From: Sneathiella aquimaris
GTDB lineage: Bacteria; Pseudomonadota; Alphaproteobacteria; Sneathiellales; Sneathiellaceae
Assembly (NCBI RefSeq): GCF_026409565.1
Contig: NZ_CP112881.1
Coordinates: forward strand, 1,783,501 to 1,847,500
Length of the DNA: 64,000 nt
Direction of reading: 5' to 3'
Part shown: positions 1-64,000 of the stretch, one piece after another
Numbering within the stretch: the stretch's first letter is position 1
Layout of the letters: each line of letters opens with the position of its first letter
Position numbers and translations under genes: made by a program
The notes under the pieces: model-generated
Told to the model about the DNA's origin: nothing
The model's input: only the letters and a program-made list of their open reading frames with translations
Databases searched by the model: none

Positions 1-336
1 ATCTTTAAGTTGAGTCATTGTTTTATTTTTACGCCTTAAGGCCGATAGGCATACAGCGTCTGGTGGGTTGCCTGCCTTGAAGCTACTAAATGTTCATAAT
101 GTTAGTATATTCAGTAACTTAGAATATAAAATTCGCCATAAAAAAAACAAAATTTATGGCGAAATAGGGTCCACTGGTCAAAGAACCGTATGTTTTCAAG
201 AGGATCAGCGCTCAAAAGGCCACAGACTATTTTTCTGTTTTTTACAATTCCTTAAGTTTGTTTGGGCAAATTGACGGGCTTGAATACAAAAAATTCCAAT
301 TGGTATAGGTGGTCATTGCCACCAAGAGGGGATCTA
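1..336. other. Non-coding leader ahead of the MarR gene
   Basis: I see no convincing gene here. The only open frame (from 68) lacks a ribosome site and family resemblance. The notable content is the 11-bp inverted repeat at 132-163, listed separately. A GAGGGG ribosome-binding site at about 326-331 precedes the GTG start at 337. Confidence 0.6.
132..163. repeat. 11-bp perfect inverted repeat upstream of marR
   Basis: The arms TTCGCCATAAA (132-142) and TTTATGGCGAA (153-163) are exact reverse complements around a 10-base A-rich loop. The repeat lies about 170 bases before the GTG start of the MarR gene. It has no strong T-run, so it may be an operator, for example for autoregulation, rather than a terminator. 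Function is inferred only from position and symmetry. Confidence 0.5.
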
Positions 337-786
337 GTGACTGAAGATTATCGTGAATTGACCAGGCTGATCGAACGTTTGCATCGTCGTTTTCTCGATT
401 TGCTCCGTACAGAGCTAAGCTTGATGGAGATCAGCGATATTAATGCAGTGCAGGCATTATTATTGTCGAATATCGGTGACGAGGAAATCAACGTCAGTGA
501 GTTAATGTCCCGCGGGTATTATCAAGGATCGAACGCTTCGTATAATCTTAAAAAACTGGTCGAGACCGGTTATCTGATTAAAGAGAAATCAGAGCGGGAT
601 GGTCGCGCAGCGATGATCCGCCTATCTGATAAAGGGTTGGCACTTGTTGATCGGATTAGCCAGTCAGAAGAAAAACAGGCTGAAATGATGATGCGATCTG
701 ATCCTGCGCCGGATCTTGAGAATACACGCAAAGCGTTGCGCCAGATTGAAAGAATATGGACGGATCATATTTTATACCGCGCTTGA
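337..786 (+). CDS. MarR/LdtR-like winged-helix transcription regulator
   Basis: Predicted cytoplasmic dimeric DNA-binding regulator of about 149 residues. The core (DINAVQALLLSNIGDEE, then RGYYQGSNASYNLKKLV, then a basic wing) closely follows the alphaproteobacterial LdtR branch of the MarR superfamily. LdtR proteins control cell-wall L,D-transpeptidases, stress responses and, in some Rhizobiales, motility genes. I chose the GTG at 337 because a GAGGGG site sits 5-6 bases upstream; a longer in-frame start at 262 has no ribosome site and adds a non-homologous tail. It stands alone at the edge of the flagellar island, so a role in motility is plausible but inferred. The target is not visible in this window. 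Confidence 0.8.
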   Translation: MTEDYRELTRLIERLHRRFLDLLRTELSLMEISDINAVQALLLSNIGDEEINVSELMSRGYYQGSNASYNLKKLVETGYLIKEKSERDGRAAMIRLSDKGLALVDRISQSEEKQAEMMMRSDPAPDLENTRKALRQIERIWTDHILYRA

Positions 787-825
787 TTTTTTTACATTAC
801 GGTTTTGTTGGCCTGAGCGCCGAGT

Positions 826-892
826 AGGAACAATTTGCCGACCTTTGAGGGGAGAGGTAGGCATTTTTTTCCGGTTAGGCATTATTTGCCGG
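826..892. promoter_or_regulatory. Cluster of GGCA-N-TGCC palindromes, candidate FlbD (ftr) enhancer
   Basis: Three related sites lie in 70 bp: GGAACAATTTGCCG (827-840), GGCATTTTTTTCCGG (860-874) and GGCATTATTTGCCGG (878-892). Similar words occur at 3779-3813 and 8924-8956, each upstream of a sigma54-type promoter. The first site is 116 bases and the last 64 bases ahead of the -24 element at 956. In Caulobacter, the activator FlbD binds ftr elements of this kind placed near sigma54 promoters. Assignment to FlbD is inference from pattern and spacing. Confidence 0.5.
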
Positions 893-955
893 GTGCTTGA
901 GCGTTTGTTTTTTGGTTAATCGGCTTAAAACCAACATTTTTGAATGAGATATTGT

Positions 956-970
956 TGGCATCAAAATTGC
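956..970 (+). promoter_or_regulatory. Sigma54 (-24/-12) promoter
   Basis: TGGCATCAAAATTGC matches the sigma54 consensus TGGCAC-N5-TTGC at all but one position, with exact GG-N10-GC spacing. It points toward the FlaG-like gene, but the predicted leader would be about 275 bases, which is long. FlbD-like palindromes lie 60-130 bases upstream. Confidence 0.6.
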
Positions 971-1256
971 GTGTTTGAAATACGGGTAAGAATGCCCGAT
1001 TGGAAATTGCCGGAACAGGGAATAAAATTTTCCTGATTTCAGGATCCTATTGGTTTCCATGTGAGCATTCTTCTCAGGCAGTAATTGTAGTGGAAGTAAT
1101 GCTATTTGCTGGTAATTCAGCCATTCGAGCGCATTTCATCCCCCATTCTGGTTGCTGTTCCCCTTCGTTTTACGATAAAGAACGAAGACTTTAACGACTT
1201 GGTAACTTTTAGTATTGTATGATTTTCGTTGAATTATTAGGGAGAGGAGTTGCGAA

Positions 1257-1625
1257 ATGGACGTAACCCCGATTTCGAAAGTTGGCTTTGGAATACCGGA
1301 TCAAAGATCTGAAACCCAGGCTCAGGCTCCAAAAGGAGTAGCTGATTCTGCGAGTGGCATCCCCTCAAAAGAGATGGATACTGCTCTTCAAATTGATGAT
1401 CCTGTACGCCGTGCTGAACAAGCAATTGGTGCTTTCTTCGAAGATGAAGCAGAGCCCTCAGGCCGTTTTTCGATTGACAGAGACAAAGACAGTGGACGTT
1501 TCGTGTATCGCTTGGTCAATTCTGACACAGGTGAAGTCATGAAGCAGTTTCCAGGTGACTATGTATTACGGCGCGTAGCCTATTACAGAGAGCTGGAAGG
1601 TCTGGCTGTCGATAGTGAAGCTTGA
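1257..1625 (+). CDS. FlaG-family flagellar protein
   Basis: A 122-residue protein with a disordered N-terminal half and a C-terminal FlaG-like domain (about residues 65-118). The domain has the family pattern of a hydrophobic strand, then NSDTGEVMKQFPGDYVLRRV and a short helix. FlaG proteins are small cytoplasmic or filament-associated factors that influence filament length; their exact biochemistry is poorly defined. The start is supported by GGAGAGGAG about 6 bases upstream. A hairpin terminator follows at once (1625-1651), so it is a single-gene unit. Its location at the edge of flgI-flgJ-flgN agrees with a flagellar role. The family call rests on the C-terminal motif only. Confidence 0.7.
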   Translation: MDVTPISKVGFGIPDQRSETQAQAPKGVADSASGIPSKEMDTALQIDDPVRRAEQAIGAFFEDEAEPSGRFSIDRDKDSGRFVYRLVNSDTGEVMKQFPGDYVLRRVAYYRELEGLAVDSEA

Positions 1626-1651
1626 AAACAGGGTCTGAATACCCTGTTTTC
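1625..1651 (+). terminator. Rho-independent terminator after the FlaG-like gene
   Basis: The arms AAAACAGGG (1625-1633) and CCCTGTTTT (1642-1650) form a perfect 9-bp stem with an 8-base loop, ending in a T-run. It also faces the leftward flgN-like gene, so it can act on both strands. Confidence 0.8.
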
Positions 1652-1679
1652 TGTTGTGACTGGTAGAGTAGCGTAGTGA

Positions 1680-2153
1680 TTAAACCACTTCATTATACGC
1701 AATCGCTCCACCTAACGTTCTGCTATTCTGTGTTGGCACACTATTTGTCATCGACGCCGCGGCGTTATAGGTAGCGGGCGGCCCTTTCTTTTTAGCCACT
1801 TCATCTGCAACCGCTTTTACAAGGCCTTCTGTCACGGTTTTTATCGTCGACAGTTTCCTGAAATGCAGGTCCAGGGCTTCGTAAAAAATCTCACTCGTTG
1901 CTTTGAGCCGATCAACATCCGCTTTCGGGAACCGTTTATACCGTTCTGGATCGGCTTTAATTAAGGTCATTTGTTGATTGTAAATCGCAACCAGGCGGGA
2001 TTTCTCTGCCTGATGATCGCTCATGGCCGCCGGGTTGTCCAATTCCAGCAATTCATTTTCAAATTCCAGGATCTGACACAGGCGCTCTACCTTCTCTGAA
2101 AGTTGCACAGGATTGAGGAGAGTAGGGGTGCCGTTTGGTTTTTGGTACGTCAT
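1680..2153 (-). CDS. FlgN-like flagellar protein
   Basis: A 157-residue, mostly helical protein with heptad-like charge patterning from about residue 15 to 125. It is encoded last in the leftward flgI-flgJ unit. FlgN-type chaperones bind hook-filament junction proteins FlgK and FlgL in the cytoplasm, and small helical proteins at this position after flgJ in alphaproteobacteria are commonly given that role. The ATG at 2153 has AGGAG 8 bases upstream; a longer frame running to 2216 overlaps flgJ without a ribosome site. Sequence similarity within this family is low, so the call leans on position, size and helical character. Confidence 0.6.
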   Translation of the reverse strand: MTYQKPNGTPTLLNPVQLSEKVERLCQILEFENELLELDNPAAMSDHQAEKSRLVAIYNQQMTLIKADPERYKRFPKADVDRLKATSEIFYEALDLHFRKLSTIKTVTEGLVKAVADEVAKKKGPPATYNAAASMTNSVPTQNSRTLGGAIAYNEVV

Positions 2154-2154
2154 G

Positions 2155-2481
2155 TTAAATCTCCTGCATCTTAAGAATTTCTCGATAAACAGAGTCCGCC
2201 ACGCCAATGCCGCCAATTTTACTCATCGACTTTGCGTATTCGTCGTTCAACATGGACCTGAAGATCTTCTCAGATTCTCCACCGCCAAATGTATCATCGG
2301 TCTCGATCCCAGCCGACATGTTGTTCAGGATCTGGCTGACAAAAAAGGCTTCGAACTGCTGAGCGGCTTCCATCGCTTTTTTATCAGTATGAACGTTACT
2401 AATATTGACGGATTTGCCATTATTGGCCGTTGCCTGCGCTTGAAGCAGCGTGGTGTTTGTTTGATTAACAAGGTTTGTCAT
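2155..2481 (-). CDS. flgJ: Rod-binding protein, FlgJ N-terminal domain only
   Basis: A 108-residue protein equal to the rod-capping domain of FlgJ, with the characteristic stretch AAQQFEAFFVSQILNNM and a C-terminal GGIGVADSVYREI. The muramidase domain found at the C terminus of enterobacterial FlgJ is absent, as is usual in alphaproteobacteria, where a separate lytic enzyme opens the peptidoglycan. It acts in the periplasm during rod assembly. The start overlaps the flgI stop by one base, which indicates translational coupling, and the flgN-like gene begins one base after its stop. Confidence 0.85.
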   Translation of the reverse strand: MTNLVNQTNTTLLQAQATANNGKSVNISNVHTDKKAMEAAQQFEAFFVSQILNNMSAGIETDDTFGGGESEKIFRSMLNDEYAKSMSKIGGIGVADSVYREILKMQEI

Positions 2482-3641
2482 TACATCAACTCGATTTCTG
2501 CTTGTAAGGCACCCGCGGCCTTAATTGCCTGAAGAATTGAGATCATATCGCGTGGGCCGATCCCGAGAGCGTTCAGCCCGTCCACCAGTTCCTGAAGTCT
2601 GACCCCGGGGTTGAGAACCACAAGTTTCCGATCCTCGTCTTCTGTAATCTGAACATTTGTTCTGGGCACAACGGTGGTATCGCCACGCTGGGCAAAGGCG
2701 CCCGGCTGAGAGACCTGTGGTGTTTCTGTGATTTTGACAGTGAGGTTGCCTTGTGCAATTGCGACGGTATCAACCTTCACTTCTTTACCGATGACGATGA
2801 TGCCTGATTGTTCGTCAATCACGACCCGGGCAATCTGGTCCGGTTCGACCATCAACTGTTCGATATCTGTTAATAGGGCGACCATGTCTTCACGTTCACT
2901 GCCTTCCAGATTAAGGACAACGGTTGAAGGGTCCGATGATTTCGCGACTTTGTTGCCGATATACTTGTTGATAACCTGTGCAATGCGCCGTGATGTGGTG
3001 AAATCGGGATTGCGTAGAGAAATCCGAAGACTGGTCAGAGAGGCCATATCAAAGCCAAGTTCCCGTTCGATCAGAGCGCCGTTCGCAATTCGCCCGGCTG
3101 TGGGAACGCCTTTTGTGACAGTTGCGGCATCGCCGCCAGCAGAAAATCCTGCTACCGTTATTGATCCTTGCGCGACCGCATAAACTTCACCATCTGCTGC
3201 CATTAAGGGCGTAACAACCAGCGTTCCCCCCAACAGACTTTCAGCATCACCAATGGAACTGATGGTAACATCAATATTTGTTCCCTGGCGGGCGAAAGCG
3301 GGAAGGGTCGCGGTTACGACAACAGCCGCAACATTGTCAGTTTTGGTGTTGGCGCCCCGTGTGTTGACACCAAGCCGTTCGAGCATTGCTTCCAGGCTTT
3401 GCTGGGTAAACGGAGAATTGTTGAGAGAGTCGCCCGTGCCGTTCAGGCCGACAACCAGGCCATATCCAACCAGAATATTGTCTCTGACACCTTCAAAATC
3501 AGCGATGTCTTTGACCCGTGAAGCCCCGATTGCGTCACTCGCGATTGACGAGGTGAACAGGCTTGCGACAAGAACAAGTTTCGCCACTTTAAGAAGGGAC
3601 AGATATTGCTTCGCAACTTTTTCAACAGTCTTTAATGTCAT
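2481..3641 (-). CDS. flgI: Flagellar P-ring protein FlgI
   Basis: About 386 residues with an N-terminal signal peptide ending near SIASDAIGA, followed by the conserved start of mature FlgI (SRVKDIADFEGVRDN and LVGYGLVVGLNGTGD). It forms the periplasmic P-ring around the flagellar rod, after export by the Sec system and with help from the chaperone FlgA encoded at 6285-7244. I chose ATG 3641, which has a purine-rich upstream stretch, over a GTG at 3671. It is first in the leftward unit flgI-flgJ-flgN. A sigma54-type promoter lies about 70 bases upstream at 3710-3724. Confidence 0.95.
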   Translation of the reverse strand: MTLKTVEKVAKQYLSLLKVAKLVLVASLFTSSIASDAIGASRVKDIADFEGVRDNILVGYGLVVGLNGTGDSLNNSPFTQQSLEAMLERLGVNTRGANTKTDNVAAVVVTATLPAFARQGTNIDVTISSIGDAESLLGGTLVVTPLMAADGEVYAVAQGSITVAGFSAGGDAATVTKGVPTAGRIANGALIERELGFDMASLTSLRISLRNPDFTTSRRIAQVINKYIGNKVAKSSDPSTVVLNLEGSEREDMVALLTDIEQLMVEPDQIARVVIDEQSGIIVIGKEVKVDTVAIAQGNLTVKITETPQVSQPGAFAQRGDTTVVPRTNVQITEDEDRKLVVLNPGVRLQELVDGLNALGIGPRDMISILQAIKAAGALQAEIELM

Positions 3642-3709
3642 ACTTCTATTCCGTTCTCGGATATTCTGCACTTGAAAGAAGGTATTTTAATTCTTTCGCA
3701 AATTAATAT

Positions 3710-3724
3710 GCTAATTTCGTGCCA
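3710..3724 (-). promoter_or_regulatory. Sigma54 (-24/-12) promoter of flgI
   Basis: Read on the minus strand, TGGCACGAAATTAGC fits TGGCACG-N4-TTGC with one mismatch and exact GG-N10-GC spacing. It lies about 70 bases before the flgI ATG. Two GGCA-type palindromes sit 55-103 bases further upstream (3779-3813). Confidence 0.7.
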
Positions 3725-3778
3725 AGTTTTTATTGAATTAAGTCCTTGTTATTAAAGGAATTATTGTTAGGTGGTCAT

Positions 3779-3813
3779 GGGCAATAAAGGGCTCGTCGGC
3801 ATTATTTACCGGG
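3779..3813. promoter_or_regulatory. Candidate FlbD (ftr) enhancer between flgI and fliX
   Basis: CGGCATTATTTACCGGG (3797-3813) is almost the same word as the site at 878-892, and GGGCAATAAAGGGC (3779-3792) is a weaker copy. Their place upstream of the flgI sigma54 promoter matches activator-site geometry. They also lie upstream of fliX and could control it. Confidence 0.5.
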
Positions 3814-3912
3814 TCACCAGAAAAATTAGCGGCCTTGAATACGCGTAAAAACTTGCAAAACCTGCGACAGAGACCTAAAACAGAATGAATACAAACTGTT
3901 ACAGGATCGAAT

Positions 3913-4329
3913 ATGCGTGTCTCTGGACCGGGTCGTGTTGGATCGACGCAGAAATCCAAGGGGAGCAAATCGGCCTCGAAATCGGGGGAGAAGTTCTCTG
4001 TTCCTAATGAGGCTCCGGAAACGGTTGCGACTACAAATGTCGCCTCTTCAGCCCCTATAGCCTCTATTGATGCAATCGTTGCCCTGCAAGGGGTGGATGA
4101 TTCGTCTTCAGGGAATCAAAAGGCGTTGCAAAAAGGGCAGGATCTACTCGATCGGCTTGAGGAAATTCGCCATGGGCTGCTTTTGGGATCAATTCCAGTT
4201 GAGCGATTAAAAAAACTTCAGGTTACTCTCGCGTCGTATGATGTAAAATCCGTTGATCCAAAACTTGTGGAAATTGTTGAAGAAATTGAAGTTCGGGCTG
4301 CTGTTGAACTGGCGAAGCTGGGATATTAG
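3913..4329 (+). CDS. fliX: Flagellar assembly regulator FliX
   Basis: A 138-residue protein with a serine- and alanine-rich variable N-terminal half and a conserved C-terminal half (QDLLDRLEEIRHGLLLGSI to EIEVRAAVELAKLGY) typical of FliX. FliX is restricted to alphaproteobacteria. In Caulobacter it links completion of early flagellar structures to the sigma54 activator FlbD. Its presence here, next to flgI and between sigma54-type promoters with FlbD-like sites, fits that circuit. It is divergent from flgI, and dksA follows 147 bases later in the same direction. Confidence 0.88.
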   Translation: MRVSGPGRVGSTQKSKGSKSASKSGEKFSVPNEAPETVATTNVASSAPIASIDAIVALQGVDDSSSGNQKALQKGQDLLDRLEEIRHGLLLGSIPVERLKKLQVTLASYDVKSVDPKLVEIVEEIEVRAAVELAKLGY

Positions 4330-4476
4330 GCGTCTGTAAAAAGTGACACAATGTTACAACTGTCATATTCCCATAAAATAAATTTGCAGTATAGTTTTCT
4401 AAAGGCTAATTGTAGCGCTTATTATGCGTTGCTATAATGGTAAAAATGAATTTGGGACGTCATCTGGAGTAGCGTA

Positions 4477-4893
4477 ATGAATGTTCATATATCAGAGGAT
4501 TATAAACCTTCCGAAGACGAGCCGTTTATGAACCCTCGTCAACAGGAGTATTTCCGTTCGAAACTGCAGAAGTGGCGGTCTGAAATACTTGCTGATGCCA
4601 ATCAAACAATTGCCAACTTGCAGGAAGAAACGGTTAAAGAGCCGGATATTGCTGATCGAGCTTCTACAGAATCTGAAAGAGCACTGGAACTTAGAACGCG
4701 GGATCGTCAGCGTAAGCTTATCGGTAAAATTGATGCGGCACTTCGTCGGATCGATGAAGGGGTCTACGGCTATTGCGATGAAACGGGCGAGCCGATTTCA
4801 TTGAAACGTCTGGAAGCCCGTCCGGTTGCCACGCTAAGCCTTGAAGCGCAGGAGCGACACGAGCGGCGTGAAAAAGTCTATCGCGACGATTAA
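4477..4893 (+). CDS. dksA: RNA polymerase-binding transcription factor DksA
   Basis: A 138-residue coiled-coil secondary-channel factor that modulates transcription together with ppGpp. The coiled-coil tip motif DxxDRA is present (Asp57, Asp60, Ala62). The zinc finger is degenerate: Cys100 is the only cysteine left (YGYCDETGEP, then ATLSLEAQE where the others would be). This state is common in alphaproteobacterial DksA. It ends in the basic tail expected of the family. It sits between fliX and the convergent queF, and a terminator follows. The ppGpp synthase that would act with it is at 35790-37943. Confidence 0.92.
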   Translation: MNVHISEDYKPSEDEPFMNPRQQEYFRSKLQKWRSEILADANQTIANLQEETVKEPDIADRASTESERALELRTRDRQRKLIGKIDAALRRIDEGVYGYCDETGEPISLKRLEARPVATLSLEAQERHERREKVYRDD

Positions 4894-4905
4894 TCGCGTT
4901 GTGAA

Positions 4906-4933
4906 AAGCCGGCTTTTGCCGGCTTATATTTTA
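4906..4933. terminator. Bidirectional terminator between dksA and queF
   Basis: A perfect stem AAGCCGGC/GCCGGCTT (4906-4913 and 4918-4925) with a 4-base loop is followed by a T-rich stretch. It overlaps the 3' end of the convergent queF. Confidence 0.8.
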
Positions 4934-5392
4934 TCCTCTGCCTCGATAGGGCGCGACCCCCTGGTCCGGAAGCCATAGATCTTTCGGCGGGGCACCGGTT
5001 TGCCAGAATATATCGATCGGGATTCCGCCGCGGGGATACCAGTATCCGCCAATACGCAGCCATTTGGGTTTTGTTGCTTCAACAATGCGCTTGCCCACAT
5101 AAATGGTGCAGTCTTCGTGAAACGCACCATGATTGCGAAAGCTTTGTAAAAACAGCTTCAAAGACTTTGACTCGACCAGTGATTGATCCGGGACATAATC
5201 AACAACCAGATGACCAAAGTCCGGCTGTCCGGTGACCGGGCAGATTGACGTAAATTCCGGACAGGTAAAACGAACAACGGCGTCTGTGTCGGATTGCGGG
5301 TTTGGAACGGCGTCCAGGACAGCATCCTTCGGATGATTGGCTGCCTTCGTATCCTGGCCCAAGGTTGTTGAATATTCAGTATAATCGTTCAT
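4931..5392 (-). CDS. queF: NADPH-dependent 7-cyano-7-deazaguanine reductase (short type)
   Basis: A 153-residue QueF that reduces preQ0 nitrile to preQ1 amine in queuosine biosynthesis. Key residues are visible: the nucleophile Cys51 and general acid Asp58 in [12 protein letters not shown], the QueF motif ESKSLKLF (74-81) and the FHED segment (91-94). Its length fits the single-domain, Bacillus-like class rather than the two-domain E. coli class. I chose the ATG at 5392; a GTG two codons upstream is possible. It stands alone between the terminators of dksA and flgH, with no other queuosine genes in this window. Confidence 0.95.
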
Positions 5393-5455
5393 CGGCACTC
5401 ACATATAAAAGGTTGTTAGCCTGTAAATAGGGGGACAATGTCATGGCGACAATAA

Positions 5456-5482
5456 AAAAGGCGGCAAAAACTGCCGCCTTTT
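5456..5482. terminator. Terminator after flgH
   Basis: The stem AAAAGGCGGCA/TGCCGCCTTTT (5456-5466 and 5472-5482) has a 5-base loop. A T-run follows on the minus strand, placed to end the flgF-G-A-H transcript just before queF. Confidence 0.85.
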
Positions 5483-5504
5483 AATAATTTGTGGGATTTT
5501 CCGC

Positions 5505-6266
5505 TTAGAACGGGAAGATGATATCAAAGAGTTGCTGTCCATAACGGGCCTGCTGTACGTCGGTCAGATGTCCGCGTCCACCATAAGCAACCCGCGCTTC
5601 AGCAATTTTTGAACTCTCGATGGTGTTCGCTGAAGAAATATCTTCCGGGCGGACAACGCCGGTCACAAACAGATCGCGGCTTTCAAAATTCACCCGTACT
5701 TCCTGGCGACCAGAGATCACCATGTTTCCGTTGGGCAGGATCTGCGTAACAATCGCAGCTATTTCAAGTTCGACGGTTTCGTTTCTTGAAACCGCGCCGC
5801 TGCCTGCAACTGAATGCTCACTTCCAAGATCTGCAAGGGAGGCTGGGTTGACCGCTTCTGGCAGAACTTTAGCCAATTGACCTTCAATGCCAAGCAAAGA
5901 GGTTGCGTTTGCAGATTCAGAAGAGTCCCGCGATGTTGTTGTCTGATTGTTCAGGGTCGCTTTATCGGAGATTTCCACCTTCACTGTCAGAATGTCGCCA
6001 ATCCGGTTTGCACGCTGATCTTTAAAGAAGGCACGCGAACCCGGCCGCCACAAAGAGTTCGCCTGTTGAATAACCGGCTCGGGGCGCGGCATTGGCATGG
6101 AAACAGGTTTGTAGTCCCGGTTGGAAACCGGATTTTCAATTCCCGAAAGGGGGGGCTCGGCGCCGATAGAGGCGATGCGACTGTAGGCATTACATCCTGT
6201 GAGCACCAGCAGAGTGCTAAACATCAAGCAGGCTTTAACGATTGATTTGTTCAGTTGATAAGTCAT
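5505..6266 (-). CDS. flgH: Flagellar L-ring lipoprotein FlgH
   Basis: About 253 residues. An N-terminal lipoprotein signal ends in the lipobox LTGC, with Cys25 as the predicted lipidated residue. The conserved body includes the ILTVKVEISDKATLNN segment and the C-terminal VRPEDISSANTIES and GQQLFDIIFPF of FlgH. It forms the outer-membrane L-ring that lets the rod pass. I chose ATG 6266, which has GGAG about 8 bases upstream. It is last in the leftward unit flgF-flgG-flgA-flgH and is followed by a terminator. Confidence 0.95.
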   Translation of the reverse strand: MTYQLNKSIVKACLMFSTLLVLTGCNAYSRIASIGAEPPLSGIENPVSNRDYKPVSMPMPRPEPVIQQANSLWRPGSRAFFKDQRANRIGDILTVKVEISDKATLNNQTTTSRDSSESANATSLLGIEGQLAKVLPEAVNPASLADLGSEHSVAGSGAVSRNETVELEIAAIVTQILPNGNMVISGRQEVRVNFESRDLFVTGVVRPEDISSANTIESSKIAEARVAYGGRGHLTDVQQARYGQQLFDIIFPF

Positions 6267-6284
6267 TTTACTCACTCCACTCTA

Positions 6285-7244
6285 TCAGTTCAGGTTCGCC
6301 AGTCTTTGACCGGCTGAGATGATGTGTACTTCTTCGGCGTTGATAATCTGCGCCTGAATGGTTTTTCTGCTGGCGATATTTTCAACCCGGATAATGTCTC
6401 CTTCAGCGCCGGGTTCCAGTGCGCGGCCTGTTACGGCAAGCCGGATGCCTCTGCTTTTGAAGATAACAGTGACAAGTTTTCCTTTGGCAACAGTCACTGG
6501 ATCACCCAGGTTATTGACGGAAAGCTGGTGGCCGGGACGGAGGGTGCGACGGGGGCTTTTCCCAACAATATCCATTGGATCCGTCAGCGTGTTACGGGCC
6601 ACTTTACTGGCGCGAACCAGAACAAATTCCAGGTCCTGTTCGGTGATCTTTTCGCCGGGCTGAATAAGCCGGTTGGCAACCGGGATTTCCAGTTGGCGGT
6701 GAATGCGGCCTGTCAGTTTATACTGGCGGGCGTTAGGGCCGGTGGCCGGTGCAATCAGGACAGCAACAAAGTTATTGCCTCTTTTGCTATAGGACAGGCT
6801 GGCAACAGAAATGCTCTGTTCCTCATCCGTTGATACCTGAATATTTGGGTGCTGCGTGGAAAGAGAAAGTTCAAACTGTCCTGTTTGCAGTTCATCTTCA
6901 AGCGCGAACCGGATTTCCTCTAGAATTCTTTGCTGCGGAATACGAACCCCGGCGCGTTTGACAACAATCCGGCTGATCGCCCGGCTTGGGCGCCAGTCGA
7001 GACCATGTTTGCGGGCGACATAGGCCAGCGAAGAGGCTTTGAAAACAACTTTTTTCCCAGGAGCCGGTGCCGGCGCGATCACATAATCGGCCTTTTCTTC
7101 CGCGCCTTCGAACACATCGCCAAACGTAATCTGTTCATTTTGAACAGCGATGGATGGCTTAAGGGTTACAAGTCCTGCGACCGCGGCGGCAATATTTGCC
7201 GACATTGCGATCAGGAACGTTAGTGTAAAAGTCATTTTCTTCAT
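6285..7244 (-). CDS. flgA: Flagellar P-ring assembly chaperone FlgA
   Basis: A 319-residue periplasmic protein with a signal peptide (about residues 1-23) and a C-terminal SAF-type domain, where PVANRLIQPGEKITEQDLE and PGHQLSVNNL are recognisable. FlgA assists FlgI polymerisation into the P-ring. It is longer than enterobacterial FlgA because of an N-terminal extension common in alphaproteobacteria. It lies between flgG and flgH, with gaps of about 20-30 bases, consistent with one transcript. Confidence 0.93.
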   Translation of the reverse strand: MKKMTFTLTFLIAMSANIAAAVAGLVTLKPSIAVQNEQITFGDVFEGAEEKADYVIAPAPAPGKKVVFKASSLAYVARKHGLDWRPSRAISRIVVKRAGVRIPQQRILEEIRFALEDELQTGQFELSLSTQHPNIQVSTDEEQSISVASLSYSKRGNNFVAVLIAPATGPNARQYKLTGRIHRQLEIPVANRLIQPGEKITEQDLEFVLVRASKVARNTLTDPMDIVGKSPRRTLRPGHQLSVNNLGDPVTVAKGKLVTVIFKSRGIRLAVTGRALEPGAEGDIIRVENIASRKTIQAQIINAEEVHIISAGQRLANLN

Positions 7245-7274
7245 AACCTGTCCTCTATTCTAGAGCCCGGTTTC

Positions 7275-8060
7275 TTAGCGGAGCTGATTTGTAACAGACA
7301 TCATTTCGTCGGCTGTTGTGATCACTTTGGAATTCATCTCATAAGCACGCTGTGCGCTGATAAGTGAGGTGATTTCACTAACGGAATTAACATTTGATGT
7401 TTCAAGATATCCTTGACGAATGGTGCCAAAGCCTGTCGATCCGGGAACACCAATGCTTGGCGTCCCTGAGGCAGGGCTTTCTTTATAAAGGTTGTCACCC
7501 ATTGGCTGCAGGCCGGCTTCATTGAAGAAGATCGCCAGATCAAGCTGACCAACGGTTTGCATATTTACCTGACCATCCAGCTTCACCAGCACTTCACCAC
7601 TTGGATTGATTGTTACGTCGATGGCGTCCTGCGGTATGGTGATACTCGGTACGACTGAAAAACCGTCCTGTGTTACGATTTCACCTGTTGGGCTAACCTG
7701 AAAAGAACCGGCCCGGGTATAGGCTTCATCACCGCTTGGCAGCAGAACCCGGAAATATCCTTCGCCCTGAATAGCGATATCATAGGTGTTTTCAGTTGCT
7801 TCCAAACCGCCCTGATCCGTAATACGGTAAACAGATGCCGTTTTAACACCCACACCGATCTGAATACCGGATGGAACCACGGTTCCTGTATCTGAAGAGG
7901 CAGCGCCTGCACGGCGCATATCCTGATACAACAGATCCTGAAATTCTGCCCGTTGACGTTTAAAGCCGGTTGTCGTCATGTTGGCAATGTTATTGGAGAT
8001 GACGTCAACGTTAAGTTGTTGGGCCATCATACCTGTAGAGGCTGTTCCAAGTGCACGCAT
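7275..8060 (-). CDS. flgG: Flagellar distal rod protein FlgG
   Basis: A 261-residue rod protein of normal family length. It has the N-terminal ALGTASTGMMAQQLNVDVISNNIAN region, the hook-basal-body core and the C-terminal SAQRAYEMNSKVITTADEMM helix. These terminal helices form the coiled-coil core of the axial structure, and the protein is exported by the flagellar type III system without a cleaved signal. It follows flgF by 15 bases. Confidence 0.97.
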   Translation of the reverse strand: MRALGTASTGMMAQQLNVDVISNNIANMTTTGFKRQRAEFQDLLYQDMRRAGAASSDTGTVVPSGIQIGVGVKTASVYRITDQGGLEATENTYDIAIQGEGYFRVLLPSGDEAYTRAGSFQVSPTGEIVTQDGFSVVPSITIPQDAIDVTINPSGEVLVKLDGQVNMQTVGQLDLAIFFNEAGLQPMGDNLYKESPASGTPSIGVPGSTGFGTIRQGYLETSNVNSVSEITSLISAQRAYEMNSKVITTADEMMSVTNQLR

Positions 8061-8075
8061 TAATCTATTCCTCTA

Positions 8076-8798
8076 TTACTGGATCGATGGAAGTTCTTCG
8101 ATGGATTTCATCTGCATATCATGTTCGGCATCCAGCAATTTCTGGGCCGCTTGATACGTGCGAAGGATATCCACCATGGCTGTCATTTCGAGAATGGGCT
8201 GGACGTTTGATTGCTCTAGGCTGCCTTGCAGAACCTTGGCATCTTCTGATGGACGAGGCCGAATATTGCCTGCATCATAATAACCATTACCAACCTGGGT
8301 CAGCAGCTGTTCGTTCTGGAAAAAGACAAGATCAATTTTCTTGGTCTCTTCAATTCCCAGATTAACAGTGCCGTCAGGAGCGATTTCAATATCAGGCTGC
8401 TCTTCACTAACCTGAATGCGATCAGCGCCCTCATCCAGAAGATAACCGCCATTTTGGGTGACGACAAAACCATCGGGATCCAACTTGAAGTTACCGTTTC
8501 GTGTGTACCGATTGCCGTTGTCCGTTTCGATCGTGAAATAGCCGTTACCGGAAATCGCCAGATCGAGTGGGCGCCCGGTTTGCTGGATCGCGCCTTCGGT
8601 TTTATCATGATAAACGCCGTAATCCTGTACATAGGACATGTTGGTCGCTTTAGGATCTTTTACCAGATATTCTTCAAACAATGGATGGACGTTTTTAAAC
8701 GCTGTTGTGCTCATATTAGCAATGTTATTTGCAGTGATATCCATGCGCCGTTTTAGCGCCATCTGCTGGGACAATCCGATGTAGATTGAATTTTCCAT
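8076..8798 (-). CDS. flgF: Flagellar proximal rod protein FlgF
   Basis: A 240-residue axial rod protein with the flagellar basal-body rod N-terminal motif (LKRRMDITANNIANMSTTAFK) and the C-terminal helix ILRTYQAAQKLLDAEHDM. It is shorter than FlgG but shares its architecture. The ATG has GGAG upstream. It is the first gene of flgF-G-A-H and lies 44 bases downstream of a strong sigma54-type promoter match. Confidence 0.95.
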   Translation of the reverse strand: MENSIYIGLSQQMALKRRMDITANNIANMSTTAFKNVHPLFEEYLVKDPKATNMSYVQDYGVYHDKTEGAIQQTGRPLDLAISGNGYFTIETDNGNRYTRNGNFKLDPDGFVVTQNGGYLLDEGADRIQVSEEQPDIEIAPDGTVNLGIEETKKIDLVFFQNEQLLTQVGNGYYDAGNIRPRPSEDAKVLQGSLEQSNVQPILEMTAMVDILRTYQAAQKLLDAEHDMQMKSIEELPSIQ

Positions 8799-8841
8799 TG
8801 TATCTCCGCCTTTCTGGCAAATAATCGTTTGCTCCCTTCAT

Positions 8842-8857
8842 TGCAGAAAGCGTGCCA
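8842..8857 (-). promoter_or_regulatory. Sigma54 (-24/-12) promoter of flgF-flgG-flgA-flgH
   Basis: On the minus strand TGGCACGCTTTCTGCA matches the consensus TGGCACG-N4-TTGCW with one mismatch and exact GG-N10-GC spacing. It lies 44 bases upstream of the flgF ATG. This is the best sigma54 match in the window. Confidence 0.78.
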
Positions 8858-8923
8858 AAAAAAATATCGTTTATTTTCAATGGGTTGATTTCTTCCTCCG
8901 CTCAAAAAGGCGGCGAGTGGGTA

Positions 8924-8956
8924 GTCAATTACTGCCAGTTGGGCAATTTATGCCTC
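8924..8956. promoter_or_regulatory. Candidate FlbD (ftr) enhancer near flgF and fliL
   Basis: GTCAATTACTGCC (8924-8936) and GGGCAATTTATGCC (8941-8954) are GGCA/TGCC-type imperfect palindromes. They lie 65-100 bases upstream of the flgF -24 element, in the same geometry as the other two clusters. Confidence 0.45.
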
Positions 8957-9133
8957 ATTGGGCAGGCGTGGGGGAAATGCCTGAAATTGCTGATCGTTGT
9001 GGCGAGGCCCCATGGGTTCGCTAAAAGATTAAATAAATTCTTTCTAAAAAGAAACTTGGCAACTTCTTGTTAACCAAACTTAACTATTGTGTGACTGTAG
9101 ATTTTAGGAATTTCTCAAAAGGCCAAAGAGATC

Positions 9134-9652
9134 ATGTCAGACGAAGCAGAAACACCTGGCGGTGTTGAGGACGGAACAGAAGCGGTAAAAAAGAAGGGTA
9201 TGAGCGGTAAGGCGCTTATTCTCTTTATCGTTCTGCCAATCCTACTGATTGTTGGCGGAGCAGCTGGCGCGTATTTTGCGGGAGTTTTCGGCGGTGAAGA
9301 ACCAGCCGAAGAAGAGGTCGTAGAAGAAGAGCCGGAAAAAGAAAAGGTCGTGGTCTTTTATGATATGCCGGATCTATTGGTCAATTTAAGCTCTACCGGA
9401 ACCGATACAAGCTTCCTGAAATTAGGGGTTTCGCTTGAGCTTGATGATGAAACAGTTTTACCGGAACTGGAAAAATTACTGCCGCGTGTCATGGATAATT
9501 TCCAAGTCTATCTGCGCGAACTTCGTAAAGAAGACTTGCGGGGGTCCGCCGGTATTTATCGGCTGAAAGAAGAACTTCTCTATCGCATAAACAGTTCTGT
9601 CAAACCCATTGTGGTGAAAGACGTTTTGTTTAAAGAAATGCTGGTTCAGTAA
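9134..9652 (+). CDS. fliL: Flagellar basal-body associated protein FliL
   Basis: A 172-residue single-pass inner-membrane protein with a short acidic cytoplasmic N terminus and a transmembrane helix at about residues 27-49. An acidic linker rich in Glu follows, then a periplasmic FliL domain (VVVFYDMPDLLVNL onward). FliL surrounds the stator and supports torque and motor stability. The C-terminal VKPIVVKDVLFKEMLVQ is typical. It is first in the rightward motor unit; fliM starts 11 bases after its stop. Confidence 0.93.
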   Translation: MSDEAETPGGVEDGTEAVKKKGMSGKALILFIVLPILLIVGGAAGAYFAGVFGGEEPAEEEVVEEEPEKEKVVVFYDMPDLLVNLSSTGTDTSFLKLGVSLELDDETVLPELEKLLPRVMDNFQVYLRELRKEDLRGSAGIYRLKEELLYRINSSVKPIVVKDVLFKEMLVQ

Positions 9653-9663
9653 CAGGTGATTTG

Positions 9664-10875
9664 ATGGCTGACGAAGAAGAAATGGATATGGCCGCCGCGA
9701 TGGCCGCTGAAGATGGTGAAGAAGAAATGGACATGGCCGCCGCCATGGGAATGGATGGCGGCGATGATGAAATGGATATGGCCGCAGCAATGGGCGGTGA
9801 CGATGACATGGCCGCCGCGATGGGCGGTGGTGACGACGATATGGCAGCAGCCATGGGCGGCGGAGATGACGACGGGGACGGGGGTCCCAGCATTAATGAA
9901 GCCGCCAGTGGACAATCTACCCGTGTTCTAAACCAGGACGAAATCGATAGTCTTTTAGGCTTTGATATGGATGGCGACGGATCCGGCGAGAAGTCTGGTA
10001 TTCGGGCAATTATCAATTCAGCTCTGGTGAATTACGAACGACTTCCCATGTTGGAGGTTGTTTTTGACAGACTGGTCCGGATGATGACGGTTTCGTTGAG
10101 AAATTTCACGTCTGATAATGTTGAGGTCAGCCTTGATAATATTACCTCAATCCGGTTCGGTGATTATCTGAACTCCATTCCATTGCCAGCAATCCTGAGT
10201 GTTTTTCGCGCCGAGGAGTGGGATAACTATGGCCTGATCATGGTCGATAGTTCCCTGATTTACTCGATTGTTGATGTTCTTTTGGGGGGACGCCGGGGAA
10301 CAGCTGCGATGCGGATTGAAGGGCGGCCTTATACAACAATTGAACGCAATCTTGTTGAAAGAATGGTAAGTGTCATTCTGGCGGATATGTCCGCCGCGTT
10401 TGAACCCTTGAGCCCTGTGAATTTCAATCAGGAACGGGTTGAGACAAATCCACGCTTTGCAACAATTGCAAGACCGGCAAACGCGGCCATTCTGATCAAG
10501 CTGCGGATTGATATGGAAGACCGTGGCGGACGGTTAGAGATGTTGTTACCCTATGCGACGCTGGAACCTGTGCGAGAGTTGCTTTTGCAAATGTTCATGG
10601 GTGAAAAATTTGGTCGGGACAGTATCTGGGAAAATCACTTGGCAACCGAACTTTGGGCGACAGATGTTGATATTTCTGCCGTTCTGGATGAGCAGCAACT
10701 GTCTCTGAACGAAGTTCTGGCTATGGAGGTCGGCGACACAATTATGCTGAACGCTTCGCCAAACAGCCCTGTGGTTCTCAGGTGCGGGGGGATCAGCATG
10801 GTGTCCGGTAAAATGGGACGATCGGGTCAGAATATAGCGGTAAAAGTTGATAAAACTCTCCGGTATCTGGGGTAA
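9664..10875 (+). CDS. fliM: Flagellar switch protein FliM with an N-terminal DMAAAM repeat extension
   Basis: A 403-residue C-ring switch protein. The conserved CheY-binding peptide LNQDEIDSLL is at residues 89-98 and the CheC-like middle domain follows. The C-terminal FliN-like domain runs to the end. Most FliM proteins start directly with the CheY-binding peptide. Here about 75 extra residues come first, made of five copies of [MD]DMAAAM joined by Glu, Asp and Gly runs (Met positions at about 13, 28, 43, 53 and 64). The ATG at 9664 is used in place of an in-frame TTG at 9661. The extension keeps the reading frame open, so it is likely translated. It may be an acidic tether; this is inference. 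Confidence 0.93.
   Translation: MADEEEMDMAAAMAAEDGEEEMDMAAAMGMDGGDDEMDMAAAMGGDDDMAAAMGGGDDDMAAAMGGGDDDGDGGPSINEAASGQSTRVLNQDEIDSLLGFDMDGDGSGEKSGIRAIINSALVNYERLPMLEVVFDRLVRMMTVSLRNFTSDNVEVSLDNITSIRFGDYLNSIPLPAILSVFRAEEWDNYGLIMVDSSLIYSIVDVLLGGRRGTAAMRIEGRPYTTIERNLVERMVSVILADMSAAFEPLSPVNFNQERVETNPRFATIARPANAAILIKLRIDMEDRGGRLEMLLPYATLEPVRELLLQMFMGEKFGRDSIWENHLATELWATDVDISAVLDEQQLSLNEVLAMEVGDTIMLNASPNSPVVLRCGGISMVSGKMGRSGQNIAVKVDKTLRYLG
9670..9876 (+). repeat. Degenerate in-frame tandem repeat in the 5' end of fliM
   Basis: Five imperfect copies of a GATATGGCCGCCGCGATG-like word occur with spacings of about 45, 45, 30 and 33 bases. The spacings are multiples of three, so copy-number change would alter protein length without a frameshift. 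Confidence 0.75.
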
Positions 10876-10880
10876 ATGGT

Positions 10881-11345
10881 ATGGCTGATATTTTTACAAT
10901 TCCCTTATTTTTGGATCTGTTGCTGGTTGGCCTTCTCGTGGCGACAATAGCCTTTTGTGTGCGGCTGAATAAAAAGCTGTCAGTGATGCGGGATGCACAG
11001 TCAGAATTGCATAAGGTAGCGATGGAATTTGATCAAGCGATCGTCCGGTCCCGGCTTGGTATTGAAGAATTGAAAAAAGCGAGCAAGGAAGCCCAAACTG
11101 AGCTGGATCAGGAACTAGCAAAAGCCAAGCCATTGATTGAAGAACTAAAGTTAATCAACGCGTCGAGTTCGCGTATTGCGGATCGCCTTCAGGAAAAAGT
11201 CGGTAAAGTGGGCTTGGCATCTGAAGAAACCAAAATGACCTCAGCTGCTGTGGACGGGATCGATAATTCCGATGATCCGATTAATCTGGAGCCGCGCACT
11301 GAAGCAGAGCGCGAATTACTCCAGATGCTAACAAAATCACGATAA
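10881..11345 (+). CDS. DUF6468 motility-associated membrane protein
   Basis: A 154-residue protein with an N-terminal transmembrane helix (about residues 8-28), then a long charged coiled coil (about 35-110) and a C-terminal EAERELLQML segment. It resembles the DUF6468 family found beside fliM in alphaproteobacteria. Its function is unknown. The gene begins 5 bases after fliM and is followed closely by the motE-like gene, so it is part of the motor operon. A structural role at the basal body is a reasonable guess only. Confidence 0.75.
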   Translation: MADIFTIPLFLDLLLVGLLVATIAFCVRLNKKLSVMRDAQSELHKVAMEFDQAIVRSRLGIEELKKASKEAQTELDQELAKAKPLIEELKLINASSSRIADRLQEKVGKVGLASEETKMTSAAVDGIDNSDDPINLEPRTEAERELLQMLTKSR

Positions 11346-11361
11346 AGAGTAGGTTCTAGTT

Positions 11362-12036
11362 ATGAAAAGTCTGCGTATTCTTCCCGTTACTGTGATTGCG
11401 ATGCTCCTGGTTTTTGGATTGAAATTGGGGTCTGTCTGGACAGATGCCCAGAATGTTATTTTCAATCTTTCAATTTCTGAAGTGCAGGCAAAGGATGAGA
11501 AGAAGGACGAGCCGGACGCAAAAACAGAAGCGGCGGGTACAGACACCGCAGCAAAAGCGGATGATCAGGCAACGGAAGAAGACCGGCCTGCCAGTGTGAA
11601 TGTCACCGATTTAAGTGAGAGTGAGATCGAAGTCCTCCAGCGGCTTGTAGAGCGTCGTGATGCATTGGATCAACGGGACAAAGAACTGGATCTACGGGAT
11701 AATCTGCTACGTGCAACAGAAACCCGTATCGATGAAAAAATTAGCAAACTCAAGGAGATAGAGAGCACTATTCAGGATTTGCTGAAAACATATGATGATC
11801 AGCAATTGAAGAAACTGAAGAGTTTGGTTTCCATTTACGAAAAAATGAAACCAAAAGACGCGGCCCGAATTTTCAACAGTTTGGATATGGATGTTCTTCT
11901 GGATGTCACAGGCTTGATGAAAGAATCCAAGCTTGCCGCAATTCTTGGAAACATGAACGGAGAGCGAGCCAAAAAACTGACAGTTGAATTGGCAACACAG
12001 AAACAATTACCTGTGGATGCTAAGAATAAAAGCTGA
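11362..12036 (+). CDS. MotE-like periplasmic motility chaperone (MgtE N-domain)
   Basis: A 224-residue protein with an N-terminal signal or anchor helix (about residues 7-27), a Lys/Asp/Glu-rich linker and a coiled coil (about 95-150). A C-terminal MgtE intracellular N-domain-like segment follows (YEKMKPKDAARIFNSLDMDVL to GERAKKLT). This is the architecture of MotE, the periplasmic chaperone of the MotC motility protein in Sinorhizobium. Here it lies in the fliL-fliM operon, before cheZ and the MotB genes. Symbol withheld because orthology is not proven. Confidence 0.78.
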   Translation: MKSLRILPVTVIAMLLVFGLKLGSVWTDAQNVIFNLSISEVQAKDEKKDEPDAKTEAAGTDTAAKADDQATEEDRPASVNVTDLSESEIEVLQRLVERRDALDQRDKELDLRDNLLRATETRIDEKISKLKEIESTIQDLLKTYDDQQLKKLKSLVSIYEKMKPKDAARIFNSLDMDVLLDVTGLMKESKLAAILGNMNGERAKKLTVELATQKQLPVDAKNKS

Positions 12037-12118
12037 TTTTTAGCAATTTTCAAACAGATTGGTCCAGATTTACTCAGGATTAACTTATAATCATTAGCAT
12101 CAGAGCCTGATTATACGT

Positions 12119-12805
12119 GTGGCAAAAAAGATAGGCGTGACTATGGATCAAGCAGCGTTTTCAGCGCATCTTTCTGAGCGGGTAAAGACCATCCGTGAAG
12201 CACAGGGTGATACTGTGCAAGTAGCGGAAGTGGGTAATTTACTTGAGCATTTGATGAGCAGCATCGAGGGTGACATTTCAGCGCCCGAAATTCAAATTCA
12301 CACACAAATTATTGAACTTGTTGATTACATTAAAAAGGCCCGCGAAGAGATCTCTGATTTGCAGCCGCATGAAATTAATGAGCAGCATATTCCTGCCGCG
12401 ACAGATGAATTGACCGCCATTGTTGAAGCGACGGAAGAAGCGACAAACACCTTTCTGGACGCTGCAGAGAAAATTGGCAATATCAGCATGGAACTGGGCG
12501 GAGAGCATGAAGAAAAGCTCAATGATATTGTGACCCAGATTTTTGAAGCTTCTAATTTTCAGGACATTACCGGCCAACGTATTAACAAAGTGGTTTCCAC
12601 CCTCCAATATATCGAAAGCTCAGTGACCCGAATGGCGGAATCTCTTGGGATGCCGGTCCGGGAAGGGCAACCTAGAATTGACGTTTACGCAGAGTCGAAA
12701 TCCGCAGACGAACGGCCGGATGCAGACTTGCTAAACGGTCCGCAACTTGATGGTGACGGGAATTCTCAAGACGATATTGATGCATTGCTGGCAAGCTTTG
12801 ATTAG
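12119..12805 (+). CDS. cheZ: CheZ-family CheY-P phosphatase
   Basis: A 228-residue, largely helical protein. The catalytic signature DITGQ (Asp149 to Gln153, within NFQDITGQRI) matches the D-L-T-G-Q of CheZ, whose Gln removes the phosphate from CheY-P. The C-terminal tail ends in QDDIDALLASFD, which resembles both the CheZ tail and the FliM CheY-binding peptide of this window. The start is uncertain: GTG 12119 has a weak ribosome site, and ATG 12143 with AGG upstream would shorten it by 8 residues. It sits between motE-like and the MotB genes, so the response of the motor is encoded with the motor itself. Confidence 0.85.
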   Translation: MAKKIGVTMDQAAFSAHLSERVKTIREAQGDTVQVAEVGNLLEHLMSSIEGDISAPEIQIHTQIIELVDYIKKAREEISDLQPHEINEQHIPAATDELTAIVEATEEATNTFLDAAEKIGNISMELGGEHEEKLNDIVTQIFEASNFQDITGQRINKVVSTLQYIESSVTRMAESLGMPVREGQPRIDVYAESKSADERPDADLLNGPQLDGDGNSQDDIDALLASFD

Positions 12806-12817
12806 GTATTGATCAGA

Positions 12818-13498
12818 ATGACAGTCGACTTATACGCCCCTGAAAAAAACGAGAAATACGGCGCAAACACACCGATCATTTATGTATCGCTGTATTTTCT
12901 GTTGTTGGCTTTTTTTATATATCTGCATTCGATTTCAGAGCCAAAAGAAGAAAAGGTTCAGCAGGTTATCGGCAGTATTGATTTCGCCTTCAAGGGTATC
13001 AAACAAAAGCAGGCGACTTCGGAGCCAAAGGAGCTGACAGGGGACGAGTTGGGTCTGGCTGTTTTTCACGCCCAACTGAAAAAAGTTTATGAAACTGCAA
13101 TTCCGCTGATCGAAAGCAAGGTTAATCAGGCGGGAGACGAATTGCAGTTTGTCGTTCCCGTCAGTCAGCTTTTCTCAAATCAGAGTGCAATCCTTAGAAA
13201 CACCCGCGATGCGCTGTTTTCAGACGCGGCGATGGTATTGATCAAACGCAGTCATGCGGCCCCGACCGATATGGAAATACTGATTGATGCAGGAGAGATT
13301 CTTCCAACCAGTGCAGAACTGAAAGACAATATCAACGCCATGCGACTGAGTAACCTTGTAGAAAGTTTTCTGGATGGGGGCGTTCCTGCCCGAAATATTT
13401 TTATCGGTATGAAATCCGGGCAAACGAACAATGTGTATTTCAGGTTTTACCTGCGTTCTTCAACGAAAAGACAGTTTCGCGATGAGGACGGGGGATGA
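12818..13498 (+). CDS. Degenerate MotB-like membrane protein lacking the stator Asp
   Basis: A 226-residue protein with a short cytoplasmic N terminus, one transmembrane helix (about residues 19-39) and a periplasmic domain with an OmpA-like order of strands. Unlike the next gene, the helix has no acidic residue, so it should not conduct ions. The GHTD-like peptidoglycan-binding signature is replaced by LIDAGE. It precedes motB with a 4-base overlap (ATGA), which suggests the two proteins are made in fixed ratio and may pair. ATG 12818 is preferred to an in-frame TTG at 12809. No family name is certain. Confidence 0.7.
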   Translation: MTVDLYAPEKNEKYGANTPIIYVSLYFLLLAFFIYLHSISEPKEEKVQQVIGSIDFAFKGIKQKQATSEPKELTGDELGLAVFHAQLKKVYETAIPLIESKVNQAGDELQFVVPVSQLFSNQSAILRNTRDALFSDAAMVLIKRSHAAPTDMEILIDAGEILPTSAELKDNINAMRLSNLVESFLDGGVPARNIFIGMKSGQTNNVYFRFYLRSSTKRQFRDEDGG

Positions 13499-14232
13499 GT
13501 ATGCCGTTTCAGGAAAGCATCGAAAAAAAGCAGGTGCGTAAAAATACGATGTGGCTTACCTCGCTGGCAGACCTGCTGGCGCTTTTGCTTGCGTTTTTTG
13601 TTCTGTTATTTTCGATGAATGAAGTGAAATCTGACAGCTGGCAGGATATTCTGAACACCTTGGGATATCGTCTGAATACACAAACAGAAGCCACGGATGA
13701 CGGTCTTACAGCGGAAAAAAATGTAGAAATATTCACCGAGCAAAAAGCCTTTGATCTGGATTATCTGGAAAATATCATTTCTGAAAAGATCAGAAGCAGT
13801 ACAGAGCTGAACAATGTCGAAGTGTTCAAAAGTGAAGACCGGTTGGTCCTGTCCTTTATCGGAAATACCTATTTTCCCTCTGGTGTGAACGAGGTTTCCC
13901 CAAAACTTGAAGATGGGGTTCGGATTCTTGGTGAAAGTTTTCGATATGTAAAAAACCGGGTTGAAGTATACGGGCATACCGACCCAACGCAGGCCCTTAA
14001 TCCGCAAACATTGCTGGACAATAACTGGGGCCTTTCACTGGCACGGGCGCTTGCCGTTGCAGATAATCTGACGAAAGCGGGATATAGCTTTCCAGTGCGG
14101 GCCTATGGAATGGCTGACTCAAAATATCATGAGCTTTCAGACATTCAGGATAAAGAGACGCGGTTGTCCTATGCGCGGCGGGTTGATATCGTGATCCGAG
14201 AAGCTCAGGGTCGCAGGGGTGGCAAAAAGTAA
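13495..14232 (+). CDS. motB: MotB-like stator protein (OmpA family)
   Basis: A 245-residue protein with an N-terminal transmembrane helix at about residues 19-41. The helix carries the predicted ion-binding Asp26 (LADLLALLLAFFVLLFSMN). A linker and a periplasmic OmpA/MotB domain follow, with VEVYGHTDP, LSLARALAV and YARRVDIVI. This is the stator half that anchors to peptidoglycan. Its partner MotA is not encoded in this window. The gene overlaps its neighbours on both sides (ATGA at 13495 and TAATG at 14232), showing tight coupling. Confidence 0.82.
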   Translation: MSMPFQESIEKKQVRKNTMWLTSLADLLALLLAFFVLLFSMNEVKSDSWQDILNTLGYRLNTQTEATDDGLTAEKNVEIFTEQKAFDLDYLENIISEKIRSSTELNNVEVFKSEDRLVLSFIGNTYFPSGVNEVSPKLEDGVRILGESFRYVKNRVEVYGHTDPTQALNPQTLLDNNWGLSLARALAVADNLTKAGYSFPVRAYGMADSKYHELSDIQDKETRLSYARRVDIVIREAQGRRGGKK

Positions 14233-17200
14233 TGTCCAGGATAATTCCGAAATTTATGATTTATGTGACGGTGGGTCTCTGGTTTGCCACAGGCGCGGGC
14301 GTTGCGTATTCTGCTGACAAAGTCGACATCCGGGCGGGTGAACATCCGACTTATGGACGCCTGGTTCTGGACTGGAAGAAGCCACAGAAGTTTACAGCAG
14401 AAATTCAGGACGGATTTCTCGTGATCCGCTTCCCCGAAGAGTTTGACGCTGATTTATCAATCGCACCGAGGGTCTTGGATGACTATCTAGGCGCCGGCTC
14501 CTTTTTGTCTGATAAAAAAGGTATCCGGTTTCCACTGAAAGGCGATTTCTCTTTAAAAACAGCACAATATGGGACGGCCATCGCCTTTGATCTGACGAAG
14601 AAAAACAATGCTGCAGCGGGTGCGTCTGCCTTAGCGCCCAAAATTCGGGTTAGAAGTGGGGACCATGCAACCTTTAGTCGGTTAGTCGTTGACTGGCCGG
14701 GCCGTACGGATTTTTCACTGGCGCAAAAGGGCGCAGAAGTGGTTATCAAATTTGATAGCGCGGGCGCGTTGCAATTGACATCTGTTAAAAGGAACCTTCC
14801 TAAATTTCTGACTAGCGTTGAAACGCAAACCGTCGATGGTGGTACAGAATTCAGGGTGGTTGCCAAACCGGGCGTAAAAGCCAAGGCTTTTAGAAGCGGT
14901 AATAGTATTGCAATCGATTTCAAGGATAATGGAACAACAGAATTGGCGTCTGATGAGCCGCCTGCGAATAGCGCGACAGCCCAAGTAGCACTGGCAGCAT
15001 CGCCCCAGCAAGATCCGAAAACGCCTGCCGCTACGCCAACGGTAGAACCGACGCCTGTGCCAGTAGAGCCCGTTACGCGGACATCTTCCCAACCGGCCGC
15101 ATCAACTGACGCAATTGCTGCCAACGACCAACCTGAGGCGCCTTCTACGAATGGCACGGTTTCAGCGAATGCGGCACCGGCGTCGCCAAAACCACGATCT
15201 CTTATTCCGACGGAGGTTCCAAGGTCTGTTGAAGTCAAACAGATCGATGAAGCGCCGGCTGAAAAACTGATTGTTAAAATTGGTAAATTAAAAGACGGTA
15301 TTCGCCTTATTTTCCCGTGGAAACAGAGCACGGCAATGGCCTTGTTCGAACGGTCCGGTAAATACTGGTTGGCGTTCGACAAAAAAGCCCAGCTTGATTT
15401 CAGAAACATCAAGGGGCCTGTTAAGTTCCTGATCGTCAAGAAAAATCAAATAGCGCATGACACAGCGACCGTCGCCAGCCTTTCCTTGCGTGAGGGGTAT
15501 GCACCGTCTGTTATGCGGGTTGAAAATGAATGGCGTGTGGATTTTCGTCTGGGAGAAGCGCCGGTTATTGAAAATACGATCGATATTCAGCCTCAGCCTG
15601 CCGCACAGGACGGCGCACGGGTCTTTATTCCCGCAGTTAATAACGGTCGGCGGGTTGCTTTCATTGACCCAAATGCCGGCGACGAACTCTATGCGGTTCC
15701 ATTATATTCACCCAGCTGGGGGTTAGGCGCTACCCGGACCTTTGCCCAGTTTACCATCTTACCATCAGTGCAAGGTATTGGAATGGTGGCACGGGATAGT
15801 GCCGTAAAGGTTGCGGTTGAACGCAATGGGGTGTCAGTAACGGCGGAAGGGGGGCTGCAATTAACGCGGACTATCTCTAAAGATGATCTGTTTGCAAGCG
15901 GTGATCAGACTGACCGTTTCTCGGGAAAACGGGATAAAGCGCTGCTGGTCAAACTGGATGAATGGGCTCAGGTTCCGCCAAAAGATTTCTGGGAACGCAA
16001 ACAGCTCTTGCAGCGCCGGGTTGCCAAATTGCCGCCTTCCCGGCGAAATGCTGCCAGATTGGAACTGGCGAAGTTCTTTGTGGCTCATGAATATTTCGCG
16101 GATGCCTTCGGCGTTCTGGAGCGGATCCGCAATGATGATCCGCGGGCCGATGATGATGGTATTTACCGGCTGATCCGCGGCTTGTCTTATCTTGGTATGA
16201 ACCACTTGGAAGAAGCGGAAAAAGACCTGTTTCATCCTGTTTTCTCAGGTGTGGCGGAAGTTGCGCCGTGGCGGGCCATGGTTGCTGCCGGCAATGAAGA
16301 CTGGAAAACGGCATCTCGCGAAATTAAAGCGGGTCGTGACGCGTTTGGGGTTTACTCAAACGATCTTCAAAACCAATTCCGTTTGCTGGATGCCGAAGCG
16401 GCGCTCGAAGATTTTGATATTGAAGTTGCCAATAAAGCGCTTGAAGGAATTAGAACGTCTGTGAGCGAAGGGGCCGATCCTTATGTGGCATCCAAACGCG
16501 AGTTTCTCGAGGGGGTTGTCGCTCTTAGATCCGGTGATATGAACCGGGCTATCGATAAGTTCGATCAGGCAATTGCATTGGACAAACGCCCCATTGTCGC
16601 CCGTGCAAAATTCGCGAAAATCAATGCTCAGCTTGCGCAAAAAGATATTACGCCGGAAGAAGCCATTGATGAATACCGGAAAATGGAGTTTGCCTGGCGC
16701 GGTGATGATCTGGAAATTGATGTTAAGCGTCGGATCGGTGATTTGCAGATCGCAACCGGTCAGATGAGCGAAGGGCTTAAAACTTATCGGGAATTGGTGA
16801 AAGTCTTCCCCAAGAATCCAAAATCCCGGGATATTGCGCGGGAGATGTCAGATATTTTCAATCAGCTGTTTTTAGAAGGCGGTGCAGAAAAACTGCCTCC
16901 TGTCACAGCTCTGGCTTTATATTACGAATATCGGGAACTTACGCCTCTTGGTAAAAAGGGTGACCAGATGATCCGTAATCTTGCGGACCGCCTTATTCGG
17001 GTGGATCTGTTGGATCAGGCGTCCCAGCTGCTGGACCATCAGGTGGTTTTCCGTCTGAAGGGGGAGCTGAAATCCTATACCGGGACAAAACTGGCGGTGG
17101 TTCACCTTTGGAACGACAAGCCACAGGAAAGTCTGAATACTCTTCAAAAGACCCGTTGGAGAGCGCTGCCTGAAAGCGTTAAGCAGGAACGTCTTCATAT

Positions 17201-17663
17201 TCGTGCAAGAGCCCATTCTGACCTTGGTAACTATGAAGAAGCGCTTGAGCTACTAACAGATGATAAAAGTGAGAAGGCGGATCTGTTGCGGGCTGATATT
17301 TACTGGAAATCCAAGAACTGGGGAAAAGTGACGCAGTCTTTGCAAAAATTGCTGATTGCAAATGGTGCTCCGAAAGCCAGGAAACTTGAACCTATTGACC
17401 GTCAACGCTTGATGCAGCTCGCTGTTGCCATGAGCCTTGATAATAATGATGCAGGCATTCGATCCCTTCGTCGGGTCTATCGGAAGAAAATGGTGGATAC
17501 GCCTGATTTGGATGCCTTTGATCTGATCACGGAAGATCCTGATGGATCTGAAACCGAATTTAGGAAAAAGGCTACGGCGATTGCCAAGATCACCCAACTG
17601 GAATCTTTTATGGCGGGGTATCGGGAGCAACTTAAAAAAGGCGAATTCTGGGCGACCAATTAA
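14232..17663 (+). CDS. Large secreted AMIN-like/TPR protein of the motility operon
   Basis: An 1,143-residue protein with a signal peptide (about 1-28). It has two AMIN-like repeats (about 30-125 and 133-235, each with a RLVLDW or RLVVDW strand), then a Pro/Ala/Thr-rich linker (about 240-330). A further beta-rich module follows (about 335-560) and a long array of helical TPR-like repeats (about 600-1135). It should act in the periplasm. It starts at the motB stop (TAATG), so it belongs to the motor transcript. AMIN domains often bind cell wall and TPR arrays bind proteins, so a scaffold tying the stator or basal body to the wall is plausible. It matches no named flagellar protein that I recognise. 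Confidence 0.75.
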   Translation: MSRIIPKFMIYVTVGLWFATGAGVAYSADKVDIRAGEHPTYGRLVLDWKKPQKFTAEIQDGFLVIRFPEEFDADLSIAPRVLDDYLGAGSFLSDKKGIRFPLKGDFSLKTAQYGTAIAFDLTKKNNAAAGASALAPKIRVRSGDHATFSRLVVDWPGRTDFSLAQKGAEVVIKFDSAGALQLTSVKRNLPKFLTSVETQTVDGGTEFRVVAKPGVKAKAFRSGNSIAIDFKDNGTTELASDEPPANSATAQVALAASPQQDPKTPAATPTVEPTPVPVEPVTRTSSQPAASTDAIAANDQPEAPSTNGTVSANAAPASPKPRSLIPTEVPRSVEVKQIDEAPAEKLIVKIGKLKDGIRLIFPWKQSTAMALFERSGKYWLAFDKKAQLDFRNIKGPVKFLIVKKNQIAHDTATVASLSLREGYAPSVMRVENEWRVDFRLGEAPVIENTIDIQPQPAAQDGARVFIPAVNNGRRVAFIDPNAGDELYAVPLYSPSWGLGATRTFAQFTILPSVQGIGMVARDSAVKVAVERNGVSVTAEGGLQLTRTISKDDLFASGDQTDRFSGKRDKALLVKLDEWAQVPPKDFWERKQLLQRRVAKLPPSRRNAARLELAKFFVAHEYFADAFGVLERIRNDDPRADDDGIYRLIRGLSYLGMNHLEEAEKDLFHPVFSGVAEVAPWRAMVAAGNEDWKTASREIKAGRDAFGVYSNDLQNQFRLLDAEAALEDFDIEVANKALEGIRTSVSEGADPYVASKREFLEGVVALRSGDMNRAIDKFDQAIALDKRPIVARAKFAKINAQLAQKDITPEEAIDEYRKMEFAWRGDDLEIDVKRRIGDLQIATGQMSEGLKTYRELVKVFPKNPKSRDIAREMSDIFNQLFLEGGAEKLPPVTALALYYEYRELTPLGKKGDQMIRNLADRLIRVDLLDQASQLLDHQVVFRLKGELKSYTGTKLAVVHLWNDKPQESLNTLQKTRWRALPESVKQERLHIRARAHSDLGNYEEALELLTDDKSEKADLLRADIYWKSKNWGKVTQSLQKLLIANGAPKARKLEPIDRQRLMQLAVAMSLDNNDAGIRSLRRVYRKKMVDTPDLDAFDLITEDPDGSETEFRKKATAIAKITQLESFMAGYREQLKKGEFWATN

Positions 17664-17707
17664 GCGCGTTGCCGTTTGATATTCTTACGGGTCAGTAAGG
17701 CGCCTGA

Positions 17708-18571
17708 TCACGCACTGTTTTTCTTGGTTTCGATCGCCAGATTTTCAAGCCACCGGGCGGTGTTGTCACTGGTTACACAGGCACCGCGAACCAGTTCGTC
17801 AAAATGGCGGATCAAGGCGAAAACCCGCTCTCCTTTTGGGAAGACAAAATAGCGTTGTCCAAGGTAAAGGGCGGCCCTCATATGCCCGAAAACCAGAATG
17901 GGTGACGAATAGAAGGAGCGCCCGTCATAGAGGTGCAATCGAACGCCGGGATATAATTCTCTACAATAATCGGAAAGTTTTTCGATCTGTTCCAAGCGGT
18001 CTTTTATATCCAGCCCGCGCCAAACCCCGTTTCCTTCCGCAAAGTCTTGCAGCGTTTGTTGTGACAGAGCAACTTCCAGTTCACTTTCTGGTCTGCGAAA
18101 AAACGACAATTGTTCATCGGTGATGATTTGCGCCTGATCCGCGGTTTTTGACGGGTGAATGTCGAACTCATAATTGATGACCGCCGATGTTTTCATGGGG
18201 GTCGGCAGGGAAGAGGGGATATAGCGGATTTTATGACCCAATGCTTCCATATGCCAGCGGATGATATTCTTATCAAGTGGGTGCCATCGTTGAGACGGCG
18301 TCAGTTCAACCGCCTGTTCCAAAACCTGAGACGAAGGCCGGGGGTCATCAGCCAGGCCCAAAAGCCAATCACTGCTTATGTTCAGTGCCTGACATAACAG
18401 GGCGAGTGAATGGCCGTTAGGGAGGGTTGTACTGTCTTCTTTCAGCATTTGAGAGATCGCAGATCTGTCCAGACCTGCCTTGTCGGCAAGGGCGGATTTT
18501 GACAGGCCGGATTGTAGGATTGCTTCCCCAAGTCGTTTTCGAAAGAGAATTGCTGTCTGCCGTTTATCCAT
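17708..18571 (-). CDS. XRE-family helix-turn-helix regulator
   Basis: A 287-residue protein with an N-terminal HTH of the Cro/C1 type (about residues 10-70, SKSALADKAGLDRSAISQML). A C-terminal domain of about 200 residues of unknown type follows and probably binds a ligand or dimerises. The ATG is at 18571. It is convergent with the motility operon and divergent from a DUF2061 gene across a 143-bp gap that may hold its operator. The target is not determined. Confidence 0.75.
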   Translation of the reverse strand: MDKRQTAILFRKRLGEAILQSGLSKSALADKAGLDRSAISQMLKEDSTTLPNGHSLALLCQALNISSDWLLGLADDPRPSSQVLEQAVELTPSQRWHPLDKNIIRWHMEALGHKIRYIPSSLPTPMKTSAVINYEFDIHPSKTADQAQIITDEQLSFFRRPESELEVALSQQTLQDFAEGNGVWRGLDIKDRLEQIEKLSDYCRELYPGVRLHLYDGRSFYSSPILVFGHMRAALYLGQRYFVFPKGERVFALIRHFDELVRGACVTSDNTARWLENLAIETKKNSA

Positions 18572-18714
18572 TATGTCTACCGACTAATTTGTATATTTTC
18601 AATTGTAGTGAAAAAAATCAACAATTGGAAATTTAATTCATCATCCTCTCGTGGTTCGTCCTATCCTATTGATATACAATCAGGTTTCGTTGCTATTATA
18701 GAGGGGTAAATTGA

Positions 18715-18936
18715 ATGGAAACATCAAAAAGAACGTTAGTTAAGGCCTTCACCTGGCAGATTTCCGGCCTTTTCGTCATGATTTTGATTACGTGGCTTTT
18801 TACTGGATCCGTCAACACCTCGATCGGAGTCGCCATACTGTCCTGCGTGTCAGGTATGATATTTTATGTCCTGCACGAGAAAGCATGGCAACGGGTGGCG
18901 TGGGGCCTCAAAAAACCTTTTCGCATTGACGGATGA
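18715..18936 (+). CDS. DUF2061 small membrane protein
   Basis: A 73-residue protein with two predicted transmembrane helices and the DUF2061 start SKRTLVKAFTWQISG and HEKAWQRVAWG. The family is widespread in bacteria with no proven function. The start is ATG 18715, with GAGGGG about 10 bases upstream. It ends 3 bases before the convergent CDF transporter stop. Confidence 0.88.
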   Translation: METSKRTLVKAFTWQISGLFVMILITWLFTGSVNTSIGVAILSCVSGMIFYVLHEKAWQRVAWGLKKPFRIDG

Positions 18937-18939
18937 GAC

Positions 18940-19569
18940 TTACGCCGCGGCAGAATTTTCAGCGTGATTCCACTCTTTTATTGATTGGCGCATAATCTGA
19001 TAAGCTGAACTTAGGAACAAGGCTGCCATAATACCGGCAACGACTAAATCAGGCCACGCAGTGGCCGTCCCCCAAACACCAACAGCGGCGATCATCACAG
19101 CCACATTTCCAATCGCATCATTGCGTGAGCACAACCAGACAGAGCGGACATTCGCATCACCATCCTTGTATTTGACCAATAACATTACGCTCAGCATATT
19201 GGCGCAGAGGGCTGCAAAACCGATAATGCCCATAACCTCGGCTTTTGGTACGCCAATTACGAACACCTGATAGAGTGTTGATGAGAATACCCAAACCCCC
19301 ATCAAAAACAGGCTAAACCCTTTTAGCATTGCTGTTGCTGTGCGTGTTTTTAGGGATGCCCCAATAACCGCAAGAGAGATACCATAGGTGACAGCATCAC
19401 CAAAGAAATCCAAAGCGTCGGCCTGAAGCGCCTGAGATTTAGCCATTTGACCGGCTATCATCTCAACAATGAACATGCCTGCATTGATGATTATGACGGC
19501 CCAAAGGCGTCGCTTATAATCAGCAGACACACCTTCAAAATTACTATCATGGCCGCAACATCCACTCAT
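18940..19569 (-). CDS. CDF-family cation transporter
   Basis: A 209-residue inner-membrane transporter with a metal-binding N-terminal motif SGCCGHD and six hydrophobic segments. Paired acidic motifs in membrane helices 2 and 5 (ADALDFFGD and RNDAIGN) are the divalent-metal site of cation diffusion facilitators. It lacks the usual C-terminal cytoplasmic domain, so it is a short version. It probably exports zinc or a similar metal. AGGAG precedes the ATG. It is not in an operon here. Confidence 0.82.
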   Translation of the reverse strand: MSGCCGHDSNFEGVSADYKRRLWAVIIINAGMFIVEMIAGQMAKSQALQADALDFFGDAVTYGISLAVIGASLKTRTATAMLKGFSLFLMGVWVFSSTLYQVFVIGVPKAEVMGIIGFAALCANMLSVMLLVKYKDGDANVRSVWLCSRNDAIGNVAVMIAAVGVWGTATAWPDLVVAGIMAALFLSSAYQIMRQSIKEWNHAENSAAA

Positions 19570-19837
19570 AAAAGTCTCCTATCCGGATCAACAGTTTCTC
19601 TACTCTGCTTAATCTAGGGGCTCTAGTCACTATAGGTTCAAGATGTTTTTTTATTTTTTTTGTACCGCTGAGGAATACCCGGCAGTTTGGTCTGAAACTC
19701 TGGTTGTTTGTTTGTAGATCCTTCGCGCCACCTCCCTTTAGCTCTTATCCAAACCCCACCTTTGCGGCACTTCTCACTTGTATCAGAGTAAAGGCTGTGT
19801 CATGTCACTGGTAATAATCAGTATAAAGGAGAACAAA

Positions 19838-20965
19838 ATGACTGGCTTGTTACCCGATGTCGATCCAGATGGGTTGTTAGAATATTCTGTTGTGTTTACA
19901 GATCGCTCTTTGAACCATATGTCGGGATCCTTTCAAACAGTCATGACCGACATTTCGGCGACGCTGAAGCAAGTGTATAATGCTCAGCATATCGCGATTG
20001 TGCCCGGCGGAGGCACCTTTTCCATGGAAGCCGTGGCCCGGCAATTTGCGGGCGGGGAAACTGTTCTTGTTCTTCGGAACGGATGGTTCAGTTATCGGTG
20101 GACCCAGATTTTCGAGGCCGCCGGCATTCCTGAAAAAGAGCTTGTTTTAAAGGCGCGCCAGGTAAACTCAGACCCGCAAGCGGCTTTTGCGCCAGCACCC
20201 ATCGAAGAGGTTGTATCGGCGATCAAGGCGGAAAAGCCTGCGGTCGTTTTCGCTCCTCATGTCGAAACATCGTCTGGTATCATTCTGCCTGATGCTTATT
20301 TGAAAGCGGTTGCAGACGCGGTTCACAGTATTGGTGGTTTGTTTGTTCTGGACTGTATTGCCTCTGGTGCGATCTGGGTGGATATGCAGGAAACAGGGGT
20401 TGATGTCCTTATCAGCGCCCCACAGAAGGGATGGAGCGCGTCGCCGTGCAGTGGTCTGGTGATGCTTAATGATCAGGCGAAGACTGTGGCGGAGCAAAGA
20501 ACAAGCAGTTCTTTTGCCTGCGACCTGAAAAAATGGCTTCAGATTATGCAAGCCTATGAAACAGGGGGGCATGCCTATCACGCAACCATGCCAACCGATG
20601 CGCTCAAAAAATTCAGAGATGTGATGAAAGAAACCGAGGCTTATGGATTTGAAAAAATCCGTGAGGAACAATGGGCTCTGGGGCGCGCAGTTCGTGAATT
20701 GATGGGCAAGAAACAATTCCGCAGCGTTGCCGCTGATGGATTTGAAGCACCGGGCGTGGCCGTGTTCTATACATCCGATCCAGAGATACAGAATGGCAAG
20801 AAATTTGCGGCGCAAGGGATGCAGATTGCGGCGGGTGTGCCGTTGCAGTGTGATGAGCCTGAAGGGTTCTCGACCTTCCGGTTGGGTCTGTTTGGACTGG
20901 ATAAATTACACAATGTTCAACGGTCTGTCGATAATCTGGACAAAGTGTTGACGCAAATCCTGTAA
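19838..20965 (+). CDS. Class V pyridoxal-phosphate aminotransferase
   Basis: A 375-residue fold-type I PLP enzyme. The PLP lysine is Lys197 (SAPQKGWSASP), and Asp172 in LDCIASGAIWVD contacts the cofactor nitrogen. The glycine loop PGGGTFSMEA is present. The closest kin are the alanine-glyoxylate and serine-pyruvate aminotransferases, but the substrate is not clear from the sequence. The ATG at 19838 has AAAGGAG upstream; a longer frame starting at 19778 is less likely. It is convergent with the DUF6065 gene, and a shared hairpin lies between them. Confidence 0.82.
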   Translation: MTGLLPDVDPDGLLEYSVVFTDRSLNHMSGSFQTVMTDISATLKQVYNAQHIAIVPGGGTFSMEAVARQFAGGETVLVLRNGWFSYRWTQIFEAAGIPEKELVLKARQVNSDPQAAFAPAPIEEVVSAIKAEKPAVVFAPHVETSSGIILPDAYLKAVADAVHSIGGLFVLDCIASGAIWVDMQETGVDVLISAPQKGWSASPCSGLVMLNDQAKTVAEQRTSSSFACDLKKWLQIMQAYETGGHAYHATMPTDALKKFRDVMKETEAYGFEKIREEQWALGRAVRELMGKKQFRSVAADGFEAPGVAVFYTSDPEIQNGKKFAAQGMQIAAGVPLQCDEPEGFSTFRLGLFGLDKLHNVQRSVDNLDKVLTQIL

Positions 20966-20970
20966 TGAAC

Positions 20971-21003
20971 AAAGGCGCGGATTACCTGTTTTTTCGCGCC
21001 TTT
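20971..21003 (+). terminator. Terminator of the aminotransferase gene
   Basis: The stem AAAGGCGCG/CGCGCCTTT (20971-20979 and 20995-21003) is perfect. The right arm lies inside the last codons of the opposing DUF6065 gene. The T-run is in the loop rather than after it, so strength is uncertain. Confidence 0.55.
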
Positions 21004-21773
21004 CGAACTTCTGCCGCATAGTGTCCTCTCTTGCGGTTAAATGCATCTCCCGGATCGATGACAGTTTGTTGAAAAGAGTGCCAGTCGGCGTCTTCAATAT
21101 CGCTCAGGCTGGATACCAGCTCAAAGTTTTTCAACGCTCTTTCGTCATAGGTTTGTCGCATTAAAGGCTGCACTTGAAACAAGGGCATTTCCCGTTTGAT
21201 CAGGATCGGCACATCTGTTTTCGTTAGGCGCAAGTTTGTAAATAATGGACCAAACCAGCGATCTGTTTCAATAATACCTTCGAAATGTTCATAATTCTGG
21301 CTACCCGGAAGGTTGGCAGGGGCGCGCACTAAGAGTGACCAATCGGGCGCAGTCTGGGCGATCAGGCCGCTCCAGATTTTAAGAACTCCTGGTTCGGGTG
21401 CAGCAGAAAGAAATGGCGGGCAATAGCCGCGCACTTTGTCCGGGCAATGCTGGTTGAACTGGTGTTCGAAATCAGGATATTGTGCTGCATTCAGTAAATA
21501 CCAATCATCGGTCTCGCCATACTGCCAGTAAATATCAGACCCATCCCATAAGACGTGAAAATCCATCGGCGCAAAAACATACCAGCCAAACGCAGAGGCG
21601 GATGTCATCGGTTCGCAAAACCGAAAGGCTCTTGTCGGGATCAAGCCGCCAGCAGATCGATCCGCTCTTTGAGGGTTAGGGCAGTCAGGGATCAGCCGGA
21701 AGAATTTGATAATTTGGCCCGGTGCCATTAAAGGCACCGGATCAATATGTTTTTCAGCCTGTTCAAGAGGCAT
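20982..21773 (-). CDS. DUF6065 family protein, partner of the repeat peptide
   Basis: A 263-residue soluble protein. It carries hallmarks I associate with DUF6065: RFCEPMTSASAFGWYVFAP, the aromatic WDGSDIYWQY, then IWSGLIAQTAPDWSLLVRAP and FEGIIETD. It has no signal peptide or membrane helix and is rich in Trp, Phe and Pro. The biochemical function of the family is not known to me. It lies 20 bases downstream of the 57-residue repeat peptide gene on the same strand, so the two are very likely co-transcribed. A GGAAGAG site precedes the ATG. A role as modifying or binding enzyme for the peptide is inference. Confidence 0.72.
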   Translation of the reverse strand: MPLEQAEKHIDPVPLMAPGQIIKFFRLIPDCPNPQRADRSAGGLIPTRAFRFCEPMTSASAFGWYVFAPMDFHVLWDGSDIYWQYGETDDWYLLNAAQYPDFEHQFNQHCPDKVRGYCPPFLSAAPEPGVLKIWSGLIAQTAPDWSLLVRAPANLPGSQNYEHFEGIIETDRWFGPLFTNLRLTKTDVPILIKREMPLFQVQPLMRQTYDERALKNFELVSSLSDIEDADWHSFQQTVIDPGDAFNRKRGHYAAEVRKARKNR

Positions 21774-21793
21774 GGATACTCTTCCTATAGGCT

Positions 21794-21967
21794 TTAGATC
21801 TTAAAAGCAGGGCTCATATTTCCCAAGCGTGTTTTACCACTATCACGGGTTGCTTTAGGGGAAGTAGAAACCTTAAAGGCAGGGCTCATGTTACCAAGGC
21901 GTACTTTTCCTGTATCTTTGGTTGCAGAGGATTGCGGGGCAATTTTTTTAATCATTTCGGTTTTCAT
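21794..21967 (-). CDS. Repeat peptide (57 aa) with two RLGNMSPAFK units, possible RiPP precursor
   Basis: A 57-residue basic peptide. The first 14 residues (MKTEMIKKIAPQSS) look like a leader. Two repeats follow with a period of 24 residues: residues 15-33 and 39-57 are about 80% identical, sharing T-[KR]-D-[TS]-G-K-x-RLGNMSPAFK-[VI], joined by a short Ser/Thr/Pro/Lys linker. There is no Cys, no signal peptide and no membrane helix. ATG 21967 has a strong AAAGGAGAG site. A longer frame reaching 22129 has no ribosome site. The leader-plus-repeated-core layout and the adjacent DUF6065 gene resemble RiPP precursors, but this is inference; no cleavage site is proven. I do not recognise a named family. 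Confidence 0.7.
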   Translation of the reverse strand: MKTEMIKKIAPQSSATKDTGKVRLGNMSPAFKVSTSPKATRDSGKTRLGNMSPAFKI

Positions 21968-22128
21968 AATTACTCTCCTTTGGTTCGGTGAAAGGATCAT
22001 AAAAGTGTCGTTTCGCCGTTGTAAACAGAAGGTGAAACATTCTGATTTTTCGGCGTGAAGTGGGGTAAAACCGGTATCAACAGAAAACGAATTAACGAAA
22101 ATTGGATGAAGAAGATTAGAATAAAACA

Positions 22129-22171
22129 AATACTTTAAATTATATAAATCAATTATTTAATTTAAAGTATT
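22129..22171. repeat. 14-bp perfect AT-rich inverted repeat
   Basis: AATACTTTAAATTA (22129-22142) and TAATTTAAAGTATT (22158-22171) are exact reverse complements around a 15-base spacer. They lie about 160 bases upstream of the peptide ATG on the minus strand. It may be an operator or a weak transcription stop; no T-run suggests a terminator. Confidence 0.55.
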
Positions 22172-22575
22172 AATGTGAAAAATTGATTGTTTGGGCGATG
22201 TGTAGAATTGAATTCTATTAATTCTACCATTTTTTATGAAGCTGAAAAATGCGACTTTATGGTGTTAAATGAGTTCCATATTCTTTATTTTAGAGCTCTC
22301 ATAATACTGGTTTACGGCAGGATAAGTTTCACCTTTTTGGCATATTTTGTCAGGATTATATACGGTAAAATACGTGCCCAAAAAATACAAACAATTTTCC
22401 TAAAATTATCGATAATGATACGTATGATACACCACTGTAACATTTCGTATAAGTTGTATTTCTTTAAGAATGAACAGGAAGATTAGGCAGGAAAGTAAAA
22501 AACAGAAGCGAACACCGCTACTTACAAATCTGAATTAAGTAGTATGCCTTCTTAATAGGTTATCAGTGAAAGAAA

Positions 22576-22612
22576 CTGATTAAACCGAATCCCGTAGATC
22601 CGGTTTAATCAG
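22576..22612 (-). terminator. Terminator after the threonine dehydratase gene
   Basis: CTGATTAAACCG (22576-22587) and CGGTTTAATCAG (22601-22612) form a perfect 12-bp stem with a 13-base loop. On the minus strand a TTTCTTTC run follows, placed about 30 bases after the stop of the upstream gene. Confidence 0.7.
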
Positions 22613-22642
22613 GTATTACAGGGACGATCTTTTTTGCCGGTG

Positions 22643-23635
22643 TTATCGTTCGTTATTTAGAATGCTGGCGAAGAGCAAAGGATCGACATTGCCACCAGAT
22701 GCGACAGCCACGGCCGTTTTGCCTTTCAAATCCAGTTTTCCGCTTAAATAAGCGGCTAAGGCAACAACGCCGCCGGGTTCGACGACGATCTTCAGATAAT
22801 TAAAGGCAACGCGCATGGCTTCCGTTACTTCCGCCTCGGTTAATACAAGACCACCGGTCACGTCCTTCTGAAGGATTGGAAAGGTAATGTCCCCCGGAGT
22901 GGGGGTCAGGATGGCATCACAAAGACTGCGGTGGTCACCAGTGTTACTTAGTTGTTTGCCTGCGGTTAATGACCGGGTCGTATCGTCAAAAAACTCTGGT
23001 TCGCAGGCGAATAACTGTGTTTTAGGGCTCAGATGTTTGATGGCAAGAGAGACGCCAGCCATCATGCCGCCGCCGCCGCATGGCGCGCAAACATAGTCAG
23101 GGGTCAGGTTATGACTTGCCAGCTGCTGGATGATCTCCAACCCAACGGTCCCTTGTCCGGAAATTACATCTACGTTGTCATAGGGGCGAATAAGGGTGAG
23201 GTTATTGTCGTCAGCGATTTTTTCCCCGATGGCTTCTCTGGATTCTGTATATCGGTCATATGTGATGACCTCCGCGCCATAACCTCGTGTATTTTCCACT
23301 TTGATGACGGGCGTATCCTTGGGCATCAGGATCGTTGCTTTTGTTCCCAGAAGGCGGGCAGCCAAAGCAATGCCTTGAGCGTGATTACCACTTGAAAACG
23401 CAAAAACGCCATTGGCCAGTTGGTCTTGGTTTAAGGATGATATCGCGTTATAGGCACCTCTGAACTTGAACGAGCCTGTATGCTGCAATGTTTCGCATTT
23501 AACAAATAGTCGACCACCCAGTTTTTCGTTCAGGGCAAGTGACTCGATCAGAGGTGTTTTTACGGCAATCGGCGCAAGCCTCTCTTTGGCTTGCTGAATA
23601 GAATGATAGGACGGTGCTGAGCTAATCTGTGTCAC
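22643..23635 (-). CDS. Threonine/serine dehydratase (PLP, fold type II)
   Basis: A 330-residue single-domain PLP lyase. The Schiff-base lysine is Lys57 (TGSFKFRGA), followed by the SSGNHAQG phosphate-binding loop and a CGGGGMMAG loop. It lacks the C-terminal ACT regulatory domain of IlvA, so it is of the catabolic TdcB/serine-racemase-like kind. Substrate (threonine, serine or hydroxy-aspartate) cannot be fixed by sequence alone. The start is GTG with no clear ribosome site and no better in-frame choice. It stands alone. Confidence 0.85.
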   Translation of the reverse strand: MTQISSAPSYHSIQQAKERLAPIAVKTPLIESLALNEKLGGRLFVKCETLQHTGSFKFRGAYNAISSLNQDQLANGVFAFSSGNHAQGIALAARLLGTKATILMPKDTPVIKVENTRGYGAEVITYDRYTESREAIGEKIADDNNLTLIRPYDNVDVISGQGTVGLEIIQQLASHNLTPDYVCAPCGGGGMMAGVSLAIKHLSPKTQLFACEPEFFDDTTRSLTAGKQLSNTGDHRSLCDAILTPTPGDITFPILQKDVTGGLVLTEAEVTEAMRVAFNYLKIVVEPGGVVALAAYLSGKLDLKGKTAVAVASGGNVDPLLFASILNNER

Positions 23636-23962
23636 GAGATGGATCCATTTGTTAAGAGGTCACGATGGGAAGTCAGAGGCGAGCCCCTGAATAGGCCAAC
23701 AGTGTTACCATATTTGGAATGATGTCCAGCCTCTTTTTGGTTTCGCTGTGTCGTACGGTAAGAGAGCAGGAGGATTGAGCGTTAAAAAAATTACGGGGGA
23801 GGTGGTTTCGATCTATTGAATAAATCAATCCCTGAGGAATGGTGACAGTTTTCCTGCATCTCGCCTATTATCAGCGGAGCATTAGCCAACGGCTCCAGGG
23901 GTATCGCTGGAAATTCCTGCGGGGGATGCGAGCTGAATGCCACGCCGCCGCCCAGGCGGGGG
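23636..23962. other. Intergenic, no gene seen
   Basis: There is no credible gene, RNA or terminator in this 327-bp stretch; a frame on the minus strand from 23988 lacks support. It presumably contains the promoter of the dehydratase gene. Confidence 0.4.
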
Positions 23963-24826
23963 TCAGTTGGCGTCCATGAAGGCATCAATTACAGGGATTG
24001 CCTCTGGTTCATCCAATAAAGGCACATGTCCTCTATTTTGTAGCTCAAGCGTTTGCAGGTCTGGTTTTACTGCCTTCATTTTTGCAAAAACCTCAGCGCT
24101 TAAAACGTCTGACAGCGCCCCCCGAATTGCGAGCGTCGGAATTGGCTTCAGGGCTTCAAAGAAAGGCCACAGATCAACGGCCTGTTCCTCACTTAGCTGC
24201 TCCTTTAAAGCGACCCCGATCGCAATATCATAATTAGGACGATAGTTGCTCTGATCTTCGTCCCAAGTAAAAGCGGGAACGGTTATGGCTTTCCATTGTG
24301 CATCCGTGATGTCGGGGTAAGCTGAAATATATTGTGATTTTTGTGCCTGCACAGCATCTTCGATACTGGGATATCGGACATCATTTCCCACATACCCGGC
24401 AATGCGATCTCCGCCAGAGGATGCTACTTGCGGTCCAATATCGTTGAGCAATACGGCCTTGAAATATTGCGGAGCCAAGGCCGCGAGTGCCATGCTTAGT
24501 ATGCCTCCCAGTGAAGTGCCAACAAACACAGCATTTTGAATGCCTTCATGGCCGAGAAACGTAAAAATATCCCCTAGATAGGTTTGTGGGTTATAGTTGG
24601 CATGGGCCGGGTCATAGTCAGATTTTCCGCGACCTCGATAATCCAATGCATAGACGTTCCGATCTTTGCTATATCGTTCTGCAAAGTTATTAAAATCACC
24701 ACTGTTGCGGGTCAGGCCAGACAGACAGATAACGGGGCTTTTTTGCCCACTGTCATCCGTCCCATAGACCCTGTAATACAAAGTCAGGCCATCATTGGAT
24801 TTATATGTTTTTTCTGCATAAGACAT
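23963..24826 (-). CDS. Alpha/beta hydrolase
   Basis: A 287-residue soluble alpha/beta-hydrolase fold protein. The nucleophile Ser105 is in the elbow GTSLGG, preceded by the YRGRGKSD loop, and the likely catalytic His is in NRGHVPLLDEP. There is no signal peptide. The substrate is unknown; carboxylester or haloalkane-like chemistry are options. The start, ATG 24826, lies 19 bases after the upstream haloacid dehalogenase-like gene, so the two form a small operon that could relate to organohalogen or ester breakdown, which is inference only. Confidence 0.82.
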   Translation of the reverse strand: MSYAEKTYKSNDGLTLYYRVYGTDDSGQKSPVICLSGLTRNSGDFNNFAERYSKDRNVYALDYRGRGKSDYDPAHANYNPQTYLGDIFTFLGHEGIQNAVFVGTSLGGILSMALAALAPQYFKAVLLNDIGPQVASSGGDRIAGYVGNDVRYPSIEDAVQAQKSQYISAYPDITDAQWKAITVPAFTWDEDQSNYRPNYDIAIGVALKEQLSEEQAVDLWPFFEALKPIPTLAIRGALSDVLSAEVFAKMKAVKPDLQTLELQNRGHVPLLDEPEAIPVIDAFMDAN

Positions 24827-24845
24827 AGAGTTCGCTCAGTTCAAT

Positions 24846-25529
24846 TCACGAAATTCCCAAGATTGGGAGCATTTGTGACAGGTTTGTAATCTGGCAGTCC
24901 GGGGTGGATGGAATTTGTTCATCTGCCTGCCCAAATCGGTTGCACCATATGGTTTGAAAGCCAAAATCCTTGGCAGAATAGGCATCCCAACCGTTTGATG
25001 ATTGAAAGGACATCTGTCCTGCTGCCAGTCCCAGTTGGTCGACCGTCAATTGATACACAGAAGGATGAGGTTTGAAAATACCGATATCTTGGACCGAGTA
25101 AATGCCATCCAGCACACTGTTCAGTCCCGCGTTATCCACAGCGGATTGTAACATTTCGGGCGAGCCATTGGATAGAATAGCGGTCTTTAATCCGGCATCC
25201 TTCAGTCTTTCCAGGGTCTGCTTCACTTCGGGATAGGCGTCCAGCTCCAGATAAAGGTTCATCAGGCGTTCTTTCTGGGCATCGTCCTTGATATTCAGGG
25301 ATGCAAGAGCAAAGTCGAGCGCATCTTCTGTTATTTTCCAGAAGCTGACATAGTTATTTTGCAGGCTACGTAGCCAGGTATATTGAAGCTGTTTCGTGCG
25401 CCAGATCTCGGAAAGTTTTTCCCAATTTTCTCCTAAATTTTCCTGCTCTTTACGGGCCGCAGCATTCACATCAAACAAGGTGCCATAAGCATCAAATACA
25501 CAGGCATGCACATCGTTCAGTCTAGTCAT
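24846..25529 (-). CDS. HAD-superfamily (S)-2-haloacid dehalogenase-like hydrolase
   Basis: A 227-residue HAD protein with the nucleophile Asp13 in VFDAYGTLFDV. It also has ILSNGSPEML and the type II haloacid dehalogenase signature SSNGWDAYSAKDFGF, with the family's Asn and Trp residues. Type II enzymes convert 2-haloacids to 2-hydroxyacids with inversion. True dehalogenase activity is likely from the signature but should be tested. It is first in a two-gene unit with the alpha/beta hydrolase. The ATG has AAAGAGA upstream. Confidence 0.85.
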   Translation of the reverse strand: MTRLNDVHACVFDAYGTLFDVNAAARKEQENLGENWEKLSEIWRTKQLQYTWLRSLQNNYVSFWKITEDALDFALASLNIKDDAQKERLMNLYLELDAYPEVKQTLERLKDAGLKTAILSNGSPEMLQSAVDNAGLNSVLDGIYSVQDIGIFKPHPSVYQLTVDQLGLAAGQMSFQSSNGWDAYSAKDFGFQTIWCNRFGQADEQIPSTPDCQITNLSQMLPILGIS

Positions 25530-25613
25530 AATACTGTTCTCTTTTTATAGTGATTGCGCCCACTTGTTATATGTTTCGCCCAATTTTGGTTTTGCAAGAT
25601 AGACATTGCGTTT

Positions 25614-27836
25614 TTAGAATGTGGGGCTCCCCCGAGTAAGGTCTGCATCGATTTGTACCATTCTGTATCCGGTGTTGCCTAAAAGTTGCCGGTAAACCTG
25701 CAGGTTCTCCAAAACCCGCTGGACATAATTGCGGGTTTCACTGAACGGAATCAATTCGATCCAGTCGATAACGTCAATGTCTCCCGTACGGGGATCGCCC
25801 CATTCGCTGATCCATTGGCGAACTCTGGAAGAGCCCGCGTTATAAGAGGCAATCGCCAGAATGTAGGAACCGTCATAGTTGTCGATCAGGCGTCCCAGAT
25901 ATGTACTGCCCAACAATGTATTATACGCGGGATCAGATGTTAATCGCGACTTGGCATACGGAACTTTAAGCCTCCGGGAGACCGCCCGTGCCGTCGCTGG
26001 CATTAGTTGCATAAGTCCGCGCGCGCCGGCATGAGAGATGGCATCTTCAGCAAACGCACTTTCCTGACGGGTAATCGCCAGGATAAGGGGCACTTCAATA
26101 GGTGGATTGTCAGGCAGTGTCGTTGTTGTCGGCCAGGCAATGTCAGTGAGTTCAGTTCCGAGTTGGGATGCGCGTTTTGCAACCGTGACCGCATAGTCCT
26201 GCCGCCCGATTTCTTCTGCCAGCTTTGCCAGATATACATATTCTTCGGTATTTTTCGCCTGCTCCGTCAGGCGCAATAGAAACGGACGTGCCTTTCTGGC
26301 ATGACCCAGTTCCGCAAGATGCTTGGCCACCATAACCAATTCATTGTCTTCAAGCCTGGCGATGGTGTCCTGTCCCGGTTTCCGCGTTTTACGGATGGCT
26401 GGCATATCCGTATAACCCAGTTCATTCAGTGCAACCTGACCATAGAAGGTAGAGGAATATTTTATGGCTTCGCTGTACCAGTAACGCGCAGATTTTTCAT
26501 CCTTCAGGATAGCATTCGTTCTGCCAAGCCAATAGGCCCCGCGCGCCCGGCTGATGGGAAAACTGACATTGTTATAAAGCCGCTTGAAATGTTTGTGGGC
26601 GATATTGTAATCGTGCAAAAACCGCAAGGAAATCCATCCAGACATCCATTCTGCTTCTGCATATTTTCCGCCACTCTTTAAGCCATGTTTGCTGACCAGG
26701 TTATACGCATCACTTATATGCCCCATACGCAACAGTTTGCGGGCCTGAATATGGCGTTCTGTCCACCATTTTTCGGGGCGCGGCGCATCATCACCAAACT
26801 GGAGAAGAATTTCCTGCGCCTCATCATGTTTGCCTTTTCGGCGGCGCCATTTTGCTCTCTCGAACTGAAGGCCGGGATCGTTCATCAAATTCTTTGGTAT
26901 CTGCGCGAGGGCACCGTCAACATTTTTTGCCATACGCATCAAGCGGATACGGGCCACGGCCAGCTTTTTTGTGTTTTTGCTGACGAGGTTGAGCATTCGG
27001 ATGGCGTCAACCGGCTTCCTGTCCCATAGCAACCGATCCAGCCTCGCTTCATGAAGGTCCGTTGACAGGATGCTTTTGTGATCTTTCAGGAACTGTTTTT
27101 CGTGCTTTTCGCTAAACGAGCCTTCAATCCACGCTGTTTTGATCCACTCAATCCCTTTTTCAGTTTGTCCGTCGGCGATCAGGGATTCACCATAGCGCAG
27201 CATGCCCATCCCCGTTGTTGGTGTTCTGTCTGCAAACCAGGAAATCGTGCGTTCCACAGGGACAGGATTAACCAGAGCCTGTTCCGCGCGTCGCATTAAG
27301 GTGTCTCTGTAGGGCCAATGAGGGTTGTCGACAACGAAGGAAGTAATGTCATCAAAGCTGGCCCCCCCTTTGTAGGCGCGCACGTAACTCCAGCGGATAT
27401 ATTTGGCCGGCAGTTGATAGGTTGCTTTTTCCGCTTCGGAAATGGCTTGTTGCCAATGACGTTTTGAAAGACTGTTAAAGGCGCGGGTATAATGCTTAAG
27501 GTCGTCCTTTGAAAGGAGGCCTGTTGTATATTCCGACGGCAGGGCGATCAGCGCGTCTGGCTTTTGTCTGGGAAGCGGTGTTCCGGAGGATTTGGTAGCG
27601 GCCGCTGGAATACGAACGCTTGCCTGCTGAAAATCAAGTTTGCGCGGAGTAGGGATCGCACTCACCTTGTGCCGCGGTACAGGCACATGACGGCTCTGAC
27701 GATCAATGCCGTCATCATCGATTGCCTGCAGCGGGGCTGATTGTTGGGCGGCAACAACGGCCGAAGAGAGTGAAAAGGCCACCAGAAAGGAACTGCCCAG
27801 CACAGCGCTAGTGAAGTTTTTTACGAAGGGTGGCAC
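25614..27836 (-). CDS. slt: Soluble lytic murein transglycosylase
   Basis: A 740-residue periplasmic enzyme with an N-terminal signal peptide (about 1-30), a long helical superhelix (about 80-560) and a C-terminal SLT domain. The catalytic Glu sits in AITRQESAF, followed by GARGLMQLMPATA and AIASYNAGSSRV. It cleaves peptidoglycan glycan strands. I chose GTG 27836, which has AAGGAG 10 bases upstream, over TTG 27866. It runs with the upstream pepN gene, 52 bases apart. Confidence 0.9.
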   Translation of the reverse strand: MPPFVKNFTSAVLGSSFLVAFSLSSAVVAAQQSAPLQAIDDDGIDRQSRHVPVPRHKVSAIPTPRKLDFQQASVRIPAAATKSSGTPLPRQKPDALIALPSEYTTGLLSKDDLKHYTRAFNSLSKRHWQQAISEAEKATYQLPAKYIRWSYVRAYKGGASFDDITSFVVDNPHWPYRDTLMRRAEQALVNPVPVERTISWFADRTPTTGMGMLRYGESLIADGQTEKGIEWIKTAWIEGSFSEKHEKQFLKDHKSILSTDLHEARLDRLLWDRKPVDAIRMLNLVSKNTKKLAVARIRLMRMAKNVDGALAQIPKNLMNDPGLQFERAKWRRRKGKHDEAQEILLQFGDDAPRPEKWWTERHIQARKLLRMGHISDAYNLVSKHGLKSGGKYAEAEWMSGWISLRFLHDYNIAHKHFKRLYNNVSFPISRARGAYWLGRTNAILKDEKSARYWYSEAIKYSSTFYGQVALNELGYTDMPAIRKTRKPGQDTIARLEDNELVMVAKHLAELGHARKARPFLLRLTEQAKNTEEYVYLAKLAEEIGRQDYAVTVAKRASQLGTELTDIAWPTTTTLPDNPPIEVPLILAITRQESAFAEDAISHAGARGLMQLMPATARAVSRRLKVPYAKSRLTSDPAYNTLLGSTYLGRLIDNYDGSYILAIASYNAGSSRVRQWISEWGDPRTGDIDVIDWIELIPFSETRNYVQRVLENLQVYRQLLGNTGYRMVQIDADLTRGSPTF

Positions 27837-27888
27837 GACACTCTTTCTCCTTTGATGGTTAGTCAAAAACGAGTTTACCCAAATTCGG

Positions 27889-30483
27889 TTAAGAATTGTT
27901 CAAACTTTTGTTCACCATTTCGTATATGTGTTTTGACAGCTCCGGCGTTTCCAGAATGCGTTGCAACTGTTCTTTCATCAAACCCTGCCGATCCTTGTCA
28001 TAGCGACGCCATTGGCCCAGCGGACTGACAAAGCGTGCACCAATCTGCGGGTTTGTTTTGTTGAGGTCAATTATACGATCAGCAAGGAAGGCATAGCCGT
28101 CGCCGTTCTTCGCATGAAAATGAACAGGATTGGCCGAAGCAAAGACACCGATCAGTGACCGTACCCGATTAGGGTTCAGCATGGTAAAGGACGGGTGCTT
28201 CATAAGGGCTCGAACATCATTCATGGTGTCCTCGCGGGTCGCCATCGCCTGCAAACTGAACCATTTGTCGATGACCAGGGCATCGCCCTCCCAGCGACTG
28301 TAAAAATCGGCTAAGGCCTCTTCCCGGGCCGTTCCGGCGGTATTGACAAGCCGTGCAATCGCAGCGACCCGATCGGTCATTGAACGGGCTTGGGCATATT
28401 GTTTGGACGCCAGTTTTGTATAGGTCCCTCTTTCGGTCGCACATAAATAGGACAGAGCCGCGTTTTTAAGTTGCCGGGCACCGGCCGTGTCAATTTCGTG
28501 GTTATTTTCATAAATATTCAGAAGCGCTTCTTCGAAGCGCTCTCCAATATAGCGCGCAGTTAATTTTCGGGTCTGGTGGATGGCGTCCACATCAACAATC
28601 AGCATTTGTTGACCGATATAGGTTTCCCCGGGCAGTGATAAGGCGGAAGCCCTGAATGCAGGATCCAAAGAGTTGTCCGCAATCAGCTCTGCAAATGCGC
28701 TGATGAAGGTTTCTGAGGGTCTGCTCGGCGCTGATGTGGTGGCAAAGGTTTCTATTTGCTCCAGCAACATATTTGTGGCGAGCCGCTGTCCTGCTTCCCA
28801 CCGGTTAAACGGATCACTGTCTTTTTTGAACAGAAGATCCAAAGCGGCATCCCCCGGGTTATTGCCAAGTTTAACCGGCGCTGAAAATCCTCTGAATAAC
28901 GAAGGAACCGGCTTTTCAGCAATATTTTCAAATCGGAATTCCTGTGTTTTTTCCCTGAAATCCAAAAGCGTGTCCTCAGGCAGAAGGTCGTTGCCGTCCT
29001 TATCCAGAAGACCGATCTTGAGTGGGATATGCAGGGGGTCCGTGTTGGCGCCTGCTTTCTTGTTCTTCTGCGTCAGAACCAGCACATAAGTCTGGTTTGC
29101 TTGGTCATAGCGCTCCGTCACAGAAATTTCAGGGGTTCCCGGTTGGATATACCAGCGGCGAAACTGCTTAAGATCAACGCCTGATCCATCTTCCAGTGCG
29201 GCGATAAATTCTTCTGTCGTGACAGCCTCACCATCGTGACGTTCAAAATACAGGTCCATCCCTTTGCGGAATTTTTCCGCGCCCAGCAGGGTATGCAGCA
29301 TGCGGATGACTTCCGCCCCTTTTTCATAAACAGTGGCCGTGTAGAAGTTGTTTATCTCCACATAGCTTTGGGGCTGAATAGGATGGGCGAGGGGCCCCGC
29401 ATCTTCTGGGAACTGTGCTGCGCGCAATCGTTGGACGTCTTCAATCCGTTTGACAGGGGCGGAGTTCATATCCGCAGAAAACTGCTGATCGCGGAAAACG
29501 GTCAGTCCTTCTTTCAGGGTCAGTTGAAACCAATCCCTGCAGGTAATGCGGTTGCCCGTCCAATTGTGGAAATATTCATGGGCAATGACGCTTTCAATGC
29601 CGTCAAAGTCAGCATCCGTCGCGGTTTCGCGGGACGCCAGAACATATTTGGAATTAAAAACATTCAGGCCTTTGTTTTCCATAGCGCCCATATTGAAATC
29701 GCTAACAGCGACAATCATGAAGATATCCAGATCATATTCTCGCCCATATTTCTCTTCATCCCACTTCATGGATTTTTTGAGCGATTGCATCGCATGGTCA
29801 CATTTGTCCTCGTTGCCTTTTTCGACGAAAATCTGCAACGCAACTGTACGTCCGCTCATCGTTGTGAACTCGTCATCAACGCGGGCAAGGTCGCCTGCAA
29901 CCAGGGCAAACAAATAGGCGGGTTTCGGATGAGGGTCGACCCACCGGTAGAATTGGCGTCCATCGTTCAACAACCCATGGCCGTCAAGGTTCCCGTTGGA
30001 CAGCATGACCGGGTATTTTGTTCCGTCCCCGATAATCGTCGTCGTAAAAGAGGCCATGACGTCGGGACGATCAAGGTAATAGGTAATCTTGCGAAACCCT
30101 TCCGCTTCACATTGTGTACAGAAGTTACCGCTGGATTTATATAATCCTTCCAGTGCGGTATTTTCCTGTGGCTTGATCAGCGTAACGATCTGAACAGAAA
30201 AATGGTCGGACGGTGCCAGAAAACTCAAATCGGTTTTCGTCTGGGTATAATCGGTCGGCGCCAGTTTGACGCCGTCGACCTGAATGGATTGAAGCTCCAG
30301 TTCTTCACCGTTCAGCCTGACCTGATTGGAGCCCAGACGGTTACGTTTAAATTCCATTACTGATGTTACGGTTGTTCCTTCTTCTTCCAACACAAAAGTG
30401 AGTTGAACATCCGTAATGGTGAAGGCGGGCGCCTGATAATCTTTTAAATAGATTGTTGCGGGCTGAACGGCAGTGTTTGACAC
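27889..30483 (-). CDS. pepN: Aminopeptidase N (M1 zinc metallopeptidase)
   Basis: An 864-residue cytosolic exopeptidase that trims N-terminal residues from peptides. The GAMEN motif is MGAMENKGLN and the zinc site is VIAHEYFHNWTGN (HEYFH) with the third ligand Glu in LKEGLT. The C-terminal helical domain typical of the E. coli PepN group is complete. The start is GTG; AAGG lies about 13 bases upstream. Its length is normal. The likely promoter is in the gap before dapA. Confidence 0.95.
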   Translation of the reverse strand: MSNTAVQPATIYLKDYQAPAFTITDVQLTFVLEEEGTTVTSVMEFKRNRLGSNQVRLNGEELELQSIQVDGVKLAPTDYTQTKTDLSFLAPSDHFSVQIVTLIKPQENTALEGLYKSSGNFCTQCEAEGFRKITYYLDRPDVMASFTTTIIGDGTKYPVMLSNGNLDGHGLLNDGRQFYRWVDPHPKPAYLFALVAGDLARVDDEFTTMSGRTVALQIFVEKGNEDKCDHAMQSLKKSMKWDEEKYGREYDLDIFMIVAVSDFNMGAMENKGLNVFNSKYVLASRETATDADFDGIESVIAHEYFHNWTGNRITCRDWFQLTLKEGLTVFRDQQFSADMNSAPVKRIEDVQRLRAAQFPEDAGPLAHPIQPQSYVEINNFYTATVYEKGAEVIRMLHTLLGAEKFRKGMDLYFERHDGEAVTTEEFIAALEDGSGVDLKQFRRWYIQPGTPEISVTERYDQANQTYVLVLTQKNKKAGANTDPLHIPLKIGLLDKDGNDLLPEDTLLDFREKTQEFRFENIAEKPVPSLFRGFSAPVKLGNNPGDAALDLLFKKDSDPFNRWEAGQRLATNMLLEQIETFATTSAPSRPSETFISAFAELIADNSLDPAFRASALSLPGETYIGQQMLIVDVDAIHQTRKLTARYIGERFEEALLNIYENNHEIDTAGARQLKNAALSYLCATERGTYTKLASKQYAQARSMTDRVAAIARLVNTAGTAREEALADFYSRWEGDALVIDKWFSLQAMATREDTMNDVRALMKHPSFTMLNPNRVRSLIGVFASANPVHFHAKNGDGYAFLADRIIDLNKTNPQIGARFVSPLGQWRRYDKDRQGLMKEQLQRILETPELSKHIYEMVNKSLNNS

Positions 30484-30842
30484 GTGTTTAATACCTTTTC
30501 TAGAGTGCGGCTGTTAGGATACTCTGAATGAGGGCGCGATCAAGAGGTGATCTTATAGACAACACCTGTATACATCTTCTTGATTTTCAAGCTTTGATAT
30601 GACGATTGCAATGTTTCAGGGGGAATTCGTCTTTTTGCTCGTTCAGTGCAGGAAAAAGTTCAATTGAAAGCAGGGGAAGACTGTTTCTATTCTTGAAATT
30701 TGCTAAATTGAAGCCTTGTATTGCAGTTACTTCTTGCCAAGTGTCGATATGCGCTTATAACTCTTCCGTTCAGCTTCTTGGGATGAGAGAGGACGCAACC
30801 CAAGCTGAATAATGTTTTTGGCTAGATTATAAGGAAACTGTC
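30484..30842. other. Divergent promoter region of pepN and dapA
   Basis: A 359-bp stretch between divergent genes with no supported gene; a frame from 30606 has no ribosome site. AAGGAAACTGTC immediately precedes the dapA ATG. I see no riboswitch-like fold. Confidence 0.5.
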
Positions 30843-31718
30843 ATGTTTAGAGGATCACTCACCGCTCTTGTTACTCCGTTTGATGGAGAGAGCGTGGATG
30901 AAAAGTCGTTCCAATCCTTTGTAGACTGGCAGATAAAATCCGGAACAAAGGGTCTTGTACCGGTCGGTACAACGGGAGAGTCTCCAACTTTGAGCCACCC
31001 GGAACATGATCGTGTTGTAGAGCTTTGCATTGAAGCCGCTGATGGGCGCGTTCCTGTTATGGCCGGGGCGGGATCAAATAACACCGCCGAAGCAATCCGT
31101 TTGAGCCAGCAGGCCCAGAAAGCCGGAGCCGACGCTGTTCTGATTGCGATGCCTTACTATAACAAGCCAACTCAGGAAGGCATGTATGCCCATTTCGAAG
31201 CATTGAATAACGCTGTCGATATAGACATATATATCTATAATATTCCTGGGCGCAGCATTGTCGATATGGCACCTGAAACAATGGGCGAGCTGTCCAAGCT
31301 GAAAAATATCGTTGGTGTAAAGGATGCCACTGGCGATGTGTTTCGTGTTTCCAAGCAGCGGCTGCATTGTGGTGCAGACTTTAATCAGCTTTCCGGCGAA
31401 GATGGGTCGGCAATCGGTTTTAATGCGCATGGCGGAAATGGCTGTATTTCTGTGACGTCAAATGTTGCACCGGCGCTGGTTTCTCAAATGCAGGAAGCAA
31501 GTCTTGCCGGGGATGTTAAGGAAGCGATGCGAATTCAGGATTTGCTGACCCCCTTGCATACGGCAATGTTCATTTATGCAAGTCCGGCCCCGGTTAAGTA
31601 CGCGTTGTCCCTGCTGGGTAAATGCAAGCCAACCGTTAGGTTACCGTTGGTCGAGACGCCTGAGATTGTTCAAAAAGAGATCAAGGCGGCCTTGCAATTT
31701 GCCGGGCTTCTTGACTAA
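30843..31718 (+). CDS. dapA: 4-hydroxy-tetrahydrodipicolinate synthase
   Basis: A 291-residue TIM-barrel lyase that condenses pyruvate and aspartate semialdehyde, the first committed step of lysine and meso-diaminopimelate synthesis. The Schiff-base Lys160 is in GVKDATGD, Tyr132 in IYNIPGRS and Thr44 in VGTTGE, all as expected. The length is typical. It leads a two-gene unit with smpB 19 bases downstream, a common alphaproteobacterial arrangement. Confidence 0.96.
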
Positions 31719-31737
31719 CCCTTAAGACGTTTGGAAA

Positions 31738-32193
31738 ATGACAAGTAAAACCATCGCGGATAACCGGAAAGCCCGGTACAATTATTTCATCAATGATGAG
31801 TTTGAAGCTGGTATCATGCTCGTTGGTACGGAGGTGAAAAGCCTTCGTGCCGGCGGTGCAAATATTCAGGAATCATACGCTTCTTTTGAAAATGATGGTT
31901 TGTATCTTGTGAATGCGCATATCGCTGAATATGACTTTGGAAACCGATTTAATCATGCGCCTTCCCGGCCGCGTAAACTGTTGATGCATCGGCGGGAATT
32001 GGCAAAGCTGGAAGCACAGGTGCAACGAGCAGGCAAAACATTGGTACCGCTTTCGCTTTATTTCAATGAACGCGGCAAAGTCAAAGTAAAGATCGGCTTG
32101 GCCTCTGGTAAAAAGCAGCATGATAAGCGCGCAACGGAAAAAAGCCGTGACTGGAATAGAGAAAAGCAGCGCTTGCTCAAAAGTAGCAGTTAG
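31738..32193 (+). CDS. smpB: SsrA-binding protein SmpB
   Basis: A 151-residue basic beta-barrel protein that binds tmRNA and rescues stalled ribosomes by trans-translation. The N-terminal [28 protein letters not shown] and the basic C-terminal tail that enters the ribosome are present. The tmRNA gene itself is not visible in the window. It follows dapA closely. Confidence 0.96.
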
Positions 32194-32214
32194 CTTGTTT
32201 CAGTGACGACGGCG

Positions 32215-33603
32215 CTACTGTAAATAACGTGGCTTTGGCGGCTGTTCGCCATCTGTATTTTCAAGGTTTACATTCCCTGAAAAATCCAGTCCGAGAGACT
32301 GGTTTTTAATCCAAACCACATGCCCTGTTTTTTCTTCGTCAAATAACAGGGAAGAGCGAATTGTCACCGGTGTCCCTACAGGCAAGTCAAGTGGAACCCA
32401 AAGTCGGGCACCACCTTCGCTGAAATCCAGTAAATTCCCGTTAAAACGACTGCTGCTGACGAGCACGGTCGCCGGGCAATTTACCGGCAATCTTTCAAAT
32501 TTACGGACAGACTGTTTTGGCAAATCGTCATTTTGACATATGGGTAACGAGCCTAACGGCAGATACGCCAGCGCTTGTGGTGAATAATGCGGCTCTTTGC
32601 GTTCCTTTGACTTGACAGAGACATGAATTTTTTCGGTGCCCGCTTTTTGTATCCGTGAAAACGCCGCGTCGGCCTTGCCGACAGCGCGGATTTTTTCCCG
32701 TTGACCAAGACGGGCTTTTACTCGGCTTCTCCATGTATCGGGTGTAATACAGCCAAGTGGATCCGGCGAGGTCAGGTCATCCAGTTTTTCCTGATCAAAA
32801 TTAAGGCCGTGTTGGATGGCTTTTCCGATCATCCATCTTAAGGCTATATCAGACAACCGGCTGTCTCGCTGACCACCAGTAACATTGGAGTGTTTGCCTG
32901 CAAACCATACCTGTTCAATTGAGGTGAGGTGATCGGAGTCAGATCCTAACAGGACATTTGGTTTGAAGTCTGTATTCACTTCGTCAAGGGCGAGCGCCTG
33001 ATAGACGGATTTAGTGTTGGCGGAGACCCGTTCTCTATGGAATTCAGACCATAAACGCGTTGCAGATCGAAGCAGGAAGGAAGGAGCTCCCATATGCCCG
33101 ACAGGGTCCCAGCATCCTAGAAATGTAATAGGAACCGAGCGAGACTCGAATTTTGATCGCAGGGCTTTGCCGGAAAAGCCATTGCGGGCTTTTTCAGATA
33201 ATCGGCTGTAATTATAGGCGTCCATGAGACCACTGTTGGAGTCAATATGGAGAAGGCCGGAAATACTGATCATTTCAGCCAGGCATTGCATGGTGAAGGC
33301 GCCGCGCCCCGCTCCGAAAAGATAGATTTCATCGCCATGCATATAGTTCTGCATTAGAAACTGATAGGCCGCGAAAATCTCTCGGCGTAACCCCAGACCT
33401 GTCAGGCGGGAAAAGGCCGTGGTAAATCGCCGGTTTTCAATTTGATCATTTTGCAGGAAGCTAATCTGTTTTTCATGTGAGGTGGTTTCAGGCAGTAAGC
33501 ATTGAAAGGCCAGCGTCGCATTTCCAGTGACGGCCCGCTTTCCACTTCGTTGCTGGGGTTTAATCCAGCTATGGTCATTAAAAACGACCAGTTTACGTGT
33601 CAT
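32215..33603 (-). CDS. DUF2235 pseudohydrolase fused to a PilZ domain
   Basis: A 462-residue protein with an N-terminal DUF2235 hydrolase-like domain (about 1-280) and a C-terminal PilZ domain (about 365-450). DUF2235 proteins carry a GxSRGA nucleophile elbow; here the corresponding site is FGAGRGAF with Gly99 in place of Ser. The usual Asp (Asp166 in GCWDPVG) and His (His238 in FAGKHSN) remain, so hydrolysis by the classic triad is unlikely. The PilZ part keeps both c-di-GMP motifs, RxxxR (Arg367/Arg371) and DxSxxG (Asp393 to Gly398). ATG 33603 has AGGA upstream. It is convergent with smpB. The role is unknown; a c-di-GMP-sensing scaffold is inference. Confidence 0.8.
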   Translation of the reverse strand: MTRKLVVFNDHSWIKPQQRSGKRAVTGNATLAFQCLLPETTSHEKQISFLQNDQIENRRFTTAFSRLTGLGLRREIFAAYQFLMQNYMHGDEIYLFGAGRGAFTMQCLAEMISISGLLHIDSNSGLMDAYNYSRLSEKARNGFSGKALRSKFESRSVPITFLGCWDPVGHMGAPSFLLRSATRLWSEFHRERVSANTKSVYQALALDEVNTDFKPNVLLGSDSDHLTSIEQVWFAGKHSNVTGGQRDSRLSDIALRWMIGKAIQHGLNFDQEKLDDLTSPDPLGCITPDTWRSRVKARLGQREKIRAVGKADAAFSRIQKAGTEKIHVSVKSKERKEPHYSPQALAYLPLGSLPICQNDDLPKQSVRKFERLPVNCPATVLVSSSRFNGNLLDFSEGGARLWVPLDLPVGTPVTIRSSLLFDEEKTGHVVWIKNQSLGLDFSGNVNLENTDGEQPPKPRYLQ

Positions 33604-33767
33604 CAATCCTACCCCAAGAAGTGTCTAGATGCTGTTGAATAACCCAGCACCATAGGCACGCGTACCCCCATGTCTTCAGCGAAGAATGCACTCAAATTCG
33701 ATAACAATTAGTTAAAATTTTATCAAAAATTACGGTATCCCTATTTTATCGCATATTAGAAAAAAGT

Positions 33768-33797
33768 AAAACCCACCACAGGCGAGGCGGGTTTTTT
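33768..33797 (-). terminator. Terminator after the NYN-domain gene
   Basis: AAAACCC and GGGTTTT arms (33768-33774 and 33789-33795) with extra pairing next to the loop are followed on the minus strand by a T-rich run. Confidence 0.6.
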
Positions 33798-33825
33798 GAG
33801 GGTAGAAGTGTATGTTTCGATGGGA

Positions 33826-34479
33826 TCAGGCAGATTTTTCCATATCGTCATATGGATCAAACCCGTCGTCGTAATCGTCATATTCATCATAGTCAGTACG
33901 GTCTTCAGTGGATACGGCGCGGCCTATTTTATTTTGGATATCTTTAAGCTCTATAAAGAAATCAGCCTGCCGTCTCAGTTCATCTGCAATCATTGGCGGG
34001 TTTGTTTTTACTGTACTTGCAACAGTAACGCGGACACCCTTTCGCTGGATGGCTTCCACCAGACGACGGAAATCACCGTCACCAGAAAACAGGACAGCAT
34101 GGTCGATACGTTCGCTTAACTCCATCATGTCGATGGCAAGTTCGATATCCATATTGCCTTTTAGCTTGCGGCGGCCTGTTGCATCGGTGAATTCTTTGGT
34201 GGGTTTTGTGACCATGGTAAAACCATTGTAATCCAGCCAGTCCACGAGCGGGCGAATGGGGGAATATTCCTGCTCTTCCATTAAGGCTGTGTAGTAGAAG
34301 GCTCGCACCAGGCGACCTTTATTCTTGAATTCGCTTAGAAGCTTTTTGTAGTCAATATCAAAGCCCAACGAGCGGGCTGATGCATATAGATTTGACCCGT
34401 CGATAAATAGGGCCGTTCTTTCTTCAGCGTAAAATGTCATGGGATTTGTCCAGAATTCTTTATTATTTTTGTTGGTCAT
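33826..34479 (-). CDS. NYN (LabA/DUF88) domain protein
   Basis: About 217 residues. The PIN-like NYN fold shows the acidic active-site residues in ALFIDGSNLY, KGNMDIELAIDMM and LFSGDGDFRRL, as in predicted RNases of the LabA/DUF88 group. The last about 25 residues are strongly acidic and Tyr-rich (DEYDDYDDGFDPYDD), which could bind a protein or metal. The start is uncertain: ATG 34479 is my choice over GTG 34506 and ATG 34440; none has a strong ribosome site. It is divergent from folK. Confidence 0.8.
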   Translation of the reverse strand: MTNKNNKEFWTNPMTFYAEERTALFIDGSNLYASARSLGFDIDYKKLLSEFKNKGRLVRAFYYTALMEEQEYSPIRPLVDWLDYNGFTMVTKPTKEFTDATGRRKLKGNMDIELAIDMMELSERIDHAVLFSGDGDFRRLVEAIQRKGVRVTVASTVKTNPPMIADELRRQADFFIELKDIQNKIGRAVSTEDRTDYDEYDDYDDGFDPYDDMEKSA

Positions 34480-34641
34480 CGTATCGGTCTTGTGAGATAC
34501 CGGCACTTATATGCATAGCAAAATCGCATTTTTTGCACCAGCGATAATTTTACACTGCCTATTTCCGGGGGCAAAGATGCCTCTGGAAATGATAAGCAGG
34601 TAAGCGGGGCTTTTTTGTCCGTTTAAGGTTTGAGGTACTAA

Positions 34642-35148
34642 ATGATTTTTATTGGGATGGGTGCCAATTTGATGCATCCGGTTTACGGTGAGCCTGTCAA
34701 CAGCCTTAAAGCGGCTATTCGGACACTGGAGCAACCCGATCTGATGGTGATTAAACGCTCCAGTTGGTACAAAACAGCGCCGGTTCCGGTTTCAGATCAG
34801 CCGTGGTTCGTGAATAACGTCATCGAAGTTGAAACCTCTCTACCCATGGAGAGGGTGTTAAGCCGCCTGCATGAGGTCGAAAAAGAATTTGGCCGGGTAA
34901 GGGAAGTTAAATGGGAAGCCCGGGTTCTGGATCTGGACCTTTTGGCCTATGATAACCAGATTACGCTTAATCAGGATCAGACCAAGGGCAGTGTTGTCCC
35001 GCATCCTTTTATGCAGGAAAGGGCCTTCGTTCTGGCCCCGTTGGCGGAAATAGCCCCCGATTGGGTTCACCCAACACTGCAACAATCTGCGGCAGAGTTA
35101 CTGGCTCGGCTGAGCCCGGTACAGGCGTTTGAAATTGTGCCAGATTAG
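34642..35148 (+). CDS. folK: HPPK (folate pterin pyrophosphokinase)
   Basis: A 168-residue enzyme that transfers pyrophosphate from ATP to 6-hydroxymethyl-dihydropterin in folate synthesis. Motifs GMGANL, SSWYKTAPV, QPWFVNNVIEVET and the metal-binding VLDLDLLAYD with PHPFMQERAFVL are all present. The start is ATG 34642. It precedes rpoZ, a frequent order in alphaproteobacteria. Confidence 0.95.
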   Translation: MIFIGMGANLMHPVYGEPVNSLKAAIRTLEQPDLMVIKRSSWYKTAPVPVSDQPWFVNNVIEVETSLPMERVLSRLHEVEKEFGRVREVKWEARVLDLDLLAYDNQITLNQDQTKGSVVPHPFMQERAFVLAPLAEIAPDWVHPTLQQSAAELLARLSPVQAFEIVPD

Positions 35149-35186
35149 GAACGCCACCTAGAGGCCGAAAAAAAATGCCTTTTTAA

Positions 35187-35221
35187 CGGAAAATAGGTCG
35201 CTTGGGCTTGCATATTTTCCG
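35187..35221. repeat. 9-bp inverted repeat before rpoZ
   Basis: CGGAAAATA (35187-35195) and TATTTTCCG (35213-35221) are perfect arms with a 17-base loop. It has no T-run after it, so it may be a regulatory hairpin or a weak folK terminator. Confidence 0.35.
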
Positions 35222-35270
35222 CTAAGGGAATAAGAAGAAGTTTAAATCATATACATTTGGAGTATTGTTT

Positions 35271-35672
35271 ATGGCTCGCGTGACCGTTGAAGATTGCGTC
35301 CAGAAGGTTCCTAATCGTTTTGAACTTGTCCTACTAGCTGCCCGTCGTGCGCGCGGTATTGCGGCAGGTTCCATGCTGACTGTTGATCGTGACAACGATA
35401 AGAACCCTGTTGTTGCACTTCGCGAAATTGGTGATGAAACCATCGATCTTGATGATCTGAAAACAAGTCTGGTCCATACACTTCAGCGGCGTGTTGAGGT
35501 TGATGAGCCGGAAGAAGACAATATGGCAGCATTGATGAGCTCTAGTTCAGAATGGGCTGGAGTTGTACAGGAAGGCGAGCCAGCCGAAACTTTTACGGCA
35601 GACGAAATCGGTGCGACTGAAACAGGCGCAGAAAAGCCTGCAGCAGATACGACCGAAGATCCATTCTCATAA
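35271..35672 (+). CDS. rpoZ: RNA polymerase omega subunit
   Basis: A 133-residue omega subunit with [20 protein letters not shown], the [12 protein letters not shown] segment and [10 protein letters not shown], which help assemble RNA polymerase and form part of the ppGpp site. The C-terminal acidic tail is longer than in E. coli, as in many alphaproteobacteria. ATG 35271 with TTTGGAG upstream is preferred to an in-frame TTG at 35265. spoT follows 117 bases later, the expected order. Confidence 0.95.
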
Positions 35673-35789
35673 GATTTTAAGTTATATCTAGTTAATGGGG
35701 GCGGAGCGTTGTCTTGGCAATTCTCGGCCCCTATTTCTATAGAGTGAGAAGGTTCGGTGTGTCCAGGAGAGTGAGCGCGGATAAAGTGA

Positions 35790-37943
35790 ATGTTAAGACA
35801 GGTTGAGCTTGTAGAGCGCGTTCTTAGTTATGATCCACAGGCGGATGAGGATCTCCTCAACCGTGCATATGTATTTACTGTCAAAACCCACGGCAGTCAG
35901 ATTAGAGCCTCAGGCGATCCTTATTTCTCACACCCCATTGAAGTTGCCGGTATCCTCACCGAACTGAAGCTTGATACAGCGACAATCATTACTGCCTTAT
36001 TACATGATACGATTGAAGATACAGTCGCCACTCATGATGAGATTCAACAGATATTTGGATCTGAAATTGCCACACTGGTAGACGGCGTTACCAAACTGTC
36101 CCAGTTGGAATTGCAATCGGATCGGACCAAGCAGGCGGAAAATTTTTCGAAATTGCTTGTGGCAATGTCCAATGATATCAGGGTGTTGCTGGTAAAACTT
36201 GCGGATCGACTGCATAATATGCGGACCCTGCATTTTATCAAGAAACCAGAGAAACGGTTGCGAATAGCAACAGAAACGATGGAAATCTACGCGCCGTTGG
36301 CGGAGCGGATTGGTATCCAGAATTTCAGGGATGAACTGGAAGACCTTGCCTTTGTTGAATTGAACAACGAAGCCCGCCGCTCGATTTTGCGCCGCCTTGA
36401 ATATCTTCGTACAGAAGGCGAAGACCTTGTCGAGAAAATTGTGAGTTCGTTGAAAGACGATCTGAGTGAAGCGGGATTTCAGGCAGAAGTTTCCGGCCGG
36501 GAAAAACGCCCTTACTCCATTTGGCGAAAGATGGAGAAAAACAATGTCGCGTTTGAACAGTTATCCGACATCATCGCCTTCCGGATTATCGTCTCTACCG
36601 TAGAACAGTGTTATCATGTGCTGGGGAACCTGCACGCGAAATATGCGATGGTGCCGGGACGTTTTAAGGATTACATTTCGACGCCAAAACGCAATAACTA
36701 CCGATCCCTGCATACCACAATTATCGGCCCTGAACGGCAACGCATTGAAGTTCAGATCCGAACCCGGGAAATGCACGAAACCAATGAATATGGTGTTGCG
36801 GCTCATTGGCAGTATAAGCAGGAAATTGGCGACGCGGTTATTGAAGGACAGCAGTATCGCTGGCTGAGGGAACTTCTTGAAATTCTGGAAGAAGCCTCTG
36901 ATCCAGATGAATTTCTGGAACATACCAAGCTTAATATGTATCAGGATCAGGTCTTTTGTTTCTCTCCAAAAGGAGACTTGATTTCCCTGCCTGCGGGCAG
37001 CAGTCCCGTTGATTTTGCCTATGCCGTTCATACACAGGTCGGTGATACCTGTGTCGGGTCCAAAGTCAATGGTCGTATGGCGCCTCTCAGGACTGTTTTG
37101 CATAATGGGGATCAGGTCGAGATATTACGATCCAAAAATCAGACACCATCACCGACTTGGGAAAGTTTTGTTGTTAGCGGGAAAGCCCGATCTGCAATTC
37201 GCCGGTTTATCCGGCATCAACAACGCGATCAGTATGTGGAATTAGGTCAGTCTATCGCCGAAAAAGCGTTCAGAACCGAAGGGAAGCCGTTTACTGAAAA
37301 AGCTTTGGCACCTGTGCAGAAGGTTTGGGGGCTGGACAGCATTGAAGACGTCTATTATTCGCTCGGGGACGGCACCCATACAGGGCGGCAACTGCTTGAA
37401 ATCGTCTTTCCGGGCGAGAAGAAAAACCTCGACGACAAAGACATTCTTGCGCTTAAAAAATCAAAACCGGCAAAACGTTCAAAAGACCGGCATGCTGTTC
37501 CGATCAAGGGACTTATCCCGGGCATGGCGATGCATCTTGCGGGCTGTTGTCATCCGCTTCCCGGGGACAGGATCGTTGGAATTGTCACAACAGGTAAAGG
37601 CGTCACAATTCACACCATTCATTGTGATACATTGGAACAGTTCGCAGAGGTTCCTGAACGTTGGCTGGACGTTTCCTGGCAGACAGAGGGTCACGAAAGT
37701 GAACAGCTGATTGGCCGGATGAATGTTGTCATGGCAAACGAGCCGGGGGCGTTGTCCAGTATCACATCCACAATTGCTGCGAATAACGGAAATATTAATA
37801 ATCTGGTGATATCAAATCGCAGTGAGGATTTCTTTGAGATGCGGATCGATGTACAGGTCCGCGATGTCAAGCATCTTACCAACATAATGGCGGCCTTGCG
37901 GGCTGATCCCGTGATCAGTTCGGTTGAGAGAGCCACGAATTAA
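35790..37943 (+). CDS. spoT: Bifunctional (p)ppGpp synthetase/hydrolase RelA/SpoT
   Basis: A 717-residue Rel protein. The HD hydrolase domain (HPIEVAGILTELKL, LLHDTIEDT) is intact, and so is the synthetase domain (RDELEDLAFVELNN region, YRSLHTTIIGP, EVQIRTREMHETNEYGVAAHW). TGS and C-terminal ACT domains follow. Both catalytic activities appear present, so it is likely the cell's main regulator of the stringent response, acting with DksA (4477-4893). The ATG has only a weak upstream ribosome site. pyrE begins 12 bases later. Confidence 0.95.
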   Translation: MLRQVELVERVLSYDPQADEDLLNRAYVFTVKTHGSQIRASGDPYFSHPIEVAGILTELKLDTATIITALLHDTIEDTVATHDEIQQIFGSEIATLVDGVTKLSQLELQSDRTKQAENFSKLLVAMSNDIRVLLVKLADRLHNMRTLHFIKKPEKRLRIATETMEIYAPLAERIGIQNFRDELEDLAFVELNNEARRSILRRLEYLRTEGEDLVEKIVSSLKDDLSEAGFQAEVSGREKRPYSIWRKMEKNNVAFEQLSDIIAFRIIVSTVEQCYHVLGNLHAKYAMVPGRFKDYISTPKRNNYRSLHTTIIGPERQRIEVQIRTREMHETNEYGVAAHWQYKQEIGDAVIEGQQYRWLRELLEILEEASDPDEFLEHTKLNMYQDQVFCFSPKGDLISLPAGSSPVDFAYAVHTQVGDTCVGSKVNGRMAPLRTVLHNGDQVEILRSKNQTPSPTWESFVVSGKARSAIRRFIRHQQRDQYVELGQSIAEKAFRTEGKPFTEKALAPVQKVWGLDSIEDVYYSLGDGTHTGRQLLEIVFPGEKKNLDDKDILALKKSKPAKRSKDRHAVPIKGLIPGMAMHLAGCCHPLPGDRIVGIVTTGKGVTIHTIHCDTLEQFAEVPERWLDVSWQTEGHESEQLIGRMNVVMANEPGALSSITSTIAANNGNINNLVISNRSEDFFEMRIDVQVRDVKHLTNIMAALRADPVISSVERATN

Positions 37944-37955
37944 GGAACCACTTTA

Positions 37956-38543
37956 ATGACACATGACGACGTATTGGATCATTTTCGGGAAACTGAAGCA
38001 TTGCTGGAAGGTCATTTCCTTCTGAGCTCTGGATTGCATTCCGATCGTTATTTGCAATGTGCAAAAGTGCTGATGCACCCAGAGCGGGCCGCGATCCTAT
38101 GTCGGGCGCTGGCGGATAAAGTCATCGCGTCCCTTGGGGAAGGGGCCGTTGATGTTGTTGTTGCACCTGCCATGGGCGGTGTGATCGTTGGCTATGAAAT
38201 GGCCCGCCAACTGGGAGTTCCGGGGATGTTTACGGAACGTGTCGACGGTAAATTTGAATTTAGGCGCGGTTTTGAACTTAAAAAAGGCGCCCGAGTGATT
38301 ATGTCTGAAGATATCGTGACGACAGGAAAATCCAGCCGGGAATGTATTGATGTTATTCAGGCTGCTGGCGCGACCGTGGTTGGAGCAACCTGCTTGATCG
38401 ACCGATCAAATGGATCTGCTGATGTGGGTGTACCACTCTTTTCTCTGATGGGAATGGATGTCAAAACATATGAAGCTGACAAATTGCCACCAGAGCTTGC
38501 GAAAATACCTGCCATAAAGCCGGGTAGCCGCAATCTTAAGTAA
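37956..38543 (+). CDS. pyrE: Orotate phosphoribosyltransferase
   Basis: A 195-residue enzyme of pyrimidine synthesis that makes OMP from orotate and PRPP. The PRPP-binding loop VIMSEDIVTTGKSSRE is clear, with the LSSGLHSDRYLQCAKVL and APAMGGVIVGYEMARQL segments. The length is typical. It lies in the rpoZ-era block, 15 bases before the DUF2062 gene. Confidence 0.95.
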   Translation: MTHDDVLDHFRETEALLEGHFLLSSGLHSDRYLQCAKVLMHPERAAILCRALADKVIASLGEGAVDVVVAPAMGGVIVGYEMARQLGVPGMFTERVDGKFEFRRGFELKKGARVIMSEDIVTTGKSSRECIDVIQAAGATVVGATCLIDRSNGSADVGVPLFSLMGMDVKTYEADKLPPELAKIPAIKPGSRNLK

Positions 38544-38558
38544 AACAAGAGACCGCAG

Positions 38559-39182
38559 ATGTTCAAACGGAACTCCAAACCAACCACTATAATGAAGGTG
38601 GCTAATTTTTTCTGGCCGTCGATTGGTTTTAAAAGATCGACACAGTATCTGGGCTATCGCCTTGCGCGGTTGCCGGGTACACCTTATTCGTTGGCGGCTG
38701 GATTTGCGTTTGGAGCGGCGATCTCGTTTACTCCGTTTGTTGGGTTTCATTTTCTTCTTGGCGGTTTGCTTGCGTGGATGTTCCGGGCAAATATTATCGC
38801 TTCTGCTATCGGTACGGCCGTTGGCAATCCGTGGACCTTTCCTTTTATCTGGACGCTTATTTATAAGTTGGGCATTTGGATGCTGGGCCGTTCTGGCACA
38901 AAGAGTAGCGTTTTTGGGGCCGATACGGTCGAACATTTCGTCAATAATCTGTTTCAAAATGGGTGGCAAAGCGTGTCGAATATTTTCGGCGATGTTCTTT
39001 TTCCCATGCTGATCGGGTCTATTCCTGTCTTTATTGTCGTCTGGATCATTTTTTTCTATCCCTTGCGCGCACTTATTCGTAAATTTCATGCGAGACGGGC
39101 GGATGCATTATTTGCAGCGCGTTCCCAGCGAACACCAAAAGAGAAAACCGCTGGTCAGGAAACACTGGACAACCGTGGATGA
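38559..39182 (+). CDS. DUF2062 membrane protein
   Basis: A 207-residue protein with three to four hydrophobic segments and the DUF2062 signature: SLAAGFAFGAAISFTPFVGFH near the N terminus and NPWTFPFIWTLIYKLG. DUF2062 proteins are of unknown role; this gene is usually found between pyrE and pdxJ in alphaproteobacteria. The pdxJ ATG lies one base after its stop. Confidence 0.88.
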   Translation: MFKRNSKPTTIMKVANFFWPSIGFKRSTQYLGYRLARLPGTPYSLAAGFAFGAAISFTPFVGFHFLLGGLLAWMFRANIIASAIGTAVGNPWTFPFIWTLIYKLGIWMLGRSGTKSSVFGADTVEHFVNNLFQNGWQSVSNIFGDVLFPMLIGSIPVFIVVWIIFFYPLRALIRKFHARRADALFAARSQRTPKEKTAGQETLDNRG

Positions 39183-39183
39183 A

Positions 39184-39930
39184 ATGAAACATTTAAGACT
39201 GGGCGTTAATATTGATCATGTAGCAACAATCCGTAATGCAAGGGGCGGCGTTCATCCAGATCCTTTGCGAGCGGCGAAAATGGCCGAAGAGGCTGGCGCC
39301 GACGGGATTACCGCTCATCTTAGGGAAGACCGCAGACATATTGCAGATGGTGATATTACCAAACTCGCGGCCAATCTAAGCATACCATTGAATTTTGAAA
39401 TGGCGGCGACACAGGAAATGCTGGATATCGCGCTGATGCATACACCGCACGCGGCGTGTCTGGTGCCTGAAAAGCGCGAAGAGCGCACGACTGAAGGTGG
39501 ATTGGATGTTGTCGGCAGTAAGGATGCGCTTGCCTATTATGTTTCAAGCCTGCGGTCAAAAAATATCCGGGTTTCGTTATTTATCGAGCCTGACGCCAAA
39601 CAATTGGAAGCCGCAGCGGATCTGGGTGCTGATATTGTCGAATTTCATGTTGGTCCCTTTTGTGATGCTGTCTCGGGTGATAAGCAGGCGGCAGAGCTGA
39701 AGCGCATTCAGCAGGGTGCGGAGGTTGCCGAGAAGCTTGGTATCGAATGCCATTGTGGTCACGGCCTGACCTACGATACGGTTGCGCCGATTGCGCAGAT
39801 TCCGACCGTGGTTGAATTGAATATTGGTCACTTCCTGATCGGAGAAGCGATCTTCTCGGGTCTTGTGCCAGCAATTCAGAAAATGCGTCATCTTATGGAT
39901 GAGGCCCGCGCGCAAATTCCGGAAGCCTGA
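39184..39930 (+). CDS. pdxJ: Pyridoxine 5'-phosphate synthase
   Basis: A 248-residue TIM-barrel enzyme that makes pyridoxine 5'-phosphate from DXP and 3-amino-1-hydroxyacetone phosphate. [51 protein letters not shown] and HCGHGL match PdxJ. I take ATG 39184 as start; a longer frame upstream overlaps the DUF2062 gene and has no homology. acpS follows after 4 bases. Confidence 0.96.
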
Positions 39931-39934
39931 ATTG

Positions 39935-40339
39935 ATGATTATCGGAATTGGAAGCGACCTGATTGATATCCGTCGTATTGAAAAAACCATTGATCGGTTC
40001 GGAATGCGTTTTTTGAACCGAATTTATACGGATGTCGAAAAAACTAAATCTGATAAACGCATGAACCGGGTGGAATCTTATGCCAAAAGATATGCGGCAA
40101 AAGAGGCCTGTTCAAAAGCATTGGGGACGGGGTTTCGCAAAGGGGTTTTCTGGAAAGATATGGGGGTGGTCAATCTGCCGTCTGGAAAACCGACCATGAA
40201 ACTGACAGGCGGTGCATTAAAACGATTGCAGGAAATTACGCCAGAGGGTATGGAGGCGGTCATTCATCTAACCATTACGGATGAACCGCCGATAGCTGAG
40301 TCTTTTGTGATGATAGAAGCTGTTAAACCGGCCCAATAA
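39935..40339 (+). CDS. acpS: Holo-acyl carrier protein synthase
   Basis: A 134-residue phosphopantetheinyl transferase. It activates acyl carrier protein with coenzyme A. The metal-binding [13 protein letters not shown] (Asp8) and the [14 protein letters not shown] motif are present. ATG 39935 is used; the longer frame upstream lies in pdxJ. The gene is tightly packed with pdxJ and lepB. Confidence 0.94.
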
Positions 40340-40425
40340 TCTATAGTAAGTAATTTAAATAATTTGAATTTGAAATTCAGGCTTCTATTGCGGAGTCTGA
40401 TATAAAAAACAGTTAGGCGATTTTG

Positions 40426-41178
40426 ATGAAAGAAGACGTGGCAAAAAAAGACGAAGGCTGGTTTGGGGAAACCGTTCGTACGGTCGTTTATGCCGTTTTG
40501 ATAGCAATGGTAATTAGAACATTTGCTTTCGAGCCGTTTAAAATTCCATCAGAATCCATGCTGCCTACTTTGAAAATTGGCGACTACCTTTTTGTGTCTA
40601 AATATTCTTACGGGTTTAGCAAGCATTCGTTTCCTTTCAGCATGGGTCCGTTTGAAGGCCGTATTCTGGAAGATCTGCCAAAGCGCGGGGACGTTGCGGT
40701 TTTCAAAAAACCAGTTGGAGAGCCCATCGATTACATCAAGCGGATTGTGGGTCTGCCCGGCGACAAACTTCAGATGCGCGACGGTGTTTTATATTTGAAC
40801 GGTAAAGCCGTAACCCGTAAAAAAGTCGATGATTATGTTGATCGCGATATTCATGGTAATGTGCGGCGTTATACGCAATATGAAGAAACACTGCCGAACG
40901 GCGTGTCTTATATGACAATCGATGTTGTCAAAAATAGCACGGCCGACAATACAGGCGTTTATACGGTCCCTGCGGGTCATGTTTTCGGGATGGGGGATAA
41001 CCGCGATAATTCGACAGACAGTCGCTTTTTGTCTCAGGTCGGTTATATCCCTATTGAAAATCTTGTTGGTCGGGCCGAAGTTATCTTTTATTCCCTTGAA
41101 GGAGGCACCAGCTTCCTTGAAATTTGGGAAGTACCGTTTGCAACCCGTTGGGAACGTGTGCTGACAATGTTGAATTAA
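40426..41178 (+). CDS. lepB: Signal peptidase I
   Basis: A 250-residue inner-membrane protease with an N-terminal helix (about 14-33). The Ser nucleophile is Ser44 in PSESML and the catalytic base is Lys105 in IDYIKRIVGLPGD. It also has the conserved GHVFGMGDNRDNSTDSRF segment. It releases mature proteins after Sec or Tat export. ATG 40426 is preferred over TTG 40423. The stop overlaps the rnc start. Confidence 0.95.
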   Translation: MKEDVAKKDEGWFGETVRTVVYAVLIAMVIRTFAFEPFKIPSESMLPTLKIGDYLFVSKYSYGFSKHSFPFSMGPFEGRILEDLPKRGDVAVFKKPVGEPIDYIKRIVGLPGDKLQMRDGVLYLNGKAVTRKKVDDYVDRDIHGNVRRYTQYEETLPNGVSYMTIDVVKNSTADNTGVYTVPAGHVFGMGDNRDNSTDSRFLSQVGYIPIENLVGRAEVIFYSLEGGTSFLEIWEVPFATRWERVLTMLN

Positions 41179-41882
41179 TGCCCAGTAATAAGAAACCCCT
41201 GCATCAATTTATGGTCAAGATTGGCCATAATTTTAACGACGAAAGCTTGCTTGAAGAAGCGCTGACGCACTCGTCTCTGACGAAGGGAGGGAAGCGCAGA
41301 AAAGGGCAGATACGGGACTATGACCGTCTGGAGTTTCTGGGCGATAGAGTTCTCGGGCTTGTAATCAGTGAAGAGCTTTTTCAGCGTTTTAAAGGGGCTG
41401 AGGCTGGCGAATTGTCGCGCCGGTATAATGCCCAGGTTCGAAAAGAAACACTTGCTGAAATCGCTCAGCAGCTGGATCTGCAGGATTATATTCTGATGTC
41501 AGAGGATTTGCAGGCGGCGGGTGGATGCGAAAACCCGTCTATCCTGGAAGATTGCGTTGAGGCCCTGATCGCGGCCCTGTATCTGGATGGCGGCATGAAA
41601 GTCGCTCGCCAGTTTATCGAGGCCAACTGGTGGTGCCGGCTTGATAACAAAAGCGCAAAAAATAAAGATCCTAAATCGGCGCTTCAGGAATGGGCTGCCA
41701 AGCAGGGTAAACCCATTCCCGTATATACGGTCATTAATGAATGCGGACCGGATCACGCCAGAACATTTACAATCGAAGTATTTGTCGAGGGCTATCCGAC
41801 TTATGGTGCGAGCGCTATGTCTAAAAGAGGGGCAGAGCAGCTTGCCGCTGAAAAGCTTTTGAAAGAACAAAGAAATGGATAG
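41178..41882 (+). CDS. rnc: Ribonuclease III
   Basis: A 234-residue double-stranded RNA endonuclease. The signature LEFLGDRVLGLVISE holds the catalytic acidic residues, and the C-terminal dsRNA-binding domain starts at DPKSALQEWAAKQG. It processes rRNA and regulatory RNAs. The ATG overlaps the lepB stop (TAATG). It overlaps era by 8 bases, a common alphaproteobacterial layout. Confidence 0.95.
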   Translation: MPSNKKPLHQFMVKIGHNFNDESLLEEALTHSSLTKGGKRRKGQIRDYDRLEFLGDRVLGLVISEELFQRFKGAEAGELSRRYNAQVRKETLAEIAQQLDLQDYILMSEDLQAAGGCENPSILEDCVEALIAALYLDGGMKVARQFIEANWWCRLDNKSAKNKDPKSALQEWAAKQGKPIPVYTVINECGPDHARTFTIEVFVEGYPTYGASAMSKRGAEQLAAEKLLKEQRNG

Positions 41883-42795
41883 TACGGAAATTCCTGCTGA
41901 AGGAACCAAATGTGGATATGTAACCCTTCTGGGTGCGCCAAATGCCGGTAAATCAACCCTGTTAAATCAGTTGGTGGGGGCGAAAATTGCGATTGTGTCG
42001 CCAAAGGTGCAAACGACACGCGCGCGCGTAACGGCAATTGCCATTGAAGATAACTGTCAGATGATTTTTGTCGATACCCCGGGTATTTTCGCGCCAAACC
42101 GGCGCCTTGAAAAAGCCATGGTAAATGCCGCCTGGGAAGGGGCACAGGACGCGGATAAGCTGACTTTGCTTGTGGATAGCATTCGAGGTATTACCAAAGA
42201 TGTTGAACGGATTATCGATGGCCTGCAACAGGCGGGTAAAACGGCGCATTTGATCCTTAACAAGATTGATGCGATCAAACGCCAGAACCTCCTTGGATTG
42301 GCAAAAGAACTCACTGATAAAGGGGTTTTTGATAAGGTTTTCATGATTTCGGCTTTGACCGGTGACGGTGTGCCTCAATTGCGTGCAGAGCTTGCTAAAG
42401 AACTGCCGGATGGTCCCTGGCTCTACCCGGAAGATCAACTTGCACTGGCTCCCATGCGGAGCCTGGCGGCGGAGATCACTCGTGAAAAACTGTTTTTGAG
42501 AATGAATCAGGAATTACCCTATTCGTTGACAGTTGAAACAGAGAAATGGGAAGAACGCAAAGATGGGTCCGTTAAAATCGATCAGGTGATTTATGTATCC
42601 CGGGCGAACCATAAACCGATTATTCTGGGTAAGGGCGGACAGACCATCAAAAAGATTGGCGAACTGGCCCGTGCGGAACTTGAAGAAAGCCTTGGGCAAA
42701 GAGTTCATCTTTTTCTGTTTGTAAAAGTACGTGAAAAATGGATGGATGATGCCGAACGTTATCAGGAAATGGGACTGGAGTTTCCAAAAAACTAA
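41875..42795 (+). CDS. era: GTPase Era
   Basis: A 306-residue GTP-binding protein with the P-loop GAPNAGKSTLLN, the DTPG switch and NKID. A C-terminal KH domain is present (IILGKGGQTIKKIG). It binds 16S rRNA near its 3' end and helps 30S maturation. It is the last gene of the rpoZ-era block and a terminator follows. Confidence 0.96.
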   Translation: MDSTEIPAEGTKCGYVTLLGAPNAGKSTLLNQLVGAKIAIVSPKVQTTRARVTAIAIEDNCQMIFVDTPGIFAPNRRLEKAMVNAAWEGAQDADKLTLLVDSIRGITKDVERIIDGLQQAGKTAHLILNKIDAIKRQNLLGLAKELTDKGVFDKVFMISALTGDGVPQLRAELAKELPDGPWLYPEDQLALAPMRSLAAEITREKLFLRMNQELPYSLTVETEKWEERKDGSVKIDQVIYVSRANHKPIILGKGGQTIKKIGELARAELEESLGQRVHLFLFVKVREKWMDDAERYQEMGLEFPKN

Positions 42796-42821
42796 TATAA
42801 GGCAATCCCTTAGCGGATATG

Positions 42822-42856
42822 AAAAGCCGGCTCTTTTTTGAGGGGCCGGCTTTTTT
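42822..42856 (+). terminator. Terminator after era
   Basis: AAAAGCCGGC (42822-42831) and GCCGGCTTTT (42845-42854) form a perfect 10-bp stem with a T-run. It closes the lepB-rnc-era transcript. Confidence 0.85.
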
Positions 42857-43019
42857 GTATTTTAGCCTTATAAAAATTCCTTAAAATTATTTTGAAAAGG
42901 GGTTTTTAGAAACAAATTTTTAAGAATTTACCCTCCATTATAACTTCGTAATAAACGACATATTTAATTATATTTTTGAAATCGTACCGTCGATTGTCTG
43001 ATTATTGAGGAGTAGGATA

Positions 43020-43289
43020 ATGGCACAGTTGGATACAGGCGTAATTTCGATGCAACTCTCCAGAGCAGAAGAGGGACTACCAGAAGAGCAATTTCGGGCT
43101 GGTCTGCTTTATTCTACCGGCGACGAAGTGCCGCTTGATCTTGTAACAGCGCATAAATGGTTCAATCTTGCTGCGATGAACGGTGTGGTGGAAGCCCGTG
43201 AATGCCGTGCAGAAATCTCTCAGGATATGTCTCCTGAAGAAATTGCGGCTGCGCAGAAACAAGCGCGTGAATGGTATCTGTCTCACTAA
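43020..43289 (+). CDS. Small Sel1-like repeat protein
   Basis: An 89-residue protein with one Sel1-like unit (EQFRAGLLYSTGDEVPLDLVTAHKWFNLAAMNG) and a helical tail. The start is ATG 43020, with GAGGAGTAGG upstream. It has no signal peptide. Sel1 repeats usually mediate protein contacts; the specific function is unknown. It stands alone between the era terminator and a histidine kinase. Confidence 0.75.
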   Translation: MAQLDTGVISMQLSRAEEGLPEEQFRAGLLYSTGDEVPLDLVTAHKWFNLAAMNGVVEARECRAEISQDMSPEEIAAAQKQAREWYLSH

Positions 43290-43579
43290 AAACCTCACGT
43301 TTCTTGAGGAAGATTAGCCTCTGGCAATAGTCTTGAAATGTTGGGTAATTGCCTCTGGCCATATCTGTCATGGACCCCAAAAGAGACCTGATTTTGCACA
43401 GTACCGAGCATATCCTGTTGACGTTGGCTTATATTGAAATATGCCAGAGATCTACGTCTTTGGAGCTTGAATTTTTATCCTCTTGAGAGGTATGCCAGCA
43501 GAGGGATTAGTCTCCAAACTGCACGGTTTAACAGGGCGGATACCAAAACCTGCTTTCGTGGCCAGCCTGAAATAAGAAA

Positions 43580-44716
43580 CTAGGTTACCAATAACTCTTC
43601 ATCTAAACATGTCCGTGATTTTGGAAAGATCACAGTTACGGTCGTTCCTTCTCCGGCGATACTGGAAAGTGTCAAATCGGCCCCATGGGCATCACTGAAT
43701 TTCTTGACCAGAGTCAATCCCAGCCCAGTTCCCTCAAAATTAAGCACTGATGAAATCTGGCTGCGCCTGAAGGGTTCAAAGATATGGGGCAGAAACTCCT
43801 TTTCAATTCCAACACCATGATCTGTGACCGTGAGCTTGATTTTCCCGTTTTTGAGAGACCACAGAATATCAACTGTGCCTTCCGGTTTGGAAAATTTAAT
43901 GGCGTTAGAGGCCAGATTTACCAAAATCTGTTTCAGTTTAATTGGATCGGCGTGAATGCGAAGAGTGGGAGGATCAATTTTAATGTTGAGGCGAACCTTG
44001 TTCTCCTTGGCCTTTTGACCGGTCAGCGCCTTGCAGGATTGGCTGATTTGCCAGATATCTGTCGTTTTTTCACTGAGAACGATATCACCAACCTCAACCT
44101 TTGAAAGATCCAGCACCTCATTGATAAGGTTTAAAAGATGCGAGCCTGCCTCTTCAATATCGCGCGCATATTCCTTATATCGATGATCCGAATGCGGACC
44201 ATAAACAGCCTCGGATAATAAGGAAGAGAACCCGATAATTGCGTTCAGGGGTGTTCTTAGTTCATGGCTCATATTCGCCAGAAATTCTGATTTTGCCCGA
44301 TTGGCCAGTTCCGCTGTTTTCTTCGCGCTCAGTAATGCTTCTTCGTTTCTTTTTTCTTCTGTAATATCCCGTTGGATAGACACAAATCCGCCGCTGCTAA
44401 GGCGTCGGTCTGTTGTTTTGATCCATCTTTTGTCTTTAAGTTGAACAATGAAAGAGCCTTCTAGTCGCTGGCGATATTCCTTTTTCTGATCCAGATAGTC
44501 TTCTTTTGACTGACAGGATTCAGAAATCACAACATTACCGCGGGAGACATCAATTTTCCCTAACTCCTGGTAATGGACACCGGGGGCGGTTTCTTCTTCT
44601 GAATATTGGTAAAGTTCACGAAATTTGGCATTGCAGGTGACAAGATAACCGCCATCGTCATAAATGACAAAAGCATCCGAAATACTTTCGAGAGCATCTA
44701 ATAAGACAGTCTCCAA
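43580..44716 (-). CDS. PAS-domain sensor histidine kinase, cytoplasmic
   Basis: A 378-residue kinase without membrane helices. A PAS domain at about 8-120 is followed by HisKA with phospho-acceptor His151 (LANMSHELRTPLN) and a HATPase domain ending near VTVIFPKSR. The signal is unknown; the PAS may bind a small ligand. The start is TTG with an AAAGGGG ribosome site 7-8 bases upstream. No response regulator gene is adjacent, so the partner must be encoded elsewhere. Confidence 0.85.
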   Translation of the reverse strand: METVLLDALESISDAFVIYDDGGYLVTCNAKFRELYQYSEEETAPGVHYQELGKIDVSRGNVVISESCQSKEDYLDQKKEYRQRLEGSFIVQLKDKRWIKTTDRRLSSGGFVSIQRDITEEKRNEEALLSAKKTAELANRAKSEFLANMSHELRTPLNAIIGFSSLLSEAVYGPHSDHRYKEYARDIEEAGSHLLNLINEVLDLSKVEVGDIVLSEKTTDIWQISQSCKALTGQKAKENKVRLNIKIDPPTLRIHADPIKLKQILVNLASNAIKFSKPEGTVDILWSLKNGKIKLTVTDHGVGIEKEFLPHIFEPFRRSQISSVLNFEGTGLGLTLVKKFSDAHGADLTLSSIAGEGTTVTVIFPKSRTCLDEELLVT

Positions 44717-45361
44717 ATTGTCAGCCCCTTTAGTTATTGTGCGCCTAACCGTTGTATCCCGGTTAAATCATTGTTGCAGGTTGCCCCGAAGAATGGGCGT
44801 CACGTTAGATTTTACAAAAAAAATCGTAAATTGAATATGTTAACAGAAAGTTAAATATTGGGGGCGATTAGAATTAAAATAAAAATTGGTATGCGAGTTT
44901 CGTTGCAAATATAAAATTAAAAACAAGGGGTTGTGGATATGCACGTCGTTCGTTCCCGTTAAAGATTTTGCAGTCTCCTTTATCCGTTGACCTTTTGTGG
45001 GCTGGCGGTTCGGGAATGAAATGTTTACACGCCGCCCACTCTTATTACCCGCGTCACAATCACGTTGGATCGCTGTTTGTTCACGGCTGAGGGGGGCAAG
45101 TACCCACTGAAAGAATTTTCTGGAATGGCCTCCCATGAGGATTGAGCCAAAACGGGGCTTGATGATTACCTATTGGTGTGTTCAATCCAGTGACGCGAAG
45201 GATCTGACGGGAACATATGTAGAACAAATGTGGGTCTGATGGGGATGGTGATTGGGTCGATTACTTTGTTTTATATGCGCTTCGTTCCGCATAAACAAAA
45301 ATTATCCCAATTTTAAAAAAGGGGTTGCAACCTATAGAAATTCTGCCATATTGCGCGCAAC
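44717..45361. other. 645-bp intergenic region before tRNA-Ser
   Basis: No credible gene; a minus-strand frame at 44840-45136 lacks ribosome site and homology. The region is AT-rich at 44810-44930. It separates the conserved housekeeping block from the more variable right part of the window. Confidence 0.45.
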
Positions 45362-45454
45362 GGTGAAGTGGCCGAGTGGCTGAAGGCGCTCCCCTGCTAA
45401 GGGAGTATGGGGTTGATAGCTCCATCGTGGGTTCGAATCCCACCTTCACCGCCA
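45362..45454 (+). tRNA. tRNA-Ser(GCT)
   Basis: A 93-base class II tRNA with a long variable arm. The acceptor stem GGTGAAG/CTTCACC, the anticodon stem with GCT at 45396-45398, the T-loop GGTTCGAATCC and an encoded CCA end are all present. It reads the serine codons AGC and AGU. Confidence 0.97.
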
Positions 45455-45837
45455 TAATTTACAGTTCTCTGTAAGGCGTTGAAAAATAAATAAAAATCAA
45501 AACGTCAATTTTTCAAATTTTCTCAAAACTGCATTTATATTTAGGGTGACGCCAGCTTGCATTTACGGCCTTGAAATTTTCGAATTTTTGAATGGACTGT
45601 AAATGGTTTTAATTTGCAGACGATACTTCCCTTATACCGCTTTAAGGATAAGAGATGGTGGCGGCCATTTTCCCCCTGATTGGTGAGGGCGCAGTTACAT
45701 TCCTTTTGAAGCAGGGGCGCAGAGAGTATTCCCTTGTCTCGATAGATCTCCTTTCTTAAAACAAGCGCCAATCGTTCATGAAACGATCGGCGCTTGTTCG
45801 TATCTGTATCATTCTACTGGGATGAAAACGGAGTGCG
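45455..45837. other. Gap after tRNA-Ser with the TRAP operon terminator
   Basis: There is no credible gene in this 383-bp stretch; a minus-strand frame at 45541-45771 lacks support. It contains the hairpin at 45761-45797. Confidence 0.45.
45761..45797 (-). terminator. Terminator after the TRAP transporter operon
   Basis: ACAAGCGCC and GGCGCTTGT arms (45761-45769 and 45789-45797), extended inward with one mismatch, are followed on the minus strand by TTGTTTTAAG. Confidence 0.65.
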
Positions 45838-47163
45838 TCATTGGAACAGATATTCAGGCAGCCATAGGGCAATCCCCGGGAAGATTACGATGATCAGTAG
45901 CCCTGATAGTTCCACCAACGTATACGGTCCGACTGACCAATAGATATCTTTCATAGTGACGCTGGGCGGCGCGACGGAGCGCAGGTAGAACAGATTAAAC
46001 CCAAACGGCGGTGTCATATATCCGATCTCCATCATGATCACAAACAGAATACCAAACCATACAGGATCAAATCCGTGCGCAGCCACCAGCGGAAGGAATA
46101 CGGGCAGGGTAATCAGCATTATGCCCACTGGATCAAGGACCATTCCTAGCAGTAGCAGAACAAACATCATGAATGCCAGCGCCCCCCATTTTCCGCCCGG
46201 TATCTGTGCGGTTAGATGAGTGATGAATTCTTCCGCGCCCATCGCGGTATACGCCATGGAATAGGCGTGAGCCGCAAAGACGATCCATGTGATGATGGTT
46301 GTCAGGCGAAAGGTTCTAAGAGACGCTTCCGAAATAATTTTCCAGGAGAGTTTGCGGTTAACCGCACTGGCAACCAATGCGCCAAAAACGCCGACTGCGG
46401 CGGCTTCGGTCACCGTTGCAAACCCACCAAAAATGGCGCCCAGCACGATGAAGATGATAAAAACCGGCAGGAAGATTGACTTCAGGGCATTTAACTTCTC
46501 CGCCCAGCTGGCCCGTTCTTCGGGCGGAAGGGACGGCCCCAGATGGGGTTGAAACCAACAGCGAATACCAATGTAGGTCGAGACAAGAGCGAAAAGCAAA
46601 AGACCCGGAAAAACGCCGGCCGCAAATAACTTGCCAACAGAAACTTCGGTGATCAGCGCATAGAGAACCATGAGGATGGACGGCGGGATCAGAATTCCCC
46701 AACCTCCGCCTGCGTTAATCGCGCCAAGCGCAAGCCGTTTATCATACCCGCGGTTCAACATCTGCGGCAGGGCAATGGTTCCCATGGTCACAACCGCGGC
46801 ACCGGAAATGCCAGACATAGCGGCAAAAATGGTACAAATTCCGACCGTACCGATTGCCAGGCCGCCACGCACACCGCCCCACCATAAATGCATCATGCGA
46901 TACAAATCATGAGCAACGCCGCTGCGTTCCAGTAGAAGCGCCATAAACACATAGAGCGGTATGGCTATCAGGGACGATGTTTCCATCAGATCCCACATTT
47001 TAGAAGCGATCAGGTAAAAGGAAATCGGGCCCTGTTCGAAATACAAAAACACAATTGACAGACCGCCCAGCACAAAGGCCAGCGGTACACCGAGCATTAT
47101 GAAAATGAATAACAATCCGAAAAAGAGGAGGGTGAGAAGCTCGATACTCAGGAAATCATACAT
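45838..47163 (-). CDS. dctM: TRAP transporter large permease (DctM)
   Basis: A 441-residue membrane protein with about 12 to 14 hydrophobic segments and typical DctM patterns (MLGVPLAFVLGGLS, GISGAAVVTMGTIALPQM, PPSILMVLYALITEVSVGKLFAAG). It forms the transport channel with DctQ. Its start overlaps the stop of dctQ, and both follow dctP on the minus strand. The family imports carboxylates and related acids using sodium or proton gradients. The substrate is not clear. Confidence 0.93.
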   Translation of the reverse strand: MYDFLSIELLTLLFFGLLFIFIMLGVPLAFVLGGLSIVFLYFEQGPISFYLIASKMWDLMETSSLIAIPLYVFMALLLERSGVAHDLYRMMHLWWGGVRGGLAIGTVGICTIFAAMSGISGAAVVTMGTIALPQMLNRGYDKRLALGAINAGGGWGILIPPSILMVLYALITEVSVGKLFAAGVFPGLLLFALVSTYIGIRCWFQPHLGPSLPPEERASWAEKLNALKSIFLPVFIIFIVLGAIFGGFATVTEAAAVGVFGALVASAVNRKLSWKIISEASLRTFRLTTIITWIVFAAHAYSMAYTAMGAEEFITHLTAQIPGGKWGALAFMMFVLLLLGMVLDPVGIMLITLPVFLPLVAAHGFDPVWFGILFVIMMEIGYMTPPFGFNLFYLRSVAPPSVTMKDIYWSVGPYTLVELSGLLIIVIFPGIALWLPEYLFQ

Positions 47164-47729
47164 TAGACGGTTTCCTTTTCGCTTGTGTCATCATCCTGCA
47201 AAGGCCCGAAAGCGCTTTCATCCACCTCAATATCCATCAGGATCATGATATCGGCGATCAATTTAACGATACCCTGCAAGGCTAATAACGCTGCCGCGAC
47301 AAAGATCATTGATTTGGAGGGCCAAAGGGGCGGTCGCCAGGTGGTTTCATAACTCACCTCAAGGCGAGAAATGCTGTCATAGGCCATGGAAAAACTTTCC
47401 GTCAGCAACACAGACAAAAACAGGAAAAACAGAAAGGAGGTGGCAATGTCGGTGATGGCTTTTTTCTTCCTGGAAAAATTGCCATAGAACAGATCCACAT
47501 TCACGTGGTCGCGGCGCGCCAACAGATAGCCGCCGCCTATAATGGCATAAACACCAAACACCATTTTGGAGGCGAGAGAAGACCAGGAAACGGGGCTTTG
47601 CGTGACATAACGCATGACCACGTCGCTGAGTAACAGAATAAATAGAATAAGTACGGCGTAGCTGGCAACGCGCCCGACCCAAGCGTTCGTTACAGTCACC
47701 GCGCGGGCAAATGCGGTTAGGGCACCCAT
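47163..47729 (-). CDS. dctQ: TRAP transporter small permease (DctQ)
   Basis: A 188-residue membrane protein with four hydrophobic helices and the DctQ pattern SWSSLASKMVFGVYAIIGGGYLLARRDHVNVDLFY. It is larger than minimal DctQ because of C-terminal acidic residues. It partners with the downstream dctM, whose start it overlaps. dctP lies about 170 bases upstream, with no strong hairpin between. Confidence 0.9.
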   Translation of the reverse strand: MGALTAFARAVTVTNAWVGRVASYAVLILFILLLSDVVMRYVTQSPVSWSSLASKMVFGVYAIIGGGYLLARRDHVNVDLFYGNFSRKKKAITDIATSFLFFLFLSVLLTESFSMAYDSISRLEVSYETTWRPPLWPSKSMIFVAAALLALQGIVKLIADIMILMDIEVDESAFGPLQDDDTSEKETV

Positions 47730-47899
47730 ATAACCCCTCCTTTTTATTGTTGCTTATGTTGCTTATCCAGCAACTTTAAAGACTTGAATTTTTAACAAAT
47801 TCCGTCACAAAAAACCGACCGGTCCCCTATGGCGCAATGGCCAAAGGGGTGGGTTGGTTTTGGGTTGGTATTGTTTGACGATACAAGGATCCACCGGTT

Positions 47900-48940
47900 T
47901 TAGATGTAACCCATTCCTTTAAGGAAACCGACTAGCATATCGGTGGCTTTGGCCGCGTTACCACCTTTTGCACTTTCCTCTTTCAAGATGGCGCCGGAGG
48001 CTTCAGAGAACTTCTTCAACACATCATCGGGGAACTGTGAAACTGCAACACTCATCTCGGCCTGACCTTTTGAAAGGGCCAGTTTTTCTTTGTATTGATA
48101 TTCGGTGGTGCGTTTCCAGAAGCGAAGGTCAACCAGATTAAAGAATTCGGCTCTTAGATCCGGTGACAAGGCATCAACGGCGCCTTGGTTCATGATCAAT
48201 GTATCCATTGCAAGGCCCATCGTTGGCTTCATATGGAATTTGGCCACTTCCCACAGGCTCATTGACATTGCGCCTTGCGCCGCACCCCAATGGGCACCGT
48301 CAACAACACCACTGGCAAGGCTTGAATACAGCTCTGGTCCTGCAATACTCTGCGTAGATGCACCAGCAGCTTCCAGGAATTTCAGGTAACTTCCAGAGGA
48401 GCGGAGTTTCAGGGTTGAGAAATCCTCAAGCGAATTAACAGGTTTAGAGACAACAAGTTCGGTCGGATAGATTTTCTCTGCCCGGCTCACGACGCCATAT
48501 TTTGCCAAATCTTCATTAAACAGCGCTTCAAAGCCCATATTTTTAAGGAAATGAGAAAATTCCCAAGGTTCTCGGAACGTACCCGGTACGCCAAGCGCTA
48601 ATCCGGCAGTCACTGCCTCGCCTTGAATATAGCCTGGTGAAATGGTGCCCATTTCAACAACACCCTTGCGAACGATGTTGAAAATTTCGCCGCCTTTGGC
48701 AAATTCACCGGCCCCAAAAAGCTGTAGTTCAAACTGGCCTTCAGTGTTTGCCTTCAGTTCGTCAGCAATCAGTTGAAGACTATCCCCAAAGGAGGAGGAG
48801 GCTTTGGGCCAATGAGATTGAACTTTCCAGGTCACTTTTTCGGCCGCAGAAGCTTTGCCGATCAATGCCGGAGCAGCGATAATCGAAGCGCCACCTGCCA
48901 ACGCATGACGACGGCTTATATGTTTGGTCTGTTGTGTCAT
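47900..48940 (-). CDS. dctP: TRAP transporter substrate-binding protein (DctP), Tat signal
   Basis: A 346-residue periplasmic binding protein. The N terminus SRRHALAGG followed by a hydrophobic stretch and ASAAE is a twin-arginine export signal, so the protein probably folds before export. The mature part has the DctP pattern with the conserved Arg in KLRSSGSYLKF, which holds a substrate carboxylate. Closest in style to TRAP systems for hydroxy acids or aromatic acids; the substrate is unknown. The Rieske oxygenase gene on the far side is divergent and could use a similar compound, which is inference. Confidence 0.9.
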   Translation of the reverse strand: MTQQTKHISRRHALAGGASIIAAPALIGKASAAEKVTWKVQSHWPKASSSFGDSLQLIADELKANTEGQFELQLFGAGEFAKGGEIFNIVRKGVVEMGTISPGYIQGEAVTAGLALGVPGTFREPWEFSHFLKNMGFEALFNEDLAKYGVVSRAEKIYPTELVVSKPVNSLEDFSTLKLRSSGSYLKFLEAAGASTQSIAGPELYSSLASGVVDGAHWGAAQGAMSMSLWEVAKFHMKPTMGLAMDTLIMNQGAVDALSPDLRAEFFNLVDLRFWKRTTEYQYKEKLALSKGQAEMSVAVSQFPDDVLKKFSEASGAILKEESAKGGNAAKATDMLVGFLKGMGYI

Positions 48941-49723
48941 GATAGTCCTCCCGATGTGCGATTGTATGGCTGCCTGTTACAACCGTTATTTTCATTTATT
49001 CTTTAACGCAGCACTTTTTCTTTCTTAAAAAAACATACGAGAAATGAAGGCCGGAAAGGGTGTGTTTTCAGTTTTTATTATGACCATCGTTTTTGGTATA
49101 TTTTTTAAAGATTATATATATAAATTGAATATTGACAAGTCGATTGGACAATCCTCATTCAGAAGCCGTTTGCCTTATTTTTATGGTCTTTCGTTTTTAT
49201 AGATCCAGGAAACAGTCCGATCATAATCTCTGGCACCATCAATTTTTGGACTGTTTTAGGAGGTCTTTTTGCGGGGCGGTCGTTTATTGTAACGCAGGCA
49301 GGGGACCTAAGTGTCCCCCGAAATTGCTTGCAAAACAGATAGCTTTCGGTCGGAAATTCTGGATTTACGATAGCAACATGCACGCCGCCTTTAGCTAAAG
49401 AAAAGCGATCCCACTTGCAGGCGGATTACGTGGGTAAGTTCTGTACCCTTTGGTAAACCCAATATAACTGTGTCCGCTTTGATGAAAAAAATGAGAAATA
49501 TGCGCGAGAAATTTGTTTCTGTTTTCATTGCGTGGATTTCATATATGTGGTTGTTTTTGATCGCTTTTTTACCTGTCAGAAATATTTTTGACGATCAATG
49601 TCTTTTAATTTTCCAAAAATAGAGAAATCGAATTCTAACGTTTTCTAAGACATGAAATATGATATATAGTAAGCAAGCTAAGTATTTTTCTGGCATAAAA
49701 ACATTAACAACAAGAGTTAGAAA
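48941..49723. other. 783-bp intergenic region between dctP and the Rieske gene
   Basis: No credible gene; frames at 49132-49398 and 49159-49383 are unsupported. It is AT-rich near 49080-49140 and 49540-49700. It must hold both divergent promoters. I see no regulator gene adjacent. Confidence 0.45.
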
Positions 49724-50851
49724 ATGACCACACTATTAAGCGATAATGACGTTATTGATAGGATCTTCCAGCATATTGATAACAAGACGACGGATTTAGG
49801 CGAAACGGTTTGGAAAGAACCCGTAGAAAACTACATGTCGCAAGAGCGGTTTGAGAAAGAAATTGAACTTTTGCGGCGGATGCCTGTTCCGTATTGTCCG
49901 TCTGCCGCTCTTCTCGATAAAGGCTCTTACATTGCGCGTAAATCAGCCGGCCGTCCCCTCCTTGTTGTAAGGGGAGAGGATGGTGTTGTTCGGGCCTTCA
50001 AAAATGCGTGCCGTCACCGTGGAATGAAACTTAAGGGGGATGAAAGTGGCTGTACCAAAGCATTTGTCTGCCCTTACCACGCCTGGACCTATGGTCTGGA
50101 TGGGGCGTTAAAGCACATTCCCGGGAATGAGGCGTTTCCTGGGATTAACAAAGAAGATCATGGTTTGGTGCCGGTTCATTCGGTGGTTGAGAAAAATGGC
50201 GTTGTTTTTGTTACGCAGGACGAGCCCATTTCTGAGGGATGCCTTGAGTCAATTCCCGACCTTTTCTCACCCGAGCAAAAGGTTTTTGAGCAAAGCACCA
50301 TGTCGGATTCTGCAAACTGGAAGCTGCTTGGTGAAACCTCCATGGAAGGGTATCATATCAAATCCCTCCATAATAAGTCCTTTTATCCATATGGCGTTGA
50401 TAATATTAATGTAATTGAAACATTTGGACGAAATTCCCGGGTGACGTTTCCGTTCCGTCGGATAGAAAAGTTGCGCGAAATACCGCGAGAGGAAAGGCGG
50501 ATCGATGGTATGGTAACCTATGTCATTCAGCTGTTCCCCAATTGTCATATTACCACTCTGTCCAGTCATTCAATATTGATCATCCTGGAACCAGTGAGCC
50601 CAAATGAGACAGAATGGGTCGTTTATCGGCTTACTAATAAACTGGGGAACGGACCGGCCAGAAGCGAAGCCGATACAAAGAAAGATGCGGACTTTGTCAA
50701 AAATGCGGGATTGGATGAAGATCGTTATGCTGCGCAATCCATTCAAGACTCTCTGGAGACCGGGGCTAATGAATTTTTGACATTTGGGCAATGTGAAAGT
50801 GCGATCGTTCATTTCCACAAACATCTGGATGATCAGATAGCGTGCCTTTAA
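49724..50851 (+). CDS. Rieske non-heme iron ring-hydroxylating oxygenase, alpha subunit
   Basis: A 375-residue oxygenase. The Rieske cluster ligands are Cys96, His98, Cys116 and His119 (CRHRG and CPYHAW). The mononuclear iron histidines are His211 and His216 (EGYHIKSLH). Such enzymes hydroxylate or demethylate aromatic and quaternary-amine substrates using an electron-transfer partner. No reductase or ferredoxin gene is adjacent, so the partner is elsewhere. The substrate is unknown. The start has only a weak ribosome site. It is divergent from the TRAP operon. Confidence 0.88.
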   Translation: MTTLLSDNDVIDRIFQHIDNKTTDLGETVWKEPVENYMSQERFEKEIELLRRMPVPYCPSAALLDKGSYIARKSAGRPLLVVRGEDGVVRAFKNACRHRGMKLKGDESGCTKAFVCPYHAWTYGLDGALKHIPGNEAFPGINKEDHGLVPVHSVVEKNGVVFVTQDEPISEGCLESIPDLFSPEQKVFEQSTMSDSANWKLLGETSMEGYHIKSLHNKSFYPYGVDNINVIETFGRNSRVTFPFRRIEKLREIPREERRIDGMVTYVIQLFPNCHITTLSSHSILIILEPVSPNETEWVVYRLTNKLGNGPARSEADTKKDADFVKNAGLDEDRYAAQSIQDSLETGANEFLTFGQCESAIVHFHKHLDDQIACL

Positions 50852-51079
50852 TCCTGTAGGTTAAAGGGTCTGATCCTTATAAGATGTTTCCTTTCGGATC
50901 CTTTACGCCTTTGAGTGTTGGCGCTTCAAACCGACTGACTTTTGGGGAATGGCGCGCGCTCCATACGACAGCTTGCCGTTGGAGGGCGAGGCCTGCCTCT
51001 ATTGACATTTATTGGCCGTATATTCAGTATATTCAATAATATTTGATAATTTTGTGCGCGTGTCAGTTGGGACCATAGA

Positions 51080-53453
51080 ATGTCGAAGCCCTCCTTAAGC
51101 GAGGCTCTTGCTCTCAGACTGATGGTCGTCTCGATATTGACAACCCTTACAATAGGCGGTTTATAGCGTTTACGATAACTATAATGAACTTATTGACAGC
51201 ATTCGGCAAAATTATATCAGCCAGCAGAAACACTTCATAAGAAACATTGTTGAAAGTTCCGAACGGGTAATCAATGCACATATTGCCAAGGCACAGAAAA
51301 GGAGTGTCGCGGCGACTGCGTCAGAGATCCAAACAGAGGCGTTACAGGAACTTGCTCATATTCGATATACGGGGAATGGGTATGTATTTGCAGCGACTTG
51401 GGATGGAGAGTCCCTTGCTGGTCCCGCTAAAGGTAGGAATGTTTTAGGCGCAAAAGATGTCAATGGTATCTTGGTTGTTCAGGAACTCATCAGGATTTCA
51501 AAGAACGGAGGTGGATATTTTACGTACCATATTCCGCCTTCAACAGGGGCTGAGCCGATCGAGAAATTCAGTTATGTCGTTGGGATACCAGAATGGCAGT
51601 GGTATATCGGGGCCGGTTTTGATCTCCTTGAACTAGAGGCGCAAGTGGCCGCTTTGCAGAAAAAAAGCAGGCAGGATCGCAACTTTGTCCTTATTCTTGT
51701 TTTTTGCGTCATTGCTGTTCTGATCCTTGCGATTTTTCTATCCACCCGAACAGAAATCGGCAGAATTCGAAAAAATTATTTGCGGTTCATGGATTATTTC
51801 GAAAACGCGGACCCTCAAAATTCTAAAATCGATACTGCGAGCATGCGGTTTGTAGAGTTTGAGGAAATTGCAACCGCCGCAAACGAGATGGTTGAGAGGC
51901 GCCTTCAAGCTGAAGAAGCGCTCCACGAAAGTCAAGCGCGGCTGTCCCATCACTTTCAAAATACCCCTCTTGGCAGTATTTCTTTTGATACAGACTTTCG
52001 TGTCACTGAATGGAACGTTGCCGCAAAAACCATTTTCGGGTTTTCTGCCGATGAAGTCGTTGGCAGATATGTGTCAGACATTCTTCTTCCTCCAACCGCC
52101 AAAGAAGATGTTGGTCAGATCTGGCAACTTTTACTTGAAAACAAAGGTGGGACCCGATCGACAAACGAAAATATCACCAAAGATGGGCGCATCATCTTGT
52201 GTGATTGGTATAACACATCAATATTGGGAAAAAGTGGCAAGGTGATCGGCGTCATGTCCCTTGTTCAAGACATCACAGAACGAAGATTGCTTGAAGAACA
52301 GGTCAACCGTTCCCAAAAACTGGAAGCTGTTGGACAGCTGACAGGCGGTATCGCGCATGATTTTAATAATCTGATGGCGATCATGATGGGCAATCTTGAA
52401 TTGGTGTTAGAACAGCTGGGCCCGGATACCCCGTTACGCAAGAATATCAAAAATGCATTACAGGCTGTGGCGCGCGGATCGACCTTGACCAGACAACTGC
52501 TCTCATTCTCGCGGCAGCAGATATTATCTCCTGCTGATACGGACATCCAGCAACTGGTTGAGGACACACTTAACTTGTTGGAAAGAACGTTAGGGGAGGA
52601 TATTCAGCTTATTCGCCATTATGATGGTAAAAAAATATTTGTGAATATTGACGGTGATATTTTCAGCAATGCTCTTGTAAATTTGGCCTTGAATGCGCGA
52701 GATGCCATGCCTGACGGCGGCACACTGACCGTCCGTTTGACCACCCTTCACGTTACCGAGGGAACGGTAGGGCTGAACAATGAGCCGATCTGCGGATCTT
52801 TCGCACTGATTACTGTTGCTGATACCGGTTACGGGATGAGTAAGGAGGTCTTGGGGCAGGTTCTTGAACCCTTCTTTACGACGAAAGAAGTGGGCAAAGG
52901 AAGCGGGTTGGGATTGAGTATGGCCTACGGTTTTGTGACTCAATCGGACGGATATCTGGACATTACCAGTACGGAAGGAGAGGGGACAACAATATCAATC
53001 TACCTTCCCTTATCTGATAGTAAACCGGCGGTTCAGGAAAAAGACGTTACACCAATACCAGAGCTGACAACGGGTAAGACCATCCTTCTGGTGGAAGATG
53101 ACCAACATGTAAGAGAGACAACATCGGTAACCCTGATCGATCTTGGCTATACGGTATTGGAGGCAATGGACGGCGCTTCCGCGTTGGCCATGCTTGAACA
53201 CAGAGCAAGCGATATTGATCTGGTCTTAAGTGATGTGATCATGCCGAATGGAATGAGCGGTATTGATCTGGCCAAACAAATTGCTGTTGATTACCGCCCT
53301 TTAAAAATTCTTCTGACTTCTGGCTATCCGGATAAAATTGCCGATCAACATGAAATCAGCACATTAGACATTCAATTGCTTGCAAAGCCCTTCACAAGGG
53401 CACAACTTGTCGCGGCGATTAACAGTGTATCGTCTGAAGATCTAACTGCTTGA
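51080..53453 (+). pseudogene. Cache-PAS hybrid histidine kinase with an apparent one-base frameshift
   Basis: A hybrid sensor kinase interrupted near its 5' end. Reading from ATG 51080 gives a signal-anchor helix ending in TIGGL and then a TAG at 51164-51166. The long frame continues in phase from about 51156, with coherent sequence SVYDNYNELIDSIRQNY, then a single Cache domain, a second membrane helix, PAS, HisKA (GGIAHDFNNLM), HATPase and a C-terminal receiver (LVLSDVIMPN). Removing one T from the TTT at 51160-51162 would restore a full-length protein of about 790 residues. From the internal TTG at 51471 only about 660 residues without the first helix could be made. It may be a real mutation, phase variation or a base error. 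Confidence 0.75.
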
Positions 53454-54161
53454 GAAACGGCTCTCACTAACTTCAGCGCACAACGATCCGAATTTTTGAT
53501 TAAAATACCGCCCCCCAAAGACGCCCCACAAAATATGCTCCATTTTACCGATCCATCATGGGGGCTTTACAGTTTGTGTGCAAGCAACCAAGGGGGACTG
53601 GTTTTCCTTCTGATTTAGGGAATAGGCCATAAAACCAACATGTTTGTGATTGTTTTTTTATGATGAATGATAGGCAAGCCTCATAGGCTTCAATCCCGTG
53701 TTTTAACGATCATATTCAGAGATTTCTCGAGTTTCCAACGCCGCCATCAGGACCCAGACAGGCAATGGTGCCCCACGCTGATTTGGTCAAATCATGTTCT
53801 CTCTTCTGAGGGATGTGCTAATGATCGGAAAATCAGGAGCAAAGAAGGCGCGTTTTTATTTGGATCTTTCGCTAAAAAGCAAAAAAAATTATAAGGAAAC
53901 TCTTAAAAGCAACGTGTTTGGATAAAGTCTTCGCAAGCAATGGCAAAAATCCAGTCCTTGAACATTCATGATTGTTTTGAGTGGATTAGTTCGATTGCCT
54001 GGTATTGAAGGCCGAGGGGCCATCGGTTTCAGTGTTTTTAGCGTAACGGGTTGTCAATGTAACGGGACGCGTTTGCTGTGTTGCAAGCAGCGGACTTCAA
54101 TTGTTTTCCTCTTAATCCTACATGGTGCAAGGTCGCTGGACTGATTAGAAAAATCCACCCG
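53454..54161. other. 708-bp intergenic, no gene seen
   Basis: Frames at 53667-53894 and 54078-54305 have no ribosome sites or homology. I see no RNA gene or repeat. The stretch could be a decayed gene, but I cannot name it. Confidence 0.4.
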
Positions 54162-54452
54162 CTAGTTCTGTTTGAACTCAATCTCTATGAAAACAAACTC
54201 ATAGTCATTGGCATTTATTACGTTATGCTCGACGCCTGTATCGCGAAAATATGGTACTCCCGCTGTGAGGTCGGCGATGTGTTCTTTGCCATTGAGCTCC
54301 AGTAGCTTCAACTGCCCTGAAACCATGGGGACGACAACGTAATCCATATCGTGACGATGCCAGCCTGTCTCAGCCCCGGGGGCGAAACGCCATTCTGTTA
54401 CTCGGGTACGATTGTTATCGATTTGCAGCGTTGGCTCGGCTTGTTGTGACAT
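54162..54452 (-). CDS. Small cupin-domain protein
   Basis: A 96-residue single cupin barrel. The metal-binding motif GAETGWHRHDMDYVVV contains two His residues, and DTGVEHNVIN holds the third. Cupins of this size occur as sensors or as small enzymes; the function is not known. It stands alone. The ATG has a G-rich stretch upstream. Confidence 0.78.
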   Translation of the reverse strand: MSQQAEPTLQIDNNRTRVTEWRFAPGAETGWHRHDMDYVVVPMVSGQLKLLELNGKEHIADLTAGVPYFRDTGVEHNVINANDYEFVFIEIEFKQN

Positions 54453-54828
54453 GGCGGTAACCCCCCTTTATTGTTGAAGTACAGATGCCGGATCAGGTTT
54501 CTCTTGCGAACCTCTTGGATCATTGAATTTGTTGATTAAAGTCTATTGAGAGGCACCCTTCCTGAGCGTGTTTCTTAAACAGACGATAAAGTGTCAAAGC
54601 CTTTAACTCAATTGAATGTTCTGTTGGTGCAATGCCTCCAAAGTCCTCTGTGGAATTGTTGGCTGCGCTTGAAACATGCGCGAACGTTAAATTTCCTAAA
54701 ATGATGCCACATGCTGAAAACTGACAATCGAAACCGGACCCCTTGGAAAAATAGAGTTTATGAAGGAGGGGGCGCTAAAAAAAACTACGGATAACGTTGT
54801 TTAAAATGTTGAATGCATCCCGGTTTTT
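54453..54828. other. 376-bp intergenic, no gene seen
   Basis: There is no supported gene or RNA. It likely contains the cupin promoter. Confidence 0.4.
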
Positions 54829-55377
54829 TTATTTCCCATCAGTTGCGACAGGGTAGATACCCTGTAAGTTTACACCTTTTTCCTGAACGCTCCGGCCAAA
54901 TTGTTCCAGCAAAATAGGTTCACCATAACCCAATAACCGATCGACTGTTTCTCCATCTGTCGAGAATGGCAAGACCAATCGAAGCCAGCAACGCTCTTCT
55001 TCTCCAAAAAGTGGTTTCAAAGCGTTTATGTCGCTCACATCCTGAAAAACGCATTGTGGTTCGCCAGTCTTGACAACTGAACGGTAAAAATTCATTGATT
55101 TTTGAGAACGCTCCAAGGGGGCCACTTCACTGACCCGCTTTCGCGTCAATTCAACGGAATAGGCATCGACGATGTTCGTGCCGAAAACACGATACTCAAA
55201 ATCTTCACCTTCGTTGATAACGGTGATTGCGTTTAGGAAGCCAATACCATATGCCGCATTTTTGACGTCGAAATCTTTCCAGATTGGAAACTTTTTGTCG
55301 CTTTTAAGTTCTAGCCAAAGCCCTAGAATTTTTTCAAAACGTTCACCATAGTCACACATATTGAGCTTGTTTAGCAT
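54829..55377 (-). CDS. PAS_5-like domain protein
   Basis: A 182-residue protein resembling the PAS_5 family of alphaproteobacteria, with GLWLELKSDKKFPIWKDFDV, FEYRVFGTNIVDAYS and a C-terminal domain with conserved LPFS. It has no output domain. ATG 55377 has a GAGGA site 6-7 bases upstream; the frame continues upstream to 55632 but the added part is hydrophobic and unlike the family. Its function is unknown, though PAS_5 proteins bind ligands or small molecules. Confidence 0.68.
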   Translation of the reverse strand: MLNKLNMCDYGERFEKILGLWLELKSDKKFPIWKDFDVKNAAYGIGFLNAITVINEGEDFEYRVFGTNIVDAYSVELTRKRVSEVAPLERSQKSMNFYRSVVKTGEPQCVFQDVSDINALKPLFGEEERCWLRLVLPFSTDGETVDRLLGYGEPILLEQFGRSVQEKGVNLQGIYPVATDGK

Positions 55378-55717
55378 GGCGTCCTCGTTCACCAACCGAT
55401 CAATAACTTGGTATTCTTTACAGTGGCTTGGTTTATAGACAACATACTCCTTTTTCACCAAAATATAAGATAAAACTATTTTGAGTGCGTGTTTCACGCA
55501 GTAATTGAAAAAGAATAGGAACAAAGCCCCCCAACTATTTCTAGTAAATAGAAATATTGGGCAAAGGGATTTAAGCAGGAAAAAATGGATTGAACATCTG
55601 TTTGTTAAAGCGTTATCGTATGGTATTGACACGTTAGTTGATTGGCATGAGTAATCGGGTTTGTTGATTTAGTCTGAAGACGACACGATCCAGGTCTCTA
55701 TAGCGCGCCTTGGGGTA
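55378..55717. other. 340-bp intergenic
   Basis: The long frame of the PAS_5 gene runs on into this stretch but without homology. There are no other genes or clear signals. Confidence 0.4.
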
Positions 55718-56623
55718 TCAGATTCTAAATGGGCGCCAGTTCGTCAAGATTGGCCCTGTTATGGCAAAGGTGAGCCCAATAAGGAATAAACCTGACAGGT
55801 TTTCTCCCAATAAAAAGGCGCCAAAAGCGCTCGCTGCGACTGGGGCTAATGGTACATAAATAGCGGCTTTTGAAGGGCTGAGTTGTTGCAGTCCCCAATT
55901 AAACAGAAAAAGACTAAGCGCTGCTGCAGGGCCTGCAAGATACATGATCCACAACCAGATTTCTGTTGAAAAACTGGCAATGACTGACGGGAAGCCTTCG
56001 ATAAATGAAAAGATCAGGATAAAGGTAGAGCCGGCTGTCATACCTATGATGGTCGCATGAACTATAGAATGAACCTTTAGTATTCGGGAAGAAAACGTAT
56101 TATAAATTGCGCCGCAACAGACTGCCATAAAGAACAGGATTTCTCCAGTCCAGTTGTGTATCTCTGACTGGTTCTGGAAGGCTTTTTCTCCAATCGCTAG
56201 CGAAACGCCAACGATTGATAAGGTTGCTGCAAACAGATTGATGGGGGTAAGTCGTTCCCGCCCCGCCATTGCCGCAAATAGCATCGTCATGACGGGAATG
56301 AGGGAGAATATAACCGCTCCTCTAGATGCCGGCATCTGTTCGAGTGCGGTGTTCACAAATAAATGGAAAAAGCCGAATTGTATAATTCCCAGTCCGGCCA
56401 GTACCAGAACGATTTTGGTGGGTGGTCCCGGTCGTCTGACAAACAGTAATAAGGGAAGTAGCAAAAGAACCGCAAGACCATACCGCAGAAATCCCAATGT
56501 TGCCGGAATGGCATGTTGATCCATGACAATTCGAATGGCGACAAAAGACATGCCGAGCATGATCGAAGAAGCGCTTAAAGCGATATGCGGAAGATAGGCT
56601 GTGAAACCAGGGTTGTTGTTCAA
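55718..56623 (-). CDS. DMT-superfamily (EamA) exporter
   Basis: A 301-residue protein with ten hydrophobic segments arranged as two EamA halves, with RIVMDQHAIPATLGFLRYG in the first half and PLAPVAASAFGAFLLGE in the second. Members export amino acids or other metabolites. The substrate is not deducible. The start is TTG, with a purine-rich AAGAGA site upstream; the next in-frame start would cut the first helix. Confidence 0.85.
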   Translation of the reverse strand: MNNNPGFTAYLPHIALSASSIMLGMSFVAIRIVMDQHAIPATLGFLRYGLAVLLLLPLLLFVRRPGPPTKIVLVLAGLGIIQFGFFHLFVNTALEQMPASRGAVIFSLIPVMTMLFAAMAGRERLTPINLFAATLSIVGVSLAIGEKAFQNQSEIHNWTGEILFFMAVCCGAIYNTFSSRILKVHSIVHATIIGMTAGSTFILIFSFIEGFPSVIASFSTEIWLWIMYLAGPAAALSLFLFNWGLQQLSPSKAAIYVPLAPVAASAFGAFLLGENLSGLFLIGLTFAITGPILTNWRPFRI

Positions 56624-57063
56624 TCTCTTATCCGTTGAAAAGCCTTTATTGCGAGAAGACTATCAAACTTTACCGAGCGTTGTTGTCTTATTCTTAACTG
56701 CGGGGGATTTTGCGCTTGGATTAGGGCCGTTTTTAATGGGTCACTGAACACCGAAAAACGATCTTTGGTTTGTTTGTTTCAATGGTTGCCAATACGCAGT
56801 CGTTTGTCGGCAAGAAAAGGTCGAGGATAATCTGTCTGCGTTCGTTAATAGGAAGTTTGAATATTAGTTCGCAAATACCGGCTTCTTTATTGCGCTCAGG
56901 TGTTGCAGACAGACCTTTCGTCTCACCTGAAGCGGAGTTTTTTAATATTAGTGAAATAATATATTTAGTATTTGTAATAATTTTATAAATATTGCATATT
57001 GCTAATGTTGGTAAGATTTGTTTGTAGCCTAGAATAGTTAACACATGAAGAGCGAGGTGAATT
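56624..57063. other. 440-bp AT-rich intergenic
   Basis: A minus-strand frame at 56733-57086 has no ribosome site or recognisable domain, so I left it out. The last 120 bases are very AT-rich and probably contain the promoter of the VPLPA-CTERM gene, which has a GAGGTG site before its ATG. Confidence 0.45.
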
Positions 57064-57693
57064 ATGAAAAAAACCTTGATGTGCATAGCGTTAGCCGGGC
57101 TTCTTTCAGCCTATTCAGGATTTGCTGGTGCACATACAGTGGCTCTTGGTTATGTGCCTGGAGTGAGCGTAGGAGAAGTTACCTTCTGGGTGGGTAACTA
57201 TACGCATGGATCACCCGGGAATGTTCCCAATGAGGGGAGCCTGAGGCTGACTGGTCAAAACACGACAGTCTATGGTCCAACAACAACATTGTTTGACCTG
57301 AATACACTTGTGAAACCCGCAGGCTTGGTGGATGGAAGTAACTATTTTTATGCAAGTGGTGGCGTTGGAGCCCCAGGAAACCCTTTGGTCGGTGACTTTA
57401 ACGTTTCCTACATTACCGCGTGCGGAGCCTGCGGCCCAGTGACAGGCTGGCAAGGGGTAACGATTAGTGGTCTTGCAGCGGGTGACTACATGTTCGAATT
57501 TATCGAACAGTTAAACCCAACTCAGGACTGGACTGAATGGAATGACTCGCTCAATAACACCTTCACATTAAGAGAGGGTGATATCGGCGGCAGTGTTATT
57601 CCGCTACCTGCGGCTTTGCCTCTTTATGGCGCAGGGCTAGGTATTCTGGGTTTGCTCGGTTGGCGTAAACGCAGAAATGCTGAAAAAGCGTAA
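57064..57693 (+). CDS. VPLPA-CTERM sorted surface protein
   Basis: A 209-residue secreted protein with a signal peptide ending at GFAGA (about 1-23). Its beta-rich body contains a Cys pair in TACGACGPV. A C-terminal sorting tail has VIPLPAALPLYGAG, a hydrophobic helix and an Arg/Lys-rich end (GWRKRRNAEKA). This matches the VPLPA-CTERM class of exosortase-like substrates. The protein would be anchored or processed at the envelope by an exosortase or archaeosortase-like enzyme encoded elsewhere. The body has no other family match I recognise. A strong terminator follows. Confidence 0.82.
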   Translation: MKKTLMCIALAGLLSAYSGFAGAHTVALGYVPGVSVGEVTFWVGNYTHGSPGNVPNEGSLRLTGQNTTVYGPTTTLFDLNTLVKPAGLVDGSNYFYASGGVGAPGNPLVGDFNVSYITACGACGPVTGWQGVTISGLAAGDYMFEFIEQLNPTQDWTEWNDSLNNTFTLREGDIGGSVIPLPAALPLYGAGLGILGLLGWRKRRNAEKA

Positions 57694-57715
57694 CAATAAC
57701 AAAATGCAACGCGAT

Positions 57716-57750
57716 AAAAAAAGCGGTGGTCAATCGGCCACCGCTTTTTT
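57716..57750 (+). terminator. Terminator after the VPLPA-CTERM gene
   Basis: AAGCGGTGG (57721-57729) and CCACCGCTT (57738-57746) form a perfect 9-bp stem preceded by A-runs and followed by T-runs. It can act on both strands. Confidence 0.85.
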
Positions 57751-57858
57751 ATTCCATCTGGCACAGAGAAGGTCTCCGAACAGGCCAAGCCGCGAGGGCA
57801 GCCATCTGTAACCTAAGAAAATTCAACGGTGTAACATATTTTTCAAGGAGCCTCCGGC

Positions 57859-58266
57859 GTGAACAGGAAATTGGTACTAAACGGAAATCCAATGGAGGAA
57901 ATTGTCGGTTTTTCGCGGGCTGTCCGAGTGGGGCCATATATAACGATCGGTGGGACGGCCCCAGTTGATTCAGAAGGAAAAACCGTTGGTATTGGCAGTG
58001 CTGAAAAGCAGGCTCAGCGGATTTTTGAGATCATTGGTGATGCGTTGGAGCAAGCTGGATCAGGGTGGCAAGACGTTGTGCGCATAAGAATTATCCTGAC
58101 CAATATTGACGACTGGAAAACCGTTGTTGATGTTCGTGCAAAATATTGCCAGGCGGCGAAGCCAGTTGACACGATTATGCAGATAACCCGATTTGTAAAT
58201 CCTGAATGGCTGGTCGAAGTAGAAGCAGATGCAGTTGTTTCTGACGCAGGAAATATTATTCCCTAA
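57859..58266 (+). CDS. RidA/YjgF family protein
   Basis: A 135-residue protein of the RidA family (VGPYITIGGTAPVDSEG, QAQRIFEIIGDALEQAGS, then the C-terminal VEVEADAVV). RidA enzymes hydrolyse reactive enamines and imines made by PLP enzymes. The start is GTG with AAGGAG 9 bases upstream. It stands alone between two terminators or gaps. Dehydratases in this window (22643 and 60836) produce such enamines, though no operon link exists. Confidence 0.82.
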   Translation: MNRKLVLNGNPMEEIVGFSRAVRVGPYITIGGTAPVDSEGKTVGIGSAEKQAQRIFEIIGDALEQAGSGWQDVVRIRIILTNIDDWKTVVDVRAKYCQAAKPVDTIMQITRFVNPEWLVEVEADAVVSDAGNIIP

Positions 58267-58329
58267 AGGGGCTTACCAAACGTTGTTAAGAAAACACCTT
58301 TTGGCAAAGCCTTGAATATGAGCTGGTTA

Positions 58330-58345
58330 TTTTTTTGGGGGGGGG
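58330..58345 (+). repeat. T7-G9 homopolymer tract
   Basis: Seven T (58330-58336) followed by nine G (58337-58345) lie in the gap between the RidA gene and the DCC gene. Such tracts slip easily, but this one is outside any gene. Confidence 0.6.
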
Positions 58346-58428
58346 ATTGTGAAAAAGTTGGCTGGTCAGAAGGAAAAGAGGGCCCTTTTTTCGTTATTAC
58401 TGCCGCCCACGAAAGCTGGAGAGTGGCG

Positions 58429-58800
58429 TTATCGGTCGCTTTTTGCAGCTAACTGACAATGTTCCAATCGATTGAAGCGCCAAATGGCAAAGGACCGATA
58501 AATCCAACCTGCAATCTGTTTCAGAATAGGCAGCGATATGATCATGGATAGTATGCGCCATCGATCCAGTTGTTTCCAAATAAGAATGAAAGCATCAACG
58601 CCGACATGCATGGACCCATCTGATGCGCAGGCATGGAGCATTTTTAACGCTTCGGATATACTGATATCCTTTTCTTTCAGGTTAGTCGGGTTTTCAGTGA
58701 TGTCCTGCCAGTCGAAAATGCCCGCCGGGGCGATCTTTTTATAGTGATTGATCTCTTTTGAACATAAACCACATTTTCCATCATAATAGACGATGATCAT
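58429..58800 (-). CDS. DCC-family thiol-disulfide oxidoreductase-like protein (DUF393)
   Basis: About 123 residues with the DUF393 (DCC) start IIVYYDGKCGLC (Cys10 and Cys13, the CxxC redox pair) and the HACASDGSMHVGVDAF segment. These proteins are linked to redox or light-damage genes but have no proven reaction. The ATG at 58800 overlaps the stop of the DUF2256 gene (ATGA), which fixes the start. It is last in the photolyase-DUF2256-DCC operon. Confidence 0.83.
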   Translation of the reverse strand: MIIVYYDGKCGLCSKEINHYKKIAPAGIFDWQDITENPTNLKEKDISISEALKMLHACASDGSMHVGVDAFILIWKQLDRWRILSMIISLPILKQIAGWIYRSFAIWRFNRLEHCQLAAKSDR

Positions 58801-58943
58801 ATTGAACTCTTTTGTTTGGAACTTCGGCATCTTTTCGAACAATATTTAACGTCATCCCAAACTTTCTCCCATTTTTTACGCCATGTGAAAGGGCGATCGC
58901 AAATCGGACAAAGCCTGGTCGGTAAATCGGATTTCTTTTTCAT
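58797..58943 (-). CDS. DUF2256 small zinc-ribbon protein
   Basis: A 48-residue protein of the DUF2256 family, which is commonly found next to photolyase-like genes. It has four cysteines in two pairs, TRLCPICDRPF and YCSKRCR, likely binding one zinc. It is rich in Trp and Lys (FTWRKKWEKVWDDVKYC). It starts within the stop of the photolyase gene (ATGA at 58943-58940) and ends within the start of the DCC gene, showing translational coupling on both sides. The function is not known. Confidence 0.85.
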   Translation of the reverse strand: MKKKSDLPTRLCPICDRPFTWRKKWEKVWDDVKYCSKRCRSSKQKSSI

Positions 58944-60463
58944 GAAAGTTTCTCCAGAAAACGCTGACTGTCGTCCCGGATGGCTTGTTTTTTACCGTCT
59001 TTCATCCGGTCATAGGTTTTGTACATCATCCCGACGCGCGGATTGTCTTTTAACGCTTTACGATTTCTGGATAGAAAATCCCAGTAGAGATAATTGAAGG
59101 GACAGGCATCCGGTCCATTTTTTTTCGTTACGCGATAACGGCAATTCTTGCAATAATTTGACATTTTATTAATGTAGCTACCGCTGGAAGCATACGGTTT
59201 GCTTGCCAGTTGTCCGCCATCCGCGAACAAAGCCATGCCAGTTACATTGGGTAATTCAACCCATTCATAGGCGTCCGCATAGACAATCAGGAACCATTCA
59301 TTCACCTGATCAGGATCGATCCCTGCAAGAAGGGCAAAATTACCAAGAACCATTAAACGCTGAATATGGTGGGCGTAGGCATTTACTTTGGTTTCGGTGA
59401 CCGATTGACGTAAACAGTTCATGTCTGTATCGGCCGTCCAAAAAAAATCCGGGAGGTTTCGTGTTGCGTTAAAAAAATTAAGGTCGGAATAACCCGGCAT
59501 TTTAAGCCAATAGACACCCCGCACATATTCACGCCACCCGACAATCTGCCGGATAAACCCTTCAACCGCGTTCAGGGGCGCTTTACCCTCATGATAGGCA
59601 GTTATGGCAGCTTTTACACACTCAAGGGGCAGCAATAAGCCACAGTTCAGATAAAAGCTGATATGCGCATGGTACATCCATGGTTCCTGTTCGATCATCG
59701 CATCCTGATAATCCCCGAAAAGTGCGAGGCGTTCTTCAATAAACAAGCGAAGCGCCTTTATTGCCTGCCGCCGCGTTACTGCGAAATGGAATGGCTCAAG
59801 ATCACCGAAATGATCGGAAAAACGATCACCAACCATCTCCAGAACCTCTTGAGTAAGGGCATCAGGGGTATTTTCAAAAGGCTTGGGAATGGTTAAGTCT
59901 GTTTGAGGCGGGTTCCTGTTTTCCGGATCAAAATTCCACTGGCCGCCAACCGGTTCATCACCATCCATCAGGATTGAATAACGCTTGCGAATTTCCCGAT
60001 AGAAAAATTCCATGCGCAGTTTTTTTCTGCCGTCTGCCCAATTGTAGAATTCTTCAGGCGATACGAGAAAACGATTGTCCGGCAGTATTTCGACGGGAAT
60101 ATCAAACGCTGATTGCCAACTTTCTATTTCTTTCAGCATGCGATAATCGCCCGGATGCGCCACCACGATTTTGTTAATGTCATGGGCAGCGAGGGTGCGG
60201 TCAATCTCACCGCGAAAGGAGCCCGTATTTTTAGGATCGTCCAATTTGGAATAATGTACTGTGTGTCCAGCCTGCCGTAGTTCTTCTGCAAAATGCCGCA
60301 TGGCAGAAAATAGAAACGCGATTTTCTTTTTATGATGTTTTACATAGGTTGCTTCCTCTTGAACCTCATACAGGCAGAGAATATCAGTTTTCGGATCACA
60401 CCCTTCCAGGCTTGTGATCGTTTTATTGAGTTGATCGCCTAGAATAAGGCGTAATGTTTTCAT
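58940..60463 (-). CDS. FeS cluster photolyase/cryptochrome (FeS-BCP, probable (6-4) photolyase)
   Basis: About 507 residues: an N-terminal antenna-binding alpha/beta domain (TLRLILGDQLN), then a helical FAD domain. The FeS-BCP group binds a [4Fe-4S] cluster by four Cys; here the candidates are the Cys in DMNCLRQS, two in NYCKNCRY and one in DACPFN. This is the PhrB-like group of prokaryotic (6-4) photolyases, which repair UV lesions. Light repair is likely but not shown by sequence alone. ATG 60463 is preferred over GTG 60469. It leads the operon with DUF2256 and DCC. Confidence 0.9.
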   Translation of the reverse strand: MKTLRLILGDQLNKTITSLEGCDPKTDILCLYEVQEEATYVKHHKKKIAFLFSAMRHFAEELRQAGHTVHYSKLDDPKNTGSFRGEIDRTLAAHDINKIVVAHPGDYRMLKEIESWQSAFDIPVEILPDNRFLVSPEEFYNWADGRKKLRMEFFYREIRKRYSILMDGDEPVGGQWNFDPENRNPPQTDLTIPKPFENTPDALTQEVLEMVGDRFSDHFGDLEPFHFAVTRRQAIKALRLFIEERLALFGDYQDAMIEQEPWMYHAHISFYLNCGLLLPLECVKAAITAYHEGKAPLNAVEGFIRQIVGWREYVRGVYWLKMPGYSDLNFFNATRNLPDFFWTADTDMNCLRQSVTETKVNAYAHHIQRLMVLGNFALLAGIDPDQVNEWFLIVYADAYEWVELPNVTGMALFADGGQLASKPYASSGSYINKMSNYCKNCRYRVTKKNGPDACPFNYLYWDFLSRNRKALKDNPRVGMMYKTYDRMKDGKKQAIRDDSQRFLEKLS

Positions 60464-60835
60464 GATCACTCTGATGTTGCTTCGAAACTCTGTCGGTGGG
60501 CCTGTGCCAAAAAGAATTCGGCCGGTGATTTTGATACGGTCTGGCGAAAGGGATGGATCATATTATGGGAAAATGAGTGGGCCCTGACTGTATTGAAGTC
60601 CAAAAGGTCCTGTGATGTGTGTTGCGACGGACGCCAAAACGACCAACCGTCCAACCGTCCAAACGACCAAACGACCAACCGTCCAAACACCCAAACACCC
60701 AAACGTCCAAATTCAGAATGTCAGAAACGTCGGAACGCCTTTGCCTACCGTTCAGCTGTTCTGCAAGGCCGGGTGGAGTTGACCATTTAAAAATCGTGAC
60801 CGGCGGGGAACTGGAAATCAGCTTTCGTTGCCCGA
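60464..60835. other. Intergenic stretch with an 8-bp tandem repeat
   Basis: Outside the repeat at 60641-60712 I see no gene. A minus-strand frame at 60466-60702 is simply the repeat translated. It must hold the photolyase promoter. Confidence 0.5.
60641..60712. repeat. 8-bp tandem repeat, nine units
   Basis: Nine consecutive 8-base units of the form G(A/T)CCAA(A/C)C with changes to ACCCAAAC in two units fill exactly 72 bases (60641-60712). They are degenerate, so the array is probably old or slowly evolving. It lies in the gap between the photolyase and serine dehydratase genes. Copy number may vary between strains. Confidence 0.85.
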
Positions 60836-62338
60836 TTATTTAGAGGCATTCATTTCTTCAAACAGCCGCAAGCCCGTTGGCGTTGTTGCGAGGCCCCCTT
60901 TGCCGGTGCAGCGTAATTCGCAAGGAATGGACAGGCCAACCTTATGCATGGCGATGATTACTTCATCCAGGGGAATGAGTGCTTCAAAACCGGCAAGGGT
61001 CATGTTGGCCGCAGATAAGGCGTTTCCAGCCATTAAAACATTTTTGCCTAAACACGGGGCTTCAACCCGGTTTGCAACAGGGTCACAGACCAGTCCGAAC
61101 GTGTTTTGCAGGGCAATGGAGGCTGCGTCGATATTTTGCTGAACGGTTCCGTCCATCAAGGTGATGAGCGCAGCTGCTGCCATGCCGGAACCTGAACCAG
61201 TTTCCGCCTGACATCCCCCAAGTTCGGCCGAGAAAGTGGCCATATGAGCGATAAAGACACCAATAAGGCCCGCTGAAAGCATCGCCTTAACTTTCTGATC
61301 TTCACTTAGATTTAGCGCGTTGGCGACGGCAAGGCAGGTTCCTGGCAATGTTCCGCAAGATCCGGCTGTGGGGGCCGCGACGATGACGCCCATCGAGCTT
61401 TTGACATCCATCAGGGCGGTCACCGCCAGAATGACATCATTGTGCAATCCAAGATTTATGAAATTGTTCCCCGCAGATTTTTCTTTAAATTTTGGTGCTT
61501 GTGCCGGGTAAATCCGATCGCTGTACGAGGTGCCGTCAATTCCACTTTGAATGGAAGTGTCCAGAATGCGAACAATTTCACGCATCCGCTCAAAAACTTC
61601 GTCCGCTGAGATATTGCCGCGTTGGCTTTCATATTCCACTGCCAGTTCCCAAAAGGAAAGGTCCTTTCCTTCATTGTAGGCCCGTAGTTCTTCAGCTGTT
61701 AAGAAAGGAACCGACAGGCCTTTTCGGGCACCAATTGGCAAGACGGGGGCCATGGTCCGGCATTCAAGATCACCGGGCAGGGTTAAAGGCTGTTGGCTTT
61801 TCAGTTGAATAAAGTCATCGCGGACCAAAATATGATCAGCCTTCAGATTATCCAGTCCCGGCTGGTCCGTATTAAAAATCAATGTTTCATGGTAATCGCC
61901 AAAGATAGAGACCTTTTTCCCGTTCACTTCCGTAACTTCAATCATACCGCCCCCTGTCGAGATGGCGATCATGCAAAGGGTTTCCTCTGCATTGGATAGT
62001 GTCAGTTTATAGGTGTTTTCATGGCGGGCCCCATAATCAGATATACGAATTTCAACGGCAATCCCGAGATTTTTCAGATGATCTTCGGCGTCCACCATGC
62101 GTTCATCCGTAACCGCCCAGCCCATAAGCCCTGTAAACAGGCCCATGTCCGAACCCTGACTTTCGTGGGTAGGCTCTAACGATCCATTGGGATCATACTC
62201 AATCAGCACAGTCGAAAAATCACCGTTCATATAATCCCGGGCGAGGGCGCCGATCCGGTGCGCCGCCGCAACATGAGAGCTGGATGCCCCACGCATAACA
62301 GGACCAATGACATCGTTGAAGATTGAAGGATAGATCAT
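60836..62338 (-). CDS. L-serine ammonia-lyase, single-chain iron-sulfur type
   Basis: A 500-residue enzyme with the N-terminal beta domain (VMRGASSSHVAAAHRIG) joined to the C-terminal alpha domain (VIVAAPTAGSCGTLPG, VCDPVANRVEAPC, CTGKGGLATTPTG). The cysteines of the alpha domain bind the oxygen-sensitive [4Fe-4S] cluster. It converts serine to pyruvate and ammonia. The ATG has AGG upstream. It lies about 100 bases after the proline racemase-like gene on the same strand and may be co-transcribed. Confidence 0.93.
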   Translation of the reverse strand: MIYPSIFNDVIGPVMRGASSSHVAAAHRIGALARDYMNGDFSTVLIEYDPNGSLEPTHESQGSDMGLFTGLMGWAVTDERMVDAEDHLKNLGIAVEIRISDYGARHENTYKLTLSNAEETLCMIAISTGGGMIEVTEVNGKKVSIFGDYHETLIFNTDQPGLDNLKADHILVRDDFIQLKSQQPLTLPGDLECRTMAPVLPIGARKGLSVPFLTAEELRAYNEGKDLSFWELAVEYESQRGNISADEVFERMREIVRILDTSIQSGIDGTSYSDRIYPAQAPKFKEKSAGNNFINLGLHNDVILAVTALMDVKSSMGVIVAAPTAGSCGTLPGTCLAVANALNLSEDQKVKAMLSAGLIGVFIAHMATFSAELGGCQAETGSGSGMAAAALITLMDGTVQQNIDAASIALQNTFGLVCDPVANRVEAPCLGKNVLMAGNALSAANMTLAGFEALIPLDEVIIAMHKVGLSIPCELRCTGKGGLATTPTGLRLFEEMNASK

Positions 62339-62439
62339 TTTAACCTGCCTTTTGACGGCCTGTACGGCCTTGTTCTGTTTAAGTTACTTCTGTTTTTCAA
62401 CGCTGGGCACACATCGATTGGCATTGTTTTAATGTCGCA

Positions 62440-63480
62440 TCAATGCTTGTCTTTGAGCATGGGCCAGGTATCGCCAATTCGATATCCTTCTGGCCATGGG
62501 TCTGTCGGGTCCAGCATTAACTGGTGTGTTCCTGTAATCCACGCCTGACCTGACAACTCTGGAATAATAGCATCTTTATCACCAACTTTGGTTGTTTTGA
62601 CGATGCGCCCCCCGAAAGTTGAATTAATGATTGATCGGGCAAGATAGTTTTCTCCTACCGTCATCAGGCCGCGGGCATGCAATACGGCCATACGGGCGGA
62701 CACGGCGGTTCCGGTGGGGGATCGATCAATTTTTCCAGGTTGAATGACAACAGCATTTTTCACAGATTTTATGCCGTCTTCCACTGTCATAGGGGCGTGG
62801 ATCTGACAAAAGGAAAAATGTGTCCAGTCCGGGTTTGTTGGATGGCTGAAGGTCAGCTGTTCGTTGGCGGCCCGAGTAATTCGAATGCCGACTTCCGCCA
62901 TGTCCCGTGCTTCATCAGGGGTGATTTCAAAGCCAAGTGCCTTGGCATCGACCATAACAAAACTGTCACCACCAAAAGCAGTATCAACGGTCAATGTACC
63001 AAGCCCCGGTACTTCCAGGGTGGCATCCAGTCGATCCGCAAAAGACGGGACATTCTGAACCGATACCTTCGTCACCTTACCATTTTTACAACTTGCGGTA
63101 ACATGCACCAACCCCCCTGGCGCTTCCAGTGTCATTTCAGTTATGGGTTCCTGCATGGGCAGAATGCCACTTTCCAACAACACAGTCGAAACACAGATAG
63201 AGTTAGATCCGGACATTGGCGGAGTGTCTTCAGGCTCCATAATAATCCAGCCCATTTGTGCGTCTGGATTTTTGGGCGGGACCAAAAGATTGACATGCCG
63301 AAACACCCCGCCGCGTGGTTCATTCAATACAAAATTCCGAAGGGTCTCATCTTTTGCGATGAACCGTGACTGTTCCCAAAGGGTATCGCCCGGCGGAGGC
63401 GCAACGCCTCCGACGATGACATCGCCGACTTCTCCTTCGGCATGGCAGGACACTACATGAATTGTTTTTGACGATTGCAT
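62440..63480 (-). CDS. Proline racemase superfamily protein with Ser/Thr at the catalytic sites
   Basis: A 346-residue enzyme of the proline racemase superfamily. Racemases and hydroxyproline epimerases use two Cys; here the first position is Ser90 (PPMSGSNSI) and the second is Thr256 ([12 protein letters not shown]). A Thr at the second site is typical of trans-3-hydroxy-L-proline dehydratases, which normally keep a Cys at the first. The Ser/Thr pair suggests a dehydratase or another activity, not a racemase. A gaggtaa site precedes the ATG. It is 4 bases downstream of a second superfamily gene, so they are one operon. Confidence 0.83.
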
Positions 63481-63484
63481 AAAA

Positions 63485-64000
63485 TTACCTCACCACAAAG
63501 CCATGGGCGTACGGATCACGATCATCGATATAGATCGTGTTGGTGCCTGTCATTCGCGCCCAACCAGCGATTGACGGGATAATGGCGTCAAAGGAGCCGA
63601 CCTGTGCGCGGGCTTCAACGCGGCCTTTCATGATCGACCCGATAATACTTTCGTGGATAAATTCCTGACCGACTTCCAGTTTTCCATGGGTGGCCCATTG
63701 TGCCATGCGCGAAGAGGTCCCGGTTCCGCAGGGCGAGCGGTCGATGGCTTTATCGCCATAAAACACTGCGTTGCGGGCTGTCGCTTCCGGTTGCGTTGGG
63801 GAACCAGTCCAAAGGACATGGCTAAGGCCCTTAATTTCTGGTTTTTCAGGATGGATAAAATCATATTTTTCATTGAGTGCCTGGCGCAATTTAGGACTAA
63901 ACCCGATCAGTTCACCAGCCGTATAGTCATCAATGTCCTGAAAATTGGCCTGTCGATCGACAATGGCGTAAAAATTTCCCCCATAGGCGACGTCAACAAA
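63485..64000 (-). CDS. Proline racemase / 4-hydroxyproline epimerase family, 5' part cut by the window edge
   Basis: The C-terminal 171 residues of a proline racemase superfamily protein. The frame is open to the window end, so the start is missing. The second catalytic Cys is present in [14 protein letters not shown], unlike the next gene, and [15 protein letters not shown] is typical. The first Cys lies outside the window. Probably a 4-hydroxyproline 2-epimerase, which would act with the neighbouring gene in hydroxyproline use. Confidence 0.85.

Follow-up and report, generated by a model that had tools for sequence, protein, structure and literature searches.

Three kinds of described system come closest to the gene pair analyzed here. 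In multi-core RiPPs a ribosomal peptide of repeated cores is likewise encoded before a candidate enzyme gene, split borosins consist of a TP_methylase and a separate precursor, and in Stl-dUTPase complexes a dUTPase fold is likewise bound by a protein partner (PDB titles). Stl, by contrast, acts as a repressor rather than being a repeat peptide, and it is not known to be genetically paired with dUTPase in a comparable manner. The pair studied here lies in a 64,000-nucleotide stretch of Sneathiella aquimaris DNA (the window) and joins a tandem-repeat peptide ORF to a gene coding a DUF6065 protein. The open-licence literature searched yielded no paper on DUF6065, PF19541 or the core GNMSPAF, and none among the papers listed that concerns the pair; the analysis points to an undescribed peptide-handling system.

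The peptide ORF (positions 21794–21967, minus strand) runs from an ATG at 21967 to the stop codon ending at 21794. It codes for 57 residues, MKTEMIKKIAPQSSATKDTGKVRLGNMSPAFKVSTSPKATRDSGKTRLGNMSPAFKI, made up of two 24-residue units. Unit 1, KDTGKVRLGNMSPAFKV, is encoded at 21869–21919 and unit 2, RDSGKTRLGNMSPAFKI, at 21797–21847, both on the minus strand; the sequence of one single repeat unit is VRLGNMSPAFKV. The two units of period 24 claimed in the original prediction are confirmed by the translation and by the DNA underneath, a 54-nt direct repeat spaced 72 nt start-to-start with 76% identity. The strong ribosome site that it reported is borne out by a good Shine-Dalgarno, AAAGGAGAG (GGAGAG at 21973–21978, minus strand, from sequence), and so is the placement of the peptide 20 bases before a DUF6065 gene of the same strand: a gap of 20 nt separates the peptide stop from the ATG of the ORF at 20982–21773 (minus strand), which scores 50.7 bits against PF19541 at a cut-off of 26.6, the Pfam gathering score. 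It codes for a DUF6065 protein of a repeat-associated branch with a predicted dUTPase fold. The frame bearing the peptide has the highest internal repeat score among the 441 window ORFs of 40–250 aa (11/12 identical, period 24), the runner-up being a low-complexity ORF with 10/12. The peptide belongs to no family above cut-off in Pfam or NCBIfam, its matches to PF21107 (E 0.096) and PpiC (E 0.027) being at chance level. The top repeat score in the window, together with recurrence beside DUF6065 in other species, argues that the peptide is more than a chance frame.

Besides the window's own genome, 8 of 23 further Sneathiella genomes gave a match in a PF19541 search, and a search with the peptide only retrieved the same 9 of 24 genomes. 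Both genes are thus present in nine genomes and neither in 15, some of which are incomplete assemblies. In all nine loci an ORF of 2–7 units is found directly upstream of DUF6065 on the same strand, and the pair keeps a constant chromosomal place beside a threonine-dehydratase-like gene (9/9 genomes), surrounded by ordinary chromosomal genes. The residues G, N, M, P and F are invariant in the 33 Sneathiella units and the preceding Asp is present in 32 of them. At the invariant residues each of the four Gly codons and each of the four Pro codons is used, a full codon variety that implies selection at the protein level; judged from these sequences, the units are under purifying selection in Sneathiella. 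The core Ser is encoded by AGY in 32/32 codons and never by TCN, consistent with one ancestral unit as origin. The short basic start noted in the original prediction is seen in the window peptide, but its sequence is not conserved even within the genus. One DUF6065 frame (G004, L023 4648–5907) extends past the usual carboxyl terminus into a convergent gene, unlike the other eight. Inspection of the called ORFs neighbouring the Sneathiella pairs revealed no other maturation enzyme, protease or transporter.

The threonine-dehydratase-like gene upstream of the pair (22643–23635, assigned by sequence) is followed by a terminator-like hairpin (22576–22612, minus strand; the scan gave 3 sites versus 2.1 expected by chance), and the pair therefore probably has its own promoter. 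A region of 579–736 nt free of called genes precedes the peptide start codon in the nine Sneathiella genomes and aligns poorly across loci except for one block. A block TGTTACA-N4-TGTATCA (22410–22442, minus strand), listed as one of four similar 7-mers, may be a regulatory site; it features a direct-repeat spacing of ~11 nt, and in 8/9 Sneathiella loci its distance to the peptide start codon is near-constant (−475 to −509). The ~450 nt between this block and the peptide could contain a long leader or an RNA. Rfam gave no match at the window locus. The upstream non-coding region also carries an AT-rich inverted repeat with 19-nt arms (22129–22171).

The pairing extends well beyond the genus. 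In Alphaproteobacteria, a tandem-repeat ORF of 2–11 units is found directly upstream of DUF6065, on the same strand, in 25 of the 25 testable loci of the branch (20 of a first set and five from later genome draws). The conservation of the peptide next to DUF6065 in other genomes, on which the original prediction had made itself depend, is thus seen in every testable locus. Two Rhizobium plasmids code for a DUF6065 protein with 41% identity preceded by a “hypothetical protein” with three V-H-I-A-N-K-S-P-x-F units. In family f66, 9 of 75 genomes contribute 10 loci, each with an upstream repeat ORF of 4–11 units; these are mostly of the type LGM[ML]APAF with basic linkers. Others have MGG[ML]SPLF and acidic linkers, and one has KVGGMQPTF repeating at a period of 29 residues. 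Folding of four f66 loci predicts a hairpin in the gap that separates the repeat ORF from DUF6065 (z −5.4, −6.1, −1.6 and −7.5), far exceeding shuffles in three of them; no such hairpin is predicted in the window. Plasmid matches of an f66 peptide in Treponema and Caballeronia (H3/H4) have no annotated DUF6065 in the flanking stretches, although the second of these records carries hardly any annotation.

In the first 20 loci the units share the core V-x-[LIMV]-G-x-[ML]-[SAQ]-P-x-F, with P and F in 103/103 units and G in 100/103 (counted without the second Rhizobium plasmid, whose peptide is identical), and linkers and copy number vary around this short conserved core. The later genome draws added six loci of the branch (G841, two in G989, two in G1002, and G1004), all above 200 bits (alignment A9). 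The contig of G1004 (L242) begins inside the gene and this locus was excluded from the pairing test; a tandem-repeat ORF lies directly upstream in the five others. Their units are clearly diverged: DPGxVRLGDAMITAxF, RLGSGCITAEFPPL, RLGSGCITGGFPPL, RLGSGSITAAFPPL and, in G841, TGGG[VL]ISPxVATH. A pattern based on P-x-F recovered 0/5 of these loci, which were found via a repeat-scored listing of upstream ORFs where the only other frames with a full repeat score were those of the same DNA. The units of one locus (L232) lack the P-x-F core and those of the other four have a diverged core. Since all five out-of-sample loci are paired despite diverged units, the pairing holds, at the level of sequence, more firmly than any single motif, the P-x-F core being limited to the first 20 loci.

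Repeat-associated DUF6065 proteins form one clade (20/20 rows, support 100/98; 17 of them plus 4 new members, 96/98). The branch is rare, with 4/385 and 7/389 genomes of the class and the window's own only in 398 of the phylum (overlapping draws). It is tied to repeat ORFs, unlike other PF19541 members: a 900-nt scan of other DUF6065 loci (21 distinct bacterial and 75 viral with 60 different carboxyl termini, 5 of 80 viral loci being dropped as near copies) detected no such repeat ORF, with the qualification that some viral genes are at contig ends and that weak repeats would escape. Matches in that scan were low-complexity, antisense or other frames, or RTX- or collagen-like genes. Canonical matches below 50 bits from the later draws (G083, G142, G204, G329, G867, G932, G973, G1003) are not counted in the branch, and four of them (L237, L238, L239 and L243) lie outside the repeat-ORF inspection. 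The branch differs from canonical DUF6065 by an insertion of ~30 residues, within window residues 79–128, and by absence of the carboxyl terminal H-x-x-K-[LI] tail found in many canonical proteins. The two profiles are clearly related (Prob 99, E 5.6e-18, single comparison), and residues R39, C53, P55, W76, G78, N154, E169, T179 and N180 (window numbering) are invariant across 51 DUF6065 sequences, which suggests a retained site.

The possibility that the repeats replace in trans the canonical tail, H-x-x-K-[LI]-x-L-x-x-F, was rejected: the unit PSSM scored best in the tail in 4 of 45 proteins where ~6 are expected (those with an anchorable tail among 69 canonical proteins), and the spacing of the unit core differs from that of the tail by four residues. 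Mobility of the pair by phages or plasmids was likewise rejected. Phage records have no match to the window DUF6065 or to the Rhizobium peptide, viral contigs have none to the repeat-associated branch, and the only plasmid matches at pair level are the two Rhizobium plasmids. Canonical DUF6065 is encoded in 117 IMG/VR stretches, and several viral proteins end in a Cys-rich PCYDNCC tail. The 87 viral neighbours scanned with Pfam, out of 204 listed, include 8 DNA polymerase B, 4 dUTPase and 4 DCD proteins. On symbiotic plasmids of S. medicae and S. meliloti a canonical DUF6065 gene is positioned 9 nt after an autotransporter gene (L205 2160–5441, L206 4449–5444), and in Ochrobactrum (L201) it follows a gene for a collagen-like repeat protein. 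Proteins of this kind in the vicinity of canonical DUF6065, whether RTX, collagen-like or autotransporter, were discarded as candidates when fuller flanks gave mixed neighbours.

DUF6065 of both kinds is predicted to have a dUTPase fold. The AlphaFold model of the window protein (pLDDT 82, pTM 0.75) matches dUTPases with Z 11.4 (121 residues aligned, rmsd 4.5) and Z 11.4 (119 aligned, rmsd 2.8), and that of one canonical DUF6065 (pLDDT 95, pTM 0.88) with Z 10.4 (125 aligned, rmsd 4.8); models without a clear match typically reach Z 7 to 8. For both models all VIA-align matches shown are dUTPases by title, and Foldseek lists dUTPase titles on all rows except 6h4c_G, a phage-island repressor. 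A comparison with predicted structures of viral proteins ranks uncharacterised phage proteins first and dUTP diphosphatases next. The match spans about half of each DUF6065 model, and a helical carboxyl terminal part extends beyond the dUTPase-matched core. The kinship comes from the predicted fold only; the proposal that DUF6065 is a dUTPase recognisable by sequence was rejected. Comparison with dUTPase profiles is not significant (hhalign Prob 0.1–0.3), hmmscan of the window protein gives PF19541 only with no match to PF00692, and a profile search of PDB sequences with DUF6065 yields nothing better than E 0.1, to unrelated proteins. The best hhalign alignment sets GIVETDW over the dUTPase motif GTIDADYRG. 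The motif residues R-S-G and D-x-D-Y are not retained, motif 3 Asp-x-Asp-Tyr reading Glu-Thr-Asp-Arg in the window protein (the alignment leaves out loci L181, with stop codons, and L185). We know of no dUTPase fold among RiPP enzymes, nor of a dUTPase-fold protein that modifies peptides.

The charges of the two partners provide indirect support for their contact. In one f66 genus the peptide carries +16 to +21 per 100 residues and DUF6065 a net charge of −2 to −6, in sister f66 genera the values are −14 to −18 and +7 to +9, and in Rhizobium −6 and +3. The correlation reaches rho −0.83 over 19 loci and rho −1 over five lineage means (exact one-sided p 0.0083), in a post hoc test conceived after seeing the sequences and with few lineages; within Sneathiella it is not significant (rho −0.32). 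The G004 locus was left out because its DUF6065 frame overruns the usual carboxyl terminus (fragment +12.5 and −5). Four later loci have peptides at +0.7, +1.5, +6.7 and +15.1 per 100 and DUF6065 at −3, −1, −1 and −5; with them rho weakens to −0.80, p 0.007 (nine groups, two from one genome). The second copy of G989 (L245), whose DUF6065 is cut by the contig end, is not among these later loci. Control neighbours in f66 (8 BTAD proteins at −8 to −15, 5 CBS proteins at −1 to −4) display no sign change like that of DUF6065, and the BTAD charge shift, where present, has the opposite direction to that of DUF6065. These opposite charge swaps between lineages favour a putative contact between peptide and DUF6065, two partners that look mutually adapted in their evolution. 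Overall, the data best support direct recognition of each unit by DUF6065.

What recognition leads to is suggested by the relatives and neighbours of the branch. The nearest DUF6065 outside it is found on Sinorhizobium medicae plasmids and joins the branch with support 100/99; it is its probable sister, a position read from a midpoint-rooted tree with a long branch (tree-program warning) and a single locus type. Its gene shares a 4-nt overlap with a gene of the TP_methylase family. The product of the latter has 15 PDB matches (best E 2.5e-5), all of them dbOphM/OphA-type peptide N-methyltransferases. Around them are coded an amidohydrolase, SDR-like and aldo/keto-reductase-like proteins, an annotated S8 peptidase and, upstream, a 104-residue protein scoring 36.9 bits with the Os1348 NHLP clan (cut-off 40) and 27.7 with Frankia_peptide (cut-off 48). 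The cluster is borosin-like. In the second S. medicae plasmid the TP_methylase is annotated shorter, with an 85.6% match in two places of the record. Elsewhere in the plasmid collection, the cluster TP_methylase of plasmids pMl1 (L199/L200) finds no match. Transporters recur next to the pair: EamA genes adjoin DUF6065 on the same strand in G1002b and G832b and on the opposite strand in G989a and G1002a, and an MFS gene overlaps DUF6065 on one Rhizobium plasmid, two hypothetical genes being found there on the other. The MFS-looking gene after DUF6065 of G841 has no Pfam match.

In our working model the repeat ORF and the DUF6065 gene would form one unit, the ORF giving a multi-copy substrate or ligand whose copies the dUTPase-fold protein would each recognise, via V-x-[LIMV]-G-x-[ML]-[SAQ]-P-x-F in the first 20 loci. 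DUF6065 would then most likely modify the units, as a RiPP maturation enzyme acts on a multi-core precursor; in some lineages a small EamA or MFS transporter might export the product and a BTAD-TPR regulator might govern its production. We hold this model, modification included, at close to evenly balanced. The case for covalent modification is an inference that draws on the enzyme-like fold, the transporters and the borosin-like relative, and it is the probable sister DUF6065 in the borosin-like cluster that keeps it standing. Against it weigh the missing conserved leader, the lack of a further maturation enzyme, protease or transporter among the called ORFs at the Sneathiella pairs, and the diverged cores of the later loci.

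The chief competing explanation is binding without modification. The repeats would be a multivalent partner that tethers or caps DUF6065 trimers (as scaffold, storage, inhibitor or switch) with no covalent change, a reading that is possible, if somewhat doubtful. It survives owing to the charge compensation between the partners. The short conserved core with variable linkers and copy number also agrees with it, since binding motifs, more typically than RiPP cores, are conserved rather than variable. The f66 intergenic hairpin could yield many peptides per DUF6065, and protein partners such as Stl are known, from PDB titles, to target dUTPases. However, this explanation accounts neither for the relative in a borosin cluster nor for the recurring transporters.

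The repeats may alternatively be precursors of a peptide signal read by a BTAD-TPR regulator, RRNPP-like, with DUF6065 maturing or sequestering the signal. In 10/10 f66 loci the repeat ORF has a BTAD-TPR type gene beside it, directly upstream in nine and divergent in the tenth (Pfam-checked in 4/10, one BTAD only; the others by near-identical amino termini), and one is present at both G1002 loci. No such gene is seen alongside the Sneathiella and Rhizobium pairs, however, and we regard the signal explanation as improbable. In G832, three BTAD-type paralogues in a row (L174 9020–14504, two Pfam-checked) lie in divergent orientation to the second repeat/DUF6065 pair. More improbable still is that DUF6065 acts on nucleotides as a dUTPase or dCTP-deaminase-like enzyme tuned by the repeats, in nucleotide metabolism or phage defence: the fold of both models, the DNA polymerase B and dUTPase proteins among its viral neighbours and the GIVETDW alignment speak for it, but PF00692 is unmatched, the profile comparison is not significant, the R-S-G and D-x-D-Y residues are lost and the Sneathiella pair sits constantly among ordinary chromosomal genes.

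Returning to modification of the units by DUF6065, the original prediction of a RiPP layout is retained for the repeated units and the adjacent partner gene, and not for a conserved leader. Amino termini vary within Sneathiella, and in at least three f66 loci (G832a, G834, G766) the first unit begins 1–3 residues after the start codon, as chosen by us. The usual leader-core precursor is not supported by these sequences. A stricter version of the model, which we entertain tentatively, is a new class of leaderless multi-core peptides that a dUTPase-fold enzyme would modify, perhaps in a nucleotide-dependent way on the S/A-P-x-F core, before export; DUF6065 would then be, to our knowledge, the first known peptide-modifying dUTPase-fold family. 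More generally, if the units are modified, peptide maturation would gain a new enzyme fold and genome mining a handle, namely a tandem-repeat ORF directly before this DUF6065 branch. The analysis gives a context and a predicted fold to PF19541, a family without assigned function that is common in viral contigs, and the pair offers a compact two-gene system for direct testing of peptide recognition by a dUTPase-like protein.

The pair is filed here as RiPP-like because the working model is RiPP-like; if the model is wrong, it belongs to no known kind. With the dUTPase/dCTP-deaminase superfamily (PF00692, PF22769) DUF6065 has a predicted fold alike, whereas a sequence match and the signature motifs are absent. 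Compared to multi-core RiPPs the pair has neither a conserved leader nor a known RiPP enzyme, and its core is conserved, not variable. From split borosins the Sneathiella pair differs in its small proteins, which are unlike, and in that inspection of the called ORFs adjacent to the nine pairs recognised no TP_methylase, whereas on the S. medicae plasmids a cluster of this kind does contain the probable sister DUF6065.
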